54,924 bases of DNA from a virus. Both the position numbers and the translations under genes were made by a program. The first letter of the stretch is position 1. Every line of letters begins with the position of its first letter. The stretch covers positions 1 through 54,924 of the IMG/VR virus record IMGVR_UViG_3300042402_003477. One strand, 5' to 3'. The notes beneath the pieces were generated by a model. That model worked only from the letters and a program-made list of their open reading frames with translations. It ran no database searches and was not told the DNA's origin. Below are positions 1 to 54,924 of this stretch, one piece after another.

Positions 1-10
1 ACTTAATTTT

Positions 11-259
11 ATGAATTTTACAGTTTATTCAAAATACGGTTGTCCTTATTGTGTTAAGGTACTTCAAGTTCTCAATACCTTGAGTGTAAATAAAGGTTAT
101 CAGATCACAGAGTATGTTTTAAATACTCACTTCAGTCGTGAAGATTTTTATGCAGAGTTTGGAGAGGGATCTACTTTCCCTCAAGTAGTTTTGGCAGATA
201 AGCATCTTGGAGGTTGTTCTGATACTGTTAAATACTTAAAGGAAAATAATATGCTTTGA
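11..259 (+). CDS. nrdC: Glutaredoxin
   Basis: This 82-residue protein has the length of a single glutaredoxin fold. The dithiol active site CPYC is at residues 11-14, the cis-proline segment TFPQV at 55-59 (Pro57), and the glutathione-binding GGCSD at 67-71. Members reduce disulphides with glutathione; in T4-like phages the likely client is ribonucleotide reductase, supplying dNTPs for phage replication. Reductase genes are not in the window and may lie just upstream. The stop overlaps the ATG of the next short ORF. The symbol follows cyanophage usage (T4 nrdC itself is thioredoxin-like). The family call is firm; the client is inferred. Confidence 0.93.
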   Translation: MNFTVYSKYGCPYCVKVLQVLNTLSVNKGYQITEYVLNTHFSREDFYAEFGEGSTFPQVVLADKHLGGCSDTVKYLKENNML

Positions 260-438
260 TGACTTCTATAAATAAAGGTGATTCCTCGCAAATCAATCGA
301 GGTGTTGAATTAATATTAAGGAGAGAAAACCGTAAATCTAAAACATTTCAATATTGTTTTGAGAAGGTGGTCTCATTCTTTAATAGAGAAGTTACCATCT
401 ACTTTAATTTTTCCTTTGATATAAGGAAGCAAAAGTAG
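259..438 (+). CDS. Uncertain small ORF after glutaredoxin
   Basis: A 59-codon ORF starts at an ATG that overlaps the glutaredoxin stop, so it could be translationally coupled. The product is basic and has no motif I recognise. The DNA contains a possible RNA stem (365-370 with 395-400, and an inner stem 371-374 with 386-389), and no independent ribosome binding site is visible. It could be a real small gene or a mostly untranslated spacer before the next gene, which has its own good AGGAG site. Confidence 0.3.
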   Translation: MTSINKGDSSQINRGVELILRRENRKSKTFQYCFEKVVSFFNREVTIYFNFSFDIRKQK

Positions 439-453
439 TATAGGAGAATTACA

Positions 454-669
454 ATGTTAGCAATCACCTTGGTCTTTTCAGTTCTTTTTGTTATACTAGC
501 ACTCTCTATTGGAGTGATAGGTGGATGGGTATTTAGAGAGTATGTTTGGTCTAGAAGACCTGAAAATCTGCATCCAGAATTATTTGATGCAGATGGAAAT
601 GTTTATCCCGATGAAATCATTGCTTTTAGATTTGAGCAAGTCGATCCAGAGGAAGATTACGAAGATTAA
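454..669 (+). CDS. Small membrane protein, cyanophage-conserved
   Basis: A 71-residue protein with one N-terminal hydrophobic helix (about residues 2-27, rich in Leu, Val, Ile and Gly), then a short basic stretch (REYVWSRR) and an acidic tail ending DPEEDYED. This fits a single-pass inner-membrane protein with the acidic part in the cytoplasm. AGGAG lies about 9 bases before the ATG. I recall similar proteins in T4-like cyanophages next to nrd and speD genes; no function is known to me. Confidence 0.75.
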   Translation: MLAITLVFSVLFVILALSIGVIGGWVFREYVWSRRPENLHPELFDADGNVYPDEIIAFRFEQVDPEEDYED

Positions 670-686
670 TTAATGGAGATTTAAGA

Positions 687-1130
687 ATGAAGTTACCACC
701 AAATCAATTGGTGTCTGAAGTTATTCAAAGAGCATCAAACGCAAAAACTAGAGAAGAGAAAATCGAAATTCTTCGTCATTATGATAGTCCAGCATTGAGG
801 GCAGTTTTAATTTGGAACTTCGACCCAAGAATTGAATCAGCAATTCCTGCTGGAGAAGTTCCATATACTGCAAACGATGCTCCTGCTGGAACAGAACACA
901 CTAGATTGATTCATGAATGGCAGAAATTTAATCATTTTGTGAAAGGAGTTAATAACCTCAATCAAACAAAACGAGAAGTTCTTTTTATTCAGTTGTGTGA
1001 ATCTCTTCATAGTTCTGAAGCAGAACTTCTTTGTTTAACTAAAGATAAGCAAGTTCATAAAAGATATAAAATTACTAAAGCAGTAGTTCAAGATGCTTTC
1101 CCCGAGATTGTTTGGGGGGATGAAGATTGA
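687..1130 (+). CDS. Conserved T4-like cyanophage protein, unknown function
   Basis: A 147-residue soluble protein without signal or membrane segments. It opens with a helical segment (KLPPNQLVSEVIQRASNAKT) followed by TREEKIEILRHYDSPALR, which looks like a small helical repeat or adaptor fold. The middle holds a helix with a KREVLFIQLCESLHSSEA motif. I recall this as a widely conserved cyanophage and T4-like hypothetical, but no catalytic residues stand out. GGAG precedes the start. The stop overlaps a TTG start for the next gene. Confidence 0.8.
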   Translation: MKLPPNQLVSEVIQRASNAKTREEKIEILRHYDSPALRAVLIWNFDPRIESAIPAGEVPYTANDAPAGTEHTRLIHEWQKFNHFVKGVNNLNQTKREVLFIQLCESLHSSEAELLCLTKDKQVHKRYKITKAVVQDAFPEIVWGDED

Positions 1131-1378
1131 AAATAATTCATAAGAATTGTGATCCAGTCACTGCAAAGGATAAGAGTCTTCCCCTAGATTCTTATCTTGT
1201 TACATATTTGAATGAGGATAACGTTTCTTATGATGTCGTAAAAGCATCATCTAAAGTGTCTATCTTCGATCACTACTATGATAATTATGGGAAAGGATCC
1301 CCTATTGATATTAAATGGACTGATGGAACAGTAAATCCAAAACTATGGGGGTCTCAAAAAACTAAAAAGAAGGGATGA
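1127..1378 (+). CDS. Small conserved hypothetical, TTG start
   Basis: An 83-residue protein that can only start at a TTG (1127-1129), because no ATG or GTG occurs early in the frame. The TTG overlaps the upstream stop as TTGA, and a purine-rich GGGGGGATGAAG just upstream can act as ribosome binding site. The sequence is mixed alpha/beta with an aromatic stretch (FDHYYDNYG) and a basic C-terminus (KTKKKG). It ends in an overlap with the speD start. No family recognised; the tight coupling on both sides supports it being real. Confidence 0.65.
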   Translation: MKIIHKNCDPVTAKDKSLPLDSYLVTYLNEDNVSYDVVKASSKVSIFDHYYDNYGKGSPIDIKWTDGTVNPKLWGSQKTKKKG

Positions 1379-1704
1379 TGGGAAAGCACTATTTACTTAA
1401 CTTATATGGATGTTCCTTTGTCCTTCTTGATGATGAAAAATGCCTTATAGATTTATTGGAGAATGCAGCAGTTGCTAGTGGTGCCACTGTGGTTCAAACC
1501 ATCTCTAAAAAGTTTGAACCACAAGGTGTTACTGTAATTTGTCTTCTATCAGAAAGTCATATCAGCATTCATACTTGGCCTGAAGAGGGTAAGGCTGCAG
1601 TAGATGTCTATACCTGTGGTGATTGTAATCCCAAGATCGGTTGTGATATCATCATTCAACAACTTTATGCCAAGGATCATACTTTGAGTTATATTGAAAG
1701 ATAA
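1375..1704 (+). CDS. speD: S-adenosylmethionine decarboxylase proenzyme (SpeD)
   Basis: A 109-residue protein of the short bacterial/archaeal SpeD class. The self-cleavage and active-site motif SESHISIHTWPE covers residues 59-70; cleavage would fall before Ser61, which becomes the pyruvoyl group. The second signature YTCGD is at 79-83, with the catalytic Cys81. The enzyme makes decarboxylated AdoMet, the aminopropyl donor for spermidine. Phage SpeD probably supports polyamine supply during replication and DNA packaging. The start is ATG 1375 or the adjacent in-frame ATG 1378. An 11-bp intragenic inverted repeat lies at 1489-1522. Confidence 0.93.
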   Translation: MMGKHYLLNLYGCSFVLLDDEKCLIDLLENAAVASGATVVQTISKKFEPQGVTVICLLSESHISIHTWPEEGKAAVDVYTCGDCNPKIGCDIIIQQLYAKDHTLSYIER

Positions 1705-1712
1705 AATAAATA
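1705..1712 (+). promoter_or_regulatory. Weak late promoter, AATAAATA
   Basis: One mismatch to the T4 late promoter TATAAATA, placed 22 bases upstream of the next start codon and just after the speD stop. Recognition by the phage late sigma factor gp55 with gp33 is inferred from T4. Confidence 0.4.
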
Positions 1713-1733
1713 CACTATATCTGGAGATTATAT

Positions 1734-2051
1734 ATGCTCTCTACTGCTTATAGATTGCGTCTTGAAGAGATTTGCGATAGGATAGTGAGACAAGAAGAAG
1801 TAAGTCTAGAAGATATTATCTGGGCAGAAAAACTTGCCAAGACAAATAGATCTGCAGCAACAATCTTAAGGCAAGCAAGAAGACGTGCTTCTAATCCAGA
1901 TATGCAAGAGGGAAGTATGGATGATTTTTTAAATCAACTTGATTTAGGAGATCCAGATCCCTCAAATCATAAGAATAGATTTGGTGGAGTTGATGACATT
2001 ATTGATTTCTTTTCTGGGGATAAACCAGATGACTGGAGACAAAGAGATTAA
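1734..2051 (+). CDS. Conserved cyanophage hypothetical (105 aa)
   Basis: The protein is helical and charged in residues 1-55 (RLRLEEICDRIVRQEEVSLED), then acidic and Asp-rich toward the C-terminus (DDIIDFFSGDKPDDWRQRD). GGAG lies 8 bases upstream of the ATG. I recall close relatives in many marine cyanomyoviruses but know no function. It is the last gene before the riboswitch leader. There is no signal peptide or membrane segment. Confidence 0.75.
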   Translation: MLSTAYRLRLEEICDRIVRQEEVSLEDIIWAEKLAKTNRSAATILRQARRRASNPDMQEGSMDDFLNQLDLGDPDPSNHKNRFGGVDDIIDFFSGDKPDDWRQRD

Positions 2052-2092
2052 AACTGTATCCGATTTTACAAAAGTATTCTTATAGATATAAC

Positions 2093-2149
2093 ACGTTCAT
2101 TTGCTATTCGCAAATAGCAAACGGAAGTAGGGAAACCGAAGGAACGCAC
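2093..2149 (+). promoter_or_regulatory. Glutamine-II (downstream-peptide) riboswitch
   Basis: The conserved elements appear in order. CGTTC at 2094-2098 pairs with GAACG at 2142-2146 (P1). A 9-bp hairpin, TTTGCTATT 2100-2108 with AATAGCAAA 2113-2121 and loop CGCA, forms P2. The motif CGGAAGTAGG starts at 2122, and CGG 2122-2124 can pair with CCG 2136-2138 as the pseudoknot. The 3' segment is CCGAAGGAACGCAC. From memory this is the glutamine-sensing class found in cyanobacteria and cyanophages, usually upstream of very short genes, which is also the case here. An AT-rich, promoter-like stretch with TATAGA at 2081-2086 would start transcription close to 2093. Confidence 0.88.
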
Positions 2150-2166
2150 TTTTACAATAGTAAAGG
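2149..2166 (+). promoter_or_regulatory. Hairpin covering the Shine-Dalgarno site
   Basis: CTTTTAC at 2149-2155 can pair with GTAAAGG at 2160-2166 (7 pairs, one G-U, loop AATA). The 3' arm contains most of the AAAGGAG ribosome binding site (2162-2168) of the gene starting at 2176. The hairpin directly follows the riboswitch core, so it is a plausible expression platform acting on translation. The role is inferred. Confidence 0.5.
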
Positions 2167-2175
2167 AGCACCCTA

Positions 2176-2334
2176 ATGTCTAAAGCAACTTATAGAGGAT
2201 GTCAGTATAATACTGATGTCCCAAAGGAAGAATATCGTAAGTGGTATTCACAAACACATTCACCAGCACATCCACAAAATACATATCGTGGAGTTTCTTA
2301 CCGTCCCTGTAATAATCAGGAGGTTGCAAAGTGA
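2176..2334 (+). CDS. Riboswitch-controlled DUF4278-like small protein
   Basis: A 52-residue protein with two copies of a Thr-Tyr-Arg-Gly-x-x-Tyr motif: TYRGCQY near the N-terminus and TYRGVSY near residues 36-42. This motif is typical of cyanobacterial DUF4278 proteins. The only leader is the glutamine-II riboswitch, so output should respond to intracellular glutamine, the host nitrogen signal. From memory, a cyanobacterial DUF4278 member (PirA) binds the PII protein and tunes arginine synthesis; a similar role here is inference. AAAGGAG sits 7 bases upstream. The final codons contain AGGAGG, the ribosome binding site of the next gene. Confidence 0.8.
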   Translation: MSKATYRGCQYNTDVPKEEYRKWYSQTHSPAHPQNTYRGVSYRPCNNQEVAK

Positions 2335-2432
2335 ATACTTATTTTGTTAGATATCTTAAGAATAAGGATAGAAAGGAAAAACTTCTTAAGATCGCACAAA
2401 TTAATATGGCAAAGCAACCTCAAGTTGCTTGA
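2331..2432 (+). CDS. 33-residue basic protein, GTG start
   Basis: The GTG start overlaps the previous stop (GTGA) and is preceded by a full AGGAGG at 2319-2324 with a 6-base gap, so translation is very likely. The protein is short, helical and basic (VRYLKNKDRKEKLLKIA) and ends just before an intrinsic terminator. It therefore shares the glutamine-riboswitch transcript with the DUF4278-like gene. I do not recognise a family. It is small enough to be missed by gene callers. Confidence 0.7.
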   Translation: MNTYFVRYLKNKDRKEKLLKIAQINMAKQPQVA

Positions 2433-2438
2433 TAATTC

Positions 2439-2468
2439 AGAGGGGGACTTGACTTCCCCTCTTTTTTT
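2439..2468 (+). terminator. Intrinsic terminator of the riboswitch operon
   Basis: AGAGGGG (2439-2445) pairs with CCCCTCT (2456-2462), followed by a T run (2462-2468). It lies 7 bases after the stop of the 33-residue gene and closes the riboswitch unit. Confidence 0.85.
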
Positions 2469-2471
2469 GTG

Positions 2472-2477
2472 TAAAAT
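2472..2477 (+). promoter_or_regulatory. Possible -10 element TAAAAT after terminator
   Basis: TAAAAT lies four bases after the terminator T run and is followed by TCGGGA, 22 bases before the next ATG. The arrangement resembles those before the genes at 48470 and 51522. There is no convincing -35. Confidence 0.4.
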
Positions 2478-2498
2478 TCGGGAAACACTATTCAACAT

Positions 2499-2663
2499 AT
2501 GGATGTAGAAAAAATCAAACTCATCGTCAACAATATGGAATGTCTTGTCAGATGTTTGAAGGAAGAAATTTCAAAAGAAGAACCGACTAAAATGGAGTAT
2601 GTAAAGTTCACTACTCCATATGATAATAACGATTACGATGAAGTGTATCTAGATGAGAATTAA
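2499..2663 (+). CDS. 54-residue acidic hypothetical
   Basis: A short protein with a helical N-terminal half (MDVEKIKLIVNNMECLVRCL) and an acidic, Asn/Asp/Tyr-rich C-terminal half ending DEVYLDEN. The frame is open from an ATG just downstream of a terminator and probable promoter, and the stop abuts the next gene. No function recognised; similar small proteins occur upstream of thyX in cyanophages as I recall. Confidence 0.65.
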   Translation: MDVEKIKLIVNNMECLVRCLKEEISKEEPTKMEYVKFTTPYDNNDYDEVYLDEN

Positions 2664-2814
2664 AAAGATGATGAGACTGCTTAAGGAAGCAGTGGAACAA
2701 AAACCTAATCTTTATTCAGAAGAAGAATTAAATTATATGAAATCTCAATTGGAGAACATTGAGAAACAGATTAAACTAGCAAAAAGAATGGACTATAGGG
2801 GATTTGGTAAATGA
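2653..2814 (+). CDS. Small helical hypothetical before thyX
   Basis: The frame can start at ATG 2653, inside the previous gene (53 residues), or at ATG 2668 or 2671; a purine-rich AAAAAG precedes 2668. The product is a charged helical protein (LYSEEELNYMKSQLENIEKQIKLAKR) suited to a short coiled coil. Its stop overlaps the thyX start as ATGA, so it is probably co-translated with thyX. No family recognised. Confidence 0.65.
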   Translation: MRIKKMMRLLKEAVEQKPNLYSEEELNYMKSQLENIEKQIKLAKRMDYRGFGK

Positions 2815-3470
2815 TTAAACTAATTTCAATCACTCAAGGTGCTGGAGAACTTATCAATGCAAATGCACAAGAAGTAATTTCATATATTGCCAGAGTTAGT
2901 AATCCAAGCAATCAATTAAATTTTGATACTTCTGCTGGTCTTCTTAAGTATTGCATCAAGCATGAGCACTGGAGTATCTTTGAACATGCTTTTATGACAC
3001 TTGAGATTAATACTACCAGAGGTATTGCAGCTCAAGTGCTTCGTCACAGATCATTCACCTTCCAGGAATTTTCACAGAGGTATGCTGATACCAACCTTCT
3101 ATCAGATGTAGCAAAAGTTCCTGAACTTCGTAGACAGGATACCAAAAATCGTCAGAATTCTACTGATGATCTAGATGGTTATCTGAAACTCACACTTCAA
3201 AGTGAAATTCAAGAATACTTTATTAAAGGTCAGGCAATTTACAACAGACTTCTTTCTCAAGGAGTAGCAAAAGAATGTGCTAGATTTATTCTTCCCCTTG
3301 CAACTCCAACCAGGATTTATATGACTGGTTCTTGTAGGTCTTGGATACATTATATCAATCTTCGTTCTGCCCATGGAACCCAGAAAGAACATATGGAGAT
3401 TGCTGAAGGGTGTAGAGAAATCTTCAATCAACAATTCCCAGATGCTGCAAAGGCTCTTGAGTGGGTCTAA
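2811..3470 (+). CDS. thyX: FAD-dependent thymidylate synthase ThyX
   Basis: A 219-residue protein of normal ThyX length. The ThyX signature is RHRSFTFQEFSQRY at residues 78-91; the usual Ser-x-Asn-Glu part is replaced by Thr-Phe-Gln-Glu, a variation I recall in phage and cyanobacterial members. A second conserved block near the C-terminus reads TGSCRSWIHYINLR. The enzyme methylates dUMP to dTMP using methylene-tetrahydrofolate, FAD and NADPH, and supplies dTTP for replication. It overlaps the preceding small gene by ATGA. Confidence 0.95.
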   Translation: MIKLISITQGAGELINANAQEVISYIARVSNPSNQLNFDTSAGLLKYCIKHEHWSIFEHAFMTLEINTTRGIAAQVLRHRSFTFQEFSQRYADTNLLSDVAKVPELRRQDTKNRQNSTDDLDGYLKLTLQSEIQEYFIKGQAIYNRLLSQGVAKECARFILPLATPTRIYMTGSCRSWIHYINLRSAHGTQKEHMEIAEGCREIFNQQFPDAAKALEWV

Positions 3471-3495
3471 ATAAAATATATTGATTTCATAACTT

Positions 3496-3738
3496 ATGGC
3501 AATTTATCCTGTTATTCATGTAGAAACTGGAGAAAAGAAAGAAGTTGAGATGAGTGTTCATGAGATCACTCAATGGTACAAAGACAATCCCGAATGGAAA
3601 AGAGATTGGTCTGAAGGTTGTGCAAGTCCTGGAGAGACTGGTGATTGGAGAAACAAACTAATCAGCAGAAATCCAGGATGGAATGATGTTTTGGATCGTG
3701 CAAGTAAAGCTCCAGGTTCCCGTGTAAAGAAACTCTAA
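3496..3738 (+). CDS. Conserved 80-residue cyanophage protein
   Basis: A small soluble protein rich in Trp (WYKDNPEWKRDW, GDWRN, NPGWNDVL) with a basic C-terminus. It is always near phoH in cyanophages as I recall; function unknown. A TCTAAATA late-promoter-like box (3466-3473, one mismatch) overlaps the thyX stop upstream. The stop overlaps the phoH start by one base, suggesting translational coupling. Confidence 0.8.
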   Translation: MAIYPVIHVETGEKKEVEMSVHEITQWYKDNPEWKRDWSEGCASPGETGDWRNKLISRNPGWNDVLDRASKAPGSRVKKL

Positions 3739-4496
3739 TGGCAAGAAAAAGAAGAAACAATGATTTGCAGCCAATTGGAATTGGCATGACCGCAAAGCAA
3801 ATGAAGAGAAGGAAACCAATCAATACAGATTTCCTTTGTGATATTAATCCAGTAACACAAAATCAAACTAAACTTTTTGATGCCTACAATTCAGATAAAC
3901 ATTTGTTTGTGTATGGATGTGCTGGAACAGGTAAAACATTCTGTGCTCTTTACCTAGCACTCAAAGATGTTCTCAGTGAGATTACTCCATATCAAAAGAT
4001 TGTGATTGTGAGATCTCTAGTTGCCACTAGGGAGATTGGTTTCCTTCCTGGAGACCATGATGATAAATCTGCACTTTATCAAATTCCTTATAAGAATATG
4101 GTAAAGTATATGTTTGAGATGCCAGATGATGCTTCATTTGAAATGCTCTATGGTAATCTGAAGCAGCAAGAAACAATTACTTTCTGGAGTACATCTTTTA
4201 TCAGAGGTACAACTTTAGACAATTCAATTATCATTGTTGATGAAGCACAAAACTTGAACTTCCATGAACTTGATAGTATAATTACTAGGGTTGGTGATAA
4301 CTCCAGAATTGTTTTCTGTGGTGATGCAACTCAAACTGATCTTACCAAGACTAATGAAAGGAATGGTATTCTAGACTTTATGAAAATCATCCAAAGAATG
4401 CCTGAATTTGAATCAATTGAATTCGGTGTTGATGATATTGTAAGATCTGGTCTGGTCAAGTCTTATATTGTAAATAAAATGGCAGCAGGGTTCTAA
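3738..4496 (+). CDS. phoH: PhoH-like ATPase
   Basis: A 252-residue P-loop ATPase of the PhoH family. Walker A is GCAGTGKT (60-67) and Walker B is IIIVDEAQ (164-171). The following block FCGDATQTD is typical of PhoH/superfamily I helicase-like ATPases. In cyanobacterial hosts phoH is linked to phosphate starvation, but the phage role is unsettled and may concern RNA or nucleotide metabolism. The N-terminus is basic (MARKRRNN, KRRKP). It sits in a one-base overlap on both sides. Confidence 0.93.
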   Translation: MARKRRNNDLQPIGIGMTAKQMKRRKPINTDFLCDINPVTQNQTKLFDAYNSDKHLFVYGCAGTGKTFCALYLALKDVLSEITPYQKIVIVRSLVATREIGFLPGDHDDKSALYQIPYKNMVKYMFEMPDDASFEMLYGNLKQQETITFWSTSFIRGTTLDNSIIIVDEAQNLNFHELDSIITRVGDNSRIVFCGDATQTDLTKTNERNGILDFMKIIQRMPEFESIEFGVDDIVRSGLVKSYIVNKMAAGF

Positions 4497-5173
4497 TGTT
4501 TAATCATTGTAATGTAAGTCTCCCTCAACTTGAGAGGGAGACTATTGATGGGGTTAGATATTATAAAATCCTAGATGAAGATGGAGTTCATAAGTTTGCA
4601 TCCATTACTTCAGTCACAAGTTATCACAATCGACACATCTTTGAAGACTGGAGAAAACGAGTCGGAGAAGAAGAGGCAAATCGAGTCAATAAAGCAGCAA
4701 CAAGTAGAGGAACTGATCTTCATACATTAGTTGAAAATCACCTCCTGAATAAAGATCTTCCAGAGGTTCAATTAATCTCGAAACATTTATTTAAGATTAT
4801 CAAACCCGAGTTAGATAAGATAAATAATATCTATGCTCTTGAAAGTTCTTTGTATAGTAAGGTTCTAGGAATTGCTGGAACTGTAGATTGTATTGCTGAG
4901 TATAATGGAGAACTTTCAGTAATTGACTTCAAGACTTCTAAAAAGGAAAAACCTAGGGAGTGGATCGAGCACTACTTCGTTCAGGCAGCAGCATATGCTT
5001 GTATGTTTTATGAACTCACTGGAATCGCAGTTAAGAAACTTGTGGTTCTAATGACTTGTGAAGATGGTGAATGCGTTGTTTATGAAGAATATGATAAAGC
5101 AAAATACATTAAACTATTGTCAAACTACATTAAGGATTTTATAACCTCTAAACTACAGGAATATGGAAAGTAA
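4496..5173 (+). CDS. PD-(D/E)XK exonuclease, RecB/Cas4-like
   Basis: A 225-residue protein with the nuclease residues in the right order: RGTDLH (71-76), Asp131 in GTVDCI, the core Asp144-Phe-Lys146 in VIDFKTSKK, and the QAAAYA motif (Gln163, Tyr167) typical of RecB-family nucleases. It probably degrades or trims DNA during recombination or host-genome breakdown. It is embedded between phoH and the late-transcription and replication genes, with overlapping starts. Whether it acts as an exonuclease or a single-strand nuclease cannot be told from sequence. Confidence 0.85.
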   Translation: MFNHCNVSLPQLERETIDGVRYYKILDEDGVHKFASITSVTSYHNRHIFEDWRKRVGEEEANRVNKAATSRGTDLHTLVENHLLNKDLPEVQLISKHLFKIIKPELDKINNIYALESSLYSKVLGIAGTVDCIAEYNGELSVIDFKTSKKEKPREWIEHYFVQAAAYACMFYELTGIAVKKLVVLMTCEDGECVVYEEYDKAKYIKLLSNYIKDFITSKLQEYGK

Positions 5174-5420
5174 ATTAGAATCAGCATTGCAATCAAAATT
5201 TTTATGCCAAGCAAAGTTCTCAAAAATTATTGAGGAGATTGTAAAGATAAATGATGATATGAACTATATTGATGCTATAGTTCATTATTGTGAAATTAAC
5301 AATTTAGAAATTGAATCAGTATCTAAATTGATTAGCAAACCTTTGAAAGAAAAATTGAAGTGTGATGCTATTAATTTGAACTTTCTTAAGAGAACTTCCA
5401 GAGCAAAACTTTTGATATGA
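5163..5420 (+). CDS. 33: Late transcription co-activator gp33
   Basis: This 85-residue protein matches the T4 gp33 C-terminal pattern: a MNYIDAIVHYCEINNLEIES segment, then SKLISKPLKEKLKCDAI and NLNFLKR. In T4, gp33 binds the RNA polymerase flap and the gp45 sliding clamp to activate gp55-dependent late promoters; its C-terminal hydrophobic end contacts the clamp. Here the protein ends LLI, compatible with such a clamp-binding tail. The TATAAATA boxes downstream in the window are its expected targets. The assignment comes from remembered T4 sequence and synteny before gp59. Confidence 0.8.
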   Translation: MESKLESALQSKFLCQAKFSKIIEEIVKINDDMNYIDAIVHYCEINNLEIESVSKLISKPLKEKLKCDAINLNFLKRTSRAKLLI

Positions 5421-6010
5421 CCCCATTTGATGTTTATAGGACTTACCTATCTTTGAAGAATCATTTCAGCAAACCAAATTATGATTATATTAAATATGCA
5501 GGTAAAACTAGAGCATCATTAGAAGCATTTAATAAGAGAAAGGATAAGTACTGGTATGAAAAACTTTCTCGTCAAAAAAATGACGAGGAAGTTAAAAATT
5601 TTTTTATAGCAAATTTCGTTCAGGTGGATGATCCAGGAAGACTATGGATTGGAGAATTAAGTCGGAATGGTGAAACCACTTATATTGAATGGAGTAAAAG
5701 ACAGCAAAGTTTAAAGTATATTTTTAAAGAGCAATCAGACGAAATGTTGTCTGAAAATGACTTGAATAAACTTTTAGATATCTCAAAGCAACATCCTCCT
5801 ATCTTAAAGAAGTATTTGAGTAGTCAGATATCTATAGAGACTTTAGTGATATTTGATAAGATTTTTGAATACTCTAAAAAGTTTGATAAAGTTCTATTGG
5901 ATCCAGTGTGGGAAACCGTCTCGTTAAAAATTAAAAAGTATTCCCCATTTCTAAATATTGATATAAAGGAATATAAAACTATACTCCGAGTTTTAATTGA
6001 GGAAAGTTAG
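5417..6010 (+). CDS. 59: gp59-like loader of the replicative helicase
   Basis: A 197-residue protein close in length to T4 gp59. Shared features are an N-terminal VYRTYLSLKNHF, a DYIKY segment, the basic KRKDKYWYEKLSRQ motif (T4 has KRRDKYFFQKLS), WIGELS, and a C-terminal FDKIFEYSKKFDK...DPVWE block. gp59 loads the gp41 helicase onto gp32-coated fork DNA, and gp32 is encoded two genes downstream. It overlaps gene 33 by ATGA. A near-perfect 12-bp inverted repeat (5563-5592) lies inside the gene. Confidence 0.88.
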   Translation: MTPFDVYRTYLSLKNHFSKPNYDYIKYAGKTRASLEAFNKRKDKYWYEKLSRQKNDEEVKNFFIANFVQVDDPGRLWIGELSRNGETTYIEWSKRQQSLKYIFKEQSDEMLSENDLNKLLDISKQHPPILKKYLSSQISIETLVIFDKIFEYSKKFDKVLLDPVWETVSLKIKKYSPFLNIDIKEYKTILRVLIEES

Positions 6011-6337
6011 ATGTCATTTTTTGATTCCGAAATAGTACAAAAGGAAATTGAGGATATTTCTGATTTGCAGAAGACCTTAACCAGAGATATCTTTAAGTTT
6101 CCCTCTATGACAAAGGAGGAAAAGCAAGAACACATGGAAGTTCTTGAACAGTTATTAGAAAAGCAACAATTGCTATATACTAGGTTAAGTCTATCTGATG
6201 ACCCAAAAGCAATTGAAATGAAGAAGCAAGTAGTTGAATCTTCTAGACTTTTGGGGTTTGGTAATGCTGATATTAATACAATTTTCAACTCAATGAAAAT
6301 GACAATTAAGAACATTAAGGCTGGTATTGACAGATAG
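6011..6337 (+). CDS. DUF1825-like protein
   Basis: A 108-residue helical protein beginning MSFFDSEIVQKEIEDIS, very like cyanobacterial DUF1825 proteins that start with GFFDSEIVQ. The middle is an amphipathic Glu/Lys/Gln-rich helix (MTKEEKQEHMEVLEQLLEKQ). Function is unknown. The gene sits between gp59 and gp32 and starts directly after the gp59 stop, so it belongs to the replication operon. A host origin is possible, but base composition matches the phage. Confidence 0.8.
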   Translation: MSFFDSEIVQKEIEDISDLQKTLTRDIFKFPSMTKEEKQEHMEVLEQLLEKQQLLYTRLSLSDDPKAIEMKKQVVESSRLLGFGNADINTIFNSMKMTIKNIKAGIDR

Positions 6338-6343
6338 ACCAGC

Positions 6344-6367
6344 ACCTGCTAGGATGACCTAGTGGGT
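6344..6367 (+). promoter_or_regulatory. Hairpin in the gp32 leader
   Basis: A 10-bp stem (6344-6353 with 6358-6367, two G-U pairs) closes an ATGA loop. It lies 44-67 bases before the gp32 ATG. In T4 the gp32 mRNA pseudoknot that nucleates autogenous repression lies, as I recall, at about the same distance. No long pseudoknot partner for the four-base loop is obvious; CAT at 6371-6373 is the best short one. Confidence 0.65.
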
Positions 6368-6408
6368 ATCCATTCAATCCTACAAATCCAATTAATCCGA
6401 GGTAATCC
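6368..6408 (+). repeat. Five ATCC repeats at 9-base pitch before gp32
   Basis: ATCC occurs at 6368, 6377, 6386, 6395 and 6405 (steps of 9, 9, 9 and 10 bases), four of them as AATCC. The segment is otherwise A-rich and unstructured. It runs through the Shine-Dalgarno GAGG (6399-6402) up to the gp32 ATG. It looks like a phased series of binding sites for gp32 on its own mRNA. Confidence 0.6.
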
Positions 6409-6410
6409 GA

Positions 6411-7316
6411 ATGTCCTTTTCAGATCTTAAGAAAAAATCTTCTCTTGGTTCTCTGACTTCTAAACTGATTAGTGAAGTTGAGAAGATGAATACTTCAGGT
6501 GGTTCTGATGAACGAATCTGGAAACCAGAAGTCGATAAAGCAGGCAATGGTTTCGCAGTCATCCGTTTCCTTCCTGCTCCAGAGGGTGAAGAACTTCCCT
6601 GGGCAAAAGTCTACAGTCACGCATTTCAAGGAACTGGTGGATGGTTCATTGATAACTGCCTGACTACTGTAAATCAATCCTGTCCTGTTTGCGAATCCAA
6701 TCGTGATCTTTGGAACACTGGAAGCAAAGCAAATCAGGAGATTGTACGTCAACGTAAACGCAAACTCTCCTATTACTCCAACATCTATGTTGTAAGTGAT
6801 AAGGCACATCCCGAAAACGAAGGTAAGGTGTTCCTCTTCAAGTTTGGTAAGAAGATCTTTGATAAGATTTCTGCAGCAATGCAACCAGAGTTTGATGATG
6901 AAACTCCAATTGATCCTTTTGATTTCTGGCAAGGTGCTAACTTCAAAGTGAAGATCACTAAGAAGGATGGGTATTGGAACTATGACAAGTCCGAGTTTGA
7001 TTCCCCTGGAACTCTTGGTAATTTTGATGATGATGTTCTTGAAAGTATCTGGAAGAAAGCATACTCTCTTGAGGACTTCACTAAAGCAGATTCCTTCAAG
7101 TCCTACGAACAACTTGATGCTCGTCTCAAGTCTGTCCTAGGTCAGAAGACTGCTCCTAAGAAAGATGAATCTTTCGATGATGAGGACAATGATCGTGGTC
7201 CAGAACTGACTGAAGATCTTCGTTCCGAACTTAATTCACTCTCTCGTTCTTCTTCAAGTGTTGATGAAGATGAAGATGATGCTCTAAGTTACTTCCAAAA
7301 ACTTGCCGAGGAATGA
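6411..7316 (+). CDS. 32: Single-stranded DNA-binding protein gp32
   Basis: A 301-residue protein like T4 gp32. The N-terminal basic, cooperativity-type segment is SFSDLKKKSSLGSL. The zinc ligands are His70, Cys83, Cys91 and Cys94; T4 uses His-Cys-Cys-Cys with 13, 10 and 3 spacing, here 13, 8 and 3. The C-terminal tail is acidic and Ser-rich (SRSSSSVDEDEDDALSYF), the usual partner-binding tail. It coats replication, recombination and repair intermediates. Arg codons are mostly CGT/CGA and Phe TTC, unlike the AGA/TTT-rich neighbours, suggesting selection for high expression. The leader carries a probable autogenous operator. Confidence 0.95.
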   Translation: MSFSDLKKKSSLGSLTSKLISEVEKMNTSGGSDERIWKPEVDKAGNGFAVIRFLPAPEGEELPWAKVYSHAFQGTGGWFIDNCLTTVNQSCPVCESNRDLWNTGSKANQEIVRQRKRKLSYYSNIYVVSDKAHPENEGKVFLFKFGKKIFDKISAAMQPEFDDETPIDPFDFWQGANFKVKITKKDGYWNYDKSEFDSPGTLGNFDDDVLESIWKKAYSLEDFTKADSFKSYEQLDARLKSVLGQKTAPKKDESFDDEDNDRGPELTEDLRSELNSLSRSSSSVDEDEDDALSYFQKLAEE

Positions 7317-7979
7317 TTATCTGAGGGAGATGATTCTTAAATCATCTCCTTTTTTTGTAAGGTCATCTACGTATTGAGATGAGAAACCATATGACATAAT
7401 CTGTCTCATATCATCAATTGCTGTTTGTAAATATCTTGTTCTCAATATGTAAATGTTTCTCTTTTCATCATTCAATTTTGTTTCATATTCATAATTTGAA
7501 ACTGATTTAATAGGAGAGATTGTTTTTGTTACTTCTTCTATTGGATCATAATAATTCATAGAAAAGTTTTGATCTACCATTTTTCCACTGGGGAGAATTA
7601 GTTTTCCATTTCCATCATAGTATGTAATCGTTTCATAATGATGGATCTCTGATAATTCTTCTTCAGTATATTTTCTAGTTAAGTAATTTTGCATCTCATA
7701 GTCAGACATCGGCCATTCTGTTCTGACATTGATAACATTGTTTGAAATCAATACAACCCAATCATAGATTGGACTTCCATAGATCTTCTCTGCAACTTGC
7801 TCTGGACGTTCTTCACCTTGGATTGTATACTTTGAAAAGACAGTTATATTTTGAAAAAAGTCATCACGAATCTTTGCTCTACGAAATAGATTCTTAACCC
7901 TCACATAATCATATGCAGAGTTTCTTTCTGGTAATTGAGACTGGTAAAGTAAGTCTGATACTTCTCTGAAATAAGTCAT
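7317..7979 (-). CDS. 53: Baseplate wedge protein gp53
   Basis: A 220-residue protein matching T4 gp53. It has an N-terminal RVKNLFRRAKIRDDFF, a YTIQGEERPEQVAEKIYGSPIYDWVVLISN block (T4 has a very similar RPEELANAIYG...YWVLLMCN), and a C-terminal LNDEKRNIYILRTRYLQ. gp53 joins wedges and is required for assembling six wedges around the hub. Its N-terminal region resembles LysM domains in T4 structures. It is the last gene of the leftward operon gp4, gp2-like, gp48, gp53. Confidence 0.9.
   Translation of the reverse strand: MTYFREVSDLLYQSQLPERNSAYDYVRVKNLFRRAKIRDDFFQNITVFSKYTIQGEERPEQVAEKIYGSPIYDWVVLISNNVINVRTEWPMSDYEMQNYLTRKYTEEELSEIHHYETITYYDGNGKLILPSGKMVDQNFSMNYYDPIEEVTKTISPIKSVSNYEYETKLNDEKRNIYILRTRYLQTAIDDMRQIMSYGFSSQYVDDLTKKGDDLRIISLR
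7326..7356 (+). terminator. gp32 terminator inside the end of gp53
   Basis: A perfect 10-bp stem, GGAGATGATT (7326-7335) and AATCATCTCC (7340-7349), has loop CTTA and seven T residues (7350-7356). It ends the rightward replication operon. The same bases encode the C-terminus of gp53 on the other strand. Confidence 0.92.
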
Positions 7980-7982
7980 TTA

Positions 7983-9524
7983 TTATACTCCTGGAGGTCT
8001 CGATGTAGGTTGGAATGGTTCAACTGGTACTATCAGGGATTGTGCTGGAGAAGTTCCTTGTCCTGATGGACCAGGAGGTCCAGGAGGTGTAGGTGTTCCT
8101 CCACCAGTATTTTGAGTGGTTCCAAAACTCACATTATTCAGACTATCATACCCAACGGTGTTTTCATCGTTTGCATCATAATTATCATTATACAGTGGGG
8201 TTAATTCCGTAAATGCCAATTGCATTGTGACTGCAATTGGTTGAGAACCTCCTGCGGGTTGATCATTAAATGCTGCATAAAATCCATCTGGAGTATAATT
8301 AACTACACATTGCTGAAGAGCACAAGTTTTAATTTTCCCAATACTTTTTAAATCATCATTAGTAGATTCAGAACCTCTAAAATGAATATCAAATACATTT
8401 GGAGCACCAAGGAAATATGCAGCCTTTCCACCAGATCTTTTTGCTGCCATTCCTTTTTTGAAGAACTTAAGAATGTATCTGATGTTTCTTGCTTCCTCTT
8501 GACTTCTTGGGGTCATCTTAAATTGGAACCCAAATGATCTTAACTTTGGTCCTTGGAATAATAATTCAAGGTTAGGATTGATTGCAGTTCCAGTAATTCT
8601 AGATCTGAATGCCTCTGGATTTATATTGATGCCGAATTTTTGAGTGACTGCTGCTGCAGCGTTCAGAGCAAGAAGTTGTTTTATTGTTTCATTTGCAGTC
8701 GTATCTTTATTAAGTGCATTTGATGCTGCCCCCATTGCACTTTGTATTGCTGCATCTAAATTGAAGTTGGCAAGACCACTCGCAGCACCTAAAGCAGCAC
8801 CACCAACTAATGCTGCTAATGATGACAGACTATCCTCACCCCAAGCAGTTACATTAGTTTCCGAAATATCATTAGGCATTGGAAGAACTGCAGTTCCTAT
8901 TAATTCACTTTCTGTAGGTTTTTCACGAAATCTTTCTTTTGAAAATTCACCCGCAATTATTTTGTTAATATCTAATCCCTTTCCATTTAAAACTTCTGGA
9001 GTTCTATATCGTCTTTGGACTATTACTATTCTATCTTGTCCTGAACTCATATCCAATGGATACTTCAAAAATTCAGGTTTAAATTTTTCATTTTCTGATT
9101 GAAAGTCTTTCGAGGTTACTTCAAAAATTGCTGGAGTTCCTGATGGTGCTCCAGAACCTCCACCAGTATCTTGATTTGGGTCTGCTCCTGGTGGATTTTC
9201 CGGTGGAGAAACTTCAGTATTTCCTAGTAATAATTCTTCTGCGTTAGTTGCTCCACCAACAGTTGCTGTTGCTACAGACTGTCTTCTAAATATATCAATA
9301 TTTTTTATAATTGAAATTTCATTATCCTTTGTTATAGGAGCGTTTTCATCAAAGGTTAATTTGTTACTTTTTAAATCGAGAGTTCCTATTGATTGGAAAT
9401 CAAATTGAGATTTTCTTTGATAAATTTGAGATACTTTAGTTGTAGGATTTACTACTATCGAGTATTTTCCGTTTATATTCGGCAATAAAAATTCATTTTT
9501 TCCTGGTTCTCCGTAGGTTTCCAT
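7983..9524 (-). CDS. 48: Baseplate tail-tube cap protein gp48
   Basis: A 513-residue protein, longer than T4 gp48 (about 364). It has a Pro/Gly-rich insert near residues 105-130 (PPENPPGADPNQDTGGG), an Ala-rich helical middle, and the gp48-type core FGFQFKMTPRSQEEARNIRYILKFF. The core is followed by a C-terminal VNYTPDGFYAAFND...VTMQLAFTELTPL block (T4: DKTPNGNF...TLEITMREIITL). The last 60 residues are Pro/Gly-rich. gp48 caps the hub and starts tail-tube polymerisation. The proline-rich ends look like cyanophage-specific extensions. Confidence 0.85.
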   Translation of the reverse strand: METYGEPGKNEFLLPNINGKYSIVVNPTTKVSQIYQRKSQFDFQSIGTLDLKSNKLTFDENAPITKDNEISIIKNIDIFRRQSVATATVGGATNAEELLLGNTEVSPPENPPGADPNQDTGGGSGAPSGTPAIFEVTSKDFQSENEKFKPEFLKYPLDMSSGQDRIVIVQRRYRTPEVLNGKGLDINKIIAGEFSKERFREKPTESELIGTAVLPMPNDISETNVTAWGEDSLSSLAALVGGAALGAASGLANFNLDAAIQSAMGAASNALNKDTTANETIKQLLALNAAAAVTQKFGININPEAFRSRITGTAINPNLELLFQGPKLRSFGFQFKMTPRSQEEARNIRYILKFFKKGMAAKRSGGKAAYFLGAPNVFDIHFRGSESTNDDLKSIGKIKTCALQQCVVNYTPDGFYAAFNDQPAGGSQPIAVTMQLAFTELTPLYNDNYDANDENTVGYDSLNNVSFGTTQNTGGGTPTPPGPPGPSGQGTSPAQSLIVPVEPFQPTSRPPGV

Positions 9525-9526
9525 AT

Positions 9527-10087
9527 CTATCTACCCCACACTTTTTCTGAAGGAATTGGTATTTCTACTCCACCCAAGTCCCGAACAAATTCTTCGATAG
9601 GTAATAGACATATGGTATTCCATTCTGGTGTTGCAAAGTCTAAAAAAGGACTACGGACCTCTGATAATAAGTATTTATGTGCTCCTTTAGTAAACTTTGG
9701 AATTTTATTTTCTGCAAGTGAATTTGCAATTCCAATTCGTTCTTCTGGAGAATAATAATGTAGATTGACCGCAAAGAAATAATTAGGTTGAAAGTCTAAA
9801 ATATAAGCAAGAGGATACTTATCGTAGAATGGAAGTTGCCTTCTCCACTTGGCACGGTATTCCCATAACATTAAACTGAATAGTTTTGGAAATCCTCTCA
9901 CGACATTTTGATCTCGACCTCCCATAACATCAATATCATCAACCCTCTCATCAGTTATCATTTTACTGGGATCTTTTTCATACTTAACTGATCGTGCGAA
10001 AAAGATATTAGAACGATACCATTCCTTTGATCTATTCTGTCCCCCTGCTTTTTGATTAACTTCTTCGAAGATTGTTCTATACGCCAA
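9527..10087 (-). CDS. gp2-like DNA end protector / head completion protein
   Basis: A 186-residue protein with the pattern LPFYDKYPLAYILD...FFAVNLHYYSPEER, then HKYLLSEVRSPFLDF and CLLPIEEFV. I recall this arrangement (LPYYDxFPLV, NLHYL, HVRS, LPxExF) from the T4-like gp2 family annotated as DNA end protector. Its position beside gp4 also fits, since genes 2 and 4 adjoin in T4. T4 gp2 protects packaged DNA ends from host RecBCD and helps complete the head. It overlaps gp4 by 11 bases. An alternative is an unassigned baseplate protein. Confidence 0.6.
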   Translation of the reverse strand: MAYRTIFEEVNQKAGGQNRSKEWYRSNIFFARSVKYEKDPSKMITDERVDDIDVMGGRDQNVVRGFPKLFSLMLWEYRAKWRRQLPFYDKYPLAYILDFQPNYFFAVNLHYYSPEERIGIANSLAENKIPKFTKGAHKYLLSEVRSPFLDFATPEWNTICLLPIEEFVRDLGGVEIPIPSEKVWGR

Positions 10088-10511
10088 GATTATCCTCCGT
10101 AAGTATTTGGAATTTCCACTTTCGATCTAAACAAAACTCTTCTGCTGCTTTCCATTTTGCCTGGTTCTTGGCGTATTCTTTCACTTCGTAGATTTGTTTT
10201 TGAGTAATTTTTTTACCAACCTTTGGTTCTTTAACTTGTCTTTTGGGTTTGATTTCAATTAAACTTTCTTTGATACATCCATCAGCATCTTTATACTTTA
10301 TAAAAAAGTCTGGATAGTATCTATGAATTCTGTTATCAATAGGAGAAATATATGGAATATGTATTTCTTCAGAGGACCACTTTAGAATATTTTCATTTTT
10401 ATCACAGTAGTTCATAAATTTAAGTTCCCATAATGATCTATAAATTATATTTTTATAGTCACCAATGTACTTTTCTGGGAATGATGGTTTGAATATTCCC
10501 TTATAGGACAT
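10077..10511 (-). CDS. 4: Head completion protein gp4 (nuclease-like fold)
   Basis: A 144-residue protein closely matching T4 gp4 (gp50). Shared segments are KYIGDYKNIIYRSLWELKFM, WSSEEIHIPYISPIDNRIHR, YYPDFFIKYKD, LIEIKPKRQ and a C-terminal AEEFCLDRKWKFQILTEDNL. The PDFF...EIKPK pair resembles the metal-binding core of PD-(D/E)XK nucleases. gp4 is needed for head completion and tail joining. The gene heads a leftward operon divergent from the tube protein gene at 10543. Confidence 0.93.
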   Translation of the reverse strand: MSYKGIFKPSFPEKYIGDYKNIIYRSLWELKFMNYCDKNENILKWSSEEIHIPYISPIDNRIHRYYPDFFIKYKDADGCIKESLIEIKPKRQVKEPKVGKKITQKQIYEVKEYAKNQAKWKAAEEFCLDRKWKFQILTEDNLGV

Positions 10512-10542
10512 ACATATATTATATACACTTCCAATTATTTAG
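10512..10542. promoter_or_regulatory. AT-rich divergent promoter region
   Basis: This 31-base gap separates the leftward gp4 operon from the rightward tube gene. It holds TATATTATATAC on the plus strand (TATAAT on the minus strand), loosely like late promoters, but no perfect TATAAATA. Promoter activity is expected from the layout rather than proven by sequence. Confidence 0.35.
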
Positions 10543-11163
10543 ATGCCATCAAGAAGACTTTTCTATAGTACTGATGAGTTAGTAAGGAAATTTAAACCGT
10601 CACTTACCTCAACATTTGATGTGTTTATTAGTAAGTCATTTTCTGGAATTGATGATGAGGTTGTAAATTTTTCAGCATATGAAGCTGTCCTTCCAGGTTC
10701 ATCTTTTGAACTAGGACAAGTGTTTGGTGATAGGCAAGGAGTAACAGAACAGTATGCAACTAAGAGAGTTTATCCTCCTGTAGATGTGAGTTTTTATGTT
10801 GATGTTGAGTATGGTGTATTAGATTTTTTCGAGAGGTGGTTTAAGCAAATTAATGATAAGTCTGATAATTTTAGATTTAGCTATCCATCTGGAGGTTATA
10901 AAACTAATGTAATTATTACGAAATTTGAAAGAGAATTTAGAGAAAGTAAAGATAGATTGAATTCCCCAGGAACCGCAGGAACAGTTTCTGAACCATCATA
11001 TCAAGCAAGATATAATTTAAGAAATGCGTTTCCTTCTAATATTATTTCGGTTCCTGTATCATATGGTCAATCTGATGTATTAAGAACAACTATAACGTTC
11101 AATTATGATTACTATGATTTTGAAGTTAAGAAGAATAAGACATCGTTCAATAAAGAAATCTAA
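10543..11163 (+). CDS. Tail-tube-fold protein, probable tube initiator gp54
   Basis: This 206-residue protein has the look of the gp19/gp54 tail-tube family: an N-terminal TFDVFISKSFSG strand pair, YEAVLPGSS, YATKRVYPPVDVSFYVD, a DFFERWFKQIND helix, then YNLRNAFPSNIISVPVSYG and TITFNYDYYDF near the C-terminus. In T4, gp54 sits on gp48 and starts tube assembly. Here gp48 is encoded nearby on the opposite strand. The major tube protein gp19 would be elsewhere. It is much shorter than T4 gp54 (about 320), so a second tube-like protein is the alternative. Confidence 0.62.
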   Translation: MPSRRLFYSTDELVRKFKPSLTSTFDVFISKSFSGIDDEVVNFSAYEAVLPGSSFELGQVFGDRQGVTEQYATKRVYPPVDVSFYVDVEYGVLDFFERWFKQINDKSDNFRFSYPSGGYKTNVIITKFEREFRESKDRLNSPGTAGTVSEPSYQARYNLRNAFPSNIISVPVSYGQSDVLRTTITFNYDYYDFEVKKNKTSFNKEI

Positions 11164-11166
11164 ATA
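11159..11166 (+). promoter_or_regulatory. Late-promoter-like TCTAAATA
   Basis: One mismatch to TATAAATA, overlapping the stop codon of the tube gene and 27 bases before the gp26 start. A similar TCTAAATA overlaps the thyX stop at 3466-3473. Confidence 0.35.
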
Positions 11167-11192
11167 CTTACAACTGAATTGTATATTTCAAA

Positions 11193-11924
11193 ATGCCTTT
11201 ACCAAAGATTGCAACTCCTAGTTATGAGTTGATTTTACCATCTACTAAAAAACCAATTAAGTATCGTCCATTCCTAGTTAAAGAAGAGAAAATTCTTATT
11301 CTTGCAATGGAAAGTGGAAATCAAGATGAGATTACAAATGCAGTCAAAACTACTTTAAAAGATTGCATCCTAACTCGTGGAGTAAAAATTGAAACTCTTC
11401 CTAGTTTTGATATTGAATATTTGTTCTTGAATATTCGTGCAAAGTCTGTGGGAGAATCTGTTGAACTGACTATTACTTGTCCCGATGACAATCAAACTCA
11501 AGTTGATGTTAGTGTAAATATTGACGAAATTAAAGTTCTAATTCCAGAGGGACATACTTCTGAAGTTAAAGTTGATGATAATATTACAGTGAAGATGAAG
11601 TATCCATCACTTCAAGAATTTATTGATAACAACTTTGATTTTGGTGCTCAAAATAATAGTAAAGAAGTAATTGACAAATCATTTGAGGTTGTTGCTTCTT
11701 GTGTTGATATGGTTTATACTAAAGATGAATCTTGGTCTGCAGGAGATGTCAGTAAGAAGGAATTGATTTCTTGGTTAGAAACTATGGATTCAAATCAATT
11801 CAAAGGAATTGAGCAGTTCTTCGACACAATGCCTAAATTATCTCATACATTAACTGTCGTTAATCCAAAAACAAAAGTTGAAAATGAAATAGTTTTAGAA
11901 GGGTTATCAAGTTTTTTCGGATAA
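11193..11924 (+). CDS. 26: Baseplate hub assembly protein gp26
   Basis: A 243-residue protein of the T4 baseplate gp26 family as annotated in cyanophages. Recognisable segments are an N-terminal IKYRPFLVKEEKILILAMES, LPSFDIEYLFLNIRAKSVG, VELTITCPDDN and a C-terminal helical part with FFDTMPKLSHTLT. gp26 helps build the central hub. The final codons AGT TTT TTC GGA TAA contain the slippery heptamer T-TTT-TTC. The next ORF lies in the -1 frame and starts within the stop region, so a fusion with the following ORF is likely to be made at some rate. Confidence 0.85.
   Translation: MPLPKIATPSYELILPSTKKPIKYRPFLVKEEKILILAMESGNQDEITNAVKTTLKDCILTRGVKIETLPSFDIEYLFLNIRAKSVGESVELTITCPDDNQTQVDVSVNIDEIKVLIPEGHTSEVKVDDNITVKMKYPSLQEFIDNNFDFGAQNNSKEVIDKSFEVVASCVDMVYTKDESWSAGDVSKKELISWLETMDSNQFKGIEQFFDTMPKLSHTLTVVNPKTKVENEIVLEGLSSFFG
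11912..11918 (+). promoter_or_regulatory. Candidate -1 frameshift site T-TTT-TTC
   Basis: The gp26 frame reads AGT TTT TTC GGA TAA. A tandem slip by -1 on T TTT TTC continues as CGG ATA ATG ATG AGT, straight into the gp51-like ORF. The stop of the zero frame is one codon later. I see no strong downstream hairpin or pseudoknot to stimulate it. Confidence 0.6.
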
Positions 11925-12106
11925 TGATGAGTCACGAAGACTTGGAATCTTATTTTAGAATTAATTTTGCCCTGATGCAGTATCATAAATATTCATTAAC
12001 AGAGATTGAAAATATGATACCTTGGGAAAGGGAAATCTATTTAACTCTATTGGAGCAACATATTCAGGAAGAAGAAGAAAAGGCATCAAAAAAGCAGAGT
12101 CTCTAA
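11924..12106 (+). CDS. 51: gp51-like hub assembly protein, short
   Basis: A 60-residue acidic helical protein, SHEDLESYFRINFALMQY then SLTEIENMIPWEREIYLTLL and a Glu-rich end. It follows gp26 as gene 51 follows 26 in T4, though T4 gp51 is far longer. The phrase IPWEREIYLTLL resembles the C-terminal part of frameshifted tail assembly chaperones (the T part of lambda G-GT). It can start at ATG 11924 or 11927 or be made as a gp26 fusion through the slippery site. The name follows cyanophage usage and is tentative. Confidence 0.65.
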   Translation: MMSHEDLESYFRINFALMQYHKYSLTEIENMIPWEREIYLTLLEQHIQEEEEKASKKQSL

Positions 12107-14218
12107 ATGGATACGCAAGATCTAATCAAAATTAAGAAACAAAGAATCCAGGAGGAACTCTATAAATTAGTTCCTCCTGGATTCCATTTGTCCCCACCTC
12201 CAAAGAATAGGGGAACGACTTATGAGAATTTAGATAGGTTTTTGGATAGAGATACTGAATTCTTGATGCAGGTTGGATATTTATATGCAACAAATAAAGA
12301 TTATGATACTGCAATACAACATTTAAGATTTTTCGGATATTCACTTTCTAACTATAAAGAAGCAGAAGGTAAGGGTATATTTCATAAAGAACCAGAATTA
12401 AACAGAAACCTCGTTGAGGCTTGCGATTACCTTATTCGTTTCTATGATCTTGCTGAAATTACTATTAAGAGAATTAATGATGAAGAAGATGTAAGACTTA
12501 AATTACTTCAACAGCAGCAGGATAAAGAGAAGAAAACATTAGAGCAATCTGAAGAGAAGAAGCAAAAGGCAAAATCATTTGTTTCTGGTGCTACTAGTTT
12601 TAGACCAGGAACAAAGGCAAAATTAAAAGTCACGAAGTTGCCTGGAATTATTCCAAAGAGAGCAGCTCCTCAAGAAATCGTAGATAAAATTTCAAAACCA
12701 CAGTTAGAAGCACAAGAAACTGAAGAAGGAATTGGTGGTTCAAAGAGAATTGTATCTGCTCTTGGAAGATTAGCATTATCAATTGAGCAGACTAATGATA
12801 ATCTGAATGCTACTCTTGCCAAGATTGCAGAAGATATTGCAAATACAAAGGTAGAAAATAAAAAAGAAGTTGATGAATATAGAAAGAGAGTTGCCAATCG
12901 TGGAAGAAAGATTGGGAAGACTGAACTCGGAAGCAGCAAAGTAGATGTTTCTGGTTTAGTTAAGAAGTATGTTGGAAACTTCTTTAGTGGTGCTGGTGGA
13001 GCAATTCGTGCTCTAGCACTCTTCAATATGCTAGAAGCATTTATGAACGGGAGACCGTTGGATGCTCTTGGTCCATTATTAGGAATTGGTGCTACTTATC
13101 TTCCTGCTATTGGCGGATTGATAGCAGGAATGATAGGGAAGAAAGTCCTGGGAGGACTACTTGGTGCTGCTAGAGGAGGTTCTGCCGCAAGAGGTGGAGT
13201 AACTGCAGCAAGAGGAGTTGGGACTGCTGCTGCAGGAATGCCTAGGTTAGGTAAGTTTGGAGCAATCGCAGCATTAGGTGCTGGAGCATTGGCACTTGGA
13301 AGTGGAATGCTGGGAAAGAATGGAGGGGAACAAGATACTTCTGCACCAGATTCTGCCATTCAAACAAGATTAGATGAACTCGAAACTCAACAGAAAGAAT
13401 CAACCCAACCTCAAGCATTAGGTGCCATACCAGATAGTGCTTTGAAGAGATTTGAATCATTGAATCAAAAATTTGAAAACGCACTTGACTTTTTATTGAA
13501 GAAACAAAAAGAGGTTCCACGTAGCAGAACTAGAGGTTCTGGTGGCAGTCCCACTCCACCGACACCTTCAGGAACTCCACCATCTGTAGATCAATTGTCA
13601 ACTGATGTCCCTCAAGATGTAAATATCACAGGACAAACCGTAGATGTTGCTGGAGGAATTAGTTATTATGGTCCAGGATTTGAAGGAAATAAAACGGCAA
13701 GTGGAACTACTTTTGACCCCAATGAGCTGACAGCAGCACATAAAACTTTGCCATTCGGAACATTATTAAAGGTAACAAACAAAGATAATAATAAATCTGT
13801 TGTTGTTAGAGTTACCGATAGAGGACCTTTTGTCGGGGACAGATCTTTAGATTTGAGTGAAGGTGCTATGAGAGCTCTTGGTGGTATTGGAACTGGAGTT
13901 CTAAAAAATGCTACTATTGAAGTTGTAGAACCGAAAAATTCTCCTCCATCAACACCAGCACAACAATCACCAGTAGCACCAGCACCTAATCCCGTTGATC
14001 CAAATGGACCTCAATCAAATATAAAAAGATTAAGTGAATCAGTTGCAAAAGTTCCACAATCAACTCCAAATTTAATAGCATTAGGATTGCCCCCGCAAAA
14101 TTCGGAAAAAACTCCAATGTCTATGGGTGACAACGGAGGAAATCCTATTAATCCAGTTTCCACTGGTTATGATTGTGTATATAGTGATTCCGCAAAAACT
14201 TATTGCCAACTAGCATAA
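12107..14218 (+). CDS. Tail protein with RlpA-like cell-wall hydrolase domain
   Basis: A 703-residue protein. Residues 1-130 are helical, followed by a charged coiled-coil-like stretch rich in Lys/Glu/Gln. About 282-350 is a hydrophobic glycine-rich module (FFSGAGGAIRALALFNMLEAF). It is followed by Gly/Ala-rich helices, a Pro/Thr linker and a double-psi beta-barrel at about 516-606: GGISYYGPGFEG, LPFGTLLKVTN and VRVTDRGPF (Asp571). RlpA enzymes are lytic transglycosylases on peptidoglycan. Between gp51 and gp27 genes it fits a tail hub or tape-measure-like protein that opens the cell wall. The central module is shared with the next protein. A 16-bp inverted repeat lies 37 bases into the gene. 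Confidence 0.8.
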   Translation: MDTQDLIKIKKQRIQEELYKLVPPGFHLSPPPKNRGTTYENLDRFLDRDTEFLMQVGYLYATNKDYDTAIQHLRFFGYSLSNYKEAEGKGIFHKEPELNRNLVEACDYLIRFYDLAEITIKRINDEEDVRLKLLQQQQDKEKKTLEQSEEKKQKAKSFVSGATSFRPGTKAKLKVTKLPGIIPKRAAPQEIVDKISKPQLEAQETEEGIGGSKRIVSALGRLALSIEQTNDNLNATLAKIAEDIANTKVENKKEVDEYRKRVANRGRKIGKTELGSSKVDVSGLVKKYVGNFFSGAGGAIRALALFNMLEAFMNGRPLDALGPLLGIGATYLPAIGGLIAGMIGKKVLGGLLGAARGGSAARGGVTAARGVGTAAAGMPRLGKFGAIAALGAGALALGSGMLGKNGGEQDTSAPDSAIQTRLDELETQQKESTQPQALGAIPDSALKRFESLNQKFENALDFLLKKQKEVPRSRTRGSGGSPTPPTPSGTPPSVDQLSTDVPQDVNITGQTVDVAGGISYYGPGFEGNKTASGTTFDPNELTAAHKTLPFGTLLKVTNKDNNKSVVVRVTDRGPFVGDRSLDLSEGAMRALGGIGTGVLKNATIEVVEPKNSPPSTPAQQSPVAPAPNPVDPNGPQSNIKRLSESVAKVPQSTPNLIALGLPPQNSEKTPMSMGDNGGNPINPVSTGYDCVYSDSAKTYCQLA
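12144..12184. repeat. 16-bp perfect inverted repeat in the RlpA gene
   Basis: GAATCCAGGAGGAACT (12144-12159) and AGTTCCTCCTGGATTC (12169-12184) are exact reverse complements around the loop CTATAAATT. As RNA this is a very stable hairpin inside the first codons. It contains an AGGAGG and, in the loop, TATAAATT (one mismatch to a late promoter). Confidence 0.95.
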
Positions 14219-14219
14219 T

Positions 14220-16274
14220 ATGGAAGAAACTGTAGTAAAGGCAAAACCTAAACAACCAAAGATTGTTACAAGAGTTTCTAACATAGAAAATCTTCAGAAG
14301 TCTGTTGATGATTTAAACACGACTTCCAGAAGATTAAGAAGATTATTTGAAAGAAATAGTTATCAAAAGAGAACTCAATTACCAGTATTAAAAAGATATA
14401 AAAGACAATTAGATTCAATTGAAAGAGCAGAAGAAGAAAGGGCAAGAAGGGCATCTAAAAAGAAAATAAAACTTCCAACAATTAAGAAATTTGCTGGATC
14501 ATTTTTTGCACCTGATGCTTCTAAAGATCCATTTAAGGCAATTGGAGCACTTGCAGCATTTAATAGTCTTGAGAAAATTGCTTCGGGAGATTTGTTAGGA
14601 GCACTTGGTCCTGGATTAGTTGCTGCTGGAATGGTAGCAGGACCAAGTTTGATAGGTGTTGGGGTCAGTGCAGGAATGGATAAAATTTTGGGTAGAAATA
14701 AATTGAGGAGAGGATTTGATGTTACTGGAAGAAGAGTAAGTCAAGGGGCACAAGAAAGATACTTAAGTCGTTATGGTGATAAGGCATTTAAAAATAGATT
14801 TGGAGCAGATGCTCTCAAAAAATCTCAGCAAGCAGCAAGTTCTACTGCAACTGCTAGTGGAGGAGGAAAGGTAGCAAAAGCATTTGGCAGATTAGGAAAA
14901 TCTATTATACCTGGTGTTGGTGCAGTTCTTGGTGCGGTTGATGCCAAGATGAGAGCAAATGAAGGTGACATTACTGGATCAAGAATTGCTGGAGCATCTG
15001 CTGCTTTAGATGCTGCTGCGGCTGCATCTGCAGCAACTGGAATTGGATTAGTTGCAACTCCTTTCCTAGGACTTGCTTCAGTAACTTTAGACCTTGTTAA
15101 TTTTGCTCGTGACATTACAGGAATGAGTGAGAATGAAGCAAAGAAAAAGAAAGGAATACAAACAAAGTTAGAAGAGCAAACTAAAAAGCAAAAGGATCTA
15201 GTTAAAAGAAAGGATGAAGGTGGAGTGGGTCTTTCGTTCTCAAAAACTTTAATTGGTTATGAAAGGGTGGTTAATAAATTTGAAGAGTTTTCTAAGAATT
15301 TTAAACCACCAGAGGAAATTCTGGATATGACTGAAGGAGGACCACCAAATCCACCTCCATCATCAGCAAATCCATATACTGGACCAATAGATAAGGATTC
15401 CTTTTTTCCTCTTCCTGGGGGGATTTTATCTACTGCTGCAGTAAATATTCCTCTTGGTGAGTATGGTGCGCGAAGAGATTATGAGGGAGGACATAGCGGA
15501 CAAGATATAGGTGGACTTCCTGGTAATAGTCCAGTTGTTGCTTGGAAAACTGGAACTGTTACAGTGGAACCAGGATTAGAAGGTCCAGATAATATTATTA
15601 CTATAGATCACGGGAACGGTGTTTATACAAAATATAAGCACGTTATTGCTACAGTTAGTAATGGAGATACTGTATATGGGGGGCAGCAAATTGGGAAATT
15701 GCTGCCAGGAAGAGAGGAAGTTTCTGGAAGGATGTATGATACTCATTTACACTTTGAGGTTTGGAAAAATGGCAGACATATAAATCCTAATACTGACATA
15801 TCAGCATCTCAAAAAATACCATCACCTTTAACCAGACAACGTGCCGAAGAGGAGCACAAGAAAAAATCGACCTCACAACCTTCACCACCAACTACACCTT
15901 CAAATTCAGTTCAACCTGTACCTGGAAGTAAATATACTTTAAGGGGAACAACATTATTCAAAGGAAATGATGGTAAATATTATTCAACAACGAAAGGTAA
16001 TGATGGAAAATTTTTGGAAGTTGATAAACGTAATTGGGATTATGTGAAAAAAGAAGGAGAACTTGTATCATTCTCCCCTAAAGATAGGAATATTGAAATG
16101 TATCCATCTTACAATGACCAATCTTCTACGATTGCTATGGTATATGTCCCTCAGCCAGTGAGATCTCCCCAACCACAATCGCAATTATCAACTCAATTCA
16201 TCACAATTGGTGGTGATACCTCGTTAAATACATTAGCATCATTAAAACGCCAAGCACTTTCTGAACTAGGATAA
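14220..16274 (+). CDS. Tail protein with M23 (LytM-like) endopeptidase domain
   Basis: A 684-residue protein. It has an N-terminal basic helical part and, at about 87-155, a hydrophobic module paralogous to that of the upstream protein (KFAGSFFA...AIGALAAFNSLE...LGALGP). A long Ala-rich helical region follows, then a Pro-rich linker. The M23 metallopeptidase domain has His425-x3-Asp429 (GGHSGQDIG) and His509-Leu-His511 (THLHFEVW) as zinc and catalytic residues. It should cut peptide crosslinks of peptidoglycan, complementing the RlpA glycan cleaver next to it. A distal Gln/Pro-rich region follows. The start lies one base after the upstream stop. Confidence 0.88.
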   Translation: MEETVVKAKPKQPKIVTRVSNIENLQKSVDDLNTTSRRLRRLFERNSYQKRTQLPVLKRYKRQLDSIERAEEERARRASKKKIKLPTIKKFAGSFFAPDASKDPFKAIGALAAFNSLEKIASGDLLGALGPGLVAAGMVAGPSLIGVGVSAGMDKILGRNKLRRGFDVTGRRVSQGAQERYLSRYGDKAFKNRFGADALKKSQQAASSTATASGGGKVAKAFGRLGKSIIPGVGAVLGAVDAKMRANEGDITGSRIAGASAALDAAAAASAATGIGLVATPFLGLASVTLDLVNFARDITGMSENEAKKKKGIQTKLEEQTKKQKDLVKRKDEGGVGLSFSKTLIGYERVVNKFEEFSKNFKPPEEILDMTEGGPPNPPPSSANPYTGPIDKDSFFPLPGGILSTAAVNIPLGEYGARRDYEGGHSGQDIGGLPGNSPVVAWKTGTVTVEPGLEGPDNIITIDHGNGVYTKYKHVIATVSNGDTVYGGQQIGKLLPGREEVSGRMYDTHLHFEVWKNGRHINPNTDISASQKIPSPLTRQRAEEEHKKKSTSQPSPPTTPSNSVQPVPGSKYTLRGTTLFKGNDGKYYSTTKGNDGKFLEVDKRNWDYVKKEGELVSFSPKDRNIEMYPSYNDQSSTIAMVYVPQPVRSPQPQSQLSTQFITIGGDTSLNTLASLKRQALSELG

Positions 16275-17576
16275 ATGGCATCATATTTTAATTACAAAAT
16301 AGAAGAGTTTATAATTGAGTCTTTAGATGGAGAAAAATCTATTGATGCCACTTCTTGTGTTGCCCGAATAAAATACTTTGAAGATATATTCAATCCATCA
16401 ATTTTCATTTCAATGCAAGTTGTGAATACTGATGGTTTAATTTCATCACTTCCAATTCGTGGTGGAGAAAGAGTTCGATTAATAATTTCTCAAGAAGCAA
16501 CAGGACAAAGAATAGAATTTACTGAAGATAAAAATCAATACTACATTTACAAAGTTTATGGATCAACATCTCAATCAACAAGGGAAGCATTCTTTGTTGA
16601 TCTTGCTCCAGTTGATATGTATAAGAATGAGACATCTAGAGTAATTAGAAGGTATCCAGAAAATCAAGGTTCAGAACAAAAAATTAGTGATTCTGTAGAA
16701 CAAATTTTAAAATCTGTATTAAAGACAGATAGGAATATTTTTGTCGAACCAACTCAAAATAGTTATGCATTTTATGGAAATACAAAAAAACCATTTAATG
16801 TCATCTCTTGGCTCTGCCCCAAATCAATACCTCCTGTCGGGAAATCTTCTCCAGAGGCTGGAACTGCTGGGTATCTGTTCTATCAAAGTAAAAATGGGTA
16901 CAACTTTAGAAGTGTAGATTCTTTAATGTCACCTCTTCAACCTTCTTCAGGTGATTTGAAAAATTATATTCGGTATTTTTATAATGAAAATACAAATGAG
17001 TATGCAGATAATACTACTAATTTTAAAGTTCTTACAGTCCCAACATTTAATAAGAATGTAAATGTTCTTGATAATTTACTTGCTGGAATGTATTCAAGTT
17101 CAAATTACTTCCTTGATTTGAATACCAAAAAATTCAATTATTATAAGTATAAACTTTCCGATAGTTATGAGATTATGAACCACGCATCAAGTGATAAAAA
17201 ATCTCCAAAAATTCCACAAGGATTGGAAGAAAGTCCTTCTAGAGTAATGGTAAGATTTATTGATGGTATCGTAAAATCTCCAGGAACAGTGAATCCAAAT
17301 GAAAAAATAGATGATAGAATTAGATATCAGGCACACTCTGTAACTAGATATAATTTAGCATTCAGTCAGATTGCCAATATTACAGTACCCTTAAATTTAA
17401 ATCTTACAGTTGGTGATGTAATCTTCCTAGATATAGGAGAGATTACAAAGCAAGAAAAGCAAAAGGACAGTAAGAAATCTGGGTTGTATTTAATTGCAGA
17501 ACTCGCACACGAATTCAGTGACAATCAGGGTTATACTGGACTTAAATTAGTAAGAGATTCATACGGGGAACCATAA
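16275..17576 (+). CDS. 27: Baseplate hub protein gp27
   Basis: A 433-residue protein comparable in size to T4 gp27 (391). The N-terminal IEEFIIESLDGEKSIDATSC, ISMQVVNTDGLISSLPIRGGERVRL and FVDLAPVDMYKNETSRVIRRYP follow the gp27/gpD hub pattern. The C-terminal block NLTVGDVIFLDIGEITKQEK...GLYLIAELAHEFSDNQGYTGLKLVRDS is typical of hub proteins that clamp the spike. As a trimer it links the tube to the gp5 spike. It starts directly after the M23 gene stop and lies just before gp5, as expected for physical partners. Confidence 0.85.
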   Translation: MASYFNYKIEEFIIESLDGEKSIDATSCVARIKYFEDIFNPSIFISMQVVNTDGLISSLPIRGGERVRLIISQEATGQRIEFTEDKNQYYIYKVYGSTSQSTREAFFVDLAPVDMYKNETSRVIRRYPENQGSEQKISDSVEQILKSVLKTDRNIFVEPTQNSYAFYGNTKKPFNVISWLCPKSIPPVGKSSPEAGTAGYLFYQSKNGYNFRSVDSLMSPLQPSSGDLKNYIRYFYNENTNEYADNTTNFKVLTVPTFNKNVNVLDNLLAGMYSSSNYFLDLNTKKFNYYKYKLSDSYEIMNHASSDKKSPKIPQGLEESPSRVMVRFIDGIVKSPGTVNPNEKIDDRIRYQAHSVTRYNLAFSQIANITVPLNLNLTVGDVIFLDIGEITKQEKQKDSKKSGLYLIAELAHEFSDNQGYTGLKLVRDSYGEP

Positions 17577-17580
17577 ATCT

Positions 17581-19620
17581 ATGTTAGAACAATCACTAAT
17601 TAATCCTAATTTTGCAGGAAGAGATGGTTTCAAATGGTTTATTGGTATCGTAGCAAATACTCAACCAGATCGTGCTGACCTAGAGTATGGTTATAGAGTT
17701 CAAGTAAGAATTATCGGTCATCATCCAGGAGATGAAATAGAAGATAGAAATCTTCCTTGGGCTCACGTACTAATCCCTACAAATATGGGAACTGGTGCAG
17801 GTGGTGCTGGTATTAGTATGAATACCCGTGGTGGTGAAGTTGTGATTGGGTTTTTTGCCGATGGGGAAGACGCACAACAACCAATTGTAATTGGTTCATT
17901 ATACAATGGAGCAAATGTAGATTACTTGAATACTTTTACGCAAGGAACAAAAGGATTTAAGTTATTCCAACAAAAACCAGGAGCAATTGTTAGTCCATAT
18001 AACAAAACCGTAAGGAATGGCAAATCATCTCCAGGTGAACCTGGAATAGTAAAAACATCTGGTTATCACAATGGAGCAGGGACTGTAGCAAAAGAAGTGA
18101 TAGATAACAATAATCCAACAGTAACTATTCCAGGGCACTGTAGAGAAGGAAAGGATGTTGTATCCCAAATCAATAAAGGATTAATCAAATTTATTCAGTT
18201 GATGAATGAAGTTAAGTACGTTAATGATACTTACATCAATCCAGTTTTAAACAAAGTTACTGATATTTCATCAGAGATTGATGAGATTGCTATTGTAATA
18301 TCTGATGCTCTGATATGGTTGGTAAAATATATACGAGATGAAATTATAACAGGGGTCTATAATCTTTTAGAGGATTATATCGAACAAGTAAAACTTCCGA
18401 AGTGGGCGGAATTTTTAAAGAAGGCAGCAGCAGGTGAGATTGCTGATGGGATATGGTGCCTTTTCTTAAATATCATCAAGAAAATAAAAAATTTTGTTTT
18501 TGAGTTTTTGTTTGGAATGATTGGAAAGGTAGCAAGTATTCCAGTATGTTTAGTGGAAACTTTTACTGGTAGTATTTTGCAGTCAGTAGTAAATGAAATT
18601 CAAGATGCCATTCAACCTGCACTAGATCAGATTTCTTCTACTCTAGGTGGAGGAATTGGAACTGTAATGTCATATGTAGAAAAGGCAATTGGAATTACAA
18701 AAACAATTGCAAGTTTTCTTCAGTGTGAAGAATCTCCCTGCAAACAAGTCTTTAATTATGAAATGAACAAAGGATTTGTTCCAAAGGATGGAGACATTAA
18801 GTTCCAAAATATTATTAATTATTCTCCAGCACAAGGATTGAGAAATCTTTTAGATGATGGTAAGAAACAGGCAGCAGGATTTTTGGGTGGAATATCTGGA
18901 GGGGAAGGATTGCCTGAAGAATTGGCACCATATGTTGGTGGTTGTGATGTAAGTCTTCAGTGTGGAATGCCACAAGTTAAGATTTTTGGTGGAGGAGGAT
19001 CTGGCGCAACTGGAAATGCAGTTGTTGATTCATTTGGACAAATTATGGGAGTTAATATTACAAATCCAGGTGGGGGATATTCTTCTCCTCCATATGTTTC
19101 ATTCGAAGATTCTTGTGAAAATGGAACTGGAGCATATGGATATGCTCGAATTGAAAATGGGAAATTATCAGAAGTTGTGATGCAAAATCCTGGAGGTGGA
19201 TATTTAGGACCAGATACATCAAATGTTGATGAAGAATCTGATGAAGAAACTTTAATACAATCTTCTTGCTCTATCCCTCCAGCAGAATCTTCTGGTGCTA
19301 TTGTTTATCCTTATGTTCTTAATGTAATCATTGAAGAGACTGGAATTGGATATTCTTCAGAGGACTTTGCAATTAATTCAAGTTGTCCTGATAGTGATGT
19401 GAGATTAGATTTAGAATTGGATGATGATGGAAGAATTACTGCAGCAAAAATTACTAATCCAGGAACATCTATTAATACATACCCAGAGTTGGAAATAAAT
19501 AGTGATACTGGATCTGGAGCAATTCTGAAACCCGTTTTAGGATTTAGTACAACTCCACCAGAGGAACGAATTAGTAATGTAGAAGTTCAAACTGTTGTAT
19601 ATTGTTCTGATAAGAAATGA
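17581..19620 (+). CDS. 5: Baseplate hub spike protein gp5, no lysozyme domain
   Basis: A 679-residue protein. Residues about 15-115 form the gp5 OB domain: FKWFIGIVANTQPDRADLEYG, VQVRIIGHHPGDE, NLPWAHVLIP and GGEVVIGFFADGEDAQQPIVIGSLYN. The T4 lysozyme insertion is absent. Instead a long amphipathic helical region (about 195-400) and a Cys/Gly-rich C-terminal part with repeated NPGGGY-type motifs (about 490-560) follow. The spike beta-helix seems to be on the next gene. Loss of the lysozyme fits the presence of RlpA and M23 domains in upstream tail proteins. Confidence 0.85.
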   Translation: MLEQSLINPNFAGRDGFKWFIGIVANTQPDRADLEYGYRVQVRIIGHHPGDEIEDRNLPWAHVLIPTNMGTGAGGAGISMNTRGGEVVIGFFADGEDAQQPIVIGSLYNGANVDYLNTFTQGTKGFKLFQQKPGAIVSPYNKTVRNGKSSPGEPGIVKTSGYHNGAGTVAKEVIDNNNPTVTIPGHCREGKDVVSQINKGLIKFIQLMNEVKYVNDTYINPVLNKVTDISSEIDEIAIVISDALIWLVKYIRDEIITGVYNLLEDYIEQVKLPKWAEFLKKAAAGEIADGIWCLFLNIIKKIKNFVFEFLFGMIGKVASIPVCLVETFTGSILQSVVNEIQDAIQPALDQISSTLGGGIGTVMSYVEKAIGITKTIASFLQCEESPCKQVFNYEMNKGFVPKDGDIKFQNIINYSPAQGLRNLLDDGKKQAAGFLGGISGGEGLPEELAPYVGGCDVSLQCGMPQVKIFGGGGSGATGNAVVDSFGQIMGVNITNPGGGYSSPPYVSFEDSCENGTGAYGYARIENGKLSEVVMQNPGGGYLGPDTSNVDEESDEETLIQSSCSIPPAESSGAIVYPYVLNVIIEETGIGYSSEDFAINSSCPDSDVRLDLELDDDGRITAAKITNPGTSINTYPELEINSDTGSGAILKPVLGFSTTPPEERISNVEVQTVVYCSDKK

Positions 19621-20192
19621 CCCTTAAAAAACCTCAACCTCAACCCACGGGTTATGTAATTAGTGATCCTCAAGATGGGACCATTATTATCGGAAAAGAT
19701 CCAGATTCAAAAAGACCTAGACAAATTGAATTAGGAGCACAATCTTTAGGTTGTATCCGTCTTTTTGGTGATGGTGGATTTGATATCAGAAGTAATCCAT
19801 CATCACAATTAAAAGATAACATCATCAGTAACTCAAAAGATGGTCTTGGGATCTATAGTAATGGAAAGGGAATTCATATTGATGCTGGAAATGGTGAGTT
19901 AACAATTACAGCAAGAAGTATTGTAATCAATGCCACAGGAGCAGACGAAGCAGGAGTTACAATTAGATCCGCACAACACATAAATTTAGATGCTGCTGAT
20001 AATATTAAGATAGAGGGATCAAACGTTGCAGTAGCAGCAAGAAATAAATTAATTATAGCATCAAAAGGTCTTTTAAATATAAGAGGTAAAGGTGGAGTTC
20101 TGATTTCAGAACCAAAGACCAAATTAATTCCAACATCAATATCTGATGTAATACAAACTGCATTCCAATTCATTCTTCCGGAGTATTTTTAA
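19617..20192 (+). CDS. Beta-helix spike protein, gp5 C-terminal domain-like
   Basis: A 191-residue protein dominated by short alternating beta strands (GNGELTITARSIVINATG, AQHINLDAADNIKIEGSNVAVAARNKLIIASK), the pattern of the triple-stranded beta-helix of gp5/VgrG spikes. The N-terminal half, with LGAQSLGCIRLFGDGGFDI, may dock on gp5. It overlaps the gp5 stop by ATGA, consistent with a split gp5 whose needle is a separate chain. The C-terminus (FQFILPEYF) is hydrophobic and could be the tip or accept a further tip protein. Confidence 0.72.
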   Translation: MTLKKPQPQPTGYVISDPQDGTIIIGKDPDSKRPRQIELGAQSLGCIRLFGDGGFDIRSNPSSQLKDNIISNSKDGLGIYSNGKGIHIDAGNGELTITARSIVINATGADEAGVTIRSAQHINLDAADNIKIEGSNVAVAARNKLIIASKGLLNIRGKGGVLISEPKTKLIPTSISDVIQTAFQFILPEYF

Positions 20193-20911
20193 TGGACGCT
20201 GACGTAGTAAATTGTTCTTCGATGCAAGTTGGAGAATCTATATCTTTTCCAATTTCATCAGCAGAATTTTGGCCTAGTATTGATCCTCAAGCAATTTTTT
20301 CTCAACAAAATTGGGGCATCTCAAACTTTGTTGGAATGCATAATCAAGTTGGTCTTTATAATGGTATTGGATTATGGAATCAACTTGGAACTTATAGTGG
20401 AATTGGATTAGGATTGCACGTTGGTGGACACGTTGATGCTCAACCATCTTATGATAGTGCCGCAGTAACTACTGATTATGCTTCTCCGGATGGAGATCTC
20501 TGGGGAGATTGGGATTATAACGGAACCCCATTAGATTACTTACACAATCATTCCGACGTTCGATTAAAGGAAAATATCAAAACCCTTGATAGTTCATTGG
20601 ATAAAGTTTTAAATCTTCGTGGTGTATCATTTACCTGGAATAAGCAATTAAGTCCATATGTAGGTAGAAGAAAAGATGTTGATATTGGTTTAATAGCACA
20701 AGAAGTGGAAGAAATTATTCCAGAAATAGTTCAAGAAACTTCAATTCCAAATTTAGATTTTCAAATTAAAAATGTAGATTATGATAGACTTGTTCCGGTA
20801 CTAGTAGAAGCAATTAAAGAGCAGCAAAAGCAAATTGAGGACCTGAAGGAGACAGTCAGCAAACTGTCCACTCCTTCGGAAAAAGTCCAAGGAGTATGCT
20901 ATGATACATAG
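20192..20911 (+). CDS. Virion protein with S74 intramolecular chaperone domain
   Basis: A 239-residue protein. The N-terminal half is Gly/Asn/Trp-rich beta (GLYNGIGLWNQLGTYSGIGLGLHVGG). The C-terminal half (about 120-225) is a peptidase S74 / chaperone-of-endosialidase domain: SDVRLKENIKTLDSSLDKVLNLRGVSFTW, GLIAQEVEEIIPEIV, VDYDRLVPVLVEAIKEQQKQ. Such domains trimerise fibre ends and usually self-cleave at the Ser of the Ser-Asp pair; here the pair reads HSDVRLKEN. Being right after the spike gene, it may help fold the spike or form a small central fibre. A related domain ends the fibre at 38928. Confidence 0.82.
   Translation: MDADVVNCSSMQVGESISFPISSAEFWPSIDPQAIFSQQNWGISNFVGMHNQVGLYNGIGLWNQLGTYSGIGLGLHVGGHVDAQPSYDSAAVTTDYASPDGDLWGDWDYNGTPLDYLHNHSDVRLKENIKTLDSSLDKVLNLRGVSFTWNKQLSPYVGRRKDVDIGLIAQEVEEIIPEIVQETSIPNLDFQIKNVDYDRLVPVLVEAIKEQQKQIEDLKETVSKLSTPSEKVQGVCYDT
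20870..20895 (+). promoter_or_regulatory. Hairpin hiding the next ribosome binding site
   Basis: ACTCCTT (20870-20876) pairs exactly with AAGGAGT (20889-20895). The 3' arm is the AAGGAG site of the gene starting at 20901. The hairpin lies in the end of the S74 gene, so ribosomes finishing that gene would open it. Confidence 0.55.
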
Positions 20912-21098
20912 GTCACTACCCCCCGACAAGATGCAAATTTCCAAAGAGCAACTCAAAGACCTCCAAGCAATGCACGAAGATATGGCAGCATATTTCACTG
21001 ATGAGAATTTTCCCATTAGTGGAGAAACTTATTGGACTTGTGTAGAGTGTCTTGCTATTGCTAAACTTGCTGAACTTCGTGGAGAACTTGTTGCCTGA
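20901..21098 (+). CDS. Conserved 65-residue cyanophage protein
   Basis: A small helical protein (QISKEQLKDLQAMHEDMAAYFTDE) with a short Trp-Cys-Cys segment (YWTCVECLAIAKLAEL). The ATG at 20901 has AAGGAG six bases upstream inside a hairpin and overlaps the S74 gene. An in-frame ATG at 20931 without a clear ribosome site is the alternative. I recall homologues in cyanomyoviruses; function unknown. It is the last rightward gene before a convergent gene. Confidence 0.75.
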   Translation: MIHRSLPPDKMQISKEQLKDLQAMHEDMAAYFTDENFPISGETYWTCVECLAIAKLAELRGELVA

Positions 21099-21127
21099 TT
21101 TCAAAATTGACTTTTAATTCCAAAAAT

Positions 21128-21165
21128 CGGGCAAAAAAATCTCCGGGTAAAAAATGCCCCTAGGG
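21128..21165. terminator. Possible terminator between convergent genes
   Basis: GGGTA and TGCCC around an A run form a short stem. They are followed by CCCTAGGG and five T residues toward the minus-strand gene. GGGCAAAAAAAT and GGGTAAAAAATG are an imperfect direct repeat. The fold is weak, but the position between convergent genes fits. Confidence 0.4.
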
Positions 21166-21168
21166 TTT

Positions 21169-21921
21169 TTATAACCATTCGTCATTAGCAGGGTCTTGTA
21201 GGAATTCAAGTATTTGTTGAGTGCTTTGAATTCTTTGATTTAATTTATTTTTTGACTGTGTATAAGCATATTGTTGAAGTTCAAACTCTGATCTAGATGC
21301 CTTTAAAGTATTGACTTTATCAATTAGGTCATTTCGTTCGGTTTGAAGAATTTGTATTTGATTAGTTATATTTGTAATTGAAGTTGCATATCCAGCACAT
21401 TCCCCACTCGTGCATCCCAAAAATGGGTTCGAACAAACGTTAATGGGTGAGAAATAACTTCCTATTGCTACTTGATTGATATAATCCTGAGTTCCAATTC
21501 CAGCATTTCCGACTGTTAATGTTCCATCGGTTGGAGAAAATGGATTTGGTGCAGTATATGTGTATCCTCTATATCTTGCTTGATCTTGATTTACGATAGT
21601 TGTTGTAAGACCTGCAACCCAAGCAGTGGAACCACATCCAACGGAATTTGCTTGTTCTCCAATATCCAACACTAACTGCTGAAGATCTCTTATTTGAGTA
21701 TTGATTGATACGACTTCTTCATCCAGTGATTCAATTGGAACATCAAAATTCTCAATTAATTGATTTGGACCAAAAACTTTTATTTGATGAGTTGAACCAA
21801 TTCCAGTGGTAACTGCAATTCCAACTTCTAGAGTTTCAATTTGAGATATTTGTGCTAAATCTAAAGAAATTCGTTGATTATAAAACGCAATAATCTCTTC
21901 AGTTTCCGAACTAATTGCCAT
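21169..21921 (-). CDS. Hypothetical coiled-coil virion-type protein
   Basis: A 250-residue protein with an N-terminal helix (ETEEIIAFYNQRISLDLAQISQIETLE), a central Gly/Thr/Asn-rich beta part with several Cys (CSNPFLGCTSGECAGY), and a long C-terminal coiled coil (ITNQIQILQTERNDLIDKVNTLKASRSEFELQQ). No family recognised. It is the only leftward gene in the adhesion region. It is read from a late-type promoter placed back to back with that of the giant beta-helix gene, which suggests it is a late structural or assembly protein. Confidence 0.7.
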   Translation of the reverse strand: MAISSETEEIIAFYNQRISLDLAQISQIETLEVGIAVTTGIGSTHQIKVFGPNQLIENFDVPIESLDEEVVSINTQIRDLQQLVLDIGEQANSVGCGSTAWVAGLTTTIVNQDQARYRGYTYTAPNPFSPTDGTLTVGNAGIGTQDYINQVAIGSYFSPINVCSNPFLGCTSGECAGYATSITNITNQIQILQTERNDLIDKVNTLKASRSEFELQQYAYTQSKNKLNQRIQSTQQILEFLQDPANDEWL

Positions 21922-21942
21922 TTATCAAAAAATACTAATAAT

Positions 21943-21962
21943 CTTATTTATTGATAAATAAG
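21943..21962. promoter_or_regulatory. Back-to-back late promoters in a palindrome
   Basis: CTTATTTAT (21943-21951) and ATAAATAAG (21954-21962) are reverse complements separated by TG. Plus-strand GATAAATA and minus-strand AATAAATA are each one mismatch from TATAAATA. They serve the genes at 21994 (+) and 21921 (-). Confidence 0.6.
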
Positions 21963-21993
21963 TCAGAAGAAAAATTAGTAGGATAATCTCCAA

Positions 21994-24900
21994 ATGCCTT
22001 TAGCGAGACTCGAAAATTTACTGAAAAATCTGAACGGTAATATTCTTTATGTAGATCCGGCACAGTTAGATTCAACGGATTCTACAGATAATAGAGGAAA
22101 TTCTGCTTTAAGACCTTTTAAGACTATTCAAAGAGCACTCCTTGAAGCAGTTAGATTCTCATATATTCAAGGTGCGAATAATGACTTATTCGACCAGACA
22201 ACAATTCTAATTTCCCCAGGTACTCATTATATTGATAATCGTCCTGGATTTTATGTAGATGGAGATACTATTAAAAATTATAGTGGAACAACCACTGTAT
22301 TGCCAGAATTAACACTTCAGAGCATAATGGATCTTGATGATCCTACTAATGAACTATACAAGTATAATAGTGCAGATGGTGGAGTTATTGTCCCTAGAGG
22401 TGTTTCCATTGTTTCAAGTGACCTTCGTAAGACAAAGATTCGTCCAAAATATGTTCCTTATCCAACTGACGAATTAATACCATCCACCTCAATTTTCAGA
22501 TTGACTGGTTCTTGCTACATCTATGGTTTCTCTATTTTTGATGGTGATCCAAACGGAAATGTATATAATTATCCTTCTTCAAATTTCAGAACACCCCCAA
22601 GTTATTCTCACCACAAACTAACTGCATTTGAATATGTGGATGGTAAGAATAAGTATGTGAAGAATGGGGTCACTCTAGATAAGACTGACCTTGAAATGTA
22701 TTACTATAAAGTTGCTAAAGGTTTCGGACAAAATACTGGAATTCCTGTAATTATTGATTGGGGGGTTAATACTAATCCTGACTTATATCCAAATGTTGAA
22801 GAAAATAGAATTGTTGGAGATCTTGGATTTGGTACAAATATAATCACGAACATTTATGCTGGAGACGGTGGACTTGAAATTTCTAACATTGTCACAGTAA
22901 CAACTACTACAGATCATAATTTAAGTCCAAACACCGCGATTTTAATTTCAAATGTTGGAAATGGTTCTCAGCAAATTGCAGAGTATAATGGTTCATTTAC
23001 AGTAGCTCAAGTTATAAACAGCACACAATTTACATATAGACTTCCCTCAAATCCAGCATCTACACTTACTCCACAGGTCAATAGCGATTCTAAACTGACA
23101 ACAGTTTCTGATACTGTATCATCAAGTTCTCCTTATGTCTTTAACTGCAGTTTGAAGTCTGTTTATGGCATGAATGGTCTTCATGCTGATGGATCGAAGG
23201 CAACTGGTTTTAGAAGTATTGTCACGGCACAATTTACTGGAATTTCACTTCAAAAGGATGACAATGCATTTGTAATTTATAATGAATCCTCTGGAACATA
23301 TAACGACCAAAGTGCATTTGAGGATGAGTTCTTACATCAGAATTCTAGAGCAAGATATAAACCTGATTGGGAAAGTTTCCACATAAAAGCATCAAACGAT
23401 GCATTCATTCAGTGTGTGTCGATATTTGCGATTGGATATGCAAACCATTTTTCGGCACAAACTGGCGGAGATCAAAGCATCACCAACTCAAATAGTAATT
23501 TTGGAGCAATTTCTCTTTCTGCTAGTGGTTTCAAAAAGTATGAGTTGCCAAAGGATAATCACGGATTTATAACTCACATTATTCCACCTAAAGAGATTGA
23601 TTCTCAAGAAGTAAATGTTACTTGCTTTGAATTAGATTCGGGTAAAACAAGTGACGTTGATTTGCCTACAAGAGTATATTTAAAAGGATATAATAATGAA
23701 TTAACGGTTCCTCCATCAACTGTCAAAGAGTTTTCTATCGGTGGAATGGTTGATGATAAAATTTATATTAATGTCGATGGAAATATATCAAATGCTACAG
23801 TATCTCCAAGTTATGGGTTTGATCTAACAATTTCTTCTATTGATAGTTCTACAAATACCATTACTTTACTTAATAATCAAACTGTTGGTTCTATAACTGG
23901 AATTAATACATCGCAGGCAGTAAGAGTAGTATCAAATAATGGTCAATTGCCTGATGGAATAGATCCACATAAAGTATATTATATTAATACTTCATTAACT
24001 ACAAATACAGTACAATTATCAGAAAGCATATCTGCTTCTGAAGATGAAGATAATGTTATTGATATTAATGATATAGGATCAAGTAATAGAAATTTAAGAC
24101 TAGTAAGCAAAGTATCTGATAGATCTCCAGGAACTCCAGGAAGTCCAATACAATATGACTCTGCGAATGATGGTTGGTATATTAATATTCAATCCAAACA
24201 ATCATTTGTCGATGATGTTATTGCTGGAGGAGATCCATCATTCTACATTACGAGATCTTATGACAATAGAAATCTAGATGATAAGATTTATCGTGCTAGA
24301 TACGTAATTCCAAAAGATTCTTCAATAAATGCAGCAGAACCTTCTGTTGGATTTATTCTACAAAGATCTTCTTCTGCAATTTCAGATCTATATACAAAAT
24401 TAGATACTGATTTGTCCTCAGTATCTCAAGCAAGAAATACTAATCAAATTGTAGATGCTTGGTATGCATCTGATGAAGCAAATATTATAACCAAAAATCC
24501 TCACAATTTAAGAGTGGGAGATGTAGTCAATATTTACAATTTGAAGAGTTCTAATGAACCATCTCCTGTTGGTTTGGGAACAGGAACTGGATATAATGGA
24601 TCATTTATAGTTTCTAACGTTGTAAACGAACTTCATTTTAGATATGAAATTGAAATAAATCCAGGTACAATTACACCAACAGCAGAAACAACTAGAACTA
24701 ATTGGCTAAACGTAAGAGATTGCAACTCTTCAACTTATAGAGTTCCCCCATATACGATTGAAGATGACAATAATACTAGAGAATCTCTTCCTTATTTTAG
24801 TTGTGAAGAAATTACTAATGAATTCCAAATTTATAAGGTTGATACAATTCAGAAATATTCCTACAATGTATCAGATGGTGTTTATTATGTAACATTGAAT

Positions 24901-27219
24901 GCTTTTAAGAATACTCCTGATGTTTCTCCGTTTGATGTTGATAATTTAAGACTTTCTCAAAGTATAGAAAATCTATACCCAACTACTGATTTTGATAATC
25001 CAGTTTCAGATCCATATCCAACAAAGACATATGCTTCCAGAAAAACCATTGGTAAAGTTGATGTCAATGATTTAAATTATAGTGTAACTAAAGAGACAAC
25101 CTCTGCGTTTTTATCTAAATTTGGAATTTCCTATGAAGTAGAACAAATTGAAAATACTGGATCAACTTGCGTAATCACGACCACTGTAAATCACGGACTA
25201 CAAGGAATTTCTGCATTATCTATTTCTGGAGGTGGTTCTGGATTTGTAAATGGAACTTGGAGTGATATTCCTTTGTGTGGTGGAACTGGAGAAAATGCAA
25301 CTGCGACCATTACTGTATCCGGCGGATCAGTTACATCTGCAACAATATCTCATCCAGGATCTGGATACACAGCAGGTGATGTATTAACTGCTAGGGGAAT
25401 ACCTCATTCATCTTCTAATTCACAGTCAGTTAATCTTACAGTTTCTTCAGTATTTTCTGCTGTTAATAAGGGAATTCAAATCATCGGAAGTAAAAAAGTT
25501 GGAAATGACGGGTTCTTCCCAATCGAGTCAGTAACTCCAAACACAATTACATACACAAATGCTAATGGTGCTGATGAATCCGCACAAAGTTTTGAAACTT
25601 ATCCCTCTGCAATTATTTCCAATGAAGCATTAAATGTCCAATCAGTATCATATAATTCAGCAGATGACATAAGTACAATTACAGTCACTAGTTCATCTTC
25701 TCCACATTTATTCTTTGCTGGAGATAAAGTTTATTTCTCGGGCATAGTTTCAGATACCTTTGATGTTACTAGTGTAAATAGTGCTACTCAATTTGAAGTT
25801 TCTGGTAATGCATCTTCTCAAACAGGAAAAGTTTATCTAATTCCTATAGCACCATCTTTAAGTAATTCTAATAAATCAAATGAAAATCTTTCTTCTAGAC
25901 AATATCCTTTAATATCAGAACTTCAAAAGAGATGCTCTTCTTCTGTCGGACAAAATGCATCATCAATTTCTGTCGGAAATTCTAGAGGTTTGAGTAAGTC
26001 AGATTTCATTCAGATTGATGAAGAAATTATGATGATTACTAAAGTTAATGGATCATCATTGAGCGTTTTAAGAGGATTATTTAATACTAAGCAAACATCA
26101 CATTTAGACGATTCAATTGTAACTAGAATTTCTCCAATTCCTGTTGAATTAAGAAGAAACTCTATCTTAAGAGCATCAGGACATACTTTTGAATACACTG
26201 GATTTGGTCCTGGCAACTACTCAACTGGTATGCCAACCAATCAAGACAGGGTATTGACAGAAGATGAAATTTTAATTTCCCAGTCATTACCAACTCGTGG
26301 TGGATCAGTTCTCTACACTGGTATGAATAGTAATGGGGAATTTTATATTGGAAGAAGAAAAATTAATGCCCTTACTGGAGAAGAGCAATTTGTAGGAGTT
26401 CCCCAATCAATAAGTCAATCAAACTATTCAGATGAACTCACTGTAAATAACCTGACAGTTACTAATAATCTTGATGCCTCTTCTGCTACAACAGAATTTA
26501 AAGATATTCAAGTTAACAGAGACTTGAATGTTGGAAGAAATCTAACTGTTGGGGGAACAATTTCCGGAGAACTTCAATATTCAGTTTCTGAAGGAGATGG
26601 ATTAACTGGAGGAACCTTTGATAATACTTCAGATAAAACGATTGCTCTCGGAACTCCAAGCAGCATTACATCAACTTCAACTAATGGAGTTACTGCAAAT
26701 AGTCATACTCATACATTAGCAAATGGATCAGTTACAACTGACAAGTTGGATGGAACTAATGGTTCTGAAGCAGTAACATCTGCAAAAATTAGAAGTGGAG
26801 CAGTTACTTCAACTAAATTAAATGGTGGACAAACTGATACTGCTCCAATTTTTGGAGCAAGAGCTTGGGGTAAAATGATAAATGGAAAAACAAGCACCCC
26901 AACAGTAGAATATGGTGGAAATGTTCAGGTGACAGTAACCAAAACAAGCACAGGAAGATACTTATTTGTCATGGAAAACAAACTCCAAAATAATGCTCAA
27001 GATACTGGTGTATATTCTCCAGATACTGGCGAATCTACTTGGAGTAATCAAAAGTTTATTGTTATAGCAAATCCAGGAACTGATGATGAAGATCACATTT
27101 GCTCTATAGATGCTGCCGCAGGACCAGGAAACGGAGAATTTGCAATTAAAACTTTTGACACTAGAGGAAATCAAGTACTAGCAGATACTGATGTTATTTA
27201 CTTTGTTGTTTTTGGTTAA
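21994..27219 (+). CDS. Giant beta-helix virion protein (1741 aa)
   Basis: The N-terminus MPLARLENLLKNLNGNILYVDP with LRPFKTIQRALLEA is the usual start of pectate-lyase-like right-handed beta-helices. A helix/insertion region contains HADGSKATGFRSIV and the motif SNSNFGAISL (about 390-515). The middle has repeated beta domains, including an HPGSGY motif near 25350. The end carries strands (ELTVNNLTVTNNLDASS), GDGLTGGTFDN and a C-terminal domain GARAWGKMINGKTSTP that recurs in the fibre at 32096. I recall large structural proteins of this type (annotated VrlC-like) in cyanomyoviruses; probably baseplate periphery or host adhesion. Confidence 0.82.
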   Translation: MPLARLENLLKNLNGNILYVDPAQLDSTDSTDNRGNSALRPFKTIQRALLEAVRFSYIQGANNDLFDQTTILISPGTHYIDNRPGFYVDGDTIKNYSGTTTVLPELTLQSIMDLDDPTNELYKYNSADGGVIVPRGVSIVSSDLRKTKIRPKYVPYPTDELIPSTSIFRLTGSCYIYGFSIFDGDPNGNVYNYPSSNFRTPPSYSHHKLTAFEYVDGKNKYVKNGVTLDKTDLEMYYYKVAKGFGQNTGIPVIIDWGVNTNPDLYPNVEENRIVGDLGFGTNIITNIYAGDGGLEISNIVTVTTTTDHNLSPNTAILISNVGNGSQQIAEYNGSFTVAQVINSTQFTYRLPSNPASTLTPQVNSDSKLTTVSDTVSSSSPYVFNCSLKSVYGMNGLHADGSKATGFRSIVTAQFTGISLQKDDNAFVIYNESSGTYNDQSAFEDEFLHQNSRARYKPDWESFHIKASNDAFIQCVSIFAIGYANHFSAQTGGDQSITNSNSNFGAISLSASGFKKYELPKDNHGFITHIIPPKEIDSQEVNVTCFELDSGKTSDVDLPTRVYLKGYNNELTVPPSTVKEFSIGGMVDDKIYINVDGNISNATVSPSYGFDLTISSIDSSTNTITLLNNQTVGSITGINTSQAVRVVSNNGQLPDGIDPHKVYYINTSLTTNTVQLSESISASEDEDNVIDINDIGSSNRNLRLVSKVSDRSPGTPGSPIQYDSANDGWYINIQSKQSFVDDVIAGGDPSFYITRSYDNRNLDDKIYRARYVIPKDSSINAAEPSVGFILQRSSSAISDLYTKLDTDLSSVSQARNTNQIVDAWYASDEANIITKNPHNLRVGDVVNIYNLKSSNEPSPVGLGTGTGYNGSFIVSNVVNELHFRYEIEINPGTITPTAETTRTNWLNVRDCNSSTYRVPPYTIEDDNNTRESLPYFSCEEITNEFQIYKVDTIQKYSYNVSDGVYYVTLNAFKNTPDVSPFDVDNLRLSQSIENLYPTTDFDNPVSDPYPTKTYASRKTIGKVDVNDLNYSVTKETTSAFLSKFGISYEVEQIENTGSTCVITTTVNHGLQGISALSISGGGSGFVNGTWSDIPLCGGTGENATATITVSGGSVTSATISHPGSGYTAGDVLTARGIPHSSSNSQSVNLTVSSVFSAVNKGIQIIGSKKVGNDGFFPIESVTPNTITYTNANGADESAQSFETYPSAIISNEALNVQSVSYNSADDISTITVTSSSSPHLFFAGDKVYFSGIVSDTFDVTSVNSATQFEVSGNASSQTGKVYLIPIAPSLSNSNKSNENLSSRQYPLISELQKRCSSSVGQNASSISVGNSRGLSKSDFIQIDEEIMMITKVNGSSLSVLRGLFNTKQTSHLDDSIVTRISPIPVELRRNSILRASGHTFEYTGFGPGNYSTGMPTNQDRVLTEDEILISQSLPTRGGSVLYTGMNSNGEFYIGRRKINALTGEEQFVGVPQSISQSNYSDELTVNNLTVTNNLDASSATTEFKDIQVNRDLNVGRNLTVGGTISGELQYSVSEGDGLTGGTFDNTSDKTIALGTPSSITSTSTNGVTANSHTHTLANGSVTTDKLDGTNGSEAVTSAKIRSGAVTSTKLNGGQTDTAPIFGARAWGKMINGKTSTPTVEYGGNVQVTVTKTSTGRYLFVMENKLQNNAQDTGVYSPDTGESTWSNQKFIVIANPGTDDEDHICSIDAAAGPGNGEFAIKTFDTRGNQVLADTDVIYFVVFG

Positions 27220-27230
27220 TTACATTATCT

Positions 27231-27238
27231 AATAAATA
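27231..27238 (+). promoter_or_regulatory. Late promoter AATAAATA
   Basis: One mismatch to TATAAATA, 31 bases before the start of the repeat-containing protein gene. It is followed by the shared leader element at 27251. Confidence 0.5.
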
Positions 27239-27250
27239 ACTTTATAGACA

Positions 27251-27268
27251 GGGGGATAGTGGAACCCA
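27251..27268 (+). repeat. 18-base leader element, copy 1
   Basis: GGGGGATAGTGGAACCCA ends directly at the ATG (27269). The identical 18 bases recur at 32075-32092 before another adhesion gene, each after an AATAAATA box. GGGGGAT may act as ribosome binding site. Confidence 0.9.
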
Positions 27269-30200
27269 ATGGCATCACAAGATAGTTTTTTTAAGGTAAA
27301 AACAGGTCTAGGAGTAGGGACAAATACTTTATACGCAGATGCTGAATTTAAGCAAGTTGCAATTGGAGCAACTTCTGGTGACTATACATTAGATGTATAT
27401 GGCACAATCTATGGTGATGCTGATGTTTTAGTTGATAATAATGTTGGTATTGGAACAACAATTCCATATCAGAGACTTGATGTTAGGGGAGTTGGTATAG
27501 CATATACCATCGGTATTGGAACAACTAACCCAGAGCAAATATTCCAAGTTAATCCATCAGATGAAAATCCAGTTGTTATAACTGGATTGGGTTCATTTGG
27601 TATAGGAACCATAAATCCGGAACAAGCATTTCAAGTCAATCCATCAGATTCAAACCCAGTTGCGATTACTACTGGGGGAAAAATTGGTATCCGATTTACT
27701 GATCCTGGTGAATATGATTTAAGATATCAACCAGAAGGTGGTGGATATGATATTGTAATTAATTCCTCTGGATTTATTGGTATTAATGAACTCAATCCAG
27801 AATATAATTTAGATATTGCTGAAAATATAAGAGTATCTGGATTTGCTACTATTACAACAGAGTATGTTGGTGTATCTACAATTGGAGTAGCAACCATTGG
27901 ATCAGAAGTAGTAGGATTTTCCACTATAGGTGTTGCTAGTATTACCAGTGAAGTCGTAGGGTTCTCCACAATTGGAGTAGCGTCTATTACCCGTGAAGTA
28001 GTAGGATTTTCTACTATAGGTGTTGCTAGTATTACCAGTGAAGTCGTAGGGTTCTCGACTATAGGTGTTGCATCAATCACAACAGAAGTAGTAGGATTTT
28101 CTACTATAGGTGTTGCTAGTATTACTTCGGAAGTAGTAGGATTTTCTACTATTGGTGTTGCTAGCATTACCAGTGAAGTAGTAGGGTTCTCGACTATAGG
28201 TGTTGCATCAATCACAACAGAAGTTGTAGGGTTCTCTACTATTGGAGTAGCATCTATTACTTCTGAGGTAGTAGGGTTCTCCACCATAGGTGTTGCATCA
28301 ATTACTAATGAAGTTGTAGGGTTCTCTACTATTGGAGTAGCATCTATTACTTCTGAGGTAGTAGGTTTCTCCACGATTGGAGTTGCTAGTATCACTAATG
28401 AAGTAGTAGGGTTCTCCACCATAGGTGTTGCATCAATTACTAATGAAGTAGTAGGGTTCTCCACCATAGGTGTTGCTAGTATTACCCGTGAAGTAGTAGG
28501 ATTTTCTACTATAGGTGTTGCTAGTATCACTAACGAAGTAGTAGGATTTTCTACTATAGGTGTTGCTAGTATCACTAACGAAGTAGTAGGGTTCTCCACC
28601 ATAGGTGTTGCTAGTATTACCCGTGAAGTAGTAGGATTTTCTACTATAGGTGTTGCTAGTATCACTAACGAAGTAGTAGGGTTCTCCACCATTGGAATTG
28701 CCTCAATTACAAGAGAGAATGTATTAGATTCTGAAATAGAAAATCTTTTAGTAACTGGAATTACAACAACCGCAAAACTAGATGTTGGAATTGGAGCAAC
28801 ATTAGTTAAGGTTCGTGGATTCGGTATCACCACAGTTACTGATTTAGATGGAAATGAAATTAAGGAAATTAATCCTATAGTAGGTATCAATACCACAGAA
28901 CCAACAAGAACTCTTGATGTTGCTGGTGATTTAAGAGTTCGTGGTGAAGTTATTGATTCAAATAATCAAGTTGGATTTGCTTATTCAGTACTTGCTTCTG
29001 CTGGTGCTATTGGAATTACTGGCAGATTTATTGATGGAGCAAATCTTTTAATTCGCAATAAGGAATTTATTGCCGAAGAAATTGTTGGTTTTATCACCTC
29101 CACTGATGGTTTATTTGGAGCATATGGTCCCAATTTTGATTATGGTCCAGTTGGAGTTACAACTGGTAGAGAAAAGTGTAAGAGAGATATTGGACTAATT
29201 ATTGATGCTATCGCATTTGATATCACAAAAGGAGGAAACTCAAAGTCTGTTGGTGCAGGCATTTCATACTCTTTGGGCAATTATCTAGAAAGTAGTTCTC
29301 CAGCACCAACTGGTCTGGAATCTTATCCAGGTGGATACGTAAAGTATGCAACTCTTGCTGGAATTAGTTCAATTGCAACTTTAGCACAGTATGTAATTAA
29401 TAATTCCAGACCTCCAGTATCATATCAATCTGGCATCTCAAGTGTATCACAATTAATTGACCTAGAAATTGTTGCAGACGGAGATTCAAATACAAACATT
29501 CTTGGTTGTGCGAATGTATTATCAGCAATTCATAGTGCTGTTGGTATTGTTACCACAATTATTGGAGTTGGATATACTGCGTCAGGAATTACTACCAACT
29601 ATCCTTCTGGGGAGTTGGTATGGCAACCACCAGGACCAAGAATTGGAAATGAATGGTTTGTTAATAAATTAGGAGATGATGGAAATGGAGGAACTGGTCC
29701 AGGAGATGCTTTCCTTACTATTAAAAAAGCAGCATCTATAGCACAACCTGGCGACACAATTAAAGTATTTGCAGGTCTTTATATTGAAGATGCTCCAATC
29801 TCACTCAATGAAAGAGTTGCCGTAGTTGGAGAAGATTTAAGAAGAACTCTTGTTACAACTAGAGATTTGACTGATTTATTCTATGTTAAGAGAGGTTGTT
29901 ACGTTGCTCAACTATCTTTTGTTGGACCAAGCAATCCAGGAAAAGCAATGGTGTCCTTCCCAACGAGAGGGTATGGATATGCTGATGGAACTGAGGAAAA
30001 TTGGCAGTCACCTTACGTCCAAAACTGCACTAACTTTGTTCCAGATAGCATTGGAATGAGAATTGATGGAACCAGGGCAGGTGGTTTCAAGTCAATGGTT
30101 CTGGATGCTTATACGCAATATAATCAAGGTGGTATCGGAGTATCAATTACAAACTTTGGATATGCCCAGTTAGTTTCACTATTTACAATTTGCTGTGATA

Positions 30201-31666
30201 CTGCAGTTTTCTGTGATACTGGTGGTGTTTGTGACCTCAATAACTCCAACTCCTCATTTGGAAACTTTGGTTTAGTATCCAATGGTGCAACCCCACTCCA
30301 ATATACTGGAGAGATTGTTTCTGATCCGGAAGGGGATAACGTCGATAGTTTAGTTATTAATGTTGGAGTTGGTGCATCTCAAGAATTTAAAGATTCAGTT
30401 ACAATTTTAAGAGCAAATAAAGATTTTATTGCTTCTGAAGTTGTTGGATTTATTATTTCATCAGATGGTCCATTTGGTGCTGCTGGAACAGTATTTGATT
30501 ATGGACCAATAGGACCCGAAAAGGGAAGAGAAATCTGCAGAAGAGATAGTAAGATTATAGTAGAACAGATATGCTCTGATATTTTAACATTGGGCAATTT
30601 AAACTCAATAGATGCTGGATTAGCATATCGTGATTCGGAGGATGGATCATTAACATATTTGAATGAAACTTCCCCTCCCCCAACAGGACTATCTACTGGT
30701 TACGTTAAGAAATCAGAAATTGCTGCTATTGAAAAAATTGTTGACTTATCATATTATATCGTAAGAAACGAAGATGTTCCAACATCTTATCAGACTGGTG
30801 TTGGTTCTTTCCCTCAAGTTAAATTAACTGGAATTACAACATCAGCGCAAATAGATTCCTTCATTGAATCTCGTGCCGGAATCATCACTAGTATTATTGG
30901 AATTGGAACAACTGCTGTTCCAGCACAAATACTTCCAAAGGGACAAAGACCCTATGATGGACAGATTGCAGTTATTGATACTCAATATTATTTTGTATCT
31001 AGAATTGAAGTTACTAATCCAGGATCTGGATATGACCCAACAATTCCAGTTAATGTTACTGTAGATCTTCCCGAAAATTCTGAGTTATTCATTCCAGCAG
31101 AAGCAGCAATATTTGAAAATAATATTAATGAAGACGGGACTATCGCAAGTGTAGAAATCTTGGTTTCTGGAACTGGTTATGCAGGATACGGAGTTTCAGT
31201 TATAATTGACCCTCCTGGGGAAGGAGGAACTCAAGCAGAAGCAGTTGCTGTAATGGAAAAATATTTCTTCAATCCAGTATCGTCAACTCCTGTTTCTGTT
31301 GGAGGAACTACCACAGTTACCTTTGATGAATTTATTACATACTCTCCACTTGTCGGAGTTGGTGATACAGTGTACTTCTATCAATCAAGTAAAATCATTG
31401 CAAGTAGCATCACATTTGAATACATCGGTACTGGTATAAATATTGTAAATGCTATTCCATCAAAAGGAGCAGTTCCAATTGATGAAAATCAGGTAGTTGC
31501 TACTAATGGAGGAAAAGTTCCATTCACAAGCACTGATCAAAGTGGTGATTTTAGAATCAGTGAAGGTATTACGATTAATCAAAATACTGGAACTATTAGT
31601 GGTCAAGCATTTAGCAAGAGCCTTCAGGCAGAAGTTACTCCATTAATTATTGCATTACAACAATAA
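27269..31666 (+). CDS. Repeat-containing beta-helix virion protein (1465 aa)
   Basis: Residues 1-200 are fibre-like beta strands (VGIGTTIPYQRLDVRG, YNLDIAENIRVSG). Residues about 213-482 are eighteen tandem 15-residue units EVVGFSTIGVASITx, where x is S, T, N or R. A pectate-lyase-like beta-helix follows (DAFLTIKKAASIAQPGDTIKVFAG, RAGGFKSMVLDAYTQ, NSNSSFGNFGLV), related to the previous giant protein. Two copies of a helical module (NKEFIAEEIVGFI...YGPVGVTTGREKCKRDIG and NKDFIASEVVGFI...YGPIGPEKGREICRRDSK) flank the beta-helix. NPGSGY motifs and a C-terminal FRISEGITINQNTGTISGQAF end it. Probably a baseplate or side-fibre protein. Confidence 0.8.
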   Translation: MASQDSFFKVKTGLGVGTNTLYADAEFKQVAIGATSGDYTLDVYGTIYGDADVLVDNNVGIGTTIPYQRLDVRGVGIAYTIGIGTTNPEQIFQVNPSDENPVVITGLGSFGIGTINPEQAFQVNPSDSNPVAITTGGKIGIRFTDPGEYDLRYQPEGGGYDIVINSSGFIGINELNPEYNLDIAENIRVSGFATITTEYVGVSTIGVATIGSEVVGFSTIGVASITSEVVGFSTIGVASITREVVGFSTIGVASITSEVVGFSTIGVASITTEVVGFSTIGVASITSEVVGFSTIGVASITSEVVGFSTIGVASITTEVVGFSTIGVASITSEVVGFSTIGVASITNEVVGFSTIGVASITSEVVGFSTIGVASITNEVVGFSTIGVASITNEVVGFSTIGVASITREVVGFSTIGVASITNEVVGFSTIGVASITNEVVGFSTIGVASITREVVGFSTIGVASITNEVVGFSTIGIASITRENVLDSEIENLLVTGITTTAKLDVGIGATLVKVRGFGITTVTDLDGNEIKEINPIVGINTTEPTRTLDVAGDLRVRGEVIDSNNQVGFAYSVLASAGAIGITGRFIDGANLLIRNKEFIAEEIVGFITSTDGLFGAYGPNFDYGPVGVTTGREKCKRDIGLIIDAIAFDITKGGNSKSVGAGISYSLGNYLESSSPAPTGLESYPGGYVKYATLAGISSIATLAQYVINNSRPPVSYQSGISSVSQLIDLEIVADGDSNTNILGCANVLSAIHSAVGIVTTIIGVGYTASGITTNYPSGELVWQPPGPRIGNEWFVNKLGDDGNGGTGPGDAFLTIKKAASIAQPGDTIKVFAGLYIEDAPISLNERVAVVGEDLRRTLVTTRDLTDLFYVKRGCYVAQLSFVGPSNPGKAMVSFPTRGYGYADGTEENWQSPYVQNCTNFVPDSIGMRIDGTRAGGFKSMVLDAYTQYNQGGIGVSITNFGYAQLVSLFTICCDTAVFCDTGGVCDLNNSNSSFGNFGLVSNGATPLQYTGEIVSDPEGDNVDSLVINVGVGASQEFKDSVTILRANKDFIASEVVGFIISSDGPFGAAGTVFDYGPIGPEKGREICRRDSKIIVEQICSDILTLGNLNSIDAGLAYRDSEDGSLTYLNETSPPPTGLSTGYVKKSEIAAIEKIVDLSYYIVRNEDVPTSYQTGVGSFPQVKLTGITTSAQIDSFIESRAGIITSIIGIGTTAVPAQILPKGQRPYDGQIAVIDTQYYFVSRIEVTNPGSGYDPTIPVNVTVDLPENSELFIPAEAAIFENNINEDGTIASVEILVSGTGYAGYGVSVIIDPPGEGGTQAEAVAVMEKYFFNPVSSTPVSVGGTTTVTFDEFITYSPLVGVGDTVYFYQSSKIIASSITFEYIGTGINIVNAIPSKGAVPIDENQVVATNGGKVPFTSTDQSGDFRISEGITINQNTGTISGQAFSKSLQAEVTPLIIALQQ
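27905..28714 (+). repeat. 18 tandem 45-nt coding repeats
   Basis: Eighteen units of 45 bases each encode EVVGFSTIGVASITx with almost no amino-acid change, but with many synonymous differences in patches (for example CTACTATAGGTGTTGCTAG versus CTCCACAATTGGAGTAGCG). A degenerate unit precedes them. Patchwork identity suggests slippage or unequal exchange between copies under protein-level selection. Confidence 0.97.
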
Positions 31667-31672
31667 AAAACC

Positions 31673-32053
31673 ATGGCACAACAACCTTTAAATCAATATA
31701 AAACTATTACTGGTATTGTAAGTACTTCCGCAGAAGAAATTTACAGAACTAGAACTGGATATACTACAATTGTTCTCTATGCCCAAGTTGCCAACACTGG
31801 AGTTGGGGTAGGCACGGTTTCTTTCTATCATCAAAGAGAAACTAGAAGTCAGGCTGGAGTTACTACAAGTCAAAGTGAAATCTTATTCCAAACTCCAGTT
31901 CCTCCAAACGATGCCTTAATTATGTTGGATGGAAGATTAGTATTGGAAAGAACTGCTTTAAAAACTGATAGCATTAGATTATCAGGAATTTCAACTTCAA
32001 ATCCAAATCATTTGAAATATACAGTTTCTTTATTAGAAACTCTCAATCAATAA
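31673..32053 (+). CDS. Conserved small virion protein (126 aa)
   Basis: A beta-rich protein (YKTITGIVSTSAEEIYRTRTGYTTIVLYAQVANTG) ending in SLLETLNQ. The pattern resembles small phage neck or fibre-associated beta-sandwich proteins, with strands such as VSFYHQRETR and ILFQTPVPPNDALIMLDGRLVLE. It lies six bases after the previous gene and before the collagen-like fibre, so it is probably made late and bound to the fibre or baseplate. No catalytic residues seen; function unknown. Confidence 0.75.
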   Translation: MAQQPLNQYKTITGIVSTSAEEIYRTRTGYTTIVLYAQVANTGVGVGTVSFYHQRETRSQAGVTTSQSEILFQTPVPPNDALIMLDGRLVLERTALKTDSIRLSGISTSNPNHLKYTVSLLETLNQ

Positions 32054-32058
32054 TTAAT

Positions 32059-32066
32059 AATAAATA
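32059..32066 (+). promoter_or_regulatory. Late promoter AATAAATA
   Basis: One mismatch to TATAAATA, just after the previous stop and 30 bases before the fibre start. Confidence 0.5.
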
Positions 32067-32074
32067 ATCTTAAA

Positions 32075-32092
32075 GGGGGATAGTGGAACCCA
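32075..32092 (+). repeat. 18-base leader element, copy 2
   Basis: Identical to 27251-27268 and placed three bases before the ATG of the collagen-like fibre. Confidence 0.9.
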
Positions 32093-32095
32093 ACT

Positions 32096-35000
32096 ATGGC
32101 AAAGTATTTAAGCAGAAGAGTTGTAAGAACACCTCAATCAAGATTAACTCCTGATAGATATCAGTTTCTGGGGTTAAATCAAGCTGAGCCTAATTTGGGT
32201 GATCCTCCTGGAGATGAACTTCCAATCGGTCCTCAATATATGCTGGTATCCGTTGATGGATATCCAGGAGAAAGATATTGGGTCACTATTCCGCCAGGAC
32301 AAATTGAACTCGGAATTACAGTTCGTGATGAAGGTGAAATTATTGGTGGACTTGCTGGAATTGGATCTATTACTCAGTTAAACTTTGTTGGTCGTGGGGT
32401 CAGTGTAACTGGAGTTGTAGAACCTGGAATTGGAATTGCGACAATATATGTTGGAGATACTTCCCTTTATATTAATGAACCAACAGATTCTTCCCCAAGA
32501 TATATTGGATTTACAAGTATAACTGCTACTGGAATCACAACAATTCTGGATATTTCTTCAGAAAACTTGGTATTTATTCCAAGTACAGGAAATCTTGGTA
32601 TAGGATCTACTCAACCACAATATAATTTAGATATTGGATATGGAACTACCCTGAAAATTGGAGGGGATTTAGTAGATAGTTATGGAAACTTAGGACCTAT
32701 ATCTCAAGATAGATACTTAAAATCATTAGGCCCTGGATTAGGTGTAACTTGGTCTACTGCTCTAGGAGAAACAGGTCTCCAAGGACTTCAGGGAATTCAA
32801 GGAAGACAAGGTGTTCAAGGAACTACAGGTTCGCAAGGTATCCAAGGAATTCAGGGAGTTCAAGGAAGACAAGGAATTCAAGGTCAATTAGGAAATCAAG
32901 GCACTCAAGGTACTCAAGGTACTCAAGGCACTCAAGGAATTCAAGGTCAATTAGGAAATCAAGGTATCCAAGGAATTCAAGGTATCCAAGGAATTCAAGG
33001 TACTCAAGGAATTCAAGGAATTCAAGGTACTCAAGGTACTCAAGGTACTCAAGGCACCGAAGGTTCTCAAGGAACTCAAGGAATTCAAGGTCAATTAGGA
33101 AATCAAGGAATTCAAGGAATTCAAGGTGCTCAAGGCACCGAAGGTTCTCAAGGAATTCAAGGAGTTCAAGGAGTTCAAGGAACTCAAGGAAGGCAAGGAG
33201 TTCAAGGCACCCAAGGTACTCAAGGATTATCTGGAGAGATTGGTTCTGAAGGACCTCAAGGTACTCAAGGTACTCAAGGCACTCAAGGAAGACAAGGAAT
33301 TCAAGGAACTACAGGTTCCCAAGGTATCCAAGGAATTCAAGGAATTCAAGGAACTCAAGGTACTCAAGGAACTATAGGATCAACTGGAGATGCTGGATCT
33401 CAAGGAACTCAAGGAATTCAAGGTCAGTTAGGAAATCAAGGAACTCAAGGAACTCAAGGAACTCAAGGAACTACAGGTTCTCAAGGAAGACAAGGAATTC
33501 AAGGAATTCAAGGAATTGATGGTCCAGTAGGAGCTATAGGATCACAAGGTATTCAGGGAACGCAAGGAACTCAAGGAACTCAGGGAGTTCAAGGTGCAGT
33601 TGGATTCAGTGGAACTCAAGGTACTCAAGGTATTCAAGGCAGTCAAGGTAGACAGGGAATTCAAGGACAAACTGGTTCAGGAAATCAAGGTATCCAAGGA
33701 ATTCAAGGTACTCAAGGAATACAAGGAATACAAGGAATACAAGGTATTCAAGGAATTCAGGGAACTAAAGGTGATGATGGCACTTCAATTAATATTGTAG
33801 GAACATTAGCATTAACTCCTGGAAGTGAAATTACTGAGTTAAATGCTGCATTCCCCTCTGCAAGTCTTGGTGATAGTGTAATTGATAGTAATACTGGAAA
33901 TTTATGGGTATCCGATGGAAGTAGTGGGTGGACTAATGCAGGAAATATTCGTGGTCCACAAGGCATCCAAGGTATTCAAGGAATTCAAGGTCCTCAAGGA
34001 ATTCAGGGAACTCAAGGAAGACAAGGAGTTCAAGGACAATCTGGATCTGGTTCTCAAGGAATTCAAGGTATTCAGGGTAGACAGGGAATTCAGGGGGTTC
34101 AGGGACAATCTGGTTCTGGTTCTCAAGGAATTCAAGGTACTCAAGGAATTCAAGGTGCTCAAGGAATTCAAGGATCAGATGGTTTTAGAGGTATTCAAGG
34201 TACTCAAGGCACTCAAGGTACTCAGGGAACTCAAGGAAGACAAGGAGTTCAAGGTCAATCTGGAACTGGAAACCAAGGAATTCAAGGAATTCAAGGTTCT
34301 GAAGGAACTCAAGGAAGACAAGGAGTTCAAGGACAGTCTGGAACTGGAAACCAAGGCATTCAAGGCCCACAAGGAACTCAAGGAAGACAAGGAGTTCAAG
34401 GACAATCTGGATCTGGTTCTCAAGGTATTCAGGGTACAGCTGGAACTAGTCAAGGTATCCAGGGCATCCAAGGAATCCAAGGTAGGGCAGGTCAAGATAG
34501 TGATGTTGCAGGACCTCAAGGAATTCAGGGATTCCGTGGAAATCAGGGAATTCAAGGATTAACTGGAACTGGAGCTTTAGGACCTCAAGGAGTTCAGGGA
34601 TCCCGTGGAAATCAAGGTATTCAAGGATTAACTGGAACTGGAGATTTAGGACCTCAAGGAGTTCAGGGATCCCGTGGAAATCAGGGTATTCAAGGACAAT
34701 CTGGAACTGGAAACCAAGGAATTCAAGGCATTCAGGGTAGACAGGGAATTCAGGGGTTCTTCGGGACACAAGGTATTCAAGGTATAAGCAATCAAGGTGT
34801 TCAAGGATTTAAAGGTGATCAAGGCAATCAAGGAATTCAAGGCATTCAAGGTAGACAAGGTATTCAAGGACCAAGAGGACAAGATGCAGATCCAACAACA
34901 ACTGTAAATACTGCCAAAGAACTTTATGATACTTTCGGATCTGATTATATAAGAGTTCGAGGTGGAGAAACTGCACCTGAGTCCGCATATCTGGAGATTT

Positions 35001-36055
35001 TGACTGGGGATAATGGAACTGAACCAATTTATGTAAGACAATATATTGGACAAACAAAAGCTCATGAGTTAATTTTGCTTGATGAATCTCAATTTACATA
35101 TATTCCAAAAGCACTCGGAGTTAATGTAGGTAGTATAGACACTTCATATAAATTGCACGTAGGTGGGAAAGGATTATTTACTAATGATTTAACAACAAAT
35201 GCTAGGTTAATTTCACTTACAACTACTCAAGCTCCTTTAGCAGTCTCTTCGAATATACTAGTTTCTAATCTGAACGTAGACCTAGTGGACGGATTTAATG
35301 CTACCAATGCATCTCCTTGGTTCAATAGAATTCCTGTGGTCGGAGGTCAAGGATCTTTAAATATAGGTAGAAGAATCGAATTCCATACTGTAACTGATGC
35401 GAGTACTACATTTACAATCGACAATCCTTCTAATAATGTATTGACTTTTAGTGGATCCATAACTGCCACTGGATTAACTGGAAGTTTGGCAAATGGAGTA
35501 ACTGCCGGAAATGGATTAACCGGAGGAACATTTAATAACAGTGGCAACGTTACATTTGCAGTTGGAACTCCAAGTAATATCACAAGTACTTCTACTAACT
35601 CGGTCACTTCTACGAGTCATACTCACTTATTAGCAGACGGAGCAGTCACAACTAACAAAATAGAAAACGATGCAGTCACGACTGCGAAAATATCAAATGG
35701 TAGTATAACTGCTCCTAAACTTAGTGGTGGTCAAACCAATGCTGCGTGCCCGATTTATGGAATAAGAGCTTGGGCTTATATTACAAGTGGAACTACCACC
35801 CCTGTCCGTACTGGTTCCGGAAATATAGCAAGTGTCTCTAGAAATGGTAATGGAGATTATACAGTCACATTTTCCGCTTCTACACCACTTCCTAATAGTA
35901 ATTATGCGGTGGTTGGTACTTGTGGAAGTGATGGAGATCATATAGTCACAGATATAACTGATAAATCCACTACTGGGTTTAGATTCCGCACTCGGGATGT
36001 ATTTAATAATGCATATCAAAATACTAGCCAAATCCATATAATGGTGATTGGTTAA
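32096..36055 (+). CDS. Collagen-like tail fibre (1319 aa)
   Basis: The N-terminal part (1-220) contains RYQFLGLNQAEPNLGD and beta strands ending at the collagen start. Residues about 227-930 are Gly-x-Gln triplets (GIQGTQGVQGRQ), a collagen-like triple helix with Gln rather than Pro in the third position. One globular insert near 33770-33955 reads LWVSDGSSGWTNAGNIRGP. The C-terminal part has VGSIDTSYKLHVGGKG, NLNVDLVDGFNA, GNGLTGGTFNN and a final domain YGIRAWAYITSGTTTP shared with the giant protein at 21994. A trimeric adhesion fibre is the clear reading. The late promoter and leader element precede it. Confidence 0.88.
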   Translation: MAKYLSRRVVRTPQSRLTPDRYQFLGLNQAEPNLGDPPGDELPIGPQYMLVSVDGYPGERYWVTIPPGQIELGITVRDEGEIIGGLAGIGSITQLNFVGRGVSVTGVVEPGIGIATIYVGDTSLYINEPTDSSPRYIGFTSITATGITTILDISSENLVFIPSTGNLGIGSTQPQYNLDIGYGTTLKIGGDLVDSYGNLGPISQDRYLKSLGPGLGVTWSTALGETGLQGLQGIQGRQGVQGTTGSQGIQGIQGVQGRQGIQGQLGNQGTQGTQGTQGTQGIQGQLGNQGIQGIQGIQGIQGTQGIQGIQGTQGTQGTQGTEGSQGTQGIQGQLGNQGIQGIQGAQGTEGSQGIQGVQGVQGTQGRQGVQGTQGTQGLSGEIGSEGPQGTQGTQGTQGRQGIQGTTGSQGIQGIQGIQGTQGTQGTIGSTGDAGSQGTQGIQGQLGNQGTQGTQGTQGTTGSQGRQGIQGIQGIDGPVGAIGSQGIQGTQGTQGTQGVQGAVGFSGTQGTQGIQGSQGRQGIQGQTGSGNQGIQGIQGTQGIQGIQGIQGIQGIQGTKGDDGTSINIVGTLALTPGSEITELNAAFPSASLGDSVIDSNTGNLWVSDGSSGWTNAGNIRGPQGIQGIQGIQGPQGIQGTQGRQGVQGQSGSGSQGIQGIQGRQGIQGVQGQSGSGSQGIQGTQGIQGAQGIQGSDGFRGIQGTQGTQGTQGTQGRQGVQGQSGTGNQGIQGIQGSEGTQGRQGVQGQSGTGNQGIQGPQGTQGRQGVQGQSGSGSQGIQGTAGTSQGIQGIQGIQGRAGQDSDVAGPQGIQGFRGNQGIQGLTGTGALGPQGVQGSRGNQGIQGLTGTGDLGPQGVQGSRGNQGIQGQSGTGNQGIQGIQGRQGIQGFFGTQGIQGISNQGVQGFKGDQGNQGIQGIQGRQGIQGPRGQDADPTTTVNTAKELYDTFGSDYIRVRGGETAPESAYLEILTGDNGTEPIYVRQYIGQTKAHELILLDESQFTYIPKALGVNVGSIDTSYKLHVGGKGLFTNDLTTNARLISLTTTQAPLAVSSNILVSNLNVDLVDGFNATNASPWFNRIPVVGGQGSLNIGRRIEFHTVTDASTTFTIDNPSNNVLTFSGSITATGLTGSLANGVTAGNGLTGGTFNNSGNVTFAVGTPSNITSTSTNSVTSTSHTHLLADGAVTTNKIENDAVTTAKISNGSITAPKLSGGQTNAACPIYGIRAWAYITSGTTTPVRTGSGNIASVSRNGNGDYTVTFSASTPLPNSNYAVVGTCGSDGDHIVTDITDKSTTGFRFRTRDVFNNAYQNTSQIHIMVIG
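32776..34885 (+). repeat. Collagen-like Gly-X-Gln repeat tract
   Basis: The tract is built of short DNA units such as ATTCAAGGAACTCAAGG, broken once by the insert at about 33770-33955. Long open frames appear in other frames and on the other strand purely because of the repeat; they are not genes. Confidence 0.95.
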
Positions 36056-36063
36056 TATAAATA
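36056..36063 (+). promoter_or_regulatory. Late promoter TATAAATA (perfect)
   Basis: An exact T4 late promoter, starting just after the fibre stop codon and 14 bases before the next ATG. The spacing gives a very short leader. Confidence 0.75.
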
Positions 36064-36076
36064 CCTAAAAACCCAA

Positions 36077-36403
36077 ATGGCAGTACCAGTAGTAAATCTA
36101 ACAATAGACCAGGGAACTAGATTTTCTACTTCCCTGAAAATCAAACTAGATGGTGGTGCATTGAATCTTTCTGGATATACATTTTCATCTAAACTAAAGA
36201 AGCATTACGGGGCAACAACATCATATCCATTTACAGTTTCTATTGCTTCTACAACAACTGGAACTATTACAATAGGAATGGCAAGTACAATTACTGATGC
36301 CATTCCTCCAGGTAGATATGTTTATGATGTTTTATCTACTAATAGTGGGATCACCAATAAGGTAGTAGAAGGTACAGTAATAGTAAAAGGAACTGCAACC
36401 TAA
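36077..36403 (+). CDS. Small beta-rich fibre-accessory protein (108 aa)
   Basis: The sequence LTIDQGTRFSTSLKIKLDGGALNLSGYTFSSKLKKHYG then TVSIASTTTGTITIGMAS and PGRYVYDVLST has the look of the N-terminal domain of phage baseplate upper proteins (BppU-like) or an Ig-like sandwich. It sits at the head of a late operon with the next small gene, with one-base overlap. Expected role is connecting fibres to the baseplate; this is inferred from fold impression and neighbours. Confidence 0.7.
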   Translation: MAVPVVNLTIDQGTRFSTSLKIKLDGGALNLSGYTFSSKLKKHYGATTSYPFTVSIASTTTGTITIGMASTITDAIPPGRYVYDVLSTNSGITNKVVEGTVIVKGTAT

Positions 36404-36729
36404 TGGATATAGAAGTAGAATTAGTCTCATCTCAATATACCATAGAATTCACAACTCCTTCTATTCAAGAAGTACAACCAACCACAACAGAAATTATGAG
36501 AATTCAGGATCTAGTAGATTTTGATGATTCAAATACCAATGACAAATATGTAATGGTATATGATTCTTCTCAGCAAAAATTTAAAATGGTTAATCCTGAT
36601 GAGGTTTTAAATTATGCAGCAGGAGAAGAGACCATACAACCTGGATTAGTTGGGTATGCTTCTACATTCTTAGAAAGATTGGATGTTGATTTGGATGATA
36701 AGATTGATTTGGATGCAGGTACTTTTTAA
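36403..36729 (+). CDS. Small acidic fibre-associated protein (108 aa)
   Basis: An acidic protein (MDIEVELVSSQYTIEFTTPSIQEVQP) with VDFDDSNTNDKYVMVYDSSQQKFKMVNPDEV, a phrase common in fibre head domains that bind the next subunit. The C-terminus DLDAGTF is almost the same as that of the next protein (TVDAGTF), suggesting a shared end signal or docking peptide. Start overlaps the preceding stop by one base. Function inferred from position only. Confidence 0.7.
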   Translation: MDIEVELVSSQYTIEFTTPSIQEVQPTTTEIMRIQDLVDFDDSNTNDKYVMVYDSSQQKFKMVNPDEVLNYAAGEETIQPGLVGYASTFLERLDVDLDDKIDLDAGTF

Positions 36730-36735
36730 TAAATA
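36728..36735 (+). promoter_or_regulatory. Late promoter AATAAATA
   Basis: Overlaps the stop codon of the previous gene, 21 bases before the fibre start at 36756. One mismatch to TATAAATA. Confidence 0.5.
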
Positions 36736-36755
36736 GTAAAAAGTAACAGAAAATC

Positions 36756-38672
36756 ATGCCAGCACCAGTCTTACAGGTAAAAAGAGGTGCTTTATCAAAT
36801 CTGCCAGGTCTTAAAGCAGGTGAACCAGCCTTTACAACAGATTCATTTGATTTTTATGTAGGCATTGATAGTACAACAAATAATAATAAGTTTGTTGGTT
36901 CTCATAGATATTGGAAAAAAGAGACTGCTTCCAGTGGAAGTGGTGTTAATCTTGTAGAATCAACAAGTGGTTCAGATTTTATTACTCTTGCAGCACCAGC
37001 ATCAGTAGGTGCAGCAATAACTTATACATTCCCAGGAACTATCACAAATGGTTACTTCCTGAAAACTAATTCAACTGGTGAGTTATCTTGGGATGCTGTA
37101 GTGAGTGATTTTAATATTGCAGCAGATTCTGGTTCTCCAGATACAGTAAGCACTGGTTCAACAATTACCTTTACTGGCGGAACTAATGTAAACACTGCAG
37201 TAACTGACAACACAATTACTATTAATTTAGATAATGATATTTCAGTTACCAATTTAAATGTTTCTGGGGTTTCTACTTTTGTTGGAGTAGCAACATTTAC
37301 CACAAGTAATGTTTATATTGATAATCAACTTTATGTTGGTGGACTTGAGATTACTGGTGGTGGTGCTTCTATTGGAGAGGATATCACAGCAAGACATTTA
37401 AGTCTATCTGGTATTGCAACAGTAACTGGACTAATTGATGCTAATGGTGGATTAGATGTAACAGGACACACTGAATTAGATAATTTAAATGTTTCCGGAA
37501 TTACTACATTTTCAGATACCACAGATTCCACTAGCAAAGATAGTGGTGCAATAATTATTGAAGGTGGTGTGGGAATTGAGAAAGCAGTTCATGTTGGTGG
37601 AGATTTACATGTTAATGGAAATGTAACTATTGGAGGAACCACAGTTACATTAAAAGGTGAAGATGTTTATATTCAAAACAAAGACATTATTCTTGGATTT
37701 ACAACTGCAATATCCCCAAATGAGGACACTGCAAATCATGCAGGTGTAGCAATTGCATCTACTGTAGGAAGTCCACTAGCTTCATTTGCTGCTTCTGGAA
37801 TTAACACACTTCCAGATACTTACAAGCAGTTGATGTGGTTCCAAACTGGAACTCTTGGGTTTTCTACTGATGCATTTGCATTTAACTATGGATTAGCAAT
37901 TGGAACCACAACAATGGCGAATGGAGTTCGTCTTGCTGTTGGTTCTGGTATCACAATGTCTGATACCTCAATTAGTGCTACTAATTTCTATGGTACTCTT
38001 ACTGGACCAGTTATTGGTACTGCAACAACTGCAACCAGAGCAATAACTGTTGATACAACTGGAATTGCAACTAATCAAGATTATAACTTAACCTTTACTG
38101 ATGGATCTGGCACTGGTAAGACTGTAGGTGTTGATGCAGAACTTCTGTATAATCCTAACACAAATACATTATCTGCCCCCAATATCAAGACTGGTGCAGT
38201 AAAGGCAGCAGATGGAACAACCTCCATCACAATTAGCAATACTACAGGAAATGTTGGAATTGCAAGCAATTTAACTGTAAGTGGAGATCTATTTGTTCTT
38301 GGAACAGCAACAGAAGTCAATACAGATACATTAAAAGTTCAAGACCCTCTGATTGATCTTGGATTGGTTGATAATGGTTCAGGACAATTAGTTCCACCAA
38401 CATCAGATCTCAATCTTGATATTGGTGTCCTGTTAAACTGGTATAGTGGCTCTGCTAAGAAAGCAGCAGTTTATTGGGATGATAGTGCAGGAAGAATTGG
38501 AATTGCATCTGATGTTTCCGAAACAAATAATGTTCTTACAGCAAGTGCTTATGCTGCTGTTGAAATTGGAGCACTTTGGGTAACTGATTGTGCTGGAACT
38601 TCACAAGTTATTTCTTGTACTGGCGCAGAAAGATTTCTTGAAAATATTACAGTGGATGCTGGAACCTTCTGA
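36756..38672 (+). CDS. Fibre/virion structural protein (638 aa), cyanophage-conserved
   Basis: The N-terminus PAPVLQVKRGALSNLPGLKAGEPAFTTD is the typical start of cyanophage fibre proteins. Beta-strand repeats follow (LNVSGVSTFVGVATF, LNVSGITTFSDTTDS, GGDLHVNGNVTIGGTTV), suggesting a trimeric beta-structured shaft. A longer domain with ISPNEDTANHAGVAIAS and DIGVLLNWYSGSAKKAAVYWDD precedes the C-terminal FLENITVDAGTF. It is probably an abundant tail or baseplate fibre. The downstream coiled-coil gene starts inside its stop codon, which suggests the two are made together. Confidence 0.82.
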   Translation: MPAPVLQVKRGALSNLPGLKAGEPAFTTDSFDFYVGIDSTTNNNKFVGSHRYWKKETASSGSGVNLVESTSGSDFITLAAPASVGAAITYTFPGTITNGYFLKTNSTGELSWDAVVSDFNIAADSGSPDTVSTGSTITFTGGTNVNTAVTDNTITINLDNDISVTNLNVSGVSTFVGVATFTTSNVYIDNQLYVGGLEITGGGASIGEDITARHLSLSGIATVTGLIDANGGLDVTGHTELDNLNVSGITTFSDTTDSTSKDSGAIIIEGGVGIEKAVHVGGDLHVNGNVTIGGTTVTLKGEDVYIQNKDIILGFTTAISPNEDTANHAGVAIASTVGSPLASFAASGINTLPDTYKQLMWFQTGTLGFSTDAFAFNYGLAIGTTTMANGVRLAVGSGITMSDTSISATNFYGTLTGPVIGTATTATRAITVDTTGIATNQDYNLTFTDGSGTGKTVGVDAELLYNPNTNTLSAPNIKTGAVKAADGTTSITISNTTGNVGIASNLTVSGDLFVLGTATEVNTDTLKVQDPLIDLGLVDNGSGQLVPPTSDLNLDIGVLLNWYSGSAKKAAVYWDDSAGRIGIASDVSETNNVLTASAYAAVEIGALWVTDCAGTSQVISCTGAERFLENITVDAGTF

Positions 38673-38860
38673 TGAATGACATAGATTATCAATCAATATT
38701 AGCAGCATATCAGAAAAAGGTATCTGAACTGATAAATCAAGTGATTATCTATGAAGCAAAAATTAATTCTTTGTCATCTACCAATGGTGAATTAATTTCC
38801 AAAGTACAGAAGTTGGAAAATCAAAAAACTACTAGAAAAAAACCTGAGGATTTTGCATAA
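38672..38860 (+). CDS. Short coiled-coil protein (62 aa)
   Basis: An almost fully helical protein (SILAAYQKKVSELINQVIIYEAKINSL, then ELISKVQKLENQK) with a basic C-terminus. The ATG overlaps the fibre stop as TGATG. A similar short coiled-coil gene (42458-42664) follows the other large fibre, so each fibre gene has a small coiled-coil partner. A chaperone-like or trimerisation role is inferred from this pairing. Confidence 0.72.
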   Translation: MNDIDYQSILAAYQKKVSELINQVIIYEAKINSLSSTNGELISKVQKLENQKTTRKKPEDFA

Positions 38861-38869
38861 GATAATACT

Positions 38870-38877
38870 TATAAATA
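38870..38877 (+). promoter_or_regulatory. Late promoter TATAAATA (perfect)
   Basis: An exact late promoter 51 bases before the collagen/S74 fibre gene. An 18-base palindrome follows at 38881. Confidence 0.75.
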
Positions 38878-38880
38878 AGA

Positions 38881-38898
38881 TGTTGGTATATACCAACA
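38881..38898. repeat. Perfect 18-base palindrome
   Basis: TGTTGGTATATACCAACA is its own reverse complement, with no loop. It lies three bases after the late promoter TATAAATA, near the expected transcript start. It could be an operator for a dimeric protein or a 5' mRNA structure. Confidence 0.95.
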
Positions 38899-38927
38899 CC
38901 TAAGGTTTTTACCAGACATGAGGTTGA

Positions 38928-41900
38928 ATGGCTGATCCAAAACTTAAGTTCAAAAGATCTTCTGTACCAGGCAAAATTCCCAATGAGACGCAGGTTCCTC
39001 TTGGTGAAATAGCTATCAATACTTATGATGGCAAAGTCTTTGCTTCAAAAAATGTTGGTGTAGGTACAACAGTTTTTGTAGTGAACCCTTGGTCGGTTGG
39101 AACTGGAACCGATAGTTATGATACTTATTTTACTAATGGAAACGTTGGAATAGGAACAACAGATCCAACCACAAAACTTACAGTTCAAGGTGATGTAAGG
39201 ATCACTGGTGGAATTTACGATTCCAATAATAATATTGGATCTAATGGGAGCGTTTTAACTTCTACAGGTGCTGGAGTTTCTTGGATTTCTGGTTCTTCAG
39301 GTGTTCAAGGACTGCAGGGTATTCAAGGAATTCAAGGTCCACAGGGAATTCAGGGAAGACAGGGAATTCAAGGAACTACAGGAACTACAGGAACTACAGG
39401 TTCTCAAGGAGTTCAGGGTATTACTGGAGATCAGGGATCCCAAGGAATTCAAGGAACTACAGGAACTACAGGAACTACAGGTTCTCAAGGAGTTCAGGGA
39501 AGACAGGGAATTCAAGGAACTACAGGATCTACAGGAACTACAGGTTCTCAAGGAGTTCAAGGAACTACAGGTACAGGTACTCAAGGAATTCAAGGAACTA
39601 CAGGATCTACAGGAACTACAGGATCTACAGGATCTACAGGTTCCCAAGGAATTCAAGGAACTACAGGTACAGGTACTCAAGGAATTCAAGGAACTACAGG
39701 AACTACAGGAACTACAGGAACTACAGGTTCCCAAGGAATTCAAGGAATTACAGGTACTCAAGGAACTACAGGTACTCAAGGTATCCAGGGAAGACAAGGA
39801 ATTCAAGGTCCTGGTGGTTTAACAACAACTAATGCTGATACTCTTGATAGTCTTGATAGTTCTCAGTTCTTAAGAACTGATGCTGCTGATACTGCTTCCG
39901 GTTTTCTAACATTGAGTGGTGGCGCAAATGTAAGTAGACCCACAAGTTCTTGGACTACCTTATATTATGGTATTGTTGATTTGGGAGCTTTTTATACCTC
40001 AGGAAGTTTTCGAACTACACTTGTTTCTAATGGATATAGAAATTCTAGTAACCAGTGGACTTCACTATCTGCTGGTGGAAATACTGGAGCCTCTCAGATA
40101 GATTTATCCCCAGATGGAAATATTTACTTCTATGGAGATTCATCTAAATCTAACGGATCTTCGTCCAATCCAACTTTGAGGATGACTTTAAGTCCAACTG
40201 GAACCCTAACCTTAGGATCCTGCTCTGCAAATACTTTAATCTCAACAGTAGCAACAGGAACAGCACCATTAACTGTTTCTTCCACTACTGTAGTAACTAA
40301 CTTAAATGCTGATTTACTTGACGGACTTCATGGATCAAGTTTTTTAAGATCTGACAACTCCAACGATACAGCCACTGGATCTATTAGAACTTCAGGAGGA
40401 GTAATTGAAGCAGGAAGAACCTCAGGAAGCATTGCATTATCGGCCAATGATGGTTATGGTAATGCTAATGTAGCATTTAATCATTATGCTGGAGTTCCTG
40501 ATACAACGGGTTCCTCTGGAAGAATTGTATGCGATGTCGATAGTTCTACTGCAAGATTTTCATTTGGATTAAAAAATAGTACTACTTCAGGTGCGGCAGT
40601 AGGATTGACTGAAGTTATGAGTATGAGTGAAAGTGGAGTATCTATTCCAGGGACATTAAGTGTAACTGGAACATTGTCCGGTGCATTATCTGGCAATGCT
40701 TCCACAGCGACTACCTTGCAAACCACAAGAACTATTTGGGGACAAAGTTTCAATGGAAGTGGCAATGTAACTGGAGCATTGTCCGGCGCCACAACGATAT
40801 CGGCATCATCTGACATCAGCCTCGGAGGTGAATTAAACTTCACAACCGCCGGAGCAAAGTATGTTGACTTTTATACAGACAATGACGCAGGAACTCTTTC
40901 GGCGGTTGCTTTTAGGCTTGTTAATAATGCTTCGAATTCGTTTCACAATGGAATAGTAATGCAGAGGGGTGGGGCTGTTAGTTTATACCATAACAATTCT
41001 CTAAAGCTGGCTACAAGTGCGTCTGGGACTGACGTTACAGGAACCCTTACTGCTGCTACATTCTCCGGGGCACTGCTCGCCGCATCCGGATCAATCACAA
41101 CTCCTGGAGTCGCATCATCTGGTGACACCAACACCGGCCTGTGGTGGGAGTCGGCAGACAAGCTCACGGTGGTCGCTGGTGGTGCGCGGGCTGCTTACTT
41201 CAACGCAACTGAGCAGATCAACTACGGCGCTATTTACATCACCACAGCAGATGATGTTGCAGCTGATGCAACAACGACGACCAGGGATTCGGGGGCACTC
41301 TATTTCAGGGGCAAGTACTGGAACGGCAGTACATCTGCAAACGCAGACTGGCGTATTTACAACGACATGGATGGCACGGGGCCAAATGGTGTACTGAGAT
41401 TTACTTGGCTGGGAACGTCAAAGGTAGCCTTCGACGAAACTGGTTTAGTCTCCGCCACCACCTTCTCCGGCAGTGGTGCATCGCTTACTTCTCTGAACGC
41501 CAGCAACATCAGCTCCGGCACCATTGGAGATGCCTATCTCCCGGCCACTATCAGTTCCGACATTACCGGCAATGCTGCCACATCCACATCGACTACAACG
41601 CCCACCTTCGTAGGTGATGCAGTCACCAGGGATGATATCACCACTAGGATCGATACCGGGTTCTACGAAACGAGCACCGGCACAACTGCCGAAGGTTGGC
41701 CAACCAATAGTGGCGGATATCACCACCTAATATCGGCGACGCACAGCAACAATTCCAACTATTTCGCTCTACAAATTGCGTCGAGATTTGACACGCAAGA
41801 ATTGTATTTCCGCAACACTAGTGGAAGCGGTACGCAGGCATGGAGCACGTTGCTACATAGCGGCAACGTCAGCAGTTACCTCACATCTCTTAATGCCAGC

Positions 41901-42461
41901 AATCTTACCTCGGGAACAGTCCCTGATGCTCGGATCTCTGGTGCATACACTGGAATTACTGCAATCAATGGATCCGGGATAGGCGGAACCAGTGGAGACT
42001 GGTGGACAAAGATACCTCTCATCTCTGGTGGAGGCGTGCTGGAGATTGGGAGATACATTGATTTTCATAGTGCCGCTGCTGGAACCACAGACTTTGATGT
42101 AAGAATAGAATGTACTGGAAGTAATGCCATTACTTTTGGCACATCAACAGCGGTAACAGCAGGTACATTTACAGCATCCTCTGATATAAAACTGAAGAAA
42201 AATATCAAAACTCTTACTAATTCATTAGAAAAGGTATTAAGTCTTCGTGGTGTTGAATATGATCGTATAGATATAGAAGGTCATCATATTGGTGTAGTTG
42301 CTCAAGAAGTAGAACAAATTATTCCTGAAGTTGTTTCAGAAAGCAATGGGACCAAATCTGTTGCTTATGCAAACTTAGTTGCAGTTTTAATTGAAGCAAT
42401 TAAAGAGCAACAAGAGCAAATAAATAATCTCGAACATCAATTAATTGAATTGAAAAAATGA
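38928..42461 (+). CDS. Collagen-like tail fibre with S74 chaperone end (1177 aa)
   Basis: The N-terminus ADPKLKFKRSSVPGKIPNETQVPLGEIAINTYDG is the usual attachment head. Residues about 125-300 are collagen-like Gly-Thr-Thr and Gly-Ile-Gln triplets. The middle has fibre modules with LNADLLDGLHGSSFLRSD and LNASNISSGTIGDAYLP, and a knob-like block ending TLLHSGNVSSY. The C-terminal S74 domain reads SDIKLKKNIKTLTNSLEKVLSLRGVEY, GVVAQEVEQIIPEVV and LVAVLIEAIKEQQEQ. A host-binding fibre whose last domain is probably cleaved off after folding. The DNA for about residues 620-1040 is much richer in G+C than the rest. Confidence 0.88.
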   Translation: MADPKLKFKRSSVPGKIPNETQVPLGEIAINTYDGKVFASKNVGVGTTVFVVNPWSVGTGTDSYDTYFTNGNVGIGTTDPTTKLTVQGDVRITGGIYDSNNNIGSNGSVLTSTGAGVSWISGSSGVQGLQGIQGIQGPQGIQGRQGIQGTTGTTGTTGSQGVQGITGDQGSQGIQGTTGTTGTTGSQGVQGRQGIQGTTGSTGTTGSQGVQGTTGTGTQGIQGTTGSTGTTGSTGSTGSQGIQGTTGTGTQGIQGTTGTTGTTGTTGSQGIQGITGTQGTTGTQGIQGRQGIQGPGGLTTTNADTLDSLDSSQFLRTDAADTASGFLTLSGGANVSRPTSSWTTLYYGIVDLGAFYTSGSFRTTLVSNGYRNSSNQWTSLSAGGNTGASQIDLSPDGNIYFYGDSSKSNGSSSNPTLRMTLSPTGTLTLGSCSANTLISTVATGTAPLTVSSTTVVTNLNADLLDGLHGSSFLRSDNSNDTATGSIRTSGGVIEAGRTSGSIALSANDGYGNANVAFNHYAGVPDTTGSSGRIVCDVDSSTARFSFGLKNSTTSGAAVGLTEVMSMSESGVSIPGTLSVTGTLSGALSGNASTATTLQTTRTIWGQSFNGSGNVTGALSGATTISASSDISLGGELNFTTAGAKYVDFYTDNDAGTLSAVAFRLVNNASNSFHNGIVMQRGGAVSLYHNNSLKLATSASGTDVTGTLTAATFSGALLAASGSITTPGVASSGDTNTGLWWESADKLTVVAGGARAAYFNATEQINYGAIYITTADDVAADATTTTRDSGALYFRGKYWNGSTSANADWRIYNDMDGTGPNGVLRFTWLGTSKVAFDETGLVSATTFSGSGASLTSLNASNISSGTIGDAYLPATISSDITGNAATSTSTTTPTFVGDAVTRDDITTRIDTGFYETSTGTTAEGWPTNSGGYHHLISATHSNNSNYFALQIASRFDTQELYFRNTSGSGTQAWSTLLHSGNVSSYLTSLNASNLTSGTVPDARISGAYTGITAINGSGIGGTSGDWWTKIPLISGGGVLEIGRYIDFHSAAAGTTDFDVRIECTGSNAITFGTSTAVTAGTFTASSDIKLKKNIKTLTNSLEKVLSLRGVEYDRIDIEGHHIGVVAQEVEQIIPEVVSESNGTKSVAYANLVAVLIEAIKEQQEQINNLEHQLIELKK
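39300..39820 (+). repeat. Collagen-like repeat tract in the second fibre
   Basis: Repeats of GGAACTACA and CAAGGAATT encode GTTGTTGSQGIQG-type triplets. Unlike the first fibre, Thr often replaces Gln. Open frames on the other strand are by-products of the repeat. Confidence 0.95.
40790..42050 (+). other. G+C-rich island in the receptor-binding part of the fibre
   Basis: Hand counts of 60-base lines: 37 G/C at 41101-41160, against 25 at 40321-40380 and 21 at 26701-26760. Codons such as GGC, GCC, CGG and CTC are common here and rare around it. It covers the fibre modules just before the S74 domain. The reading frame is intact. Confidence 0.85.
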
Positions 42462-42664
42462 CAGAACAACAAAATCACTTAAAAAGTATCATTGAACAGC
42501 AAAAGACTTTGATTTCAGAAATTAATGAACTGAACTCAACTCTTGCTATAAAAAAGGAAAATTTTACTAAACTTCAAGGAATTGTAGAATATCTAACTTC
42601 ACTTGGAGTTACTTTGGATGATAAAGTAGAAGAAACTCCTGAAGAGACTTTATTGGAGAATTGA
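42458..42664 (+). CDS. Short coiled-coil fibre partner (68 aa)
   Basis: A helical protein (LKSIIEQQKTLISEINELNSTLAIKKENF) with a short acidic tail (DDKVEETPEETLLEN). It overlaps the fibre stop by ATGA. It resembles in size and position the coiled-coil gene after the fibre at 36756. Cyanophages commonly carry such a gene at this place as I recall. A fibre assembly role is inferred. Confidence 0.72.
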   Translation: MTEQQNHLKSIIEQQKTLISEINELNSTLAIKKENFTKLQGIVEYLTSLGVTLDDKVEETPEETLLEN

Positions 42665-42670
42665 TATTTT

Positions 42671-43300
42671 ATGGCAGTTCTTGGTGCTACTTCACTTACT
42701 GGATGTACTTCTATACCATCTTTCATTGGATCTGGATCCAAGATGGTTTTTAGAATGGCAACTACTCCCGTCAGTTGGACTAAAGATACCACTGTAAATG
42801 AAGGATCTCTTCGTGTTGTAAATGGTTCTGCTTCTCCTGGAGGAAGTATAACTTGGTCTCAATGTTTTGCCACTAGACCTTTTGGTGGTGCAATCGGACA
42901 AGCAGCTGATGGATGTTCTGTTCAACCTGCCACTGTAACAGTAACAATGACACAATCTTCAGCTACAGCAACACAAACTGGTCTTACTGCATTACAAGAA
43001 TCACAAATAAATGGACATCAGCATGTGTGCAACATGAACCCAGGAAATCTTTCATTTGGTCCAGGAACTGGAGTTCTCTATGCTGCTAGAGTTCTGATTC
43101 AATGGCAATCTACAGGTCCATCACCTGCTGGAGGAGGTCAACACAGGCACGCAGTAGTTAGTCAGCACACACACCCATTTCCAGCAAATTCTCCTCATAC
43201 TCATACAATTTCTGGGGACCACGGACATACAGGAAACTTTGGAAGTGTTGATTTTAATTTAACTTATGTTGACATGATTATAGCAAGTAAGGATGCATAA
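42671..43300 (+). CDS. Histidine-rich tip protein, paralogue 1 (209 aa)
   Basis: N-terminus MAVLGATSLTGCTSIPSFIG, then PVSWTKDTTVNEGSLRVVNG, a phage tail-collar-like start also seen in the next two proteins. The C-terminal part is rich in His-x-His pairs (HRHAVVSQHTHPF, SPHTHTISGDHGHTG) and ends FNLTYVDMIIASKD. His-x-His arrays bind iron or zinc along the axis of trimeric tips such as T4 gp12. It is probably the distal receptor-binding tip or a collar protein. Confidence 0.8.
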   Translation: MAVLGATSLTGCTSIPSFIGSGSKMVFRMATTPVSWTKDTTVNEGSLRVVNGSASPGGSITWSQCFATRPFGGAIGQAADGCSVQPATVTVTMTQSSATATQTGLTALQESQINGHQHVCNMNPGNLSFGPGTGVLYAARVLIQWQSTGPSPAGGGQHRHAVVSQHTHPFPANSPHTHTISGDHGHTGNFGSVDFNLTYVDMIIASKDA

Positions 43301-43302
43301 TA

Positions 43303-43986
43303 ATGGCAGTATTAACAGTAGATAGTTTAACAGGTTGTAGTTCAATACCAAGTTTTCTTGGTGGATCTGGAGATACTCCAGCAAATCCATCTATCATGAT
43401 TTTCCATCAAACCAGTGCTCCAACAAATTGGACCAAAAGCACATCCTTTAATAATACTGGATTAAGAGTAATTGGTGGTGCTAATGGTACTGCTTTATCT
43501 TCTGGTGGCACTTTACCATTTACTCAAACTTTTACAAGTAGATCAGTAGGACCATTTACTACCGGATCATCCCCCATAATAGATACTCAAATTACTCAAG
43601 CAACTGTTTCATTTTCTCCTGCTGTAACAGCAGATATGAGTGGATTTCCTGGTGCCACTCAACCAGCAACAGTAGACGGACCCCAAACAGCAATTCATGG
43701 AGCTACCCATAACAATCCAGTAGCAGGACCTGGAACTAACCAAGTATCTACAACTGCCCCATTAGTTACTACTTCTGGTGCTCCAGGTCCTCTTGTTAGT
43801 GGCACAACTTCCGGAGCAACTGCTCATAGTCATCCATTAGCATCCCCCCACACTCACCAAATTCAAGTAACTGCTCATAGCCATAATTCAAATCCAGGGG
43901 CACAGGGAAATCATAGTCATACCTATAGTGGAAGTTATGACTTTACTATCACTTATGTGGATGTCATCATTGCAACCAAAAATTAA
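43303..43986 (+). CDS. Histidine-rich tip protein, paralogue 2 (227 aa)
   Basis: Aligns by eye with its neighbours: VDSLTGCSSIPSFLGG, APTNWTKSTSFNNTGLRVIGG, a C-terminal His-rich tract (HSHPLASPHTHQIQVTAHSHN, HSHTYSG) and DFTITYVDVIIATKN. The central part (VSFSPAVTADMSGFPGATQPATVDGPQ) is the most divergent, as expected for a receptor-contact region. Starts two bases after the first paralogue's stop. Confidence 0.8.
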   Translation: MAVLTVDSLTGCSSIPSFLGGSGDTPANPSIMIFHQTSAPTNWTKSTSFNNTGLRVIGGANGTALSSGGTLPFTQTFTSRSVGPFTTGSSPIIDTQITQATVSFSPAVTADMSGFPGATQPATVDGPQTAIHGATHNNPVAGPGTNQVSTTAPLVTTSGAPGPLVSGTTSGATAHSHPLASPHTHQIQVTAHSHNSNPGAQGNHSHTYSGSYDFTITYVDVIIATKN

Positions 43987-43991
43987 TAAAA

Positions 43992-44606
43992 ATGGCAATA
44001 CTTCAAGGATCTTCTCTAACTAATTGTCTTTACATTCCAGATTTTATTGCCTCTGGAACAGTAATGTTGTTTGAAAGTACTTCTGCTCCTACAAGTTGGA
44101 CTAAAAGTACTACTCATAATGATAAATCATTAAGAATAGTCAATGGAACAATAGCTACTGGAGGATCATCTAGTTTTTCTACTGTTCTATCTCCATCTAG
44201 ATCTTTATCTTCTCCAGGAACTTCTGCAGTTCAAACTGGATATCAAATCACTGCAGAACCTGGAAATATAAGTATTACAACTGTTACACCTCCTGTCACA
44301 TTTACAGGAGCTACTACTGCTGCTGGTAATCATAACCATAATTATACTGGCAATACAGGAGTACAAAGAGGTACAAATACTCCACAAACACCTAGGTCTG
44401 CAGGAAATACTGCTCTTGCAGGTGGTGGTGCAGCAGGTGGTAATGCACAGCATTCCCACACTTTAAGTGGTAATCCCCATACTCATACAATATCCTCACC
44501 TCATAGTCACACTATTACAGAATCTCCGCATTCACATCCAGCAGGATTTACTGCTCAGTCCTTTGCAGTTTATTATAGAGATGTAATTCTTGCCTCCAAG
44601 GATTGA
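43992..44606 (+). CDS. Histidine-rich tip protein, paralogue 3 (204 aa)
   Basis: Shares QGSSLTNCLYIPDFIASG, APTSWTKSTTHNDKSLRIVNG and the C-terminal FAVYYRDVILASKD with paralogues 1 and 2. The His-rich tract is longest here (HSHTLSGNPHTHTISSPHSHTITESPHSHP, given as two overlapping pieces HSHTLSGNPHTHTIS and PHSHTITESPHSHP). Its stop codon overlaps the -35 of the promoter for the oxygenase operon, so transcription of tips and oxygenases is separable. Confidence 0.8.
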   Translation: MAILQGSSLTNCLYIPDFIASGTVMLFESTSAPTSWTKSTTHNDKSLRIVNGTIATGGSSSFSTVLSPSRSLSSPGTSAVQTGYQITAEPGNISITTVTPPVTFTGATTAAGNHNHNYTGNTGVQRGTNTPQTPRSAGNTALAGGGAAGGNAQHSHTLSGNPHTHTISSPHSHTITESPHSHPAGFTAQSFAVYYRDVILASKD

Positions 44607-44631
44607 ATTTCAAACCAAAATATGTTATACT
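44603..44631 (+). promoter_or_regulatory. Sigma70-like promoter of the oxygenase operon
   Basis: TTGAAT (44603-44608), a 17-base spacer and TATACT (44626-44631) lie 20 bases before the ATG at 44652. No TATAAATA box is present. This predicts transcription by unmodified host polymerase, in contrast to the late fibre genes upstream. Confidence 0.65.
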
Positions 44632-44651
44632 TTTAATTATTTTTCAATAAA

Positions 44652-45839
44652 ATGAATTCCAAACTGTTACAGAATAACTACATTGTTATACCCAATTTTA
44701 TTTCTTCATATAGAGCAGTAGAACTTGCAGAAGAATTTAAAAATTATTGCAAAAATAAAAATCTAATTGGTGATCCACAAGCACCTAATTCATATTCAGA
44801 TTATAATTATATTTCATTTCTTGAGATATTAACAGAAAAAACTCAAGAAATTTCTTCAATTTTAGAAGAAACAGTTTTACCTACATATGTTTATTCTAGA
44901 GTTTATTTCAATGGAAGTGTTCTAGAAAGACATAGAGATAGAGATGCTTGTGAAATATCTTTAACTCTTCATCTGAATGGGGATAAACCTTGGCCTATTT
45001 CTATTCAAACTCCATCAGGTGAAGAAAGATCTGTAACTCTAAATCCAGGAGATGCAATGATGTATCTTGGAAAGATTGCAGATCACTGGAGAGATACTTA
45101 TGACGGAGAGTATTATACTCAAGTATTTTTACATTATGTGAGAAGTAGAGGTGATTGTTCTTATGCTTATTTTGATAAACAGAAAGAAAATGACAACAAA
45201 GAGGATGAAAAAATGAACCAAGTTATTGAGAAAAAGGAAGAAAAAATCTCAACTCCTACATTGATAGTTCACCAATCAAGAACTAAATTAGAAGATTATA
45301 TCCATGTGTTTGATAATATTTTACCTAAACATTTTTGTCAAGAAATTTTAGAGGAATATCGGCATTGTAATGAATGGTCTCCTGCTCTTGTTGGTGGTGG
45401 AATTGAATATAGAGATTCCAGAAATTGTGATCAAATTTTAACTTCAGATCATAACAGTATTTCTAGAAATGAAGAAATTCGAAGATCTATTGATGAGAGA
45501 ATTCATAAATGTATAGCAGAAGCAATGGAATTGTATAGAGAAAAACACCCATTGTTTAATATTGATATTGATACAGGATATCAACTTTTAAGATATCAAG
45601 AAGGTCAATTCTATGTCCAACATACAGATTCATTTAAAGCAGAACAAAGATCAGTATCTTGTTCTATTCAACTGAATGAAGATTATGAAGGTGGGGAATT
45701 TGCTTTCTTTAATAGAGAAATTATGATGAGAACTGGTGTTGGATCTGTGATTATGTTCCCATCAAACTTTATGTACCCTCATGAAGTAATGCCAGTACAA
45801 AAAGGAACTAGATATTCAATTATTACTTGGTTGGTATGA
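44652..45839 (+). CDS. Two-domain 2OG-Fe(II) oxygenase (395 aa)
   Basis: Two oxygenase-like domains are joined by a charged linker (about 180-205, KENDNKEDEKMNQ). The first has a His-Arg-Asp pair (ERHRDRDACEISLTLHL) and a distal His (ADHWRD), an incomplete-looking but plausible metal triad. The second has the canonical prolyl-4-hydroxylase-like set: HTDSF (His-x-Asp), SIQLNEDYEGGEFAFF, distal YPHEV and basic RYSIITWLV for 2-oxoglutarate. It should hydroxylate a protein or small molecule using Fe(II), oxygen and 2-oxoglutarate. Stop overlaps the next oxygenase start. Confidence 0.85.
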   Translation: MNSKLLQNNYIVIPNFISSYRAVELAEEFKNYCKNKNLIGDPQAPNSYSDYNYISFLEILTEKTQEISSILEETVLPTYVYSRVYFNGSVLERHRDRDACEISLTLHLNGDKPWPISIQTPSGEERSVTLNPGDAMMYLGKIADHWRDTYDGEYYTQVFLHYVRSRGDCSYAYFDKQKENDNKEDEKMNQVIEKKEEKISTPTLIVHQSRTKLEDYIHVFDNILPKHFCQEILEEYRHCNEWSPALVGGGIEYRDSRNCDQILTSDHNSISRNEEIRRSIDERIHKCIAEAMELYREKHPLFNIDIDTGYQLLRYQEGQFYVQHTDSFKAEQRSVSCSIQLNEDYEGGEFAFFNREIMMRTGVGSVIMFPSNFMYPHEVMPVQKGTRYSIITWLV

Positions 45840-46525
45840 AGCAATATTATGTGAGAAGAGTATTGGATCATGAGCAATTAAAAGTAGTTCATGATATAAT
45901 TAATGAGTCAAATCAACATAATTTTTGGAATGATGGTTTGTATAGTGGTGGTGGAACTAAAAGTGTTAAAAGTAATGTAGAATTAAATAACCCACAGTTT
46001 TCTCAAACAATTAATGACATGATTATGTCATCTTTGGATGGTGATAAAGGGTTCCATAATTTCACTTCCCCAAGTAATACAAATTTAAATATTATTTCCA
46101 AAACAGTTTCTGGTGGATACTATAATCCACACTTTGATAATTGGAATAATGGTGACTATAGCACTACTGTATTTTTGAATGACCCATCTGAATATGATGG
46201 TGGTGAATTATGCCTATATATTGGTGGAGAGGATGAAGAAAAGATTAAACTTGATGCTGGATGGGCAGTTACTTATTCAACTGGAACCATTCACAGAGTT
46301 AATAAGGTGGTAAGGGGAACTAGATATGTTTCTGTATTTTGGACAAAATCTTTAATCTCTGATCCCTTTATTAGGTTTATACATGGAGAGTTAGGTAATA
46401 TTCAAGATAAGTTACCTATAAATGAGCATTCAGTTCATTTATCAACTTGTATTAGTGCCTTAAATGATCCTTATTTTCTTTTAAATAATTTGAAAACACA
46501 AATACTTCGTAGATATGCATCTTGA
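45836..46525 (+). CDS. 2OG-Fe(II) oxygenase, PKHD/PiuC-like (229 aa)
   Basis: The start is taken as ATG 45836, which overlaps the preceding stop (ATGA); a TTG three codons earlier is less likely. Motifs are a His-Phe-Asp iron pair in NPHFDNW, STTVFLNDPSEYDGGELCLY, the distal His in GTIHRVNKV and Arg in GTRYVSVFWTKS. The C-terminal 50 residues are helical, as in PKHD-type hydroxylases. It forms a co-translated set with the two-domain oxygenase, giving three oxygenase domains in a row. Confidence 0.87.
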   Translation: MKQYYVRRVLDHEQLKVVHDIINESNQHNFWNDGLYSGGGTKSVKSNVELNNPQFSQTINDMIMSSLDGDKGFHNFTSPSNTNLNIISKTVSGGYYNPHFDNWNNGDYSTTVFLNDPSEYDGGELCLYIGGEDEEKIKLDAGWAVTYSTGTIHRVNKVVRGTRYVSVFWTKSLISDPFIRFIHGELGNIQDKLPINEHSVHLSTCISALNDPYFLLNNLKTQILRRYAS

Positions 46526-46541
46526 ATAGGAGAAAAGAATT

Positions 46542-46922
46542 ATGCATCAAATGAAACCAGGGGACTTTTGCCCCTTAATTAAGAAGAAGTGTATTGGTCT
46601 TAAGTGCAGTTGGTACACTCAAGTAAGAGGAATGAATCCAAATACGGGAGAAATGGTTGATAACTGGGGATGTGCTGTAACTTGGTTGCCAATGCTTCAG
46701 ATTGAAACATCTCAACAGGCAAGACAAGCAGGTGCTGCAGTTGAATCTTTCAGAAATGAAGTTGTGAGATCTAATGCACAAAATCAACAACTTTATCTTG
46801 ATTATATTGAGGAACAAAAGAAAACTTCTGGAGTTCTTCCCGCAAGTGTAACTCCATTAGAAACCCCAATAAATATGATTACCCCTGGAGAAGAAGAGGA
46901 GCAAAGTAATGACTGTGAATAG
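46542..46922 (+). CDS. Conserved Cys-containing cyanophage protein (126 aa)
   Basis: The N-terminal 45 residues hold four Cys (PGDFCPLIKKKCIGLKCSWYTQV and NWGCAVTWLP) that could bind a metal or FeS centre. The rest is helical, then Pro/Glu-rich. I recall similar proteins in many cyanophages and some marine bacteria; function unknown. AGGAG precedes the ATG. It lies downstream of the oxygenase set in the same apparent operon. Confidence 0.75.
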   Translation: MHQMKPGDFCPLIKKKCIGLKCSWYTQVRGMNPNTGEMVDNWGCAVTWLPMLQIETSQQARQAGAAVESFRNEVVRSNAQNQQLYLDYIEEQKKTSGVLPASVTPLETPINMITPGEEEEQSNDCE

Positions 46923-47433
46923 AATGGCTTATTTTCCTGGAGATAAAAGTCTTATGGTTGGAGAAGAAACTATTTTTGATGTTGAAATAGATTGGATCCC
47001 TGATAATATTCATTGCGTTCAATGGTATGGTGAAGAGTATGGTGGAGAATTAGAATTTAAACCTGAAGGTGGTCCATTTGGTCCAAAACCATTTAATGAA
47101 AGATTTACTGAACTGGGTCAATGGCAAGGGATAGTAGATATTTTTTATGAAGAAAAGCAAAGAAGAATTGATGCTGATATTGCTGCAGCAGAGGCAGCAG
47201 AAGCAGCAAGAGATTATTGGGCAGAACTGAGAGCAATTAGGGATGAACTTCTTTTGAGATGTGATTGGACCCAACTTTCAGATGTTTCTTTAACAGAAGA
47301 ACAGAAAACTGCATGGTCTGTTTATAGACAACAACTCAGAGATCTTCCTGATGTTATCACAGATCCAAAACCAATGGTTGTTGCTTTTTATAATGGAGAA
47401 ATCCATCCAGATTGGCCTGTTAAACCACAATAA
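46909..47433 (+). CDS. Tail-assembly-chaperone-like protein (174 aa)
   Basis: The C-terminal part ELRAIRDELLLRCDWTQLSDV...EEQKTAWSVYRQQLRDLPDV matches the phage tail/fibre assembly chaperone pattern (short helix, Cys-Asp-Trp-Thr-Gln-Leu, then YRQxLRDLP). The N-terminal part (ETIFDVEIDWIPDNIHCVQWYG) is the usual small beta domain preceding it. Such proteins help fold or attach tail fibres, fitting the adhesion region upstream. GAGGAG is six bases before ATG 46909, which overlaps the previous gene; ATG 46924 is the alternative. Confidence 0.8.
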   Translation: MTVNRMAYFPGDKSLMVGEETIFDVEIDWIPDNIHCVQWYGEEYGGELEFKPEGGPFGPKPFNERFTELGQWQGIVDIFYEEKQRRIDADIAAAEAAEAARDYWAELRAIRDELLLRCDWTQLSDVSLTEEQKTAWSVYRQQLRDLPDVITDPKPMVVAFYNGEIHPDWPVKPQ

Positions 47434-47449
47434 TACATAGGAGAAAATT

Positions 47450-47866
47450 ATGAGAATTGGTAATTATGAAATTAAACCTGGAGTAGATCTTAGTGGAGTT
47501 GATTTAAGTCATCAAGATCTACAATATGTAAATCTTCAAGGTGCAAATTTGCAAAATGCAAATCTTGAAGGATGTAATCTAAAAGGTTCTAATTTAAGAT
47601 ATGCTAAATTAGAAAATGCTAATCTTGTAAATGCAAATCTTGATAAGACTGATTTAGAAGGTGCAAATCTACAAAATGCTAGACTTGAGAATGCTTCATT
47701 TAAAGGTATGATGTCTTCTCATGAAACTAACTTCTTGGGAACAGTATTTGATCCTAATACCTCTTCTTCTACAAATCATAATACTAGAGATTTAGAACTG
47801 GAAGTTCAGGAACTCAGGAAGTATAAAGAGTTATATGAAGAAATTAAGTCTAAAATGATCCTTTAA
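47450..47866 (+). CDS. Pentapeptide-repeat protein (138 aa)
   Basis: Residues about 10-85 are pentapeptide repeats A(D/N)Lxx (VDLSGVDLSHQDLQ, LQGANLQNANLEGCNLKGSN, LEGANLQNARLENASF), which form a right-handed square beta-helix. A C-terminal charged helix (ELEVQELRKYKELYEEIKSK) follows. Some family members mimic DNA and protect gyrase; the role in phage is unknown. AGGAG lies close upstream. Last gene of the oxygenase unit. Confidence 0.85.
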   Translation: MRIGNYEIKPGVDLSGVDLSHQDLQYVNLQGANLQNANLEGCNLKGSNLRYAKLENANLVNANLDKTDLEGANLQNARLENASFKGMMSSHETNFLGTVFDPNTSSSTNHNTRDLELEVQELRKYKELYEEIKSKMIL

Positions 47867-47935
47867 TACTTAAAGATACAACTAATCTTGAAACCTGACA
47901 GAGTGATCCTACTCATGATTTCACTTCTTGTCAAC

Positions 47936-47969
47936 TTGACATTTTGATGCAGTGCTTATAGTATAAATA
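47936..47969 (+). promoter_or_regulatory. Overlapping early (sigma70) and late promoters
   Basis: TTGACA (47936-47941), a 17-base spacer and TAGTAT (47959-47964) form a sigma70-like promoter. TATAAATA (47962-47969), a perfect late box, overlaps the -10. The gene starts at 47987. Confidence 0.65.
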
Positions 47970-47986
47970 ACTAAAAACTAGAAGTT

Positions 47987-48388
47987 ATGACAGTAGAATC
48001 TCCACAAATTGATATTAAATGGACTATTACAGACTTGGAACGTAAAACTTCCGATGGATATGTCTATAGAGCATTTTGGAAAATTATTGCTACATATGAA
48101 AATACTGAAACAGGAATTCATGGATCCGTTGAATTTCCCAGAACAGCAGATTTTATTCCATTTGAAGATTTGACTGAAGATATAATAGTCTCTTGGACTA
48201 AAAATCAATTAGGACCTAGATCTGTAAATAGTTTAGAAGAAACAGTCGTTCATGAATTAGAACTTAAAATTTCTCCTATTACTTTTTCTACAGGACTTCC
48301 TTGGGCAACTCCAGTAGATGAAGAAACTCCAGTAATTGAAGAAACTGTTGAAGAAACTGTTGAAGAAACTGTTGAAGAAACTCCATAA
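47987..48388 (+). CDS. Conserved cyanophage protein with Glu-Thr-Val repeat tail (133 aa)
   Basis: A beta-rich N-terminal domain (IDIKWTITDLERKTSDGYVYRAFWKIIATYE) and GSVEFPRTADFIPFEDLTEDIIVSWTKNQLG, a pattern I recall in many cyanophage proteins of unknown function. The C-terminal tail has ETVE repeated three to four times, from tandem 12-base units, and probably varies in length between strains. The overlapping early and late promoters suggest expression throughout infection. Confidence 0.75.
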   Translation: MTVESPQIDIKWTITDLERKTSDGYVYRAFWKIIATYENTETGIHGSVEFPRTADFIPFEDLTEDIIVSWTKNQLGPRSVNSLEETVVHELELKISPITFSTGLPWATPVDEETPVIEETVEETVEETVEETP

Positions 48389-48412
48389 GACAGTTGACAT
48401 AGTGGCACAGTA

Positions 48413-48435
48413 GGGGGTCTTTGGACCCCTTTTTT
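48413..48435 (+). terminator. Intrinsic terminator
   Basis: GGGGTC (48414-48419) and GACCCC (48424-48429) with loop TTTG and six T residues. Strong stem. It separates the previous gene from the protease/VWA gene. Confidence 0.92.
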
Positions 48436-48439
48436 CTGT

Positions 48440-48445
48440 TATGAT
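48440..48445 (+). promoter_or_regulatory. -10 element TATGAT with ACGGAGT box
   Basis: TATGAT follows the terminator T run by four bases and is followed by GAACGGAGT. The same arrangement, TATGAT then TACGGAGT, stands at 51494 before the CobS-like gene. No clear -35. Confidence 0.5.
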
Positions 48446-48469
48446 GAACGGAGTTCAAAAGCACACCAG

Positions 48470-50659
48470 ATGTCTGTCAATCTAGAAGTCAAGGGTTCTC
48501 TTGCCAAATGTCTGGCAACCGAGAACTTGATTATCGAGCACAAGAAAGTTCCGACTGCTATGTTTGATGTAGACCGTCGTGTACTGACACTTCCTAACTG
48601 GGATAAAGCATCTGCAACTGTCTATGACCTTCTGGTTGGACACGAGGTAGGACACGCACTCTTTACCGATAATATTGACTGGACTGTAGACTATCCTGAA
48701 GTTCCTAAAGACTTTGTGAATGTTCTTGAGGATGTTCGTGTAGAACGTCTAATGAAGAAAAAGTATCCTGGTCTTTCTCGGACTTTCTACAATGGTTACA
48801 ATGAACTGAATGCCGATGACTTCTTTTCAACCAAGGAAGAGAACCTGGATGAACTGACTTTCATTGACAGAATCAATCTGTATTATAAGATTGGCGCATT
48901 TCATAACATTGCCTTCAATGATGAGGAGAATGAGTTTCTGACTCGTGCTACTCTGACCGAAACGTTTGATGAAGTGCTGCAACTTGCTCGTGAAATCACC
49001 GAGTTTGTTCAGTACAAACGTAAAAAGGTATCCAATATGCCTACTCAAGGTGGTGGGGAAGAAATGTCTGGTCCTGGTGGTGAAGAAGTAGAAGGTCCGC
49101 AGAGTTCTTCTTCCGAAAATGGAGAGAACCAAAACGGACAGAACCAAAGTAATCTTCAGCAAGATTCACAGGGTCAATCACAAACTGAAGGTGAATCCTT
49201 CGGTGATGATATGAATAAGTCTATGGAAGCACCGAATGGTGGTGGTTTCGGTCAGGAAGCAAGCAATAAGCACGAGAAAACTAATCGTGATGAGATGACT
49301 TCCAAGACTTCTCGTTCCTTTGATGAAAAGTCTCAAGACCTTGTGGATAAGTATGCCCAAGAGACTAACTATGTGGAACTTCCCAAGATGAATCTTGAGA
49401 CAATGGTAATTCCCAATGAATTCATTCATAGTAAGGCAAAGTATTTCTACGAGAATAGTGGAACTTATTATGCAGAAACCTTCAAGGTTGCTTGTCAGGA
49501 ATATAATACCTACAAGAAGTCTGCAGAGAAGGAAGTTTCTTATCTGGTAAAAGAGTTTGAGTGCAAGAAGTCTGCAGATCAATATGCTCGTTCTAGCACT
49601 GCTCGCACTGGTATTCTAGATACTGCTAAACTTCATACTTATAAGTTCAACGAAGACCTGTTTAAGAAGGTTTCTGTGGTCCCTGATGGTAAGAATCACG
49701 GTCTCATCTTCATTCTTGACTGGTCTGGTTCAATGAGTGAGTTTATTCTGGATGCTTACAAGCAACTGTTGAACCTGATTTGGTTCTGCCGTAAGGTGAA
49801 TATTCCCTTCGAAGTGTATGCCTTCACTCTGGATGCACACGCATATATGGAACTGCAACCGAATCATCCTCCTGTTTATGATAAAGTTCCTGATGTGATT
49901 GCTCCTGAGCAATCATTCCGTCTGATGAACTTCTTCACCAGCAAAACTAACAATCGTGTTCTTGAAGAACAACTTAAGAATATCTGGTGTGCTTGCTGGT
50001 CATATCAGAAACGCAGTGGTGCTGTTCCTCCTCACCTGGACCTTTCGGGTTCTCCTATTGGGGAAAGTCTGATCTCACTTCACTCTCTGATCCCCGATTT
50101 TCAGGCAAAGAATAAACTACAGAAGGTGAATGTTATCTTCCTGACTGATGGTGAGGGATACCAGAATTCCGTGACGGTTGCACGTAAGGGTCGTTATCCA
50201 GATTCTCCTGATTACGTTGGAAACACAAAGCATCATCGCACTGCTATTCGTGATAGGAAGACTGGTCGTGTCTATTCTTCTCTGGATTATGATAACTTCC
50301 CTCGTTATGCCAAAGTTCTCCTGCAAACGGTGAAAGATAGGTTCCCGACTGTGAATGTGATTAACTTTCGTATCACTCCTAGTCGTGATTTCTCAATGTG
50401 TCATCGTTGGTATGGAACTGGTGTAGAGAACTACGAAAAAGTCAAGGGAGAGTTTCGCAAGCAAGGTTGTGTTCAATTCCAAGACACTGGATTTGACCAA
50501 TTCAATGTGATTGCTGCTAACTCTCTCGCACAAGATGAGGAGTTTTCTGTTCCTGAGAATGCTACCAAAGCACAAATCAAAACTGCTTTTAGTAAAGTTC
50601 TTGGTAAGAAAAAGACTAACAAGAAACTTCTTAGTAACTTTATTTCTATGGTTGCCTGA
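48470..50659 (+). CDS. HExxH metalloprotease-like / VWA (CobT-like) protein (729 aa)
   Basis: The N-terminal domain has the zinc-protease motif GHEVGHALF (His58, Glu59, His62) with a downstream acidic helix NVLEDVRVERLM (Glu87 the possible third ligand). A low-complexity Gly/Ser/Gln/Glu region (about 185-270) follows. The C-terminal half is a von Willebrand A domain with the MIDAS motif FILDWSGSMSE (Asp417, Ser419, Ser421), as in CobT and MoxR-partner proteins. A CobS-like AAA+ ATPase is two genes away. Codons are CGT/TTC-rich and host-like. Cobalt chelation or AAA+-driven protease/remodelling are both possible; the intact HExxH favours a protease. Confidence 0.85.
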   Translation: MSVNLEVKGSLAKCLATENLIIEHKKVPTAMFDVDRRVLTLPNWDKASATVYDLLVGHEVGHALFTDNIDWTVDYPEVPKDFVNVLEDVRVERLMKKKYPGLSRTFYNGYNELNADDFFSTKEENLDELTFIDRINLYYKIGAFHNIAFNDEENEFLTRATLTETFDEVLQLAREITEFVQYKRKKVSNMPTQGGGEEMSGPGGEEVEGPQSSSSENGENQNGQNQSNLQQDSQGQSQTEGESFGDDMNKSMEAPNGGGFGQEASNKHEKTNRDEMTSKTSRSFDEKSQDLVDKYAQETNYVELPKMNLETMVIPNEFIHSKAKYFYENSGTYYAETFKVACQEYNTYKKSAEKEVSYLVKEFECKKSADQYARSSTARTGILDTAKLHTYKFNEDLFKKVSVVPDGKNHGLIFILDWSGSMSEFILDAYKQLLNLIWFCRKVNIPFEVYAFTLDAHAYMELQPNHPPVYDKVPDVIAPEQSFRLMNFFTSKTNNRVLEEQLKNIWCACWSYQKRSGAVPPHLDLSGSPIGESLISLHSLIPDFQAKNKLQKVNVIFLTDGEGYQNSVTVARKGRYPDSPDYVGNTKHHRTAIRDRKTGRVYSSLDYDNFPRYAKVLLQTVKDRFPTVNVINFRITPSRDFSMCHRWYGTGVENYEKVKGEFRKQGCVQFQDTGFDQFNVIAANSLAQDEEFSVPENATKAQIKTAFSKVLGKKKTNKKLLSNFISMVA

Positions 50660-50666
50660 CCACCTG

Positions 50667-50691
50667 GGGGAGTATTTATTACTCTCCTTTT
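50667..50691 (+). terminator. Terminator after the VWA gene
   Basis: GGGGAGT (50667-50673) pairs with ACTCTCC (50681-50687) with one G-U pair, followed by TTTT. The T tract runs into the late promoter TATAAATA. Confidence 0.75.
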
Positions 50692-50698
50692 ATAAATA
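50691..50698 (+). promoter_or_regulatory. Late promoter TATAAATA (perfect)
   Basis: An exact late box that begins in the terminator T tract, 21 bases before the next ATG. Confidence 0.8.
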
Positions 50699-50718
50699 AC
50701 TAAAAAGTAATTGTAAGA

Positions 50719-51441
50719 ATGGACGTACAAACACTTCGCAATCTTCAAGAAGCATATATGGAAGTTGTTATGGGGGAAGGAAAAGTTCCTTGGAATGACC
50801 CAGATAGACCTTTGCAAAGTGGGCATACCCCAGCAGAAAAAAATAGAGCTAAGAGACAAAGAACAGGTGTAGAAGACCCAAATACTCCTCAATATAAAAT
50901 AAGTGATAAAAATATGTCTAGATATGGATCAATGAAGGAAGTAGATGATACCGAAACGTCTAAAGCACCAAAACAAAAGAAAACAATTTTTGGTAAAAAG
51001 AAACCGTTAGAACACGAAACTCCTCCCCATGAATTCAAAAAAGATAGAATATTAAATCCAGAAAGAACTGATAATGAATATGGTATGAATAAATCCGCTA
51101 GAGCTAGTGGCAAAAGTCAAGGTAATGCTACTAAAGGTCAGGCAAGAAGGGCAGTAGGAAATGCTTTTAAAAGTCTTAGAGATGGAAATGCTAATATTTT
51201 TCCAACTCCAATAGACCAAACAGATGCAAGAAGAAGAACTTCTAGCAAATGGGGAGGACCAAATCCTAGAGGATCTTCTCCACGTAATCCAATTGTTAGA
51301 AAAACACGCAAAGAACAAGTAGACCTCTACGACATCATCCTCTCGCACCTTTTAGGCGAAGGATATGCTGATACACCAGAATCAGCAGAAGTAATTATGG
51401 TAAATATGAGTGAAGAGTGGAGAGATTCAATTCTAGGGTGA
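50719..51441 (+). CDS. Late basic protein, probable internal head or packaged protein (240 aa)
   Basis: N-terminus MDVQTLRNLQEAYMEVVM, a motif I recall at the start of several cyanophage virion proteins. The centre is basic and disordered (KQKKTIFGKKK, GNATKGQARRAVGNAFK). The C-terminus reads DLYDIILSHLLGEGYADTPE then SAEVIMVNMSEEWRDSIL, a short helical module that I recall at the end of several unrelated cyanophage proteins. Late transcription and basic nature suggest a capsid-targeted or DNA-associated protein. It lies between the VWA and CobS-like genes but is transcribed differently. Confidence 0.7.
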   Translation: MDVQTLRNLQEAYMEVVMGEGKVPWNDPDRPLQSGHTPAEKNRAKRQRTGVEDPNTPQYKISDKNMSRYGSMKEVDDTETSKAPKQKKTIFGKKKPLEHETPPHEFKKDRILNPERTDNEYGMNKSARASGKSQGNATKGQARRAVGNAFKSLRDGNANIFPTPIDQTDARRRTSSKWGGPNPRGSSPRNPIVRKTRKEQVDLYDIILSHLLGEGYADTPESAEVIMVNMSEEWRDSILG

Positions 51442-51464
51442 GGACCACTTCCCAAACCGTCCAA

Positions 51465-51488
51465 AGGTGCCCCTGAGGCACCTTTTTT
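51465..51488 (+). terminator. Intrinsic terminator before the CobS-like gene
   Basis: GGTGCC (51466-51471) and GGCACC (51477-51482) with loop CCTGA, then six T residues (51483-51488). Confidence 0.93.
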
Positions 51489-51493
51489 CGTGC

Positions 51494-51499
51494 TATGAT
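51494..51499 (+). promoter_or_regulatory. -10 element TATGAT before the CobS-like gene
   Basis: TATGAT lies five bases after the terminator T run and is followed by TACGGAGT, 22 bases before the ATG. It mirrors the arrangement at 48440. Confidence 0.5.
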
Positions 51500-51521
51500 T
51501 ACGGAGTAATCAACCAAACCG

Positions 51522-52658
51522 ATGCCTCGCAAATCTAACATTATGTCCGACCAAGCAATCTCCATCTTGAAAGAAAAGTTTGGCACCGAGTTTGGTGCTG
51601 ATGCAGTAAAAGAAGTTGCAACAGAACTAGGCACTTCGTATGCGACCCTTTCCAAATATCTAAATCAATATAAGGTAGGTCGTGGTAAATGGAATCTGGA
51701 GGCAACCGTGCAAGAACTTGAAGAAACTTACAACTCCCCTGCTGTAGAGGGAACTGATACGGTTCCTGGTGTGGCAACTATGAATTCTGTCGTGCAAAAT
51801 CTTATTCCCAAGAAAGATGCTACCTTCGTCAGCTTTGGTAATTTTTCGGATATTAAAAAAGTTATTCAGTCTGGTCTATTCTATCCTGCTTTCATCACTG
51901 GTCTTTCTGGTAATGGAAAAACTTTCGGTGTGGAACAGTCTTGTGCCCAACTTGGTCGTGAACTGATTCGTGTCAACATCACGATTGAGACTGATGAGGA
52001 TGACCTGATTGGTGGTTTCCGACTGGTGAACGGTGAAACTGTCTGGCACAACGGTCCTGTGGTGGAAGCAATGGAACGTGGGGCAATCCTTCTGCTGGAT
52101 GAGGTTGACCTTGCTTCCAACAAGATTATGTGTCTTCAGTCTGTGCTTGAGGGTAAGGGTGTGTTCCTCAAGAAAATTGGTAAGCACGTTGTTCCCAAGG
52201 CAGGTTTCAATGTGATTGCGACTGCAAACACCAAGGGTAAGGGTTCTGATGATGGTCGTTTCATCGGCACCAATGTTCTCAACGAGGCATTCCTGGAACG
52301 ATTCCCTATCACCTTCGAACAGGAATATCCTACTGTCAGTGTTGAGACTAAAATCTTGACTAAGGTTGCAGAATCACTTAGTATTCCTATGATTGGTGAG
52401 CATACTGATTTTATCAAGCACCTTTGCACCTGGTCTGAGATTATTCGTAAGACCTTCAACGATGGTGGTATTGATGAAGTCATCAGCACTCGTCGTCTGG
52501 TTCATATCATCAAGGCATATTCTATCTTCGGTAAGAAGGACAAAGCAATCAAGGTTTGCCTGAATCGTTTTGATGATGAAACCAAAGCAACCTTTGTTGA
52601 GTTGTATGACAAGATTGATGCTGAATTTAAGCAAACCGAAACGCAGGAGTTGGGGTGA
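51522..52658 (+). CDS. cobS: CobS-like MoxR-family AAA+ ATPase
   Basis: A 378-residue protein. An N-terminal helix-turn-helix-like segment (VKEVATELGTSYATLSKYL, about 29-47) precedes the AAA+ core. Walker A is GLSGNGKT (127-134) and Walker B ILLLDEVD (189-196 region). A sensor/Arg-finger-type block is IATANTKGKG and LNEAFLERFPITFE. The C-terminal helical lid contains ISTRRLVHIIKAYSIF. The family drives cobalt insertion in cobalamin synthesis together with CobT; cyanomyoviruses widely carry it. With only a VWA/HExxH partner and no chelatase large subunit visible, a remodelling role is equally plausible. Host-like codons. Confidence 0.88.
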   Translation: MPRKSNIMSDQAISILKEKFGTEFGADAVKEVATELGTSYATLSKYLNQYKVGRGKWNLEATVQELEETYNSPAVEGTDTVPGVATMNSVVQNLIPKKDATFVSFGNFSDIKKVIQSGLFYPAFITGLSGNGKTFGVEQSCAQLGRELIRVNITIETDEDDLIGGFRLVNGETVWHNGPVVEAMERGAILLLDEVDLASNKIMCLQSVLEGKGVFLKKIGKHVVPKAGFNVIATANTKGKGSDDGRFIGTNVLNEAFLERFPITFEQEYPTVSVETKILTKVAESLSIPMIGEHTDFIKHLCTWSEIIRKTFNDGGIDEVISTRRLVHIIKAYSIFGKKDKAIKVCLNRFDDETKATFVELYDKIDAEFKQTETQELG

Positions 52659-52707
52659 TCCCCCTTCCTGTCTATATAAAAACATACCAACACTTCACTG
52701 TATTCTT

Positions 52708-52839
52708 ATGAGCACAACTTTTCTGGAAAAGGATGCCGATTCAATTTATGAGGATTTGGAAGAAACTCCAAATGAGGAATATGAAGATGAATATCGTGAA
52801 GATAGAATGGATCAGATGATTTCTAGATATGGTTATTGA
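52708..52839 (+). CDS. 43-residue acidic protein
   Basis: A very acidic small protein (EDLEETPNEEYEDEYREDRMDQM) ending ISRYGY, starting at the ATG at 52708. The frame is open further upstream, but that part overlaps the CobS-like gene in another frame and is not supported. TATATAAA upstream could be a promoter. Function unknown. Confidence 0.6.
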   Translation: MSTTFLEKDADSIYEDLEETPNEEYEDEYREDRMDQMISRYGY

Positions 52840-52849
52840 GGGGAAATCA

Positions 52850-52990
52850 ATGATTCAAAATATAGAAGAATTGATGCTTCTTGAGCATCACCAAGAACTC
52901 AAGCAATTTGCTGAATACCTTGGAGTTGATTATGAAGATTACCTAGAATTTCTACATCCAGATGTTGATTTTGATGATATTTCAAGGTAA
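52850..52990 (+). CDS. 46-residue acidic helical protein
   Basis: MIQNIEELMLLEHHQELKQF followed by AEYLGVDYEDYLEFLHPDVD, a compact helical acidic protein. GAGGGG lies six bases before the ATG. Part of the chain of overlapping or abutting small genes at the right end. I recall similar small proteins in cyanophages; no function. Confidence 0.6.
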   Translation: MIQNIEELMLLEHHQELKQFAEYLGVDYEDYLEFLHPDVDFDDISR

Positions 52991-52995
52991 ATTAT

Positions 52996-53154
52996 ATGAG
53001 TGATGAGTTTGGTTGGATTAGTAAAAATATGGAATGGGCAATCGTTCCATATGGTAAAAAATTTATGTCGATTTACAAAGGACAGCAAATTTCGGTTCAT
53101 ACCACAATGGATACTGCAAAAAAATTTGTTAATCGGGAGATAAAGAAACGATGA
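52996..53154 (+). CDS. 52-residue protein with Trp-rich beta pattern
   Basis: MSDEFGWISKNMEWAIVPYG then KKFMSIYKGQQISVHTTMDT and a basic C-terminus (FVNREIKKR). The pattern of strands followed by a helix resembles small nucleic-acid- or protein-binding phage proteins. The stop overlaps the next start (ATGA). Unknown function. Confidence 0.62.
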   Translation: MSDEFGWISKNMEWAIVPYGKKFMSIYKGQQISVHTTMDTAKKFVNREIKKR

Positions 53155-53414
53155 CAATCGAAAAAATCGAATCAATTCATCAAGACAATGATGGGGTTGT
53201 TTATGTCTCTGCTGTGATTGATGAGGTTTTATTGATGTACTCACAGACTTTATACGATCCTCCTGAATATGGACCTGGACTATGTGAAGCATCTTTTACT
53301 TTGAGTGAAGAAGAATATCTGCCAGACAATGAATATGAACTTATTCAATTTCTGGAGGATCTGGATCTAGATTGGACTCTGGTTGACTGTAGTGATGATT
53401 ATTATTGCGATTAA
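53151..53414 (+). CDS. Conserved acidic hypothetical (87 aa)
   Basis: A beta-type N-terminal part (VVYVSAVIDEVLLMYSQTLYDPPEYGPGLCEASF) followed by an acidic helix and a C-terminal Asp/Cys-rich end (LVDCSDDYYCD). The wording CEASFTLSEEEYLP is one I recall in small cyanophage proteins. ATGA overlap with the preceding gene. No membrane segment or signal. Unknown function. Confidence 0.7.
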   Translation: MTIEKIESIHQDNDGVVYVSAVIDEVLLMYSQTLYDPPEYGPGLCEASFTLSEEEYLPDNEYELIQFLEDLDLDWTLVDCSDDYYCD

Positions 53415-53446
53415 TTTTCAACTCTTTTTACTCTCCTAACAAAGAA

Positions 53447-53611
53447 ATGAACTACAACAGAAACAAAGCAATAGACCTCATGGTAGAGGACTTGCATACG
53501 GTACATCACGAAATAAGATGTAGGGCAAAGGGTCAAGGTTGTGAGGGTGAGTTGGACATTATTAAGCAGCAATTGTTAGATTATCTAACATTCTTAAGAA
53601 AAACGCCATGA
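53447..53611 (+). CDS. 54-residue conserved cyanophage protein
   Basis: Starts at ATG 53447; the frame is open for 14 more codons upstream, but only from a TTG-type start. MNYNRNKAIDLMVEDLHTVH then EIRCRAKGQGCEGELDIIKQ and a short helix. Two Cys (CRAKGQGC) might bind metal. Stop overlaps the following gene. Confidence 0.65.
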   Translation: MNYNRNKAIDLMVEDLHTVHHEIRCRAKGQGCEGELDIIKQQLLDYLTFLRKTP

Positions 53612-53868
53612 TTTATTACTACAGTCTCTTCACAGTATTTGCTATCATTATTACAATGATGATAATAGATGCAAATGTATCAGATTACATTTATCTGATT
53701 AGTAAATCTATTGGTACTAAATTCAAGAGACTTTATTGGATGATGAGGTTTCATCCATTTATATTTTCAAATCCACTAGGACAATGGTGGATGATGAGAA
53801 AACATATGAAGACAGCAGAAGAACTGTCAAAGCAACTTTCCAAATCCAATGAAGATGAATTAAAATGA
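53608..53868 (+). CDS. Small membrane protein (86 aa)
   Basis: The N-terminal 20 residues (IYYYSLFTVFAIIITMMIID) are a membrane helix. The remainder is an amphipathic, Trp/Phe-rich part (RLYWMMRFHPFIFSNPLGQW) that could lie on the membrane, with a charged C-terminus. Overlaps genes at both ends by ATGA. A membrane-modifying or holin-like role is possible, but nothing decides it. Confidence 0.65.
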   Translation: MIYYYSLFTVFAIIITMMIIDANVSDYIYLISKSIGTKFKRLYWMMRFHPFIFSNPLGQWWMMRKHMKTAEELSKQLSKSNEDELK

Positions 53869-54131
53869 AAAAGGATGACAAGCAAGAGTTTCCATACGAA
53901 CAATTTCCAGTAAAGGTCATTCATAAAGATGGAAAGGAACTAAAGGATAAGAAGACTTGTTATTTCCAAAATCAAAATCACGCAGAAAAATATATCACTA
54001 GGTGCAAGTTCACGACTAAAGATTATGAAATTTTTATCAAACCTGGAACTAATGTGGAGACTGTGGGCAAAAGCACTCGGAGAAAAAGCACATCCAACAA
54101 ATCATCTAGCAGATCGAATCGCAGTAATTAG
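53865..54131 (+). CDS. Basic 88-residue protein
   Basis: An N-terminal domain (QFPVKVIHKDGKELKDKKTC, then YFQNQNHAEKYITRCKFTTKDYEIFIKPGT) resembling small phage beta-alpha domains, followed by a Ser/Arg/Lys/Asn tail (STRRKSTSNKSS). The tail is read over the start of the next gene in another frame, so its end may be constrained by that overlap. Unknown function. Confidence 0.65.
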   Translation: MKKDDKQEFPYEQFPVKVIHKDGKELKDKKTCYFQNQNHAEKYITRCKFTTKDYEIFIKPGTNVETVGKSTRRKSTSNKSSSRSNRSN

Positions 54132-54363
54132 AACAATTATCTTTACTACATATCTTGTGACAAACTGCTTTATCGTGGCAGGTGTAATTCGTCATTGGAA
54201 TGATAGGGAAATTAAAGTTGAGGTGGAAATTTATGAAAATTCAAACTATTCGGAAAAGTTATACTCAAAAGGATGGGACGGTATGGAAGTGGGTAGAACC
54301 TCCAGAATTGAGGGAGTTTATTCTTCAGGTACAGTCAAAAACAAAACAGGAGAGTTTGAATGA
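54052..54363 (+). CDS. Conserved cyanophage membrane protein, RLWAKALGEK family
   Basis: Begins MWRLWAKALGEKAHPTNHLA with DRIAVIRTIIFTTYLVTNCF as the membrane helix and IVAGVIRHWND after it; I recall this start in many cyanophages. ATG 54025 is an alternative start nine codons earlier. The last about 55 residues (from EIKVEVEIY) are read in a frame that overlaps another ORF (54233-54370). They do not resemble the usual short end of the family, so a frameshift near 54210-54240 is possible. It overlaps the preceding gene by 80 bases. Confidence 0.7.
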   Translation: MWRLWAKALGEKAHPTNHLADRIAVIRTIIFTTYLVTNCFIVAGVIRHWNDREIKVEVEIYENSNYSEKLYSKGWDGMEVGRTSRIEGVYSSGTVKNKTGEFE

Positions 54364-54370
54364 ATCCTGA
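54233..54370 (+). CDS. 45-residue Trp-rich basic protein overlapping the membrane gene
   Basis: MKIQTIRKSYTQKDGTVWKW then VEPPELREFILQVQSKTKQE. The pattern is protein-like and I recall a similar start in small cyanophage proteins. GAGGTGG lies just upstream of ATG 54233. It overlaps the end of the membrane protein ORF in a different frame for over 130 bases. Either both are real or the membrane frame ends earlier in relatives. Confidence 0.55.
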   Translation: MKIQTIRKSYTQKDGTVWKWVEPPELREFILQVQSKTKQESLNES

Positions 54371-54566
54371 ATGGATTGATGACACATTTTATATTAAAGA
54401 GCAAAGATGGGGAACTTGGGTATCTTATGATAAAGAGGACAAATCAATTATCACATCTCTCACTAAAGAGCAATGTATTTCAGCAACCCGTTTTTATCTT
54501 AAGGGACGGCAGGAAGGTTTCACTGAATCCCAAACTTATGAAGGCGTAGTAGGTGGAAAACTCTAG
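54360..54566 (+). CDS. Conserved 68-residue cyanophage protein
   Basis: MNPEWIDDTFYIKEQRWGTW with VSYDKEDKSIITSLTKEQCI and SATRFYLKGRQEGF: a beta-hairpin followed by a helix, a small common cyanophage fold as I recall. Start overlaps the previous stop region; AGGAGAG lies upstream. Unknown function. Confidence 0.72.
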   Translation: MNPEWIDDTFYIKEQRWGTWVSYDKEDKSIITSLTKEQCISATRFYLKGRQEGFTESQTYEGVVGGKL

Positions 54567-54711
54567 ACCATATCATGTATTTGATTATACAACTCCTTGG
54601 TTTGAGTGGTTGTCTTATTTGGAATGTTGTGCTAGTCTAGATGTTGAACCATCTTATGGTAGATGGTTAAGATACAATTCTTACTTTAATCTTTATGGAG
54701 TAAAGAAATGA
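54553..54711 (+). CDS. 52-residue aromatic-rich protein, GTG start
   Basis: GTG 54553 overlaps the end of the previous gene. The sequence ENSRPYHVFDYTTPWFEWLS, YLECCASLDVEPSYGRWLRY and NSYFNLYGVKK is rich in Tyr, Phe and Trp and looks like a real soluble domain. An ATG in another frame (54574) gives only 21 residues and is less credible. Stop overlaps the next ATG. Confidence 0.65.
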   Translation: MENSRPYHVFDYTTPWFEWLSYLECCASLDVEPSYGRWLRYNSYFNLYGVKK

Positions 54712-54924
54712 GCAGAACTTACAGGAATACTACTGGTATGCATAGATATGCATATCGTTATCCAAAAACTGAAAATGAGCGTAAGCAACTGGATGGAGTT
54801 CTTCATGATTGTGAACTCTTTGAATTCCCAATCTCAAAAGTAAATCATATGAGATCTAGGGAGAATAATCTTCCTTCTTGTTGGGATGATAAAGTTGTCA
54901 GTGCTTATTATCAGCAGGACTACG
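54708..54924 (+). CDS. Partial gene at the right edge
   Basis: Open from ATG 54708, overlapping the preceding stop (ATGA), to the window end: 72 codons. The visible part is basic and aromatic (MSRTYRNTTGMHRYAYRYPK), followed by a mixed domain with CELFEFPISKVNHMRSR. The start YRNTTGMHRY recalls small cyanophage proteins. Function unknown; the C-terminus is outside the window. Confidence 0.65.
   Translation, partial: MSRTYRNTTGMHRYAYRYPKTENERKQLDGVLHDCELFEFPISKVNHMRSRENNLPSCWDDKVVSAYYQQDY

Follow-up and report, generated by a model that had tools for sequence, protein, structure and literature searches.

A phage-borne type-1 glutamine riboswitch with two tiny genes: a candidate nitrogen-feedback cassette

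Layout of the unit and class of its riboswitch

The window analysed here is the whole of a virus record, 54,924 bases in length (IMG/VR record IMGVR_UViG_3300042402_003477). A T4-like cyanomyovirus is indicated as its source by genes near the riboswitch unit (SpeD, ThyX, PhoH and DUF6433) and by matches of the window to phage records, which fall mostly on ThyX and cover at most 42% of the stretch. The unit itself runs from 2056 to 2468 and comprises an NtcA-type box, a glutamine riboswitch aptamer, a helix at the Shine-Dalgarno sequence, two small genes (A and B) and a terminator. Its features are:

2056-2069, plus strand: GTA-N8-TAC box (GTATCCGATTTTAC), putative NtcA-type operator, from its sequence and its recurrence in leaders
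2081-2086, plus strand: putative -10 element TATAGA, proposed from its position
2092-2150, plus strand: type-1 (glnA, RF01739) glutamine riboswitch aptamer, cmscan 53.7 bits, gathering cut-off 35
2094-2098/2142-2146, plus strand: aptamer stem P1, from sequence
2100-2121, plus strand: aptamer stem P2, from sequence
2124 and 2147, plus strand: long-range pair G2124-C2147, placed by position
2126-2129 and 2138-2140, plus strand: loop-E strands AGUA and GAA, from the cmscan alignment
2130-2137, plus strand: aptamer hairpin P3, GG-GAAA-CC, from the cmscan alignment
2149-2166, plus strand: helix C2149-C2155/G2160-G2166 pairing with the ribosome-binding site (predicted expression platform)
2163-2168, plus strand: Shine-Dalgarno sequence AAGGAG of gene A
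2176-2334, plus strand: gene A, DUF4278-like protein of 52 aa containing two TYRG repeats (phrog_5049, 2.7e-9)
2331-2432, plus strand: gene B, basic 33-aa peptide with relatives among host peptides that follow type-2 glutamine riboswitches
2439-2462, plus strand: intrinsic terminator closing the unit, 9-bp stem with a T run

Both tiny genes called in a first-pass annotation of this DNA are present, at 2176-2334 and 2331-2432, and both are under purifying selection with pN/pS of about 0.2: 0.205 for gene A over 49 distinct 52-aa relatives and 0.225 for gene B over 25 distinct 33-aa relatives, each calculated against the window sequence and within one subtype. The terminator that had been placed at the end of the unit is likewise found at 2439-2462, with four terminator-like sites compared with 0.2 in shuffles, all four overlapping one hairpin. 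Outside the unit, 2653-2814 holds a 53-aa frame with a sub-threshold match to LemA (22.2 vs. 26.2 bits).

The aptamer is the sole Rfam match at the gathering threshold in the 54.9 kb window, a full-length match to RF01739 at 2092-2150 on the plus strand (cmscan, E = 4.5e-9). The RNA fold has a z-score of -3.07, and none of 200 shuffles was equally stable. The cmscan alignment shows the three-way junction with loop E (AGUA/GAA) and P3 that is expected of RF01739. The long-range pair, which according to PMC6698751 closes P1 in both classes of glutamine riboswitch (C19:G41 in class II and its equivalent in class I), is G-C in all 22 single aptamers of the loci fetched by protein similarity, described below.

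The first-pass annotation had assigned the element to the glutamine-II class, with a pseudoknot between 2122-2124 and 2136-2138. Its phage-borne glutamine riboswitch is real, and P1 and P2 lie where it had drawn them (2094-2098/2142-2146 and 2100-2121); the class and the pseudoknot fall away. The core letters CGUUCA...CG...GAACG are common to both classes and the downstream peptides resemble those behind host type-2 switches, as a glutamine-II (Downstream-peptide) riboswitch would have it. However, a covariance-model search with RF01704 gave no match at E ≤ 10 in 1900-2600 where RF01739 scores 53.7 bits, and the element contains the loop-E strands AGUA/GAA and the short GAAA-capped P3; since these are the features that distinguish the classes, we assign it to type 1. 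Glutamine-I riboswitches are described in PMC6698751 as loop-E three-way junctions without a pseudoknot, and the proposed pseudoknot clashes with the P3 hairpin at 2130-2137 and its loop-E strands. We give the glutamine-II reading almost no weight and classify the window element as a glutamine-I riboswitch, with ligand binding predicted.

Directly 3' of P1, as in cyanobacterial loci, the window has the helix predicted to sequester the Shine-Dalgarno sequence. Such helices average 6.05 pairs over 150 distinct tails, compared with 4.37 in simple shuffles, and 6.86 pairs in the 79 tails of the window's family. In host loci, most of the tails listed have a CGCCUC immediately after P1 that pairs with GAGGCG; phage and host helices differ in sequence and agree in place. 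In the predicted ligand-free fold of the window, G2141, G2142 and G2146 close the structure around the Shine-Dalgarno sequence; all three lie in or beside the 3' strand of P1, G2146 being its last base, and P1 should therefore compete with this closing structure. Because the host gifB switch is ON according to PMC6316151, we infer that the window switch is ON as well, high glutamine leading to translation. An OFF switch, in which ligand-bound P1 would stack on the helix and shut translation at high glutamine, is also allowed by the geometry, as the helix abuts P1 without overlap in many relatives (55 of 81 tails open with CTCTTTA). We nevertheless consider OFF unlikely, given that the host loci share the identical geometry with gifB being ON (PMC6316151) and that the window's extended helix takes G2146 from P1.

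The two small genes and their relatives in phages and hosts

As first noted, gene A carries two TYRGxxY motifs (TYRGCQY and TYRGVSY). Its likeness to DUF4278 holds as a resemblance, with matches to phrog_5049 and to Pfam PF14105 (E = 2.1e-4), and not as Pfam membership; we call it DUF4278-like because 22.0 bits is under the Pfam gathering cut-off of 25.3. YRG repeats stand behind a glutamine switch in the phage, and the same context is found in hosts. The AlphaFold2 model of the 52-aa protein was poor (mean pLDDT 57.5).

Relatives were fetched with the 52-aa protein without requiring a riboswitch: 103 stretches matched, 95 were confirmed and 80 were kept. The string GAAGGAACG lies shortly upstream in 76 of these 80 loci, L303-L305 carry one-base variants of it (by eye), and an aptamer precedes gene A in 79, the exception (L298) having just 6 nt of upstream DNA. 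With the named phages DSL-LC03, S-PM2 and S-SRM01 the set comes to 83 loci, comprising 22 single type-1 aptamers, 60 double leaders and one locus without upstream DNA. Gene B follows gene A in 81 of the 83 by eye (66 by regular expression alone); L307 is without gene B, and one single-aptamer locus is without any frame. In a riboswitch-first sample of at least 120 loci (119 IMG/VR loci plus the window), the first frames include, by pattern, at least 26 B peptides, at least 17 YRG proteins and at least 3 fusions, B being found also as the first gene directly behind the aptamer in viral loci. Because viral contigs overlap in origin, these counts are of contigs and not of independent events, and E-values obtained from small sequence sets are rough.

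Other tiny, mostly basic and mutually unrelated peptide families also lie behind type-1 aptamers in viral contigs: L001, L010 and L016 (W.xYCRK), L081 (MPQIGTEQ), L020 and L170 (MTKYQ/MTKYE...DNPFYP or DNPYYP) and L006 and L030 (RFTHLFK...ARKEV). Some of them occur in SAR86 and proteobacterial contigs too (L145, L170, L194, L213). In contigs of marine heterotrophs (L160, L176, L195, L215, L234), the type-1 aptamer precedes frames that read from sequence as ammonium transporter-, glutamine synthetase- and glutamate synthase-like.

Gene B starts at a GTG that overlaps the stop of gene A as GTGA, with AGGAGG at 2318-2323. A model of B gave 139 matches at E ≤ 0.001 among 50,753 distinct stop-to-stop frames of the fetched loci, and 11 phage frames of the 139 are fused to YRG repeats. 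The 33-aa product had been called undescribed, yet it has host relatives. Searched against 386 cyanobacterial genomes, the B profile matched in six at E ≤ 0.001, and all six host loci lie directly behind RF01704 (38 to 54.6 bits against a cut-off of 33). Searched against 121 genomes of the family to which one of the six hosts belongs, it matched in 24 at E ≤ 0.01. Among 19 further host B loci, RF01704 stands directly upstream above cut-off in 14, and no such score is reached in the other five (L479, L480, L484, L492, L494), which makes 20 of 25 host loci directly behind RF01704, the switch not having been used in finding them. The host consensus reads by eye as about MNxLxLIRxxxxKxxRLHxAQL. 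Run on all 19 host peptides, the phage B model scores 23.0 bits on average, with 99.9% of shuffles below 8.2, a score that is partly circular because the host peptides were found with the phage profile.

B is joined to YRG repeats in at least five host proteins (L442, L443, L478, L486, L487). In that host family, 76 of the 121 genomes contain RF01704, and 30 of its loci, among the matches listed, all precede a DUF4278-type YRG protein. Profile match and context place gene B with the host peptides that follow type-2 glutamine riboswitches. Both host peptide families lie behind RF01704, and the phage pairs them behind the other aptamer class, type 1. Yfr6 RNA has been described with a conserved 33-aa frame, its 5' part being the Downstream-peptide RNA (PMC1242208, PMC2518516, PMC2864571). 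Viral contigs L497-L499 match the type-2 glutamine pattern, and the L497 protein looks like a B-YRG fusion; by pattern, viral contigs number 3 for type 2 and at least 119 for type 1, the two patterns being of unequal strictness.

The candidate that gene B is an IF7 homologue was rejected twice, by shuffles and by hhalign. Two of 42 B sequences exceed the 95% shuffle level against IF7-like helices and 0 of 17 do so in the reverse direction; hhalign against the IF7 helix gives a probability of 0.6%, with no alignable helix. The inactivating factors IF7 and IF17 have three essential arginines. A search of solved structures with a host IF17-type protein found nothing convincing (best E 0.81). In cyanobacteria (L143, L146, L175 and the C-termini of L131, L139 and L232), the position of the IF7 helix behind DUF4278 is taken by a second helical domain, RRLQVAR..GDQ.LI..LE.E, or this domain is alone in the locus.

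Double leaders and genes inside their stems

In many relatives the leader has the order CGTTCA-P2a-ACGGAAGTA-AGCCGACT-C-GGAACG-GAT-CGTTCA-P2b-ACGCAAA-AGCCGACT-GAAGGAACG, with the loop-E strand AGUA in the first half and GAA in the second. Its two AGCCGACU segments can pair mutually, with two A-C mismatches. Among the 161 leaders listed, a count that leaves out 11 pattern matches without a second copy, compensated segment pairs include AGCCGACG/CGCCGACU in 31, CGCCGACU/AGCCGACG in 3, AGUCG/CGACU in 2 (a perfect match), AAACGAC/GUUGUUU in 1, and others; the segments do not pair in 2 leaders and pair partially in 2, all of which were kept in the count. L294-L296 have AGUCG opposite CGGCU.

Covariation was assessed on 33 leaders with a short P2b (32 of 60 distinct ones, picked for variety, plus S-PM2). 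Four of the eight pairs of the shared P3 are changed on both sides, and its covariation, 0.155, exceeds the 0.044 of shuffles (reached by 0 of 500) and the maximum of 0.030 obtained on sliding; A-C mismatches leave two positions without a pair in 30 of the 33. For the whole double structure covariation is 0.232 compared with 0.063 in shuffles (0 of 500), whereas its number of further pair types was reached by 42 of 500.

The long-range pair, placed by position in double leaders after PMC6698751, bears on how the two halves are arranged. In a nested reading it is Watson-Crick in 58 of 58 outer and 55 of 58 inner junctions of protein-fetched or named loci; two aptamers in series would have it in only 4 and 4 of the 58, and this arrangement was rejected. 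For the 107 pattern-fetched leaders listed, in which one of the four bases of the long-range pairs was set by the pattern, the counts were 107 and 98 nested against 2 and 3 serial, and over all 165 leaders listed 165 and 153 against 6 and 7. Because the pair favours nesting, the outer junction resembles a complete type-1 aptamer, and a circularly permuted second junction appears to sit inside its P3 and to share that stem; the inner junction is without loop E. Unaided, RNAalifold arrives at a nested outer P1 and inner hairpin, but replaces the shared P3 by a local CGG/CCG stem. We prefer the shared P3 because of its covariation, and the local stem may be an alternative state of the double leader. 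The double leaders of the three named phages S-PM2 (L122), DSL-LC03 (L121) and S-SRM01 (L123) all score under the Rfam cut-off of 35, the three scores being, in descending order, 34.2, 33.3 and 28.9 bits. That of S-PM2 lies around 142,320-142,420 of AJ630128. Shared-P3 double glutamine leaders are also seen in many of L251-L441.

Downstream of the 161 listed double leaders lie 149 YRG proteins, 7 B-like peptides and 1 other frame, with 4 off the contig. Long stems are frequent: P2a is long in 36 of the 161 and P2b in 92, both in 25 and at least one in 103. Small frames lie in them, in P2a of about 67 aa (MTKALLLLAWVPLLS...) and in P2b of about 50 aa (MEALILTCLQAQ...IDAKAD, phrog_504), a few of the latter, such as those of L352 and L420, looking spurious or cut. 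The P2b gene of DSL-LC03 has the inner aptamer strand as its last codons and a stop that overlaps the GAA strand, and gp017 of S-SRM01 is an annotated gene inside a P2 stem. P2a genes are found in L318, L333, L354 and others, and P2b genes in L121, L123, L260 and others; by eye, the pattern (T/S)C..A..L is common to the two families, as is another cysteine close to the end, and they may share an origin. A ribosome translating such an internal gene would unfold the sensor, coupling translation to glutamine sensing. We see an even chance that the double leader is an interlocked two-site sensor whose sites would bind glutamine cooperatively and whose P2-berthed genes would couple translation to sensing; on that reading the single aptamer of the window is the plain form of the family. 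Within the partial literature search made here, an interlocked double aptamer with genes in its stems would be a new riboswitch architecture.

Nitrogen control, candidate function and known systems

Of 24 distinct viral single-aptamer leaders that precede gene A, 22 have the GTA-N8-TAC box at most 120 nt upstream, compared with 3.9% in shuffles, which strengthens the previously suggested link to nitrogen control. As expected of an NtcA regulon, its place in these leaders is fixed: the spacing is identical in 19 of the 22 and one base further in 3, with the box centre 31 or 32 bases before the aptamer. The box is also present in all 12 viral leaders that have B as the first gene and in 112 of 122 double leaders; among host loci it is found in 23 of 25 with YRG proteins of the window form, in 12 of 16 whose YRG proteins are of other forms and in 15 of 71 of the remainder. 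It is rare before unrelated viral peptides (8 of 54) and was found in 0 of 18 leaders before other viral YRG proteins, and the shuffled leaders with a box range from 2.8 to 4.0% across sets.

If transcription starts at the aptamer, as expected from position (near 2092-2094), the box would be near -30, close to the NtcA site at -28.5 of a gifA promoter that is linked to repression (PMC6316151). Sequences similar to the putative TATAGA element (TATAGATA/TATACATA) occur in several relatives. In double leaders the box centre has several spacings, mostly 31-32, 51-55 or 63 bases upstream of the aptamer, which fit repression less well; many have the box 51-55 nt upstream, and in the examples shown a TTGACT/TATAAT promoter separates it from the aptamer. 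For 16 cyanophage genomes, NtcA sites have been reported by Sullivan et al., who interpreted them as promoters of phage functions (PMC3037559). A promoter scan found no plus-strand sigma-70 site from 1700 to the unit. By a looser score, a TTTACA-16-TATAAC promoter in the window reaches 10/12 and ends 1 base before P1; it is disfavoured because the RNA would start inside the aptamer. With this looser score, 15 of 96 distinct double leaders reach 11/12, as do none of the single YRG leaders listed.

The aptamer class, the box, the helix that hides the ribosome-binding site, the selection on both genes, the kinship of B with host peptides and the A/B fusions can all be read from the sequence, and we consider it probable that the unit at 2056-2468 is a phage-borne nitrogen-feedback cassette that reports high glutamine. 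NtcA is active at high 2-oxoglutarate and low nitrogen. When nitrogen is low, host NtcA would probably bind 2056-2069 near the -10 element and block the promoter. When nitrogen is plentiful, the RNA would be made with the type-1 aptamer as its first structure, and glutamine binding would probably stabilise P1 and free the ribosome-binding site, as in the host gifB switch. Two products, probably coupled, would then be made and report high glutamine: the DUF4278-like protein of gene A and the basic peptide of gene B, which is probably a helix. Host glutamine synthetase activity might be lowered as a result, as by IF17, and 2-oxoglutarate and ATP spared during infection.

That the unit is a captured host leader, functionless in the phage, is scarcely credible: leader, box and both genes are conserved across the 80 protein-fetched loci, and purifying selection and covariation also speak against it. 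Under the cassette reading, lowering host glutamine synthetase activity is the most likely single function, held tentatively and clearly short of an even chance. If true, damping of the enzyme by the phage would spare glutamate, ATP and 2-oxoglutarate, and the phage might be 'taking over nitrogen control', as the first-pass annotation proposed; of that interpretation the riboswitch, the DUF4278-like protein, the second gene and the nitrogen link survive and the glutamine-II class does not.

One form of this function would make A and B phage glutamine synthetase inactivating factors, a split IF17 in which A stabilises and B inhibits the enzyme. According to PMC6316151, DUF4278 is the N-terminal part of IF17, disposable for function, aiding stability and seeming to improve inactivation; since this part is called a disposable stabiliser, gene B might be the active part of the split inhibitor. 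Gene B is basic and probably helical, like IF7. The kind of switch and the NtcA-type box are shared with the gif genes, a YRG protein and a basic peptide occur split or fused, and in hosts IF7-like helices stand alone or behind DUF4278 under a type-1 switch. The review also suggests that picocyanobacterial DUF4278 proteins behind type-2 switches, such as PMM1846, might be IF-like (PMC6316151), and a small inhibitor taken over from the host has a precedent in cyanophage CP12 (PMC7760959). Against a split IF17 stand the lack of homology between B and IF7-like helices (2 of 42, 0 of 17; hhalign 0.6%) and the statement in the same review that these picocyanobacteria appear to lack full-length IF homologs (PMC6316151). 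We regard it as possible, though doubtful.

The products could instead act elsewhere in nitrogen or stress physiology (on PII, PipX, a protease or the ribosome), with only the switch in common with regulators of glutamine synthetase. Very different tiny peptides lie behind the type-1 aptamer in other viral and bacterial contigs, which suggests that the switch is a general 'nitrogen replete' signal, whereas DUF4278 is specifically tied to IF17. This is a serious possibility, not far below even.

A virus would here carry host nitrogen-feedback logic (box, switch, DUF4278-like protein and host-type peptide) in about 400 bases, a testable case of cyanophages reading and setting host nitrogen status. 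The finding also joins the host peptides of type-1 and type-2 switches. Phage glutamine aptamers (PMC9964418, PMC9004378), host switches followed by DUF4278 genes (PMC6316151) and glutamine switches in tandem (PMC9481103) are already in print; a literature search of partial coverage turned up neither the phage cassette nor B in phages, and neither shared-P3 double aptamers nor stem-borne genes.

Phage-borne riboswitches of the glnA kind are known from the S-CREM1 glnA RNA of a cyanophage (PMC9964418) and from the methylophage Melnitz (PMC9004378); DUF4278 is named in neither main text, and no peptide cassette or interlocked form was seen there. Two aptamers per leader have been described as tandem glutamine riboswitches (157 doublets and 4 triplets), presented as pseudo-cooperative doublets (PMC9481103), whereas here the second junction appears nested and shares the P3 of the first. 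A close host counterpart is gifB (IF17) of Synechocystis, which likewise has an RF01739-type aptamer with a DUF4278 protein behind it (Klahn et al. 2018, as cited in PMC6316151), and the host type-1 loci fetched here have, like the phage unit, a Shine-Dalgarno helix directly behind P1 and an NtcA-type box upstream. Unlike gifB, the phage unit is virus-borne and encodes tiny, split proteins, the second of them without likeness to IF7, and its helix has another sequence. Picocyanobacteria have type-2 glutamine riboswitches with downstream peptides, Yfr6 with its 33-aa frame included (PMC2864571, PMC1242208, PMC2518516), and both families of the phage, the YRG protein and the B peptide, are found behind switches of this type; unlike these loci, the phages use a type-1 aptamer and bring both peptides together in one operon, sometimes fused.
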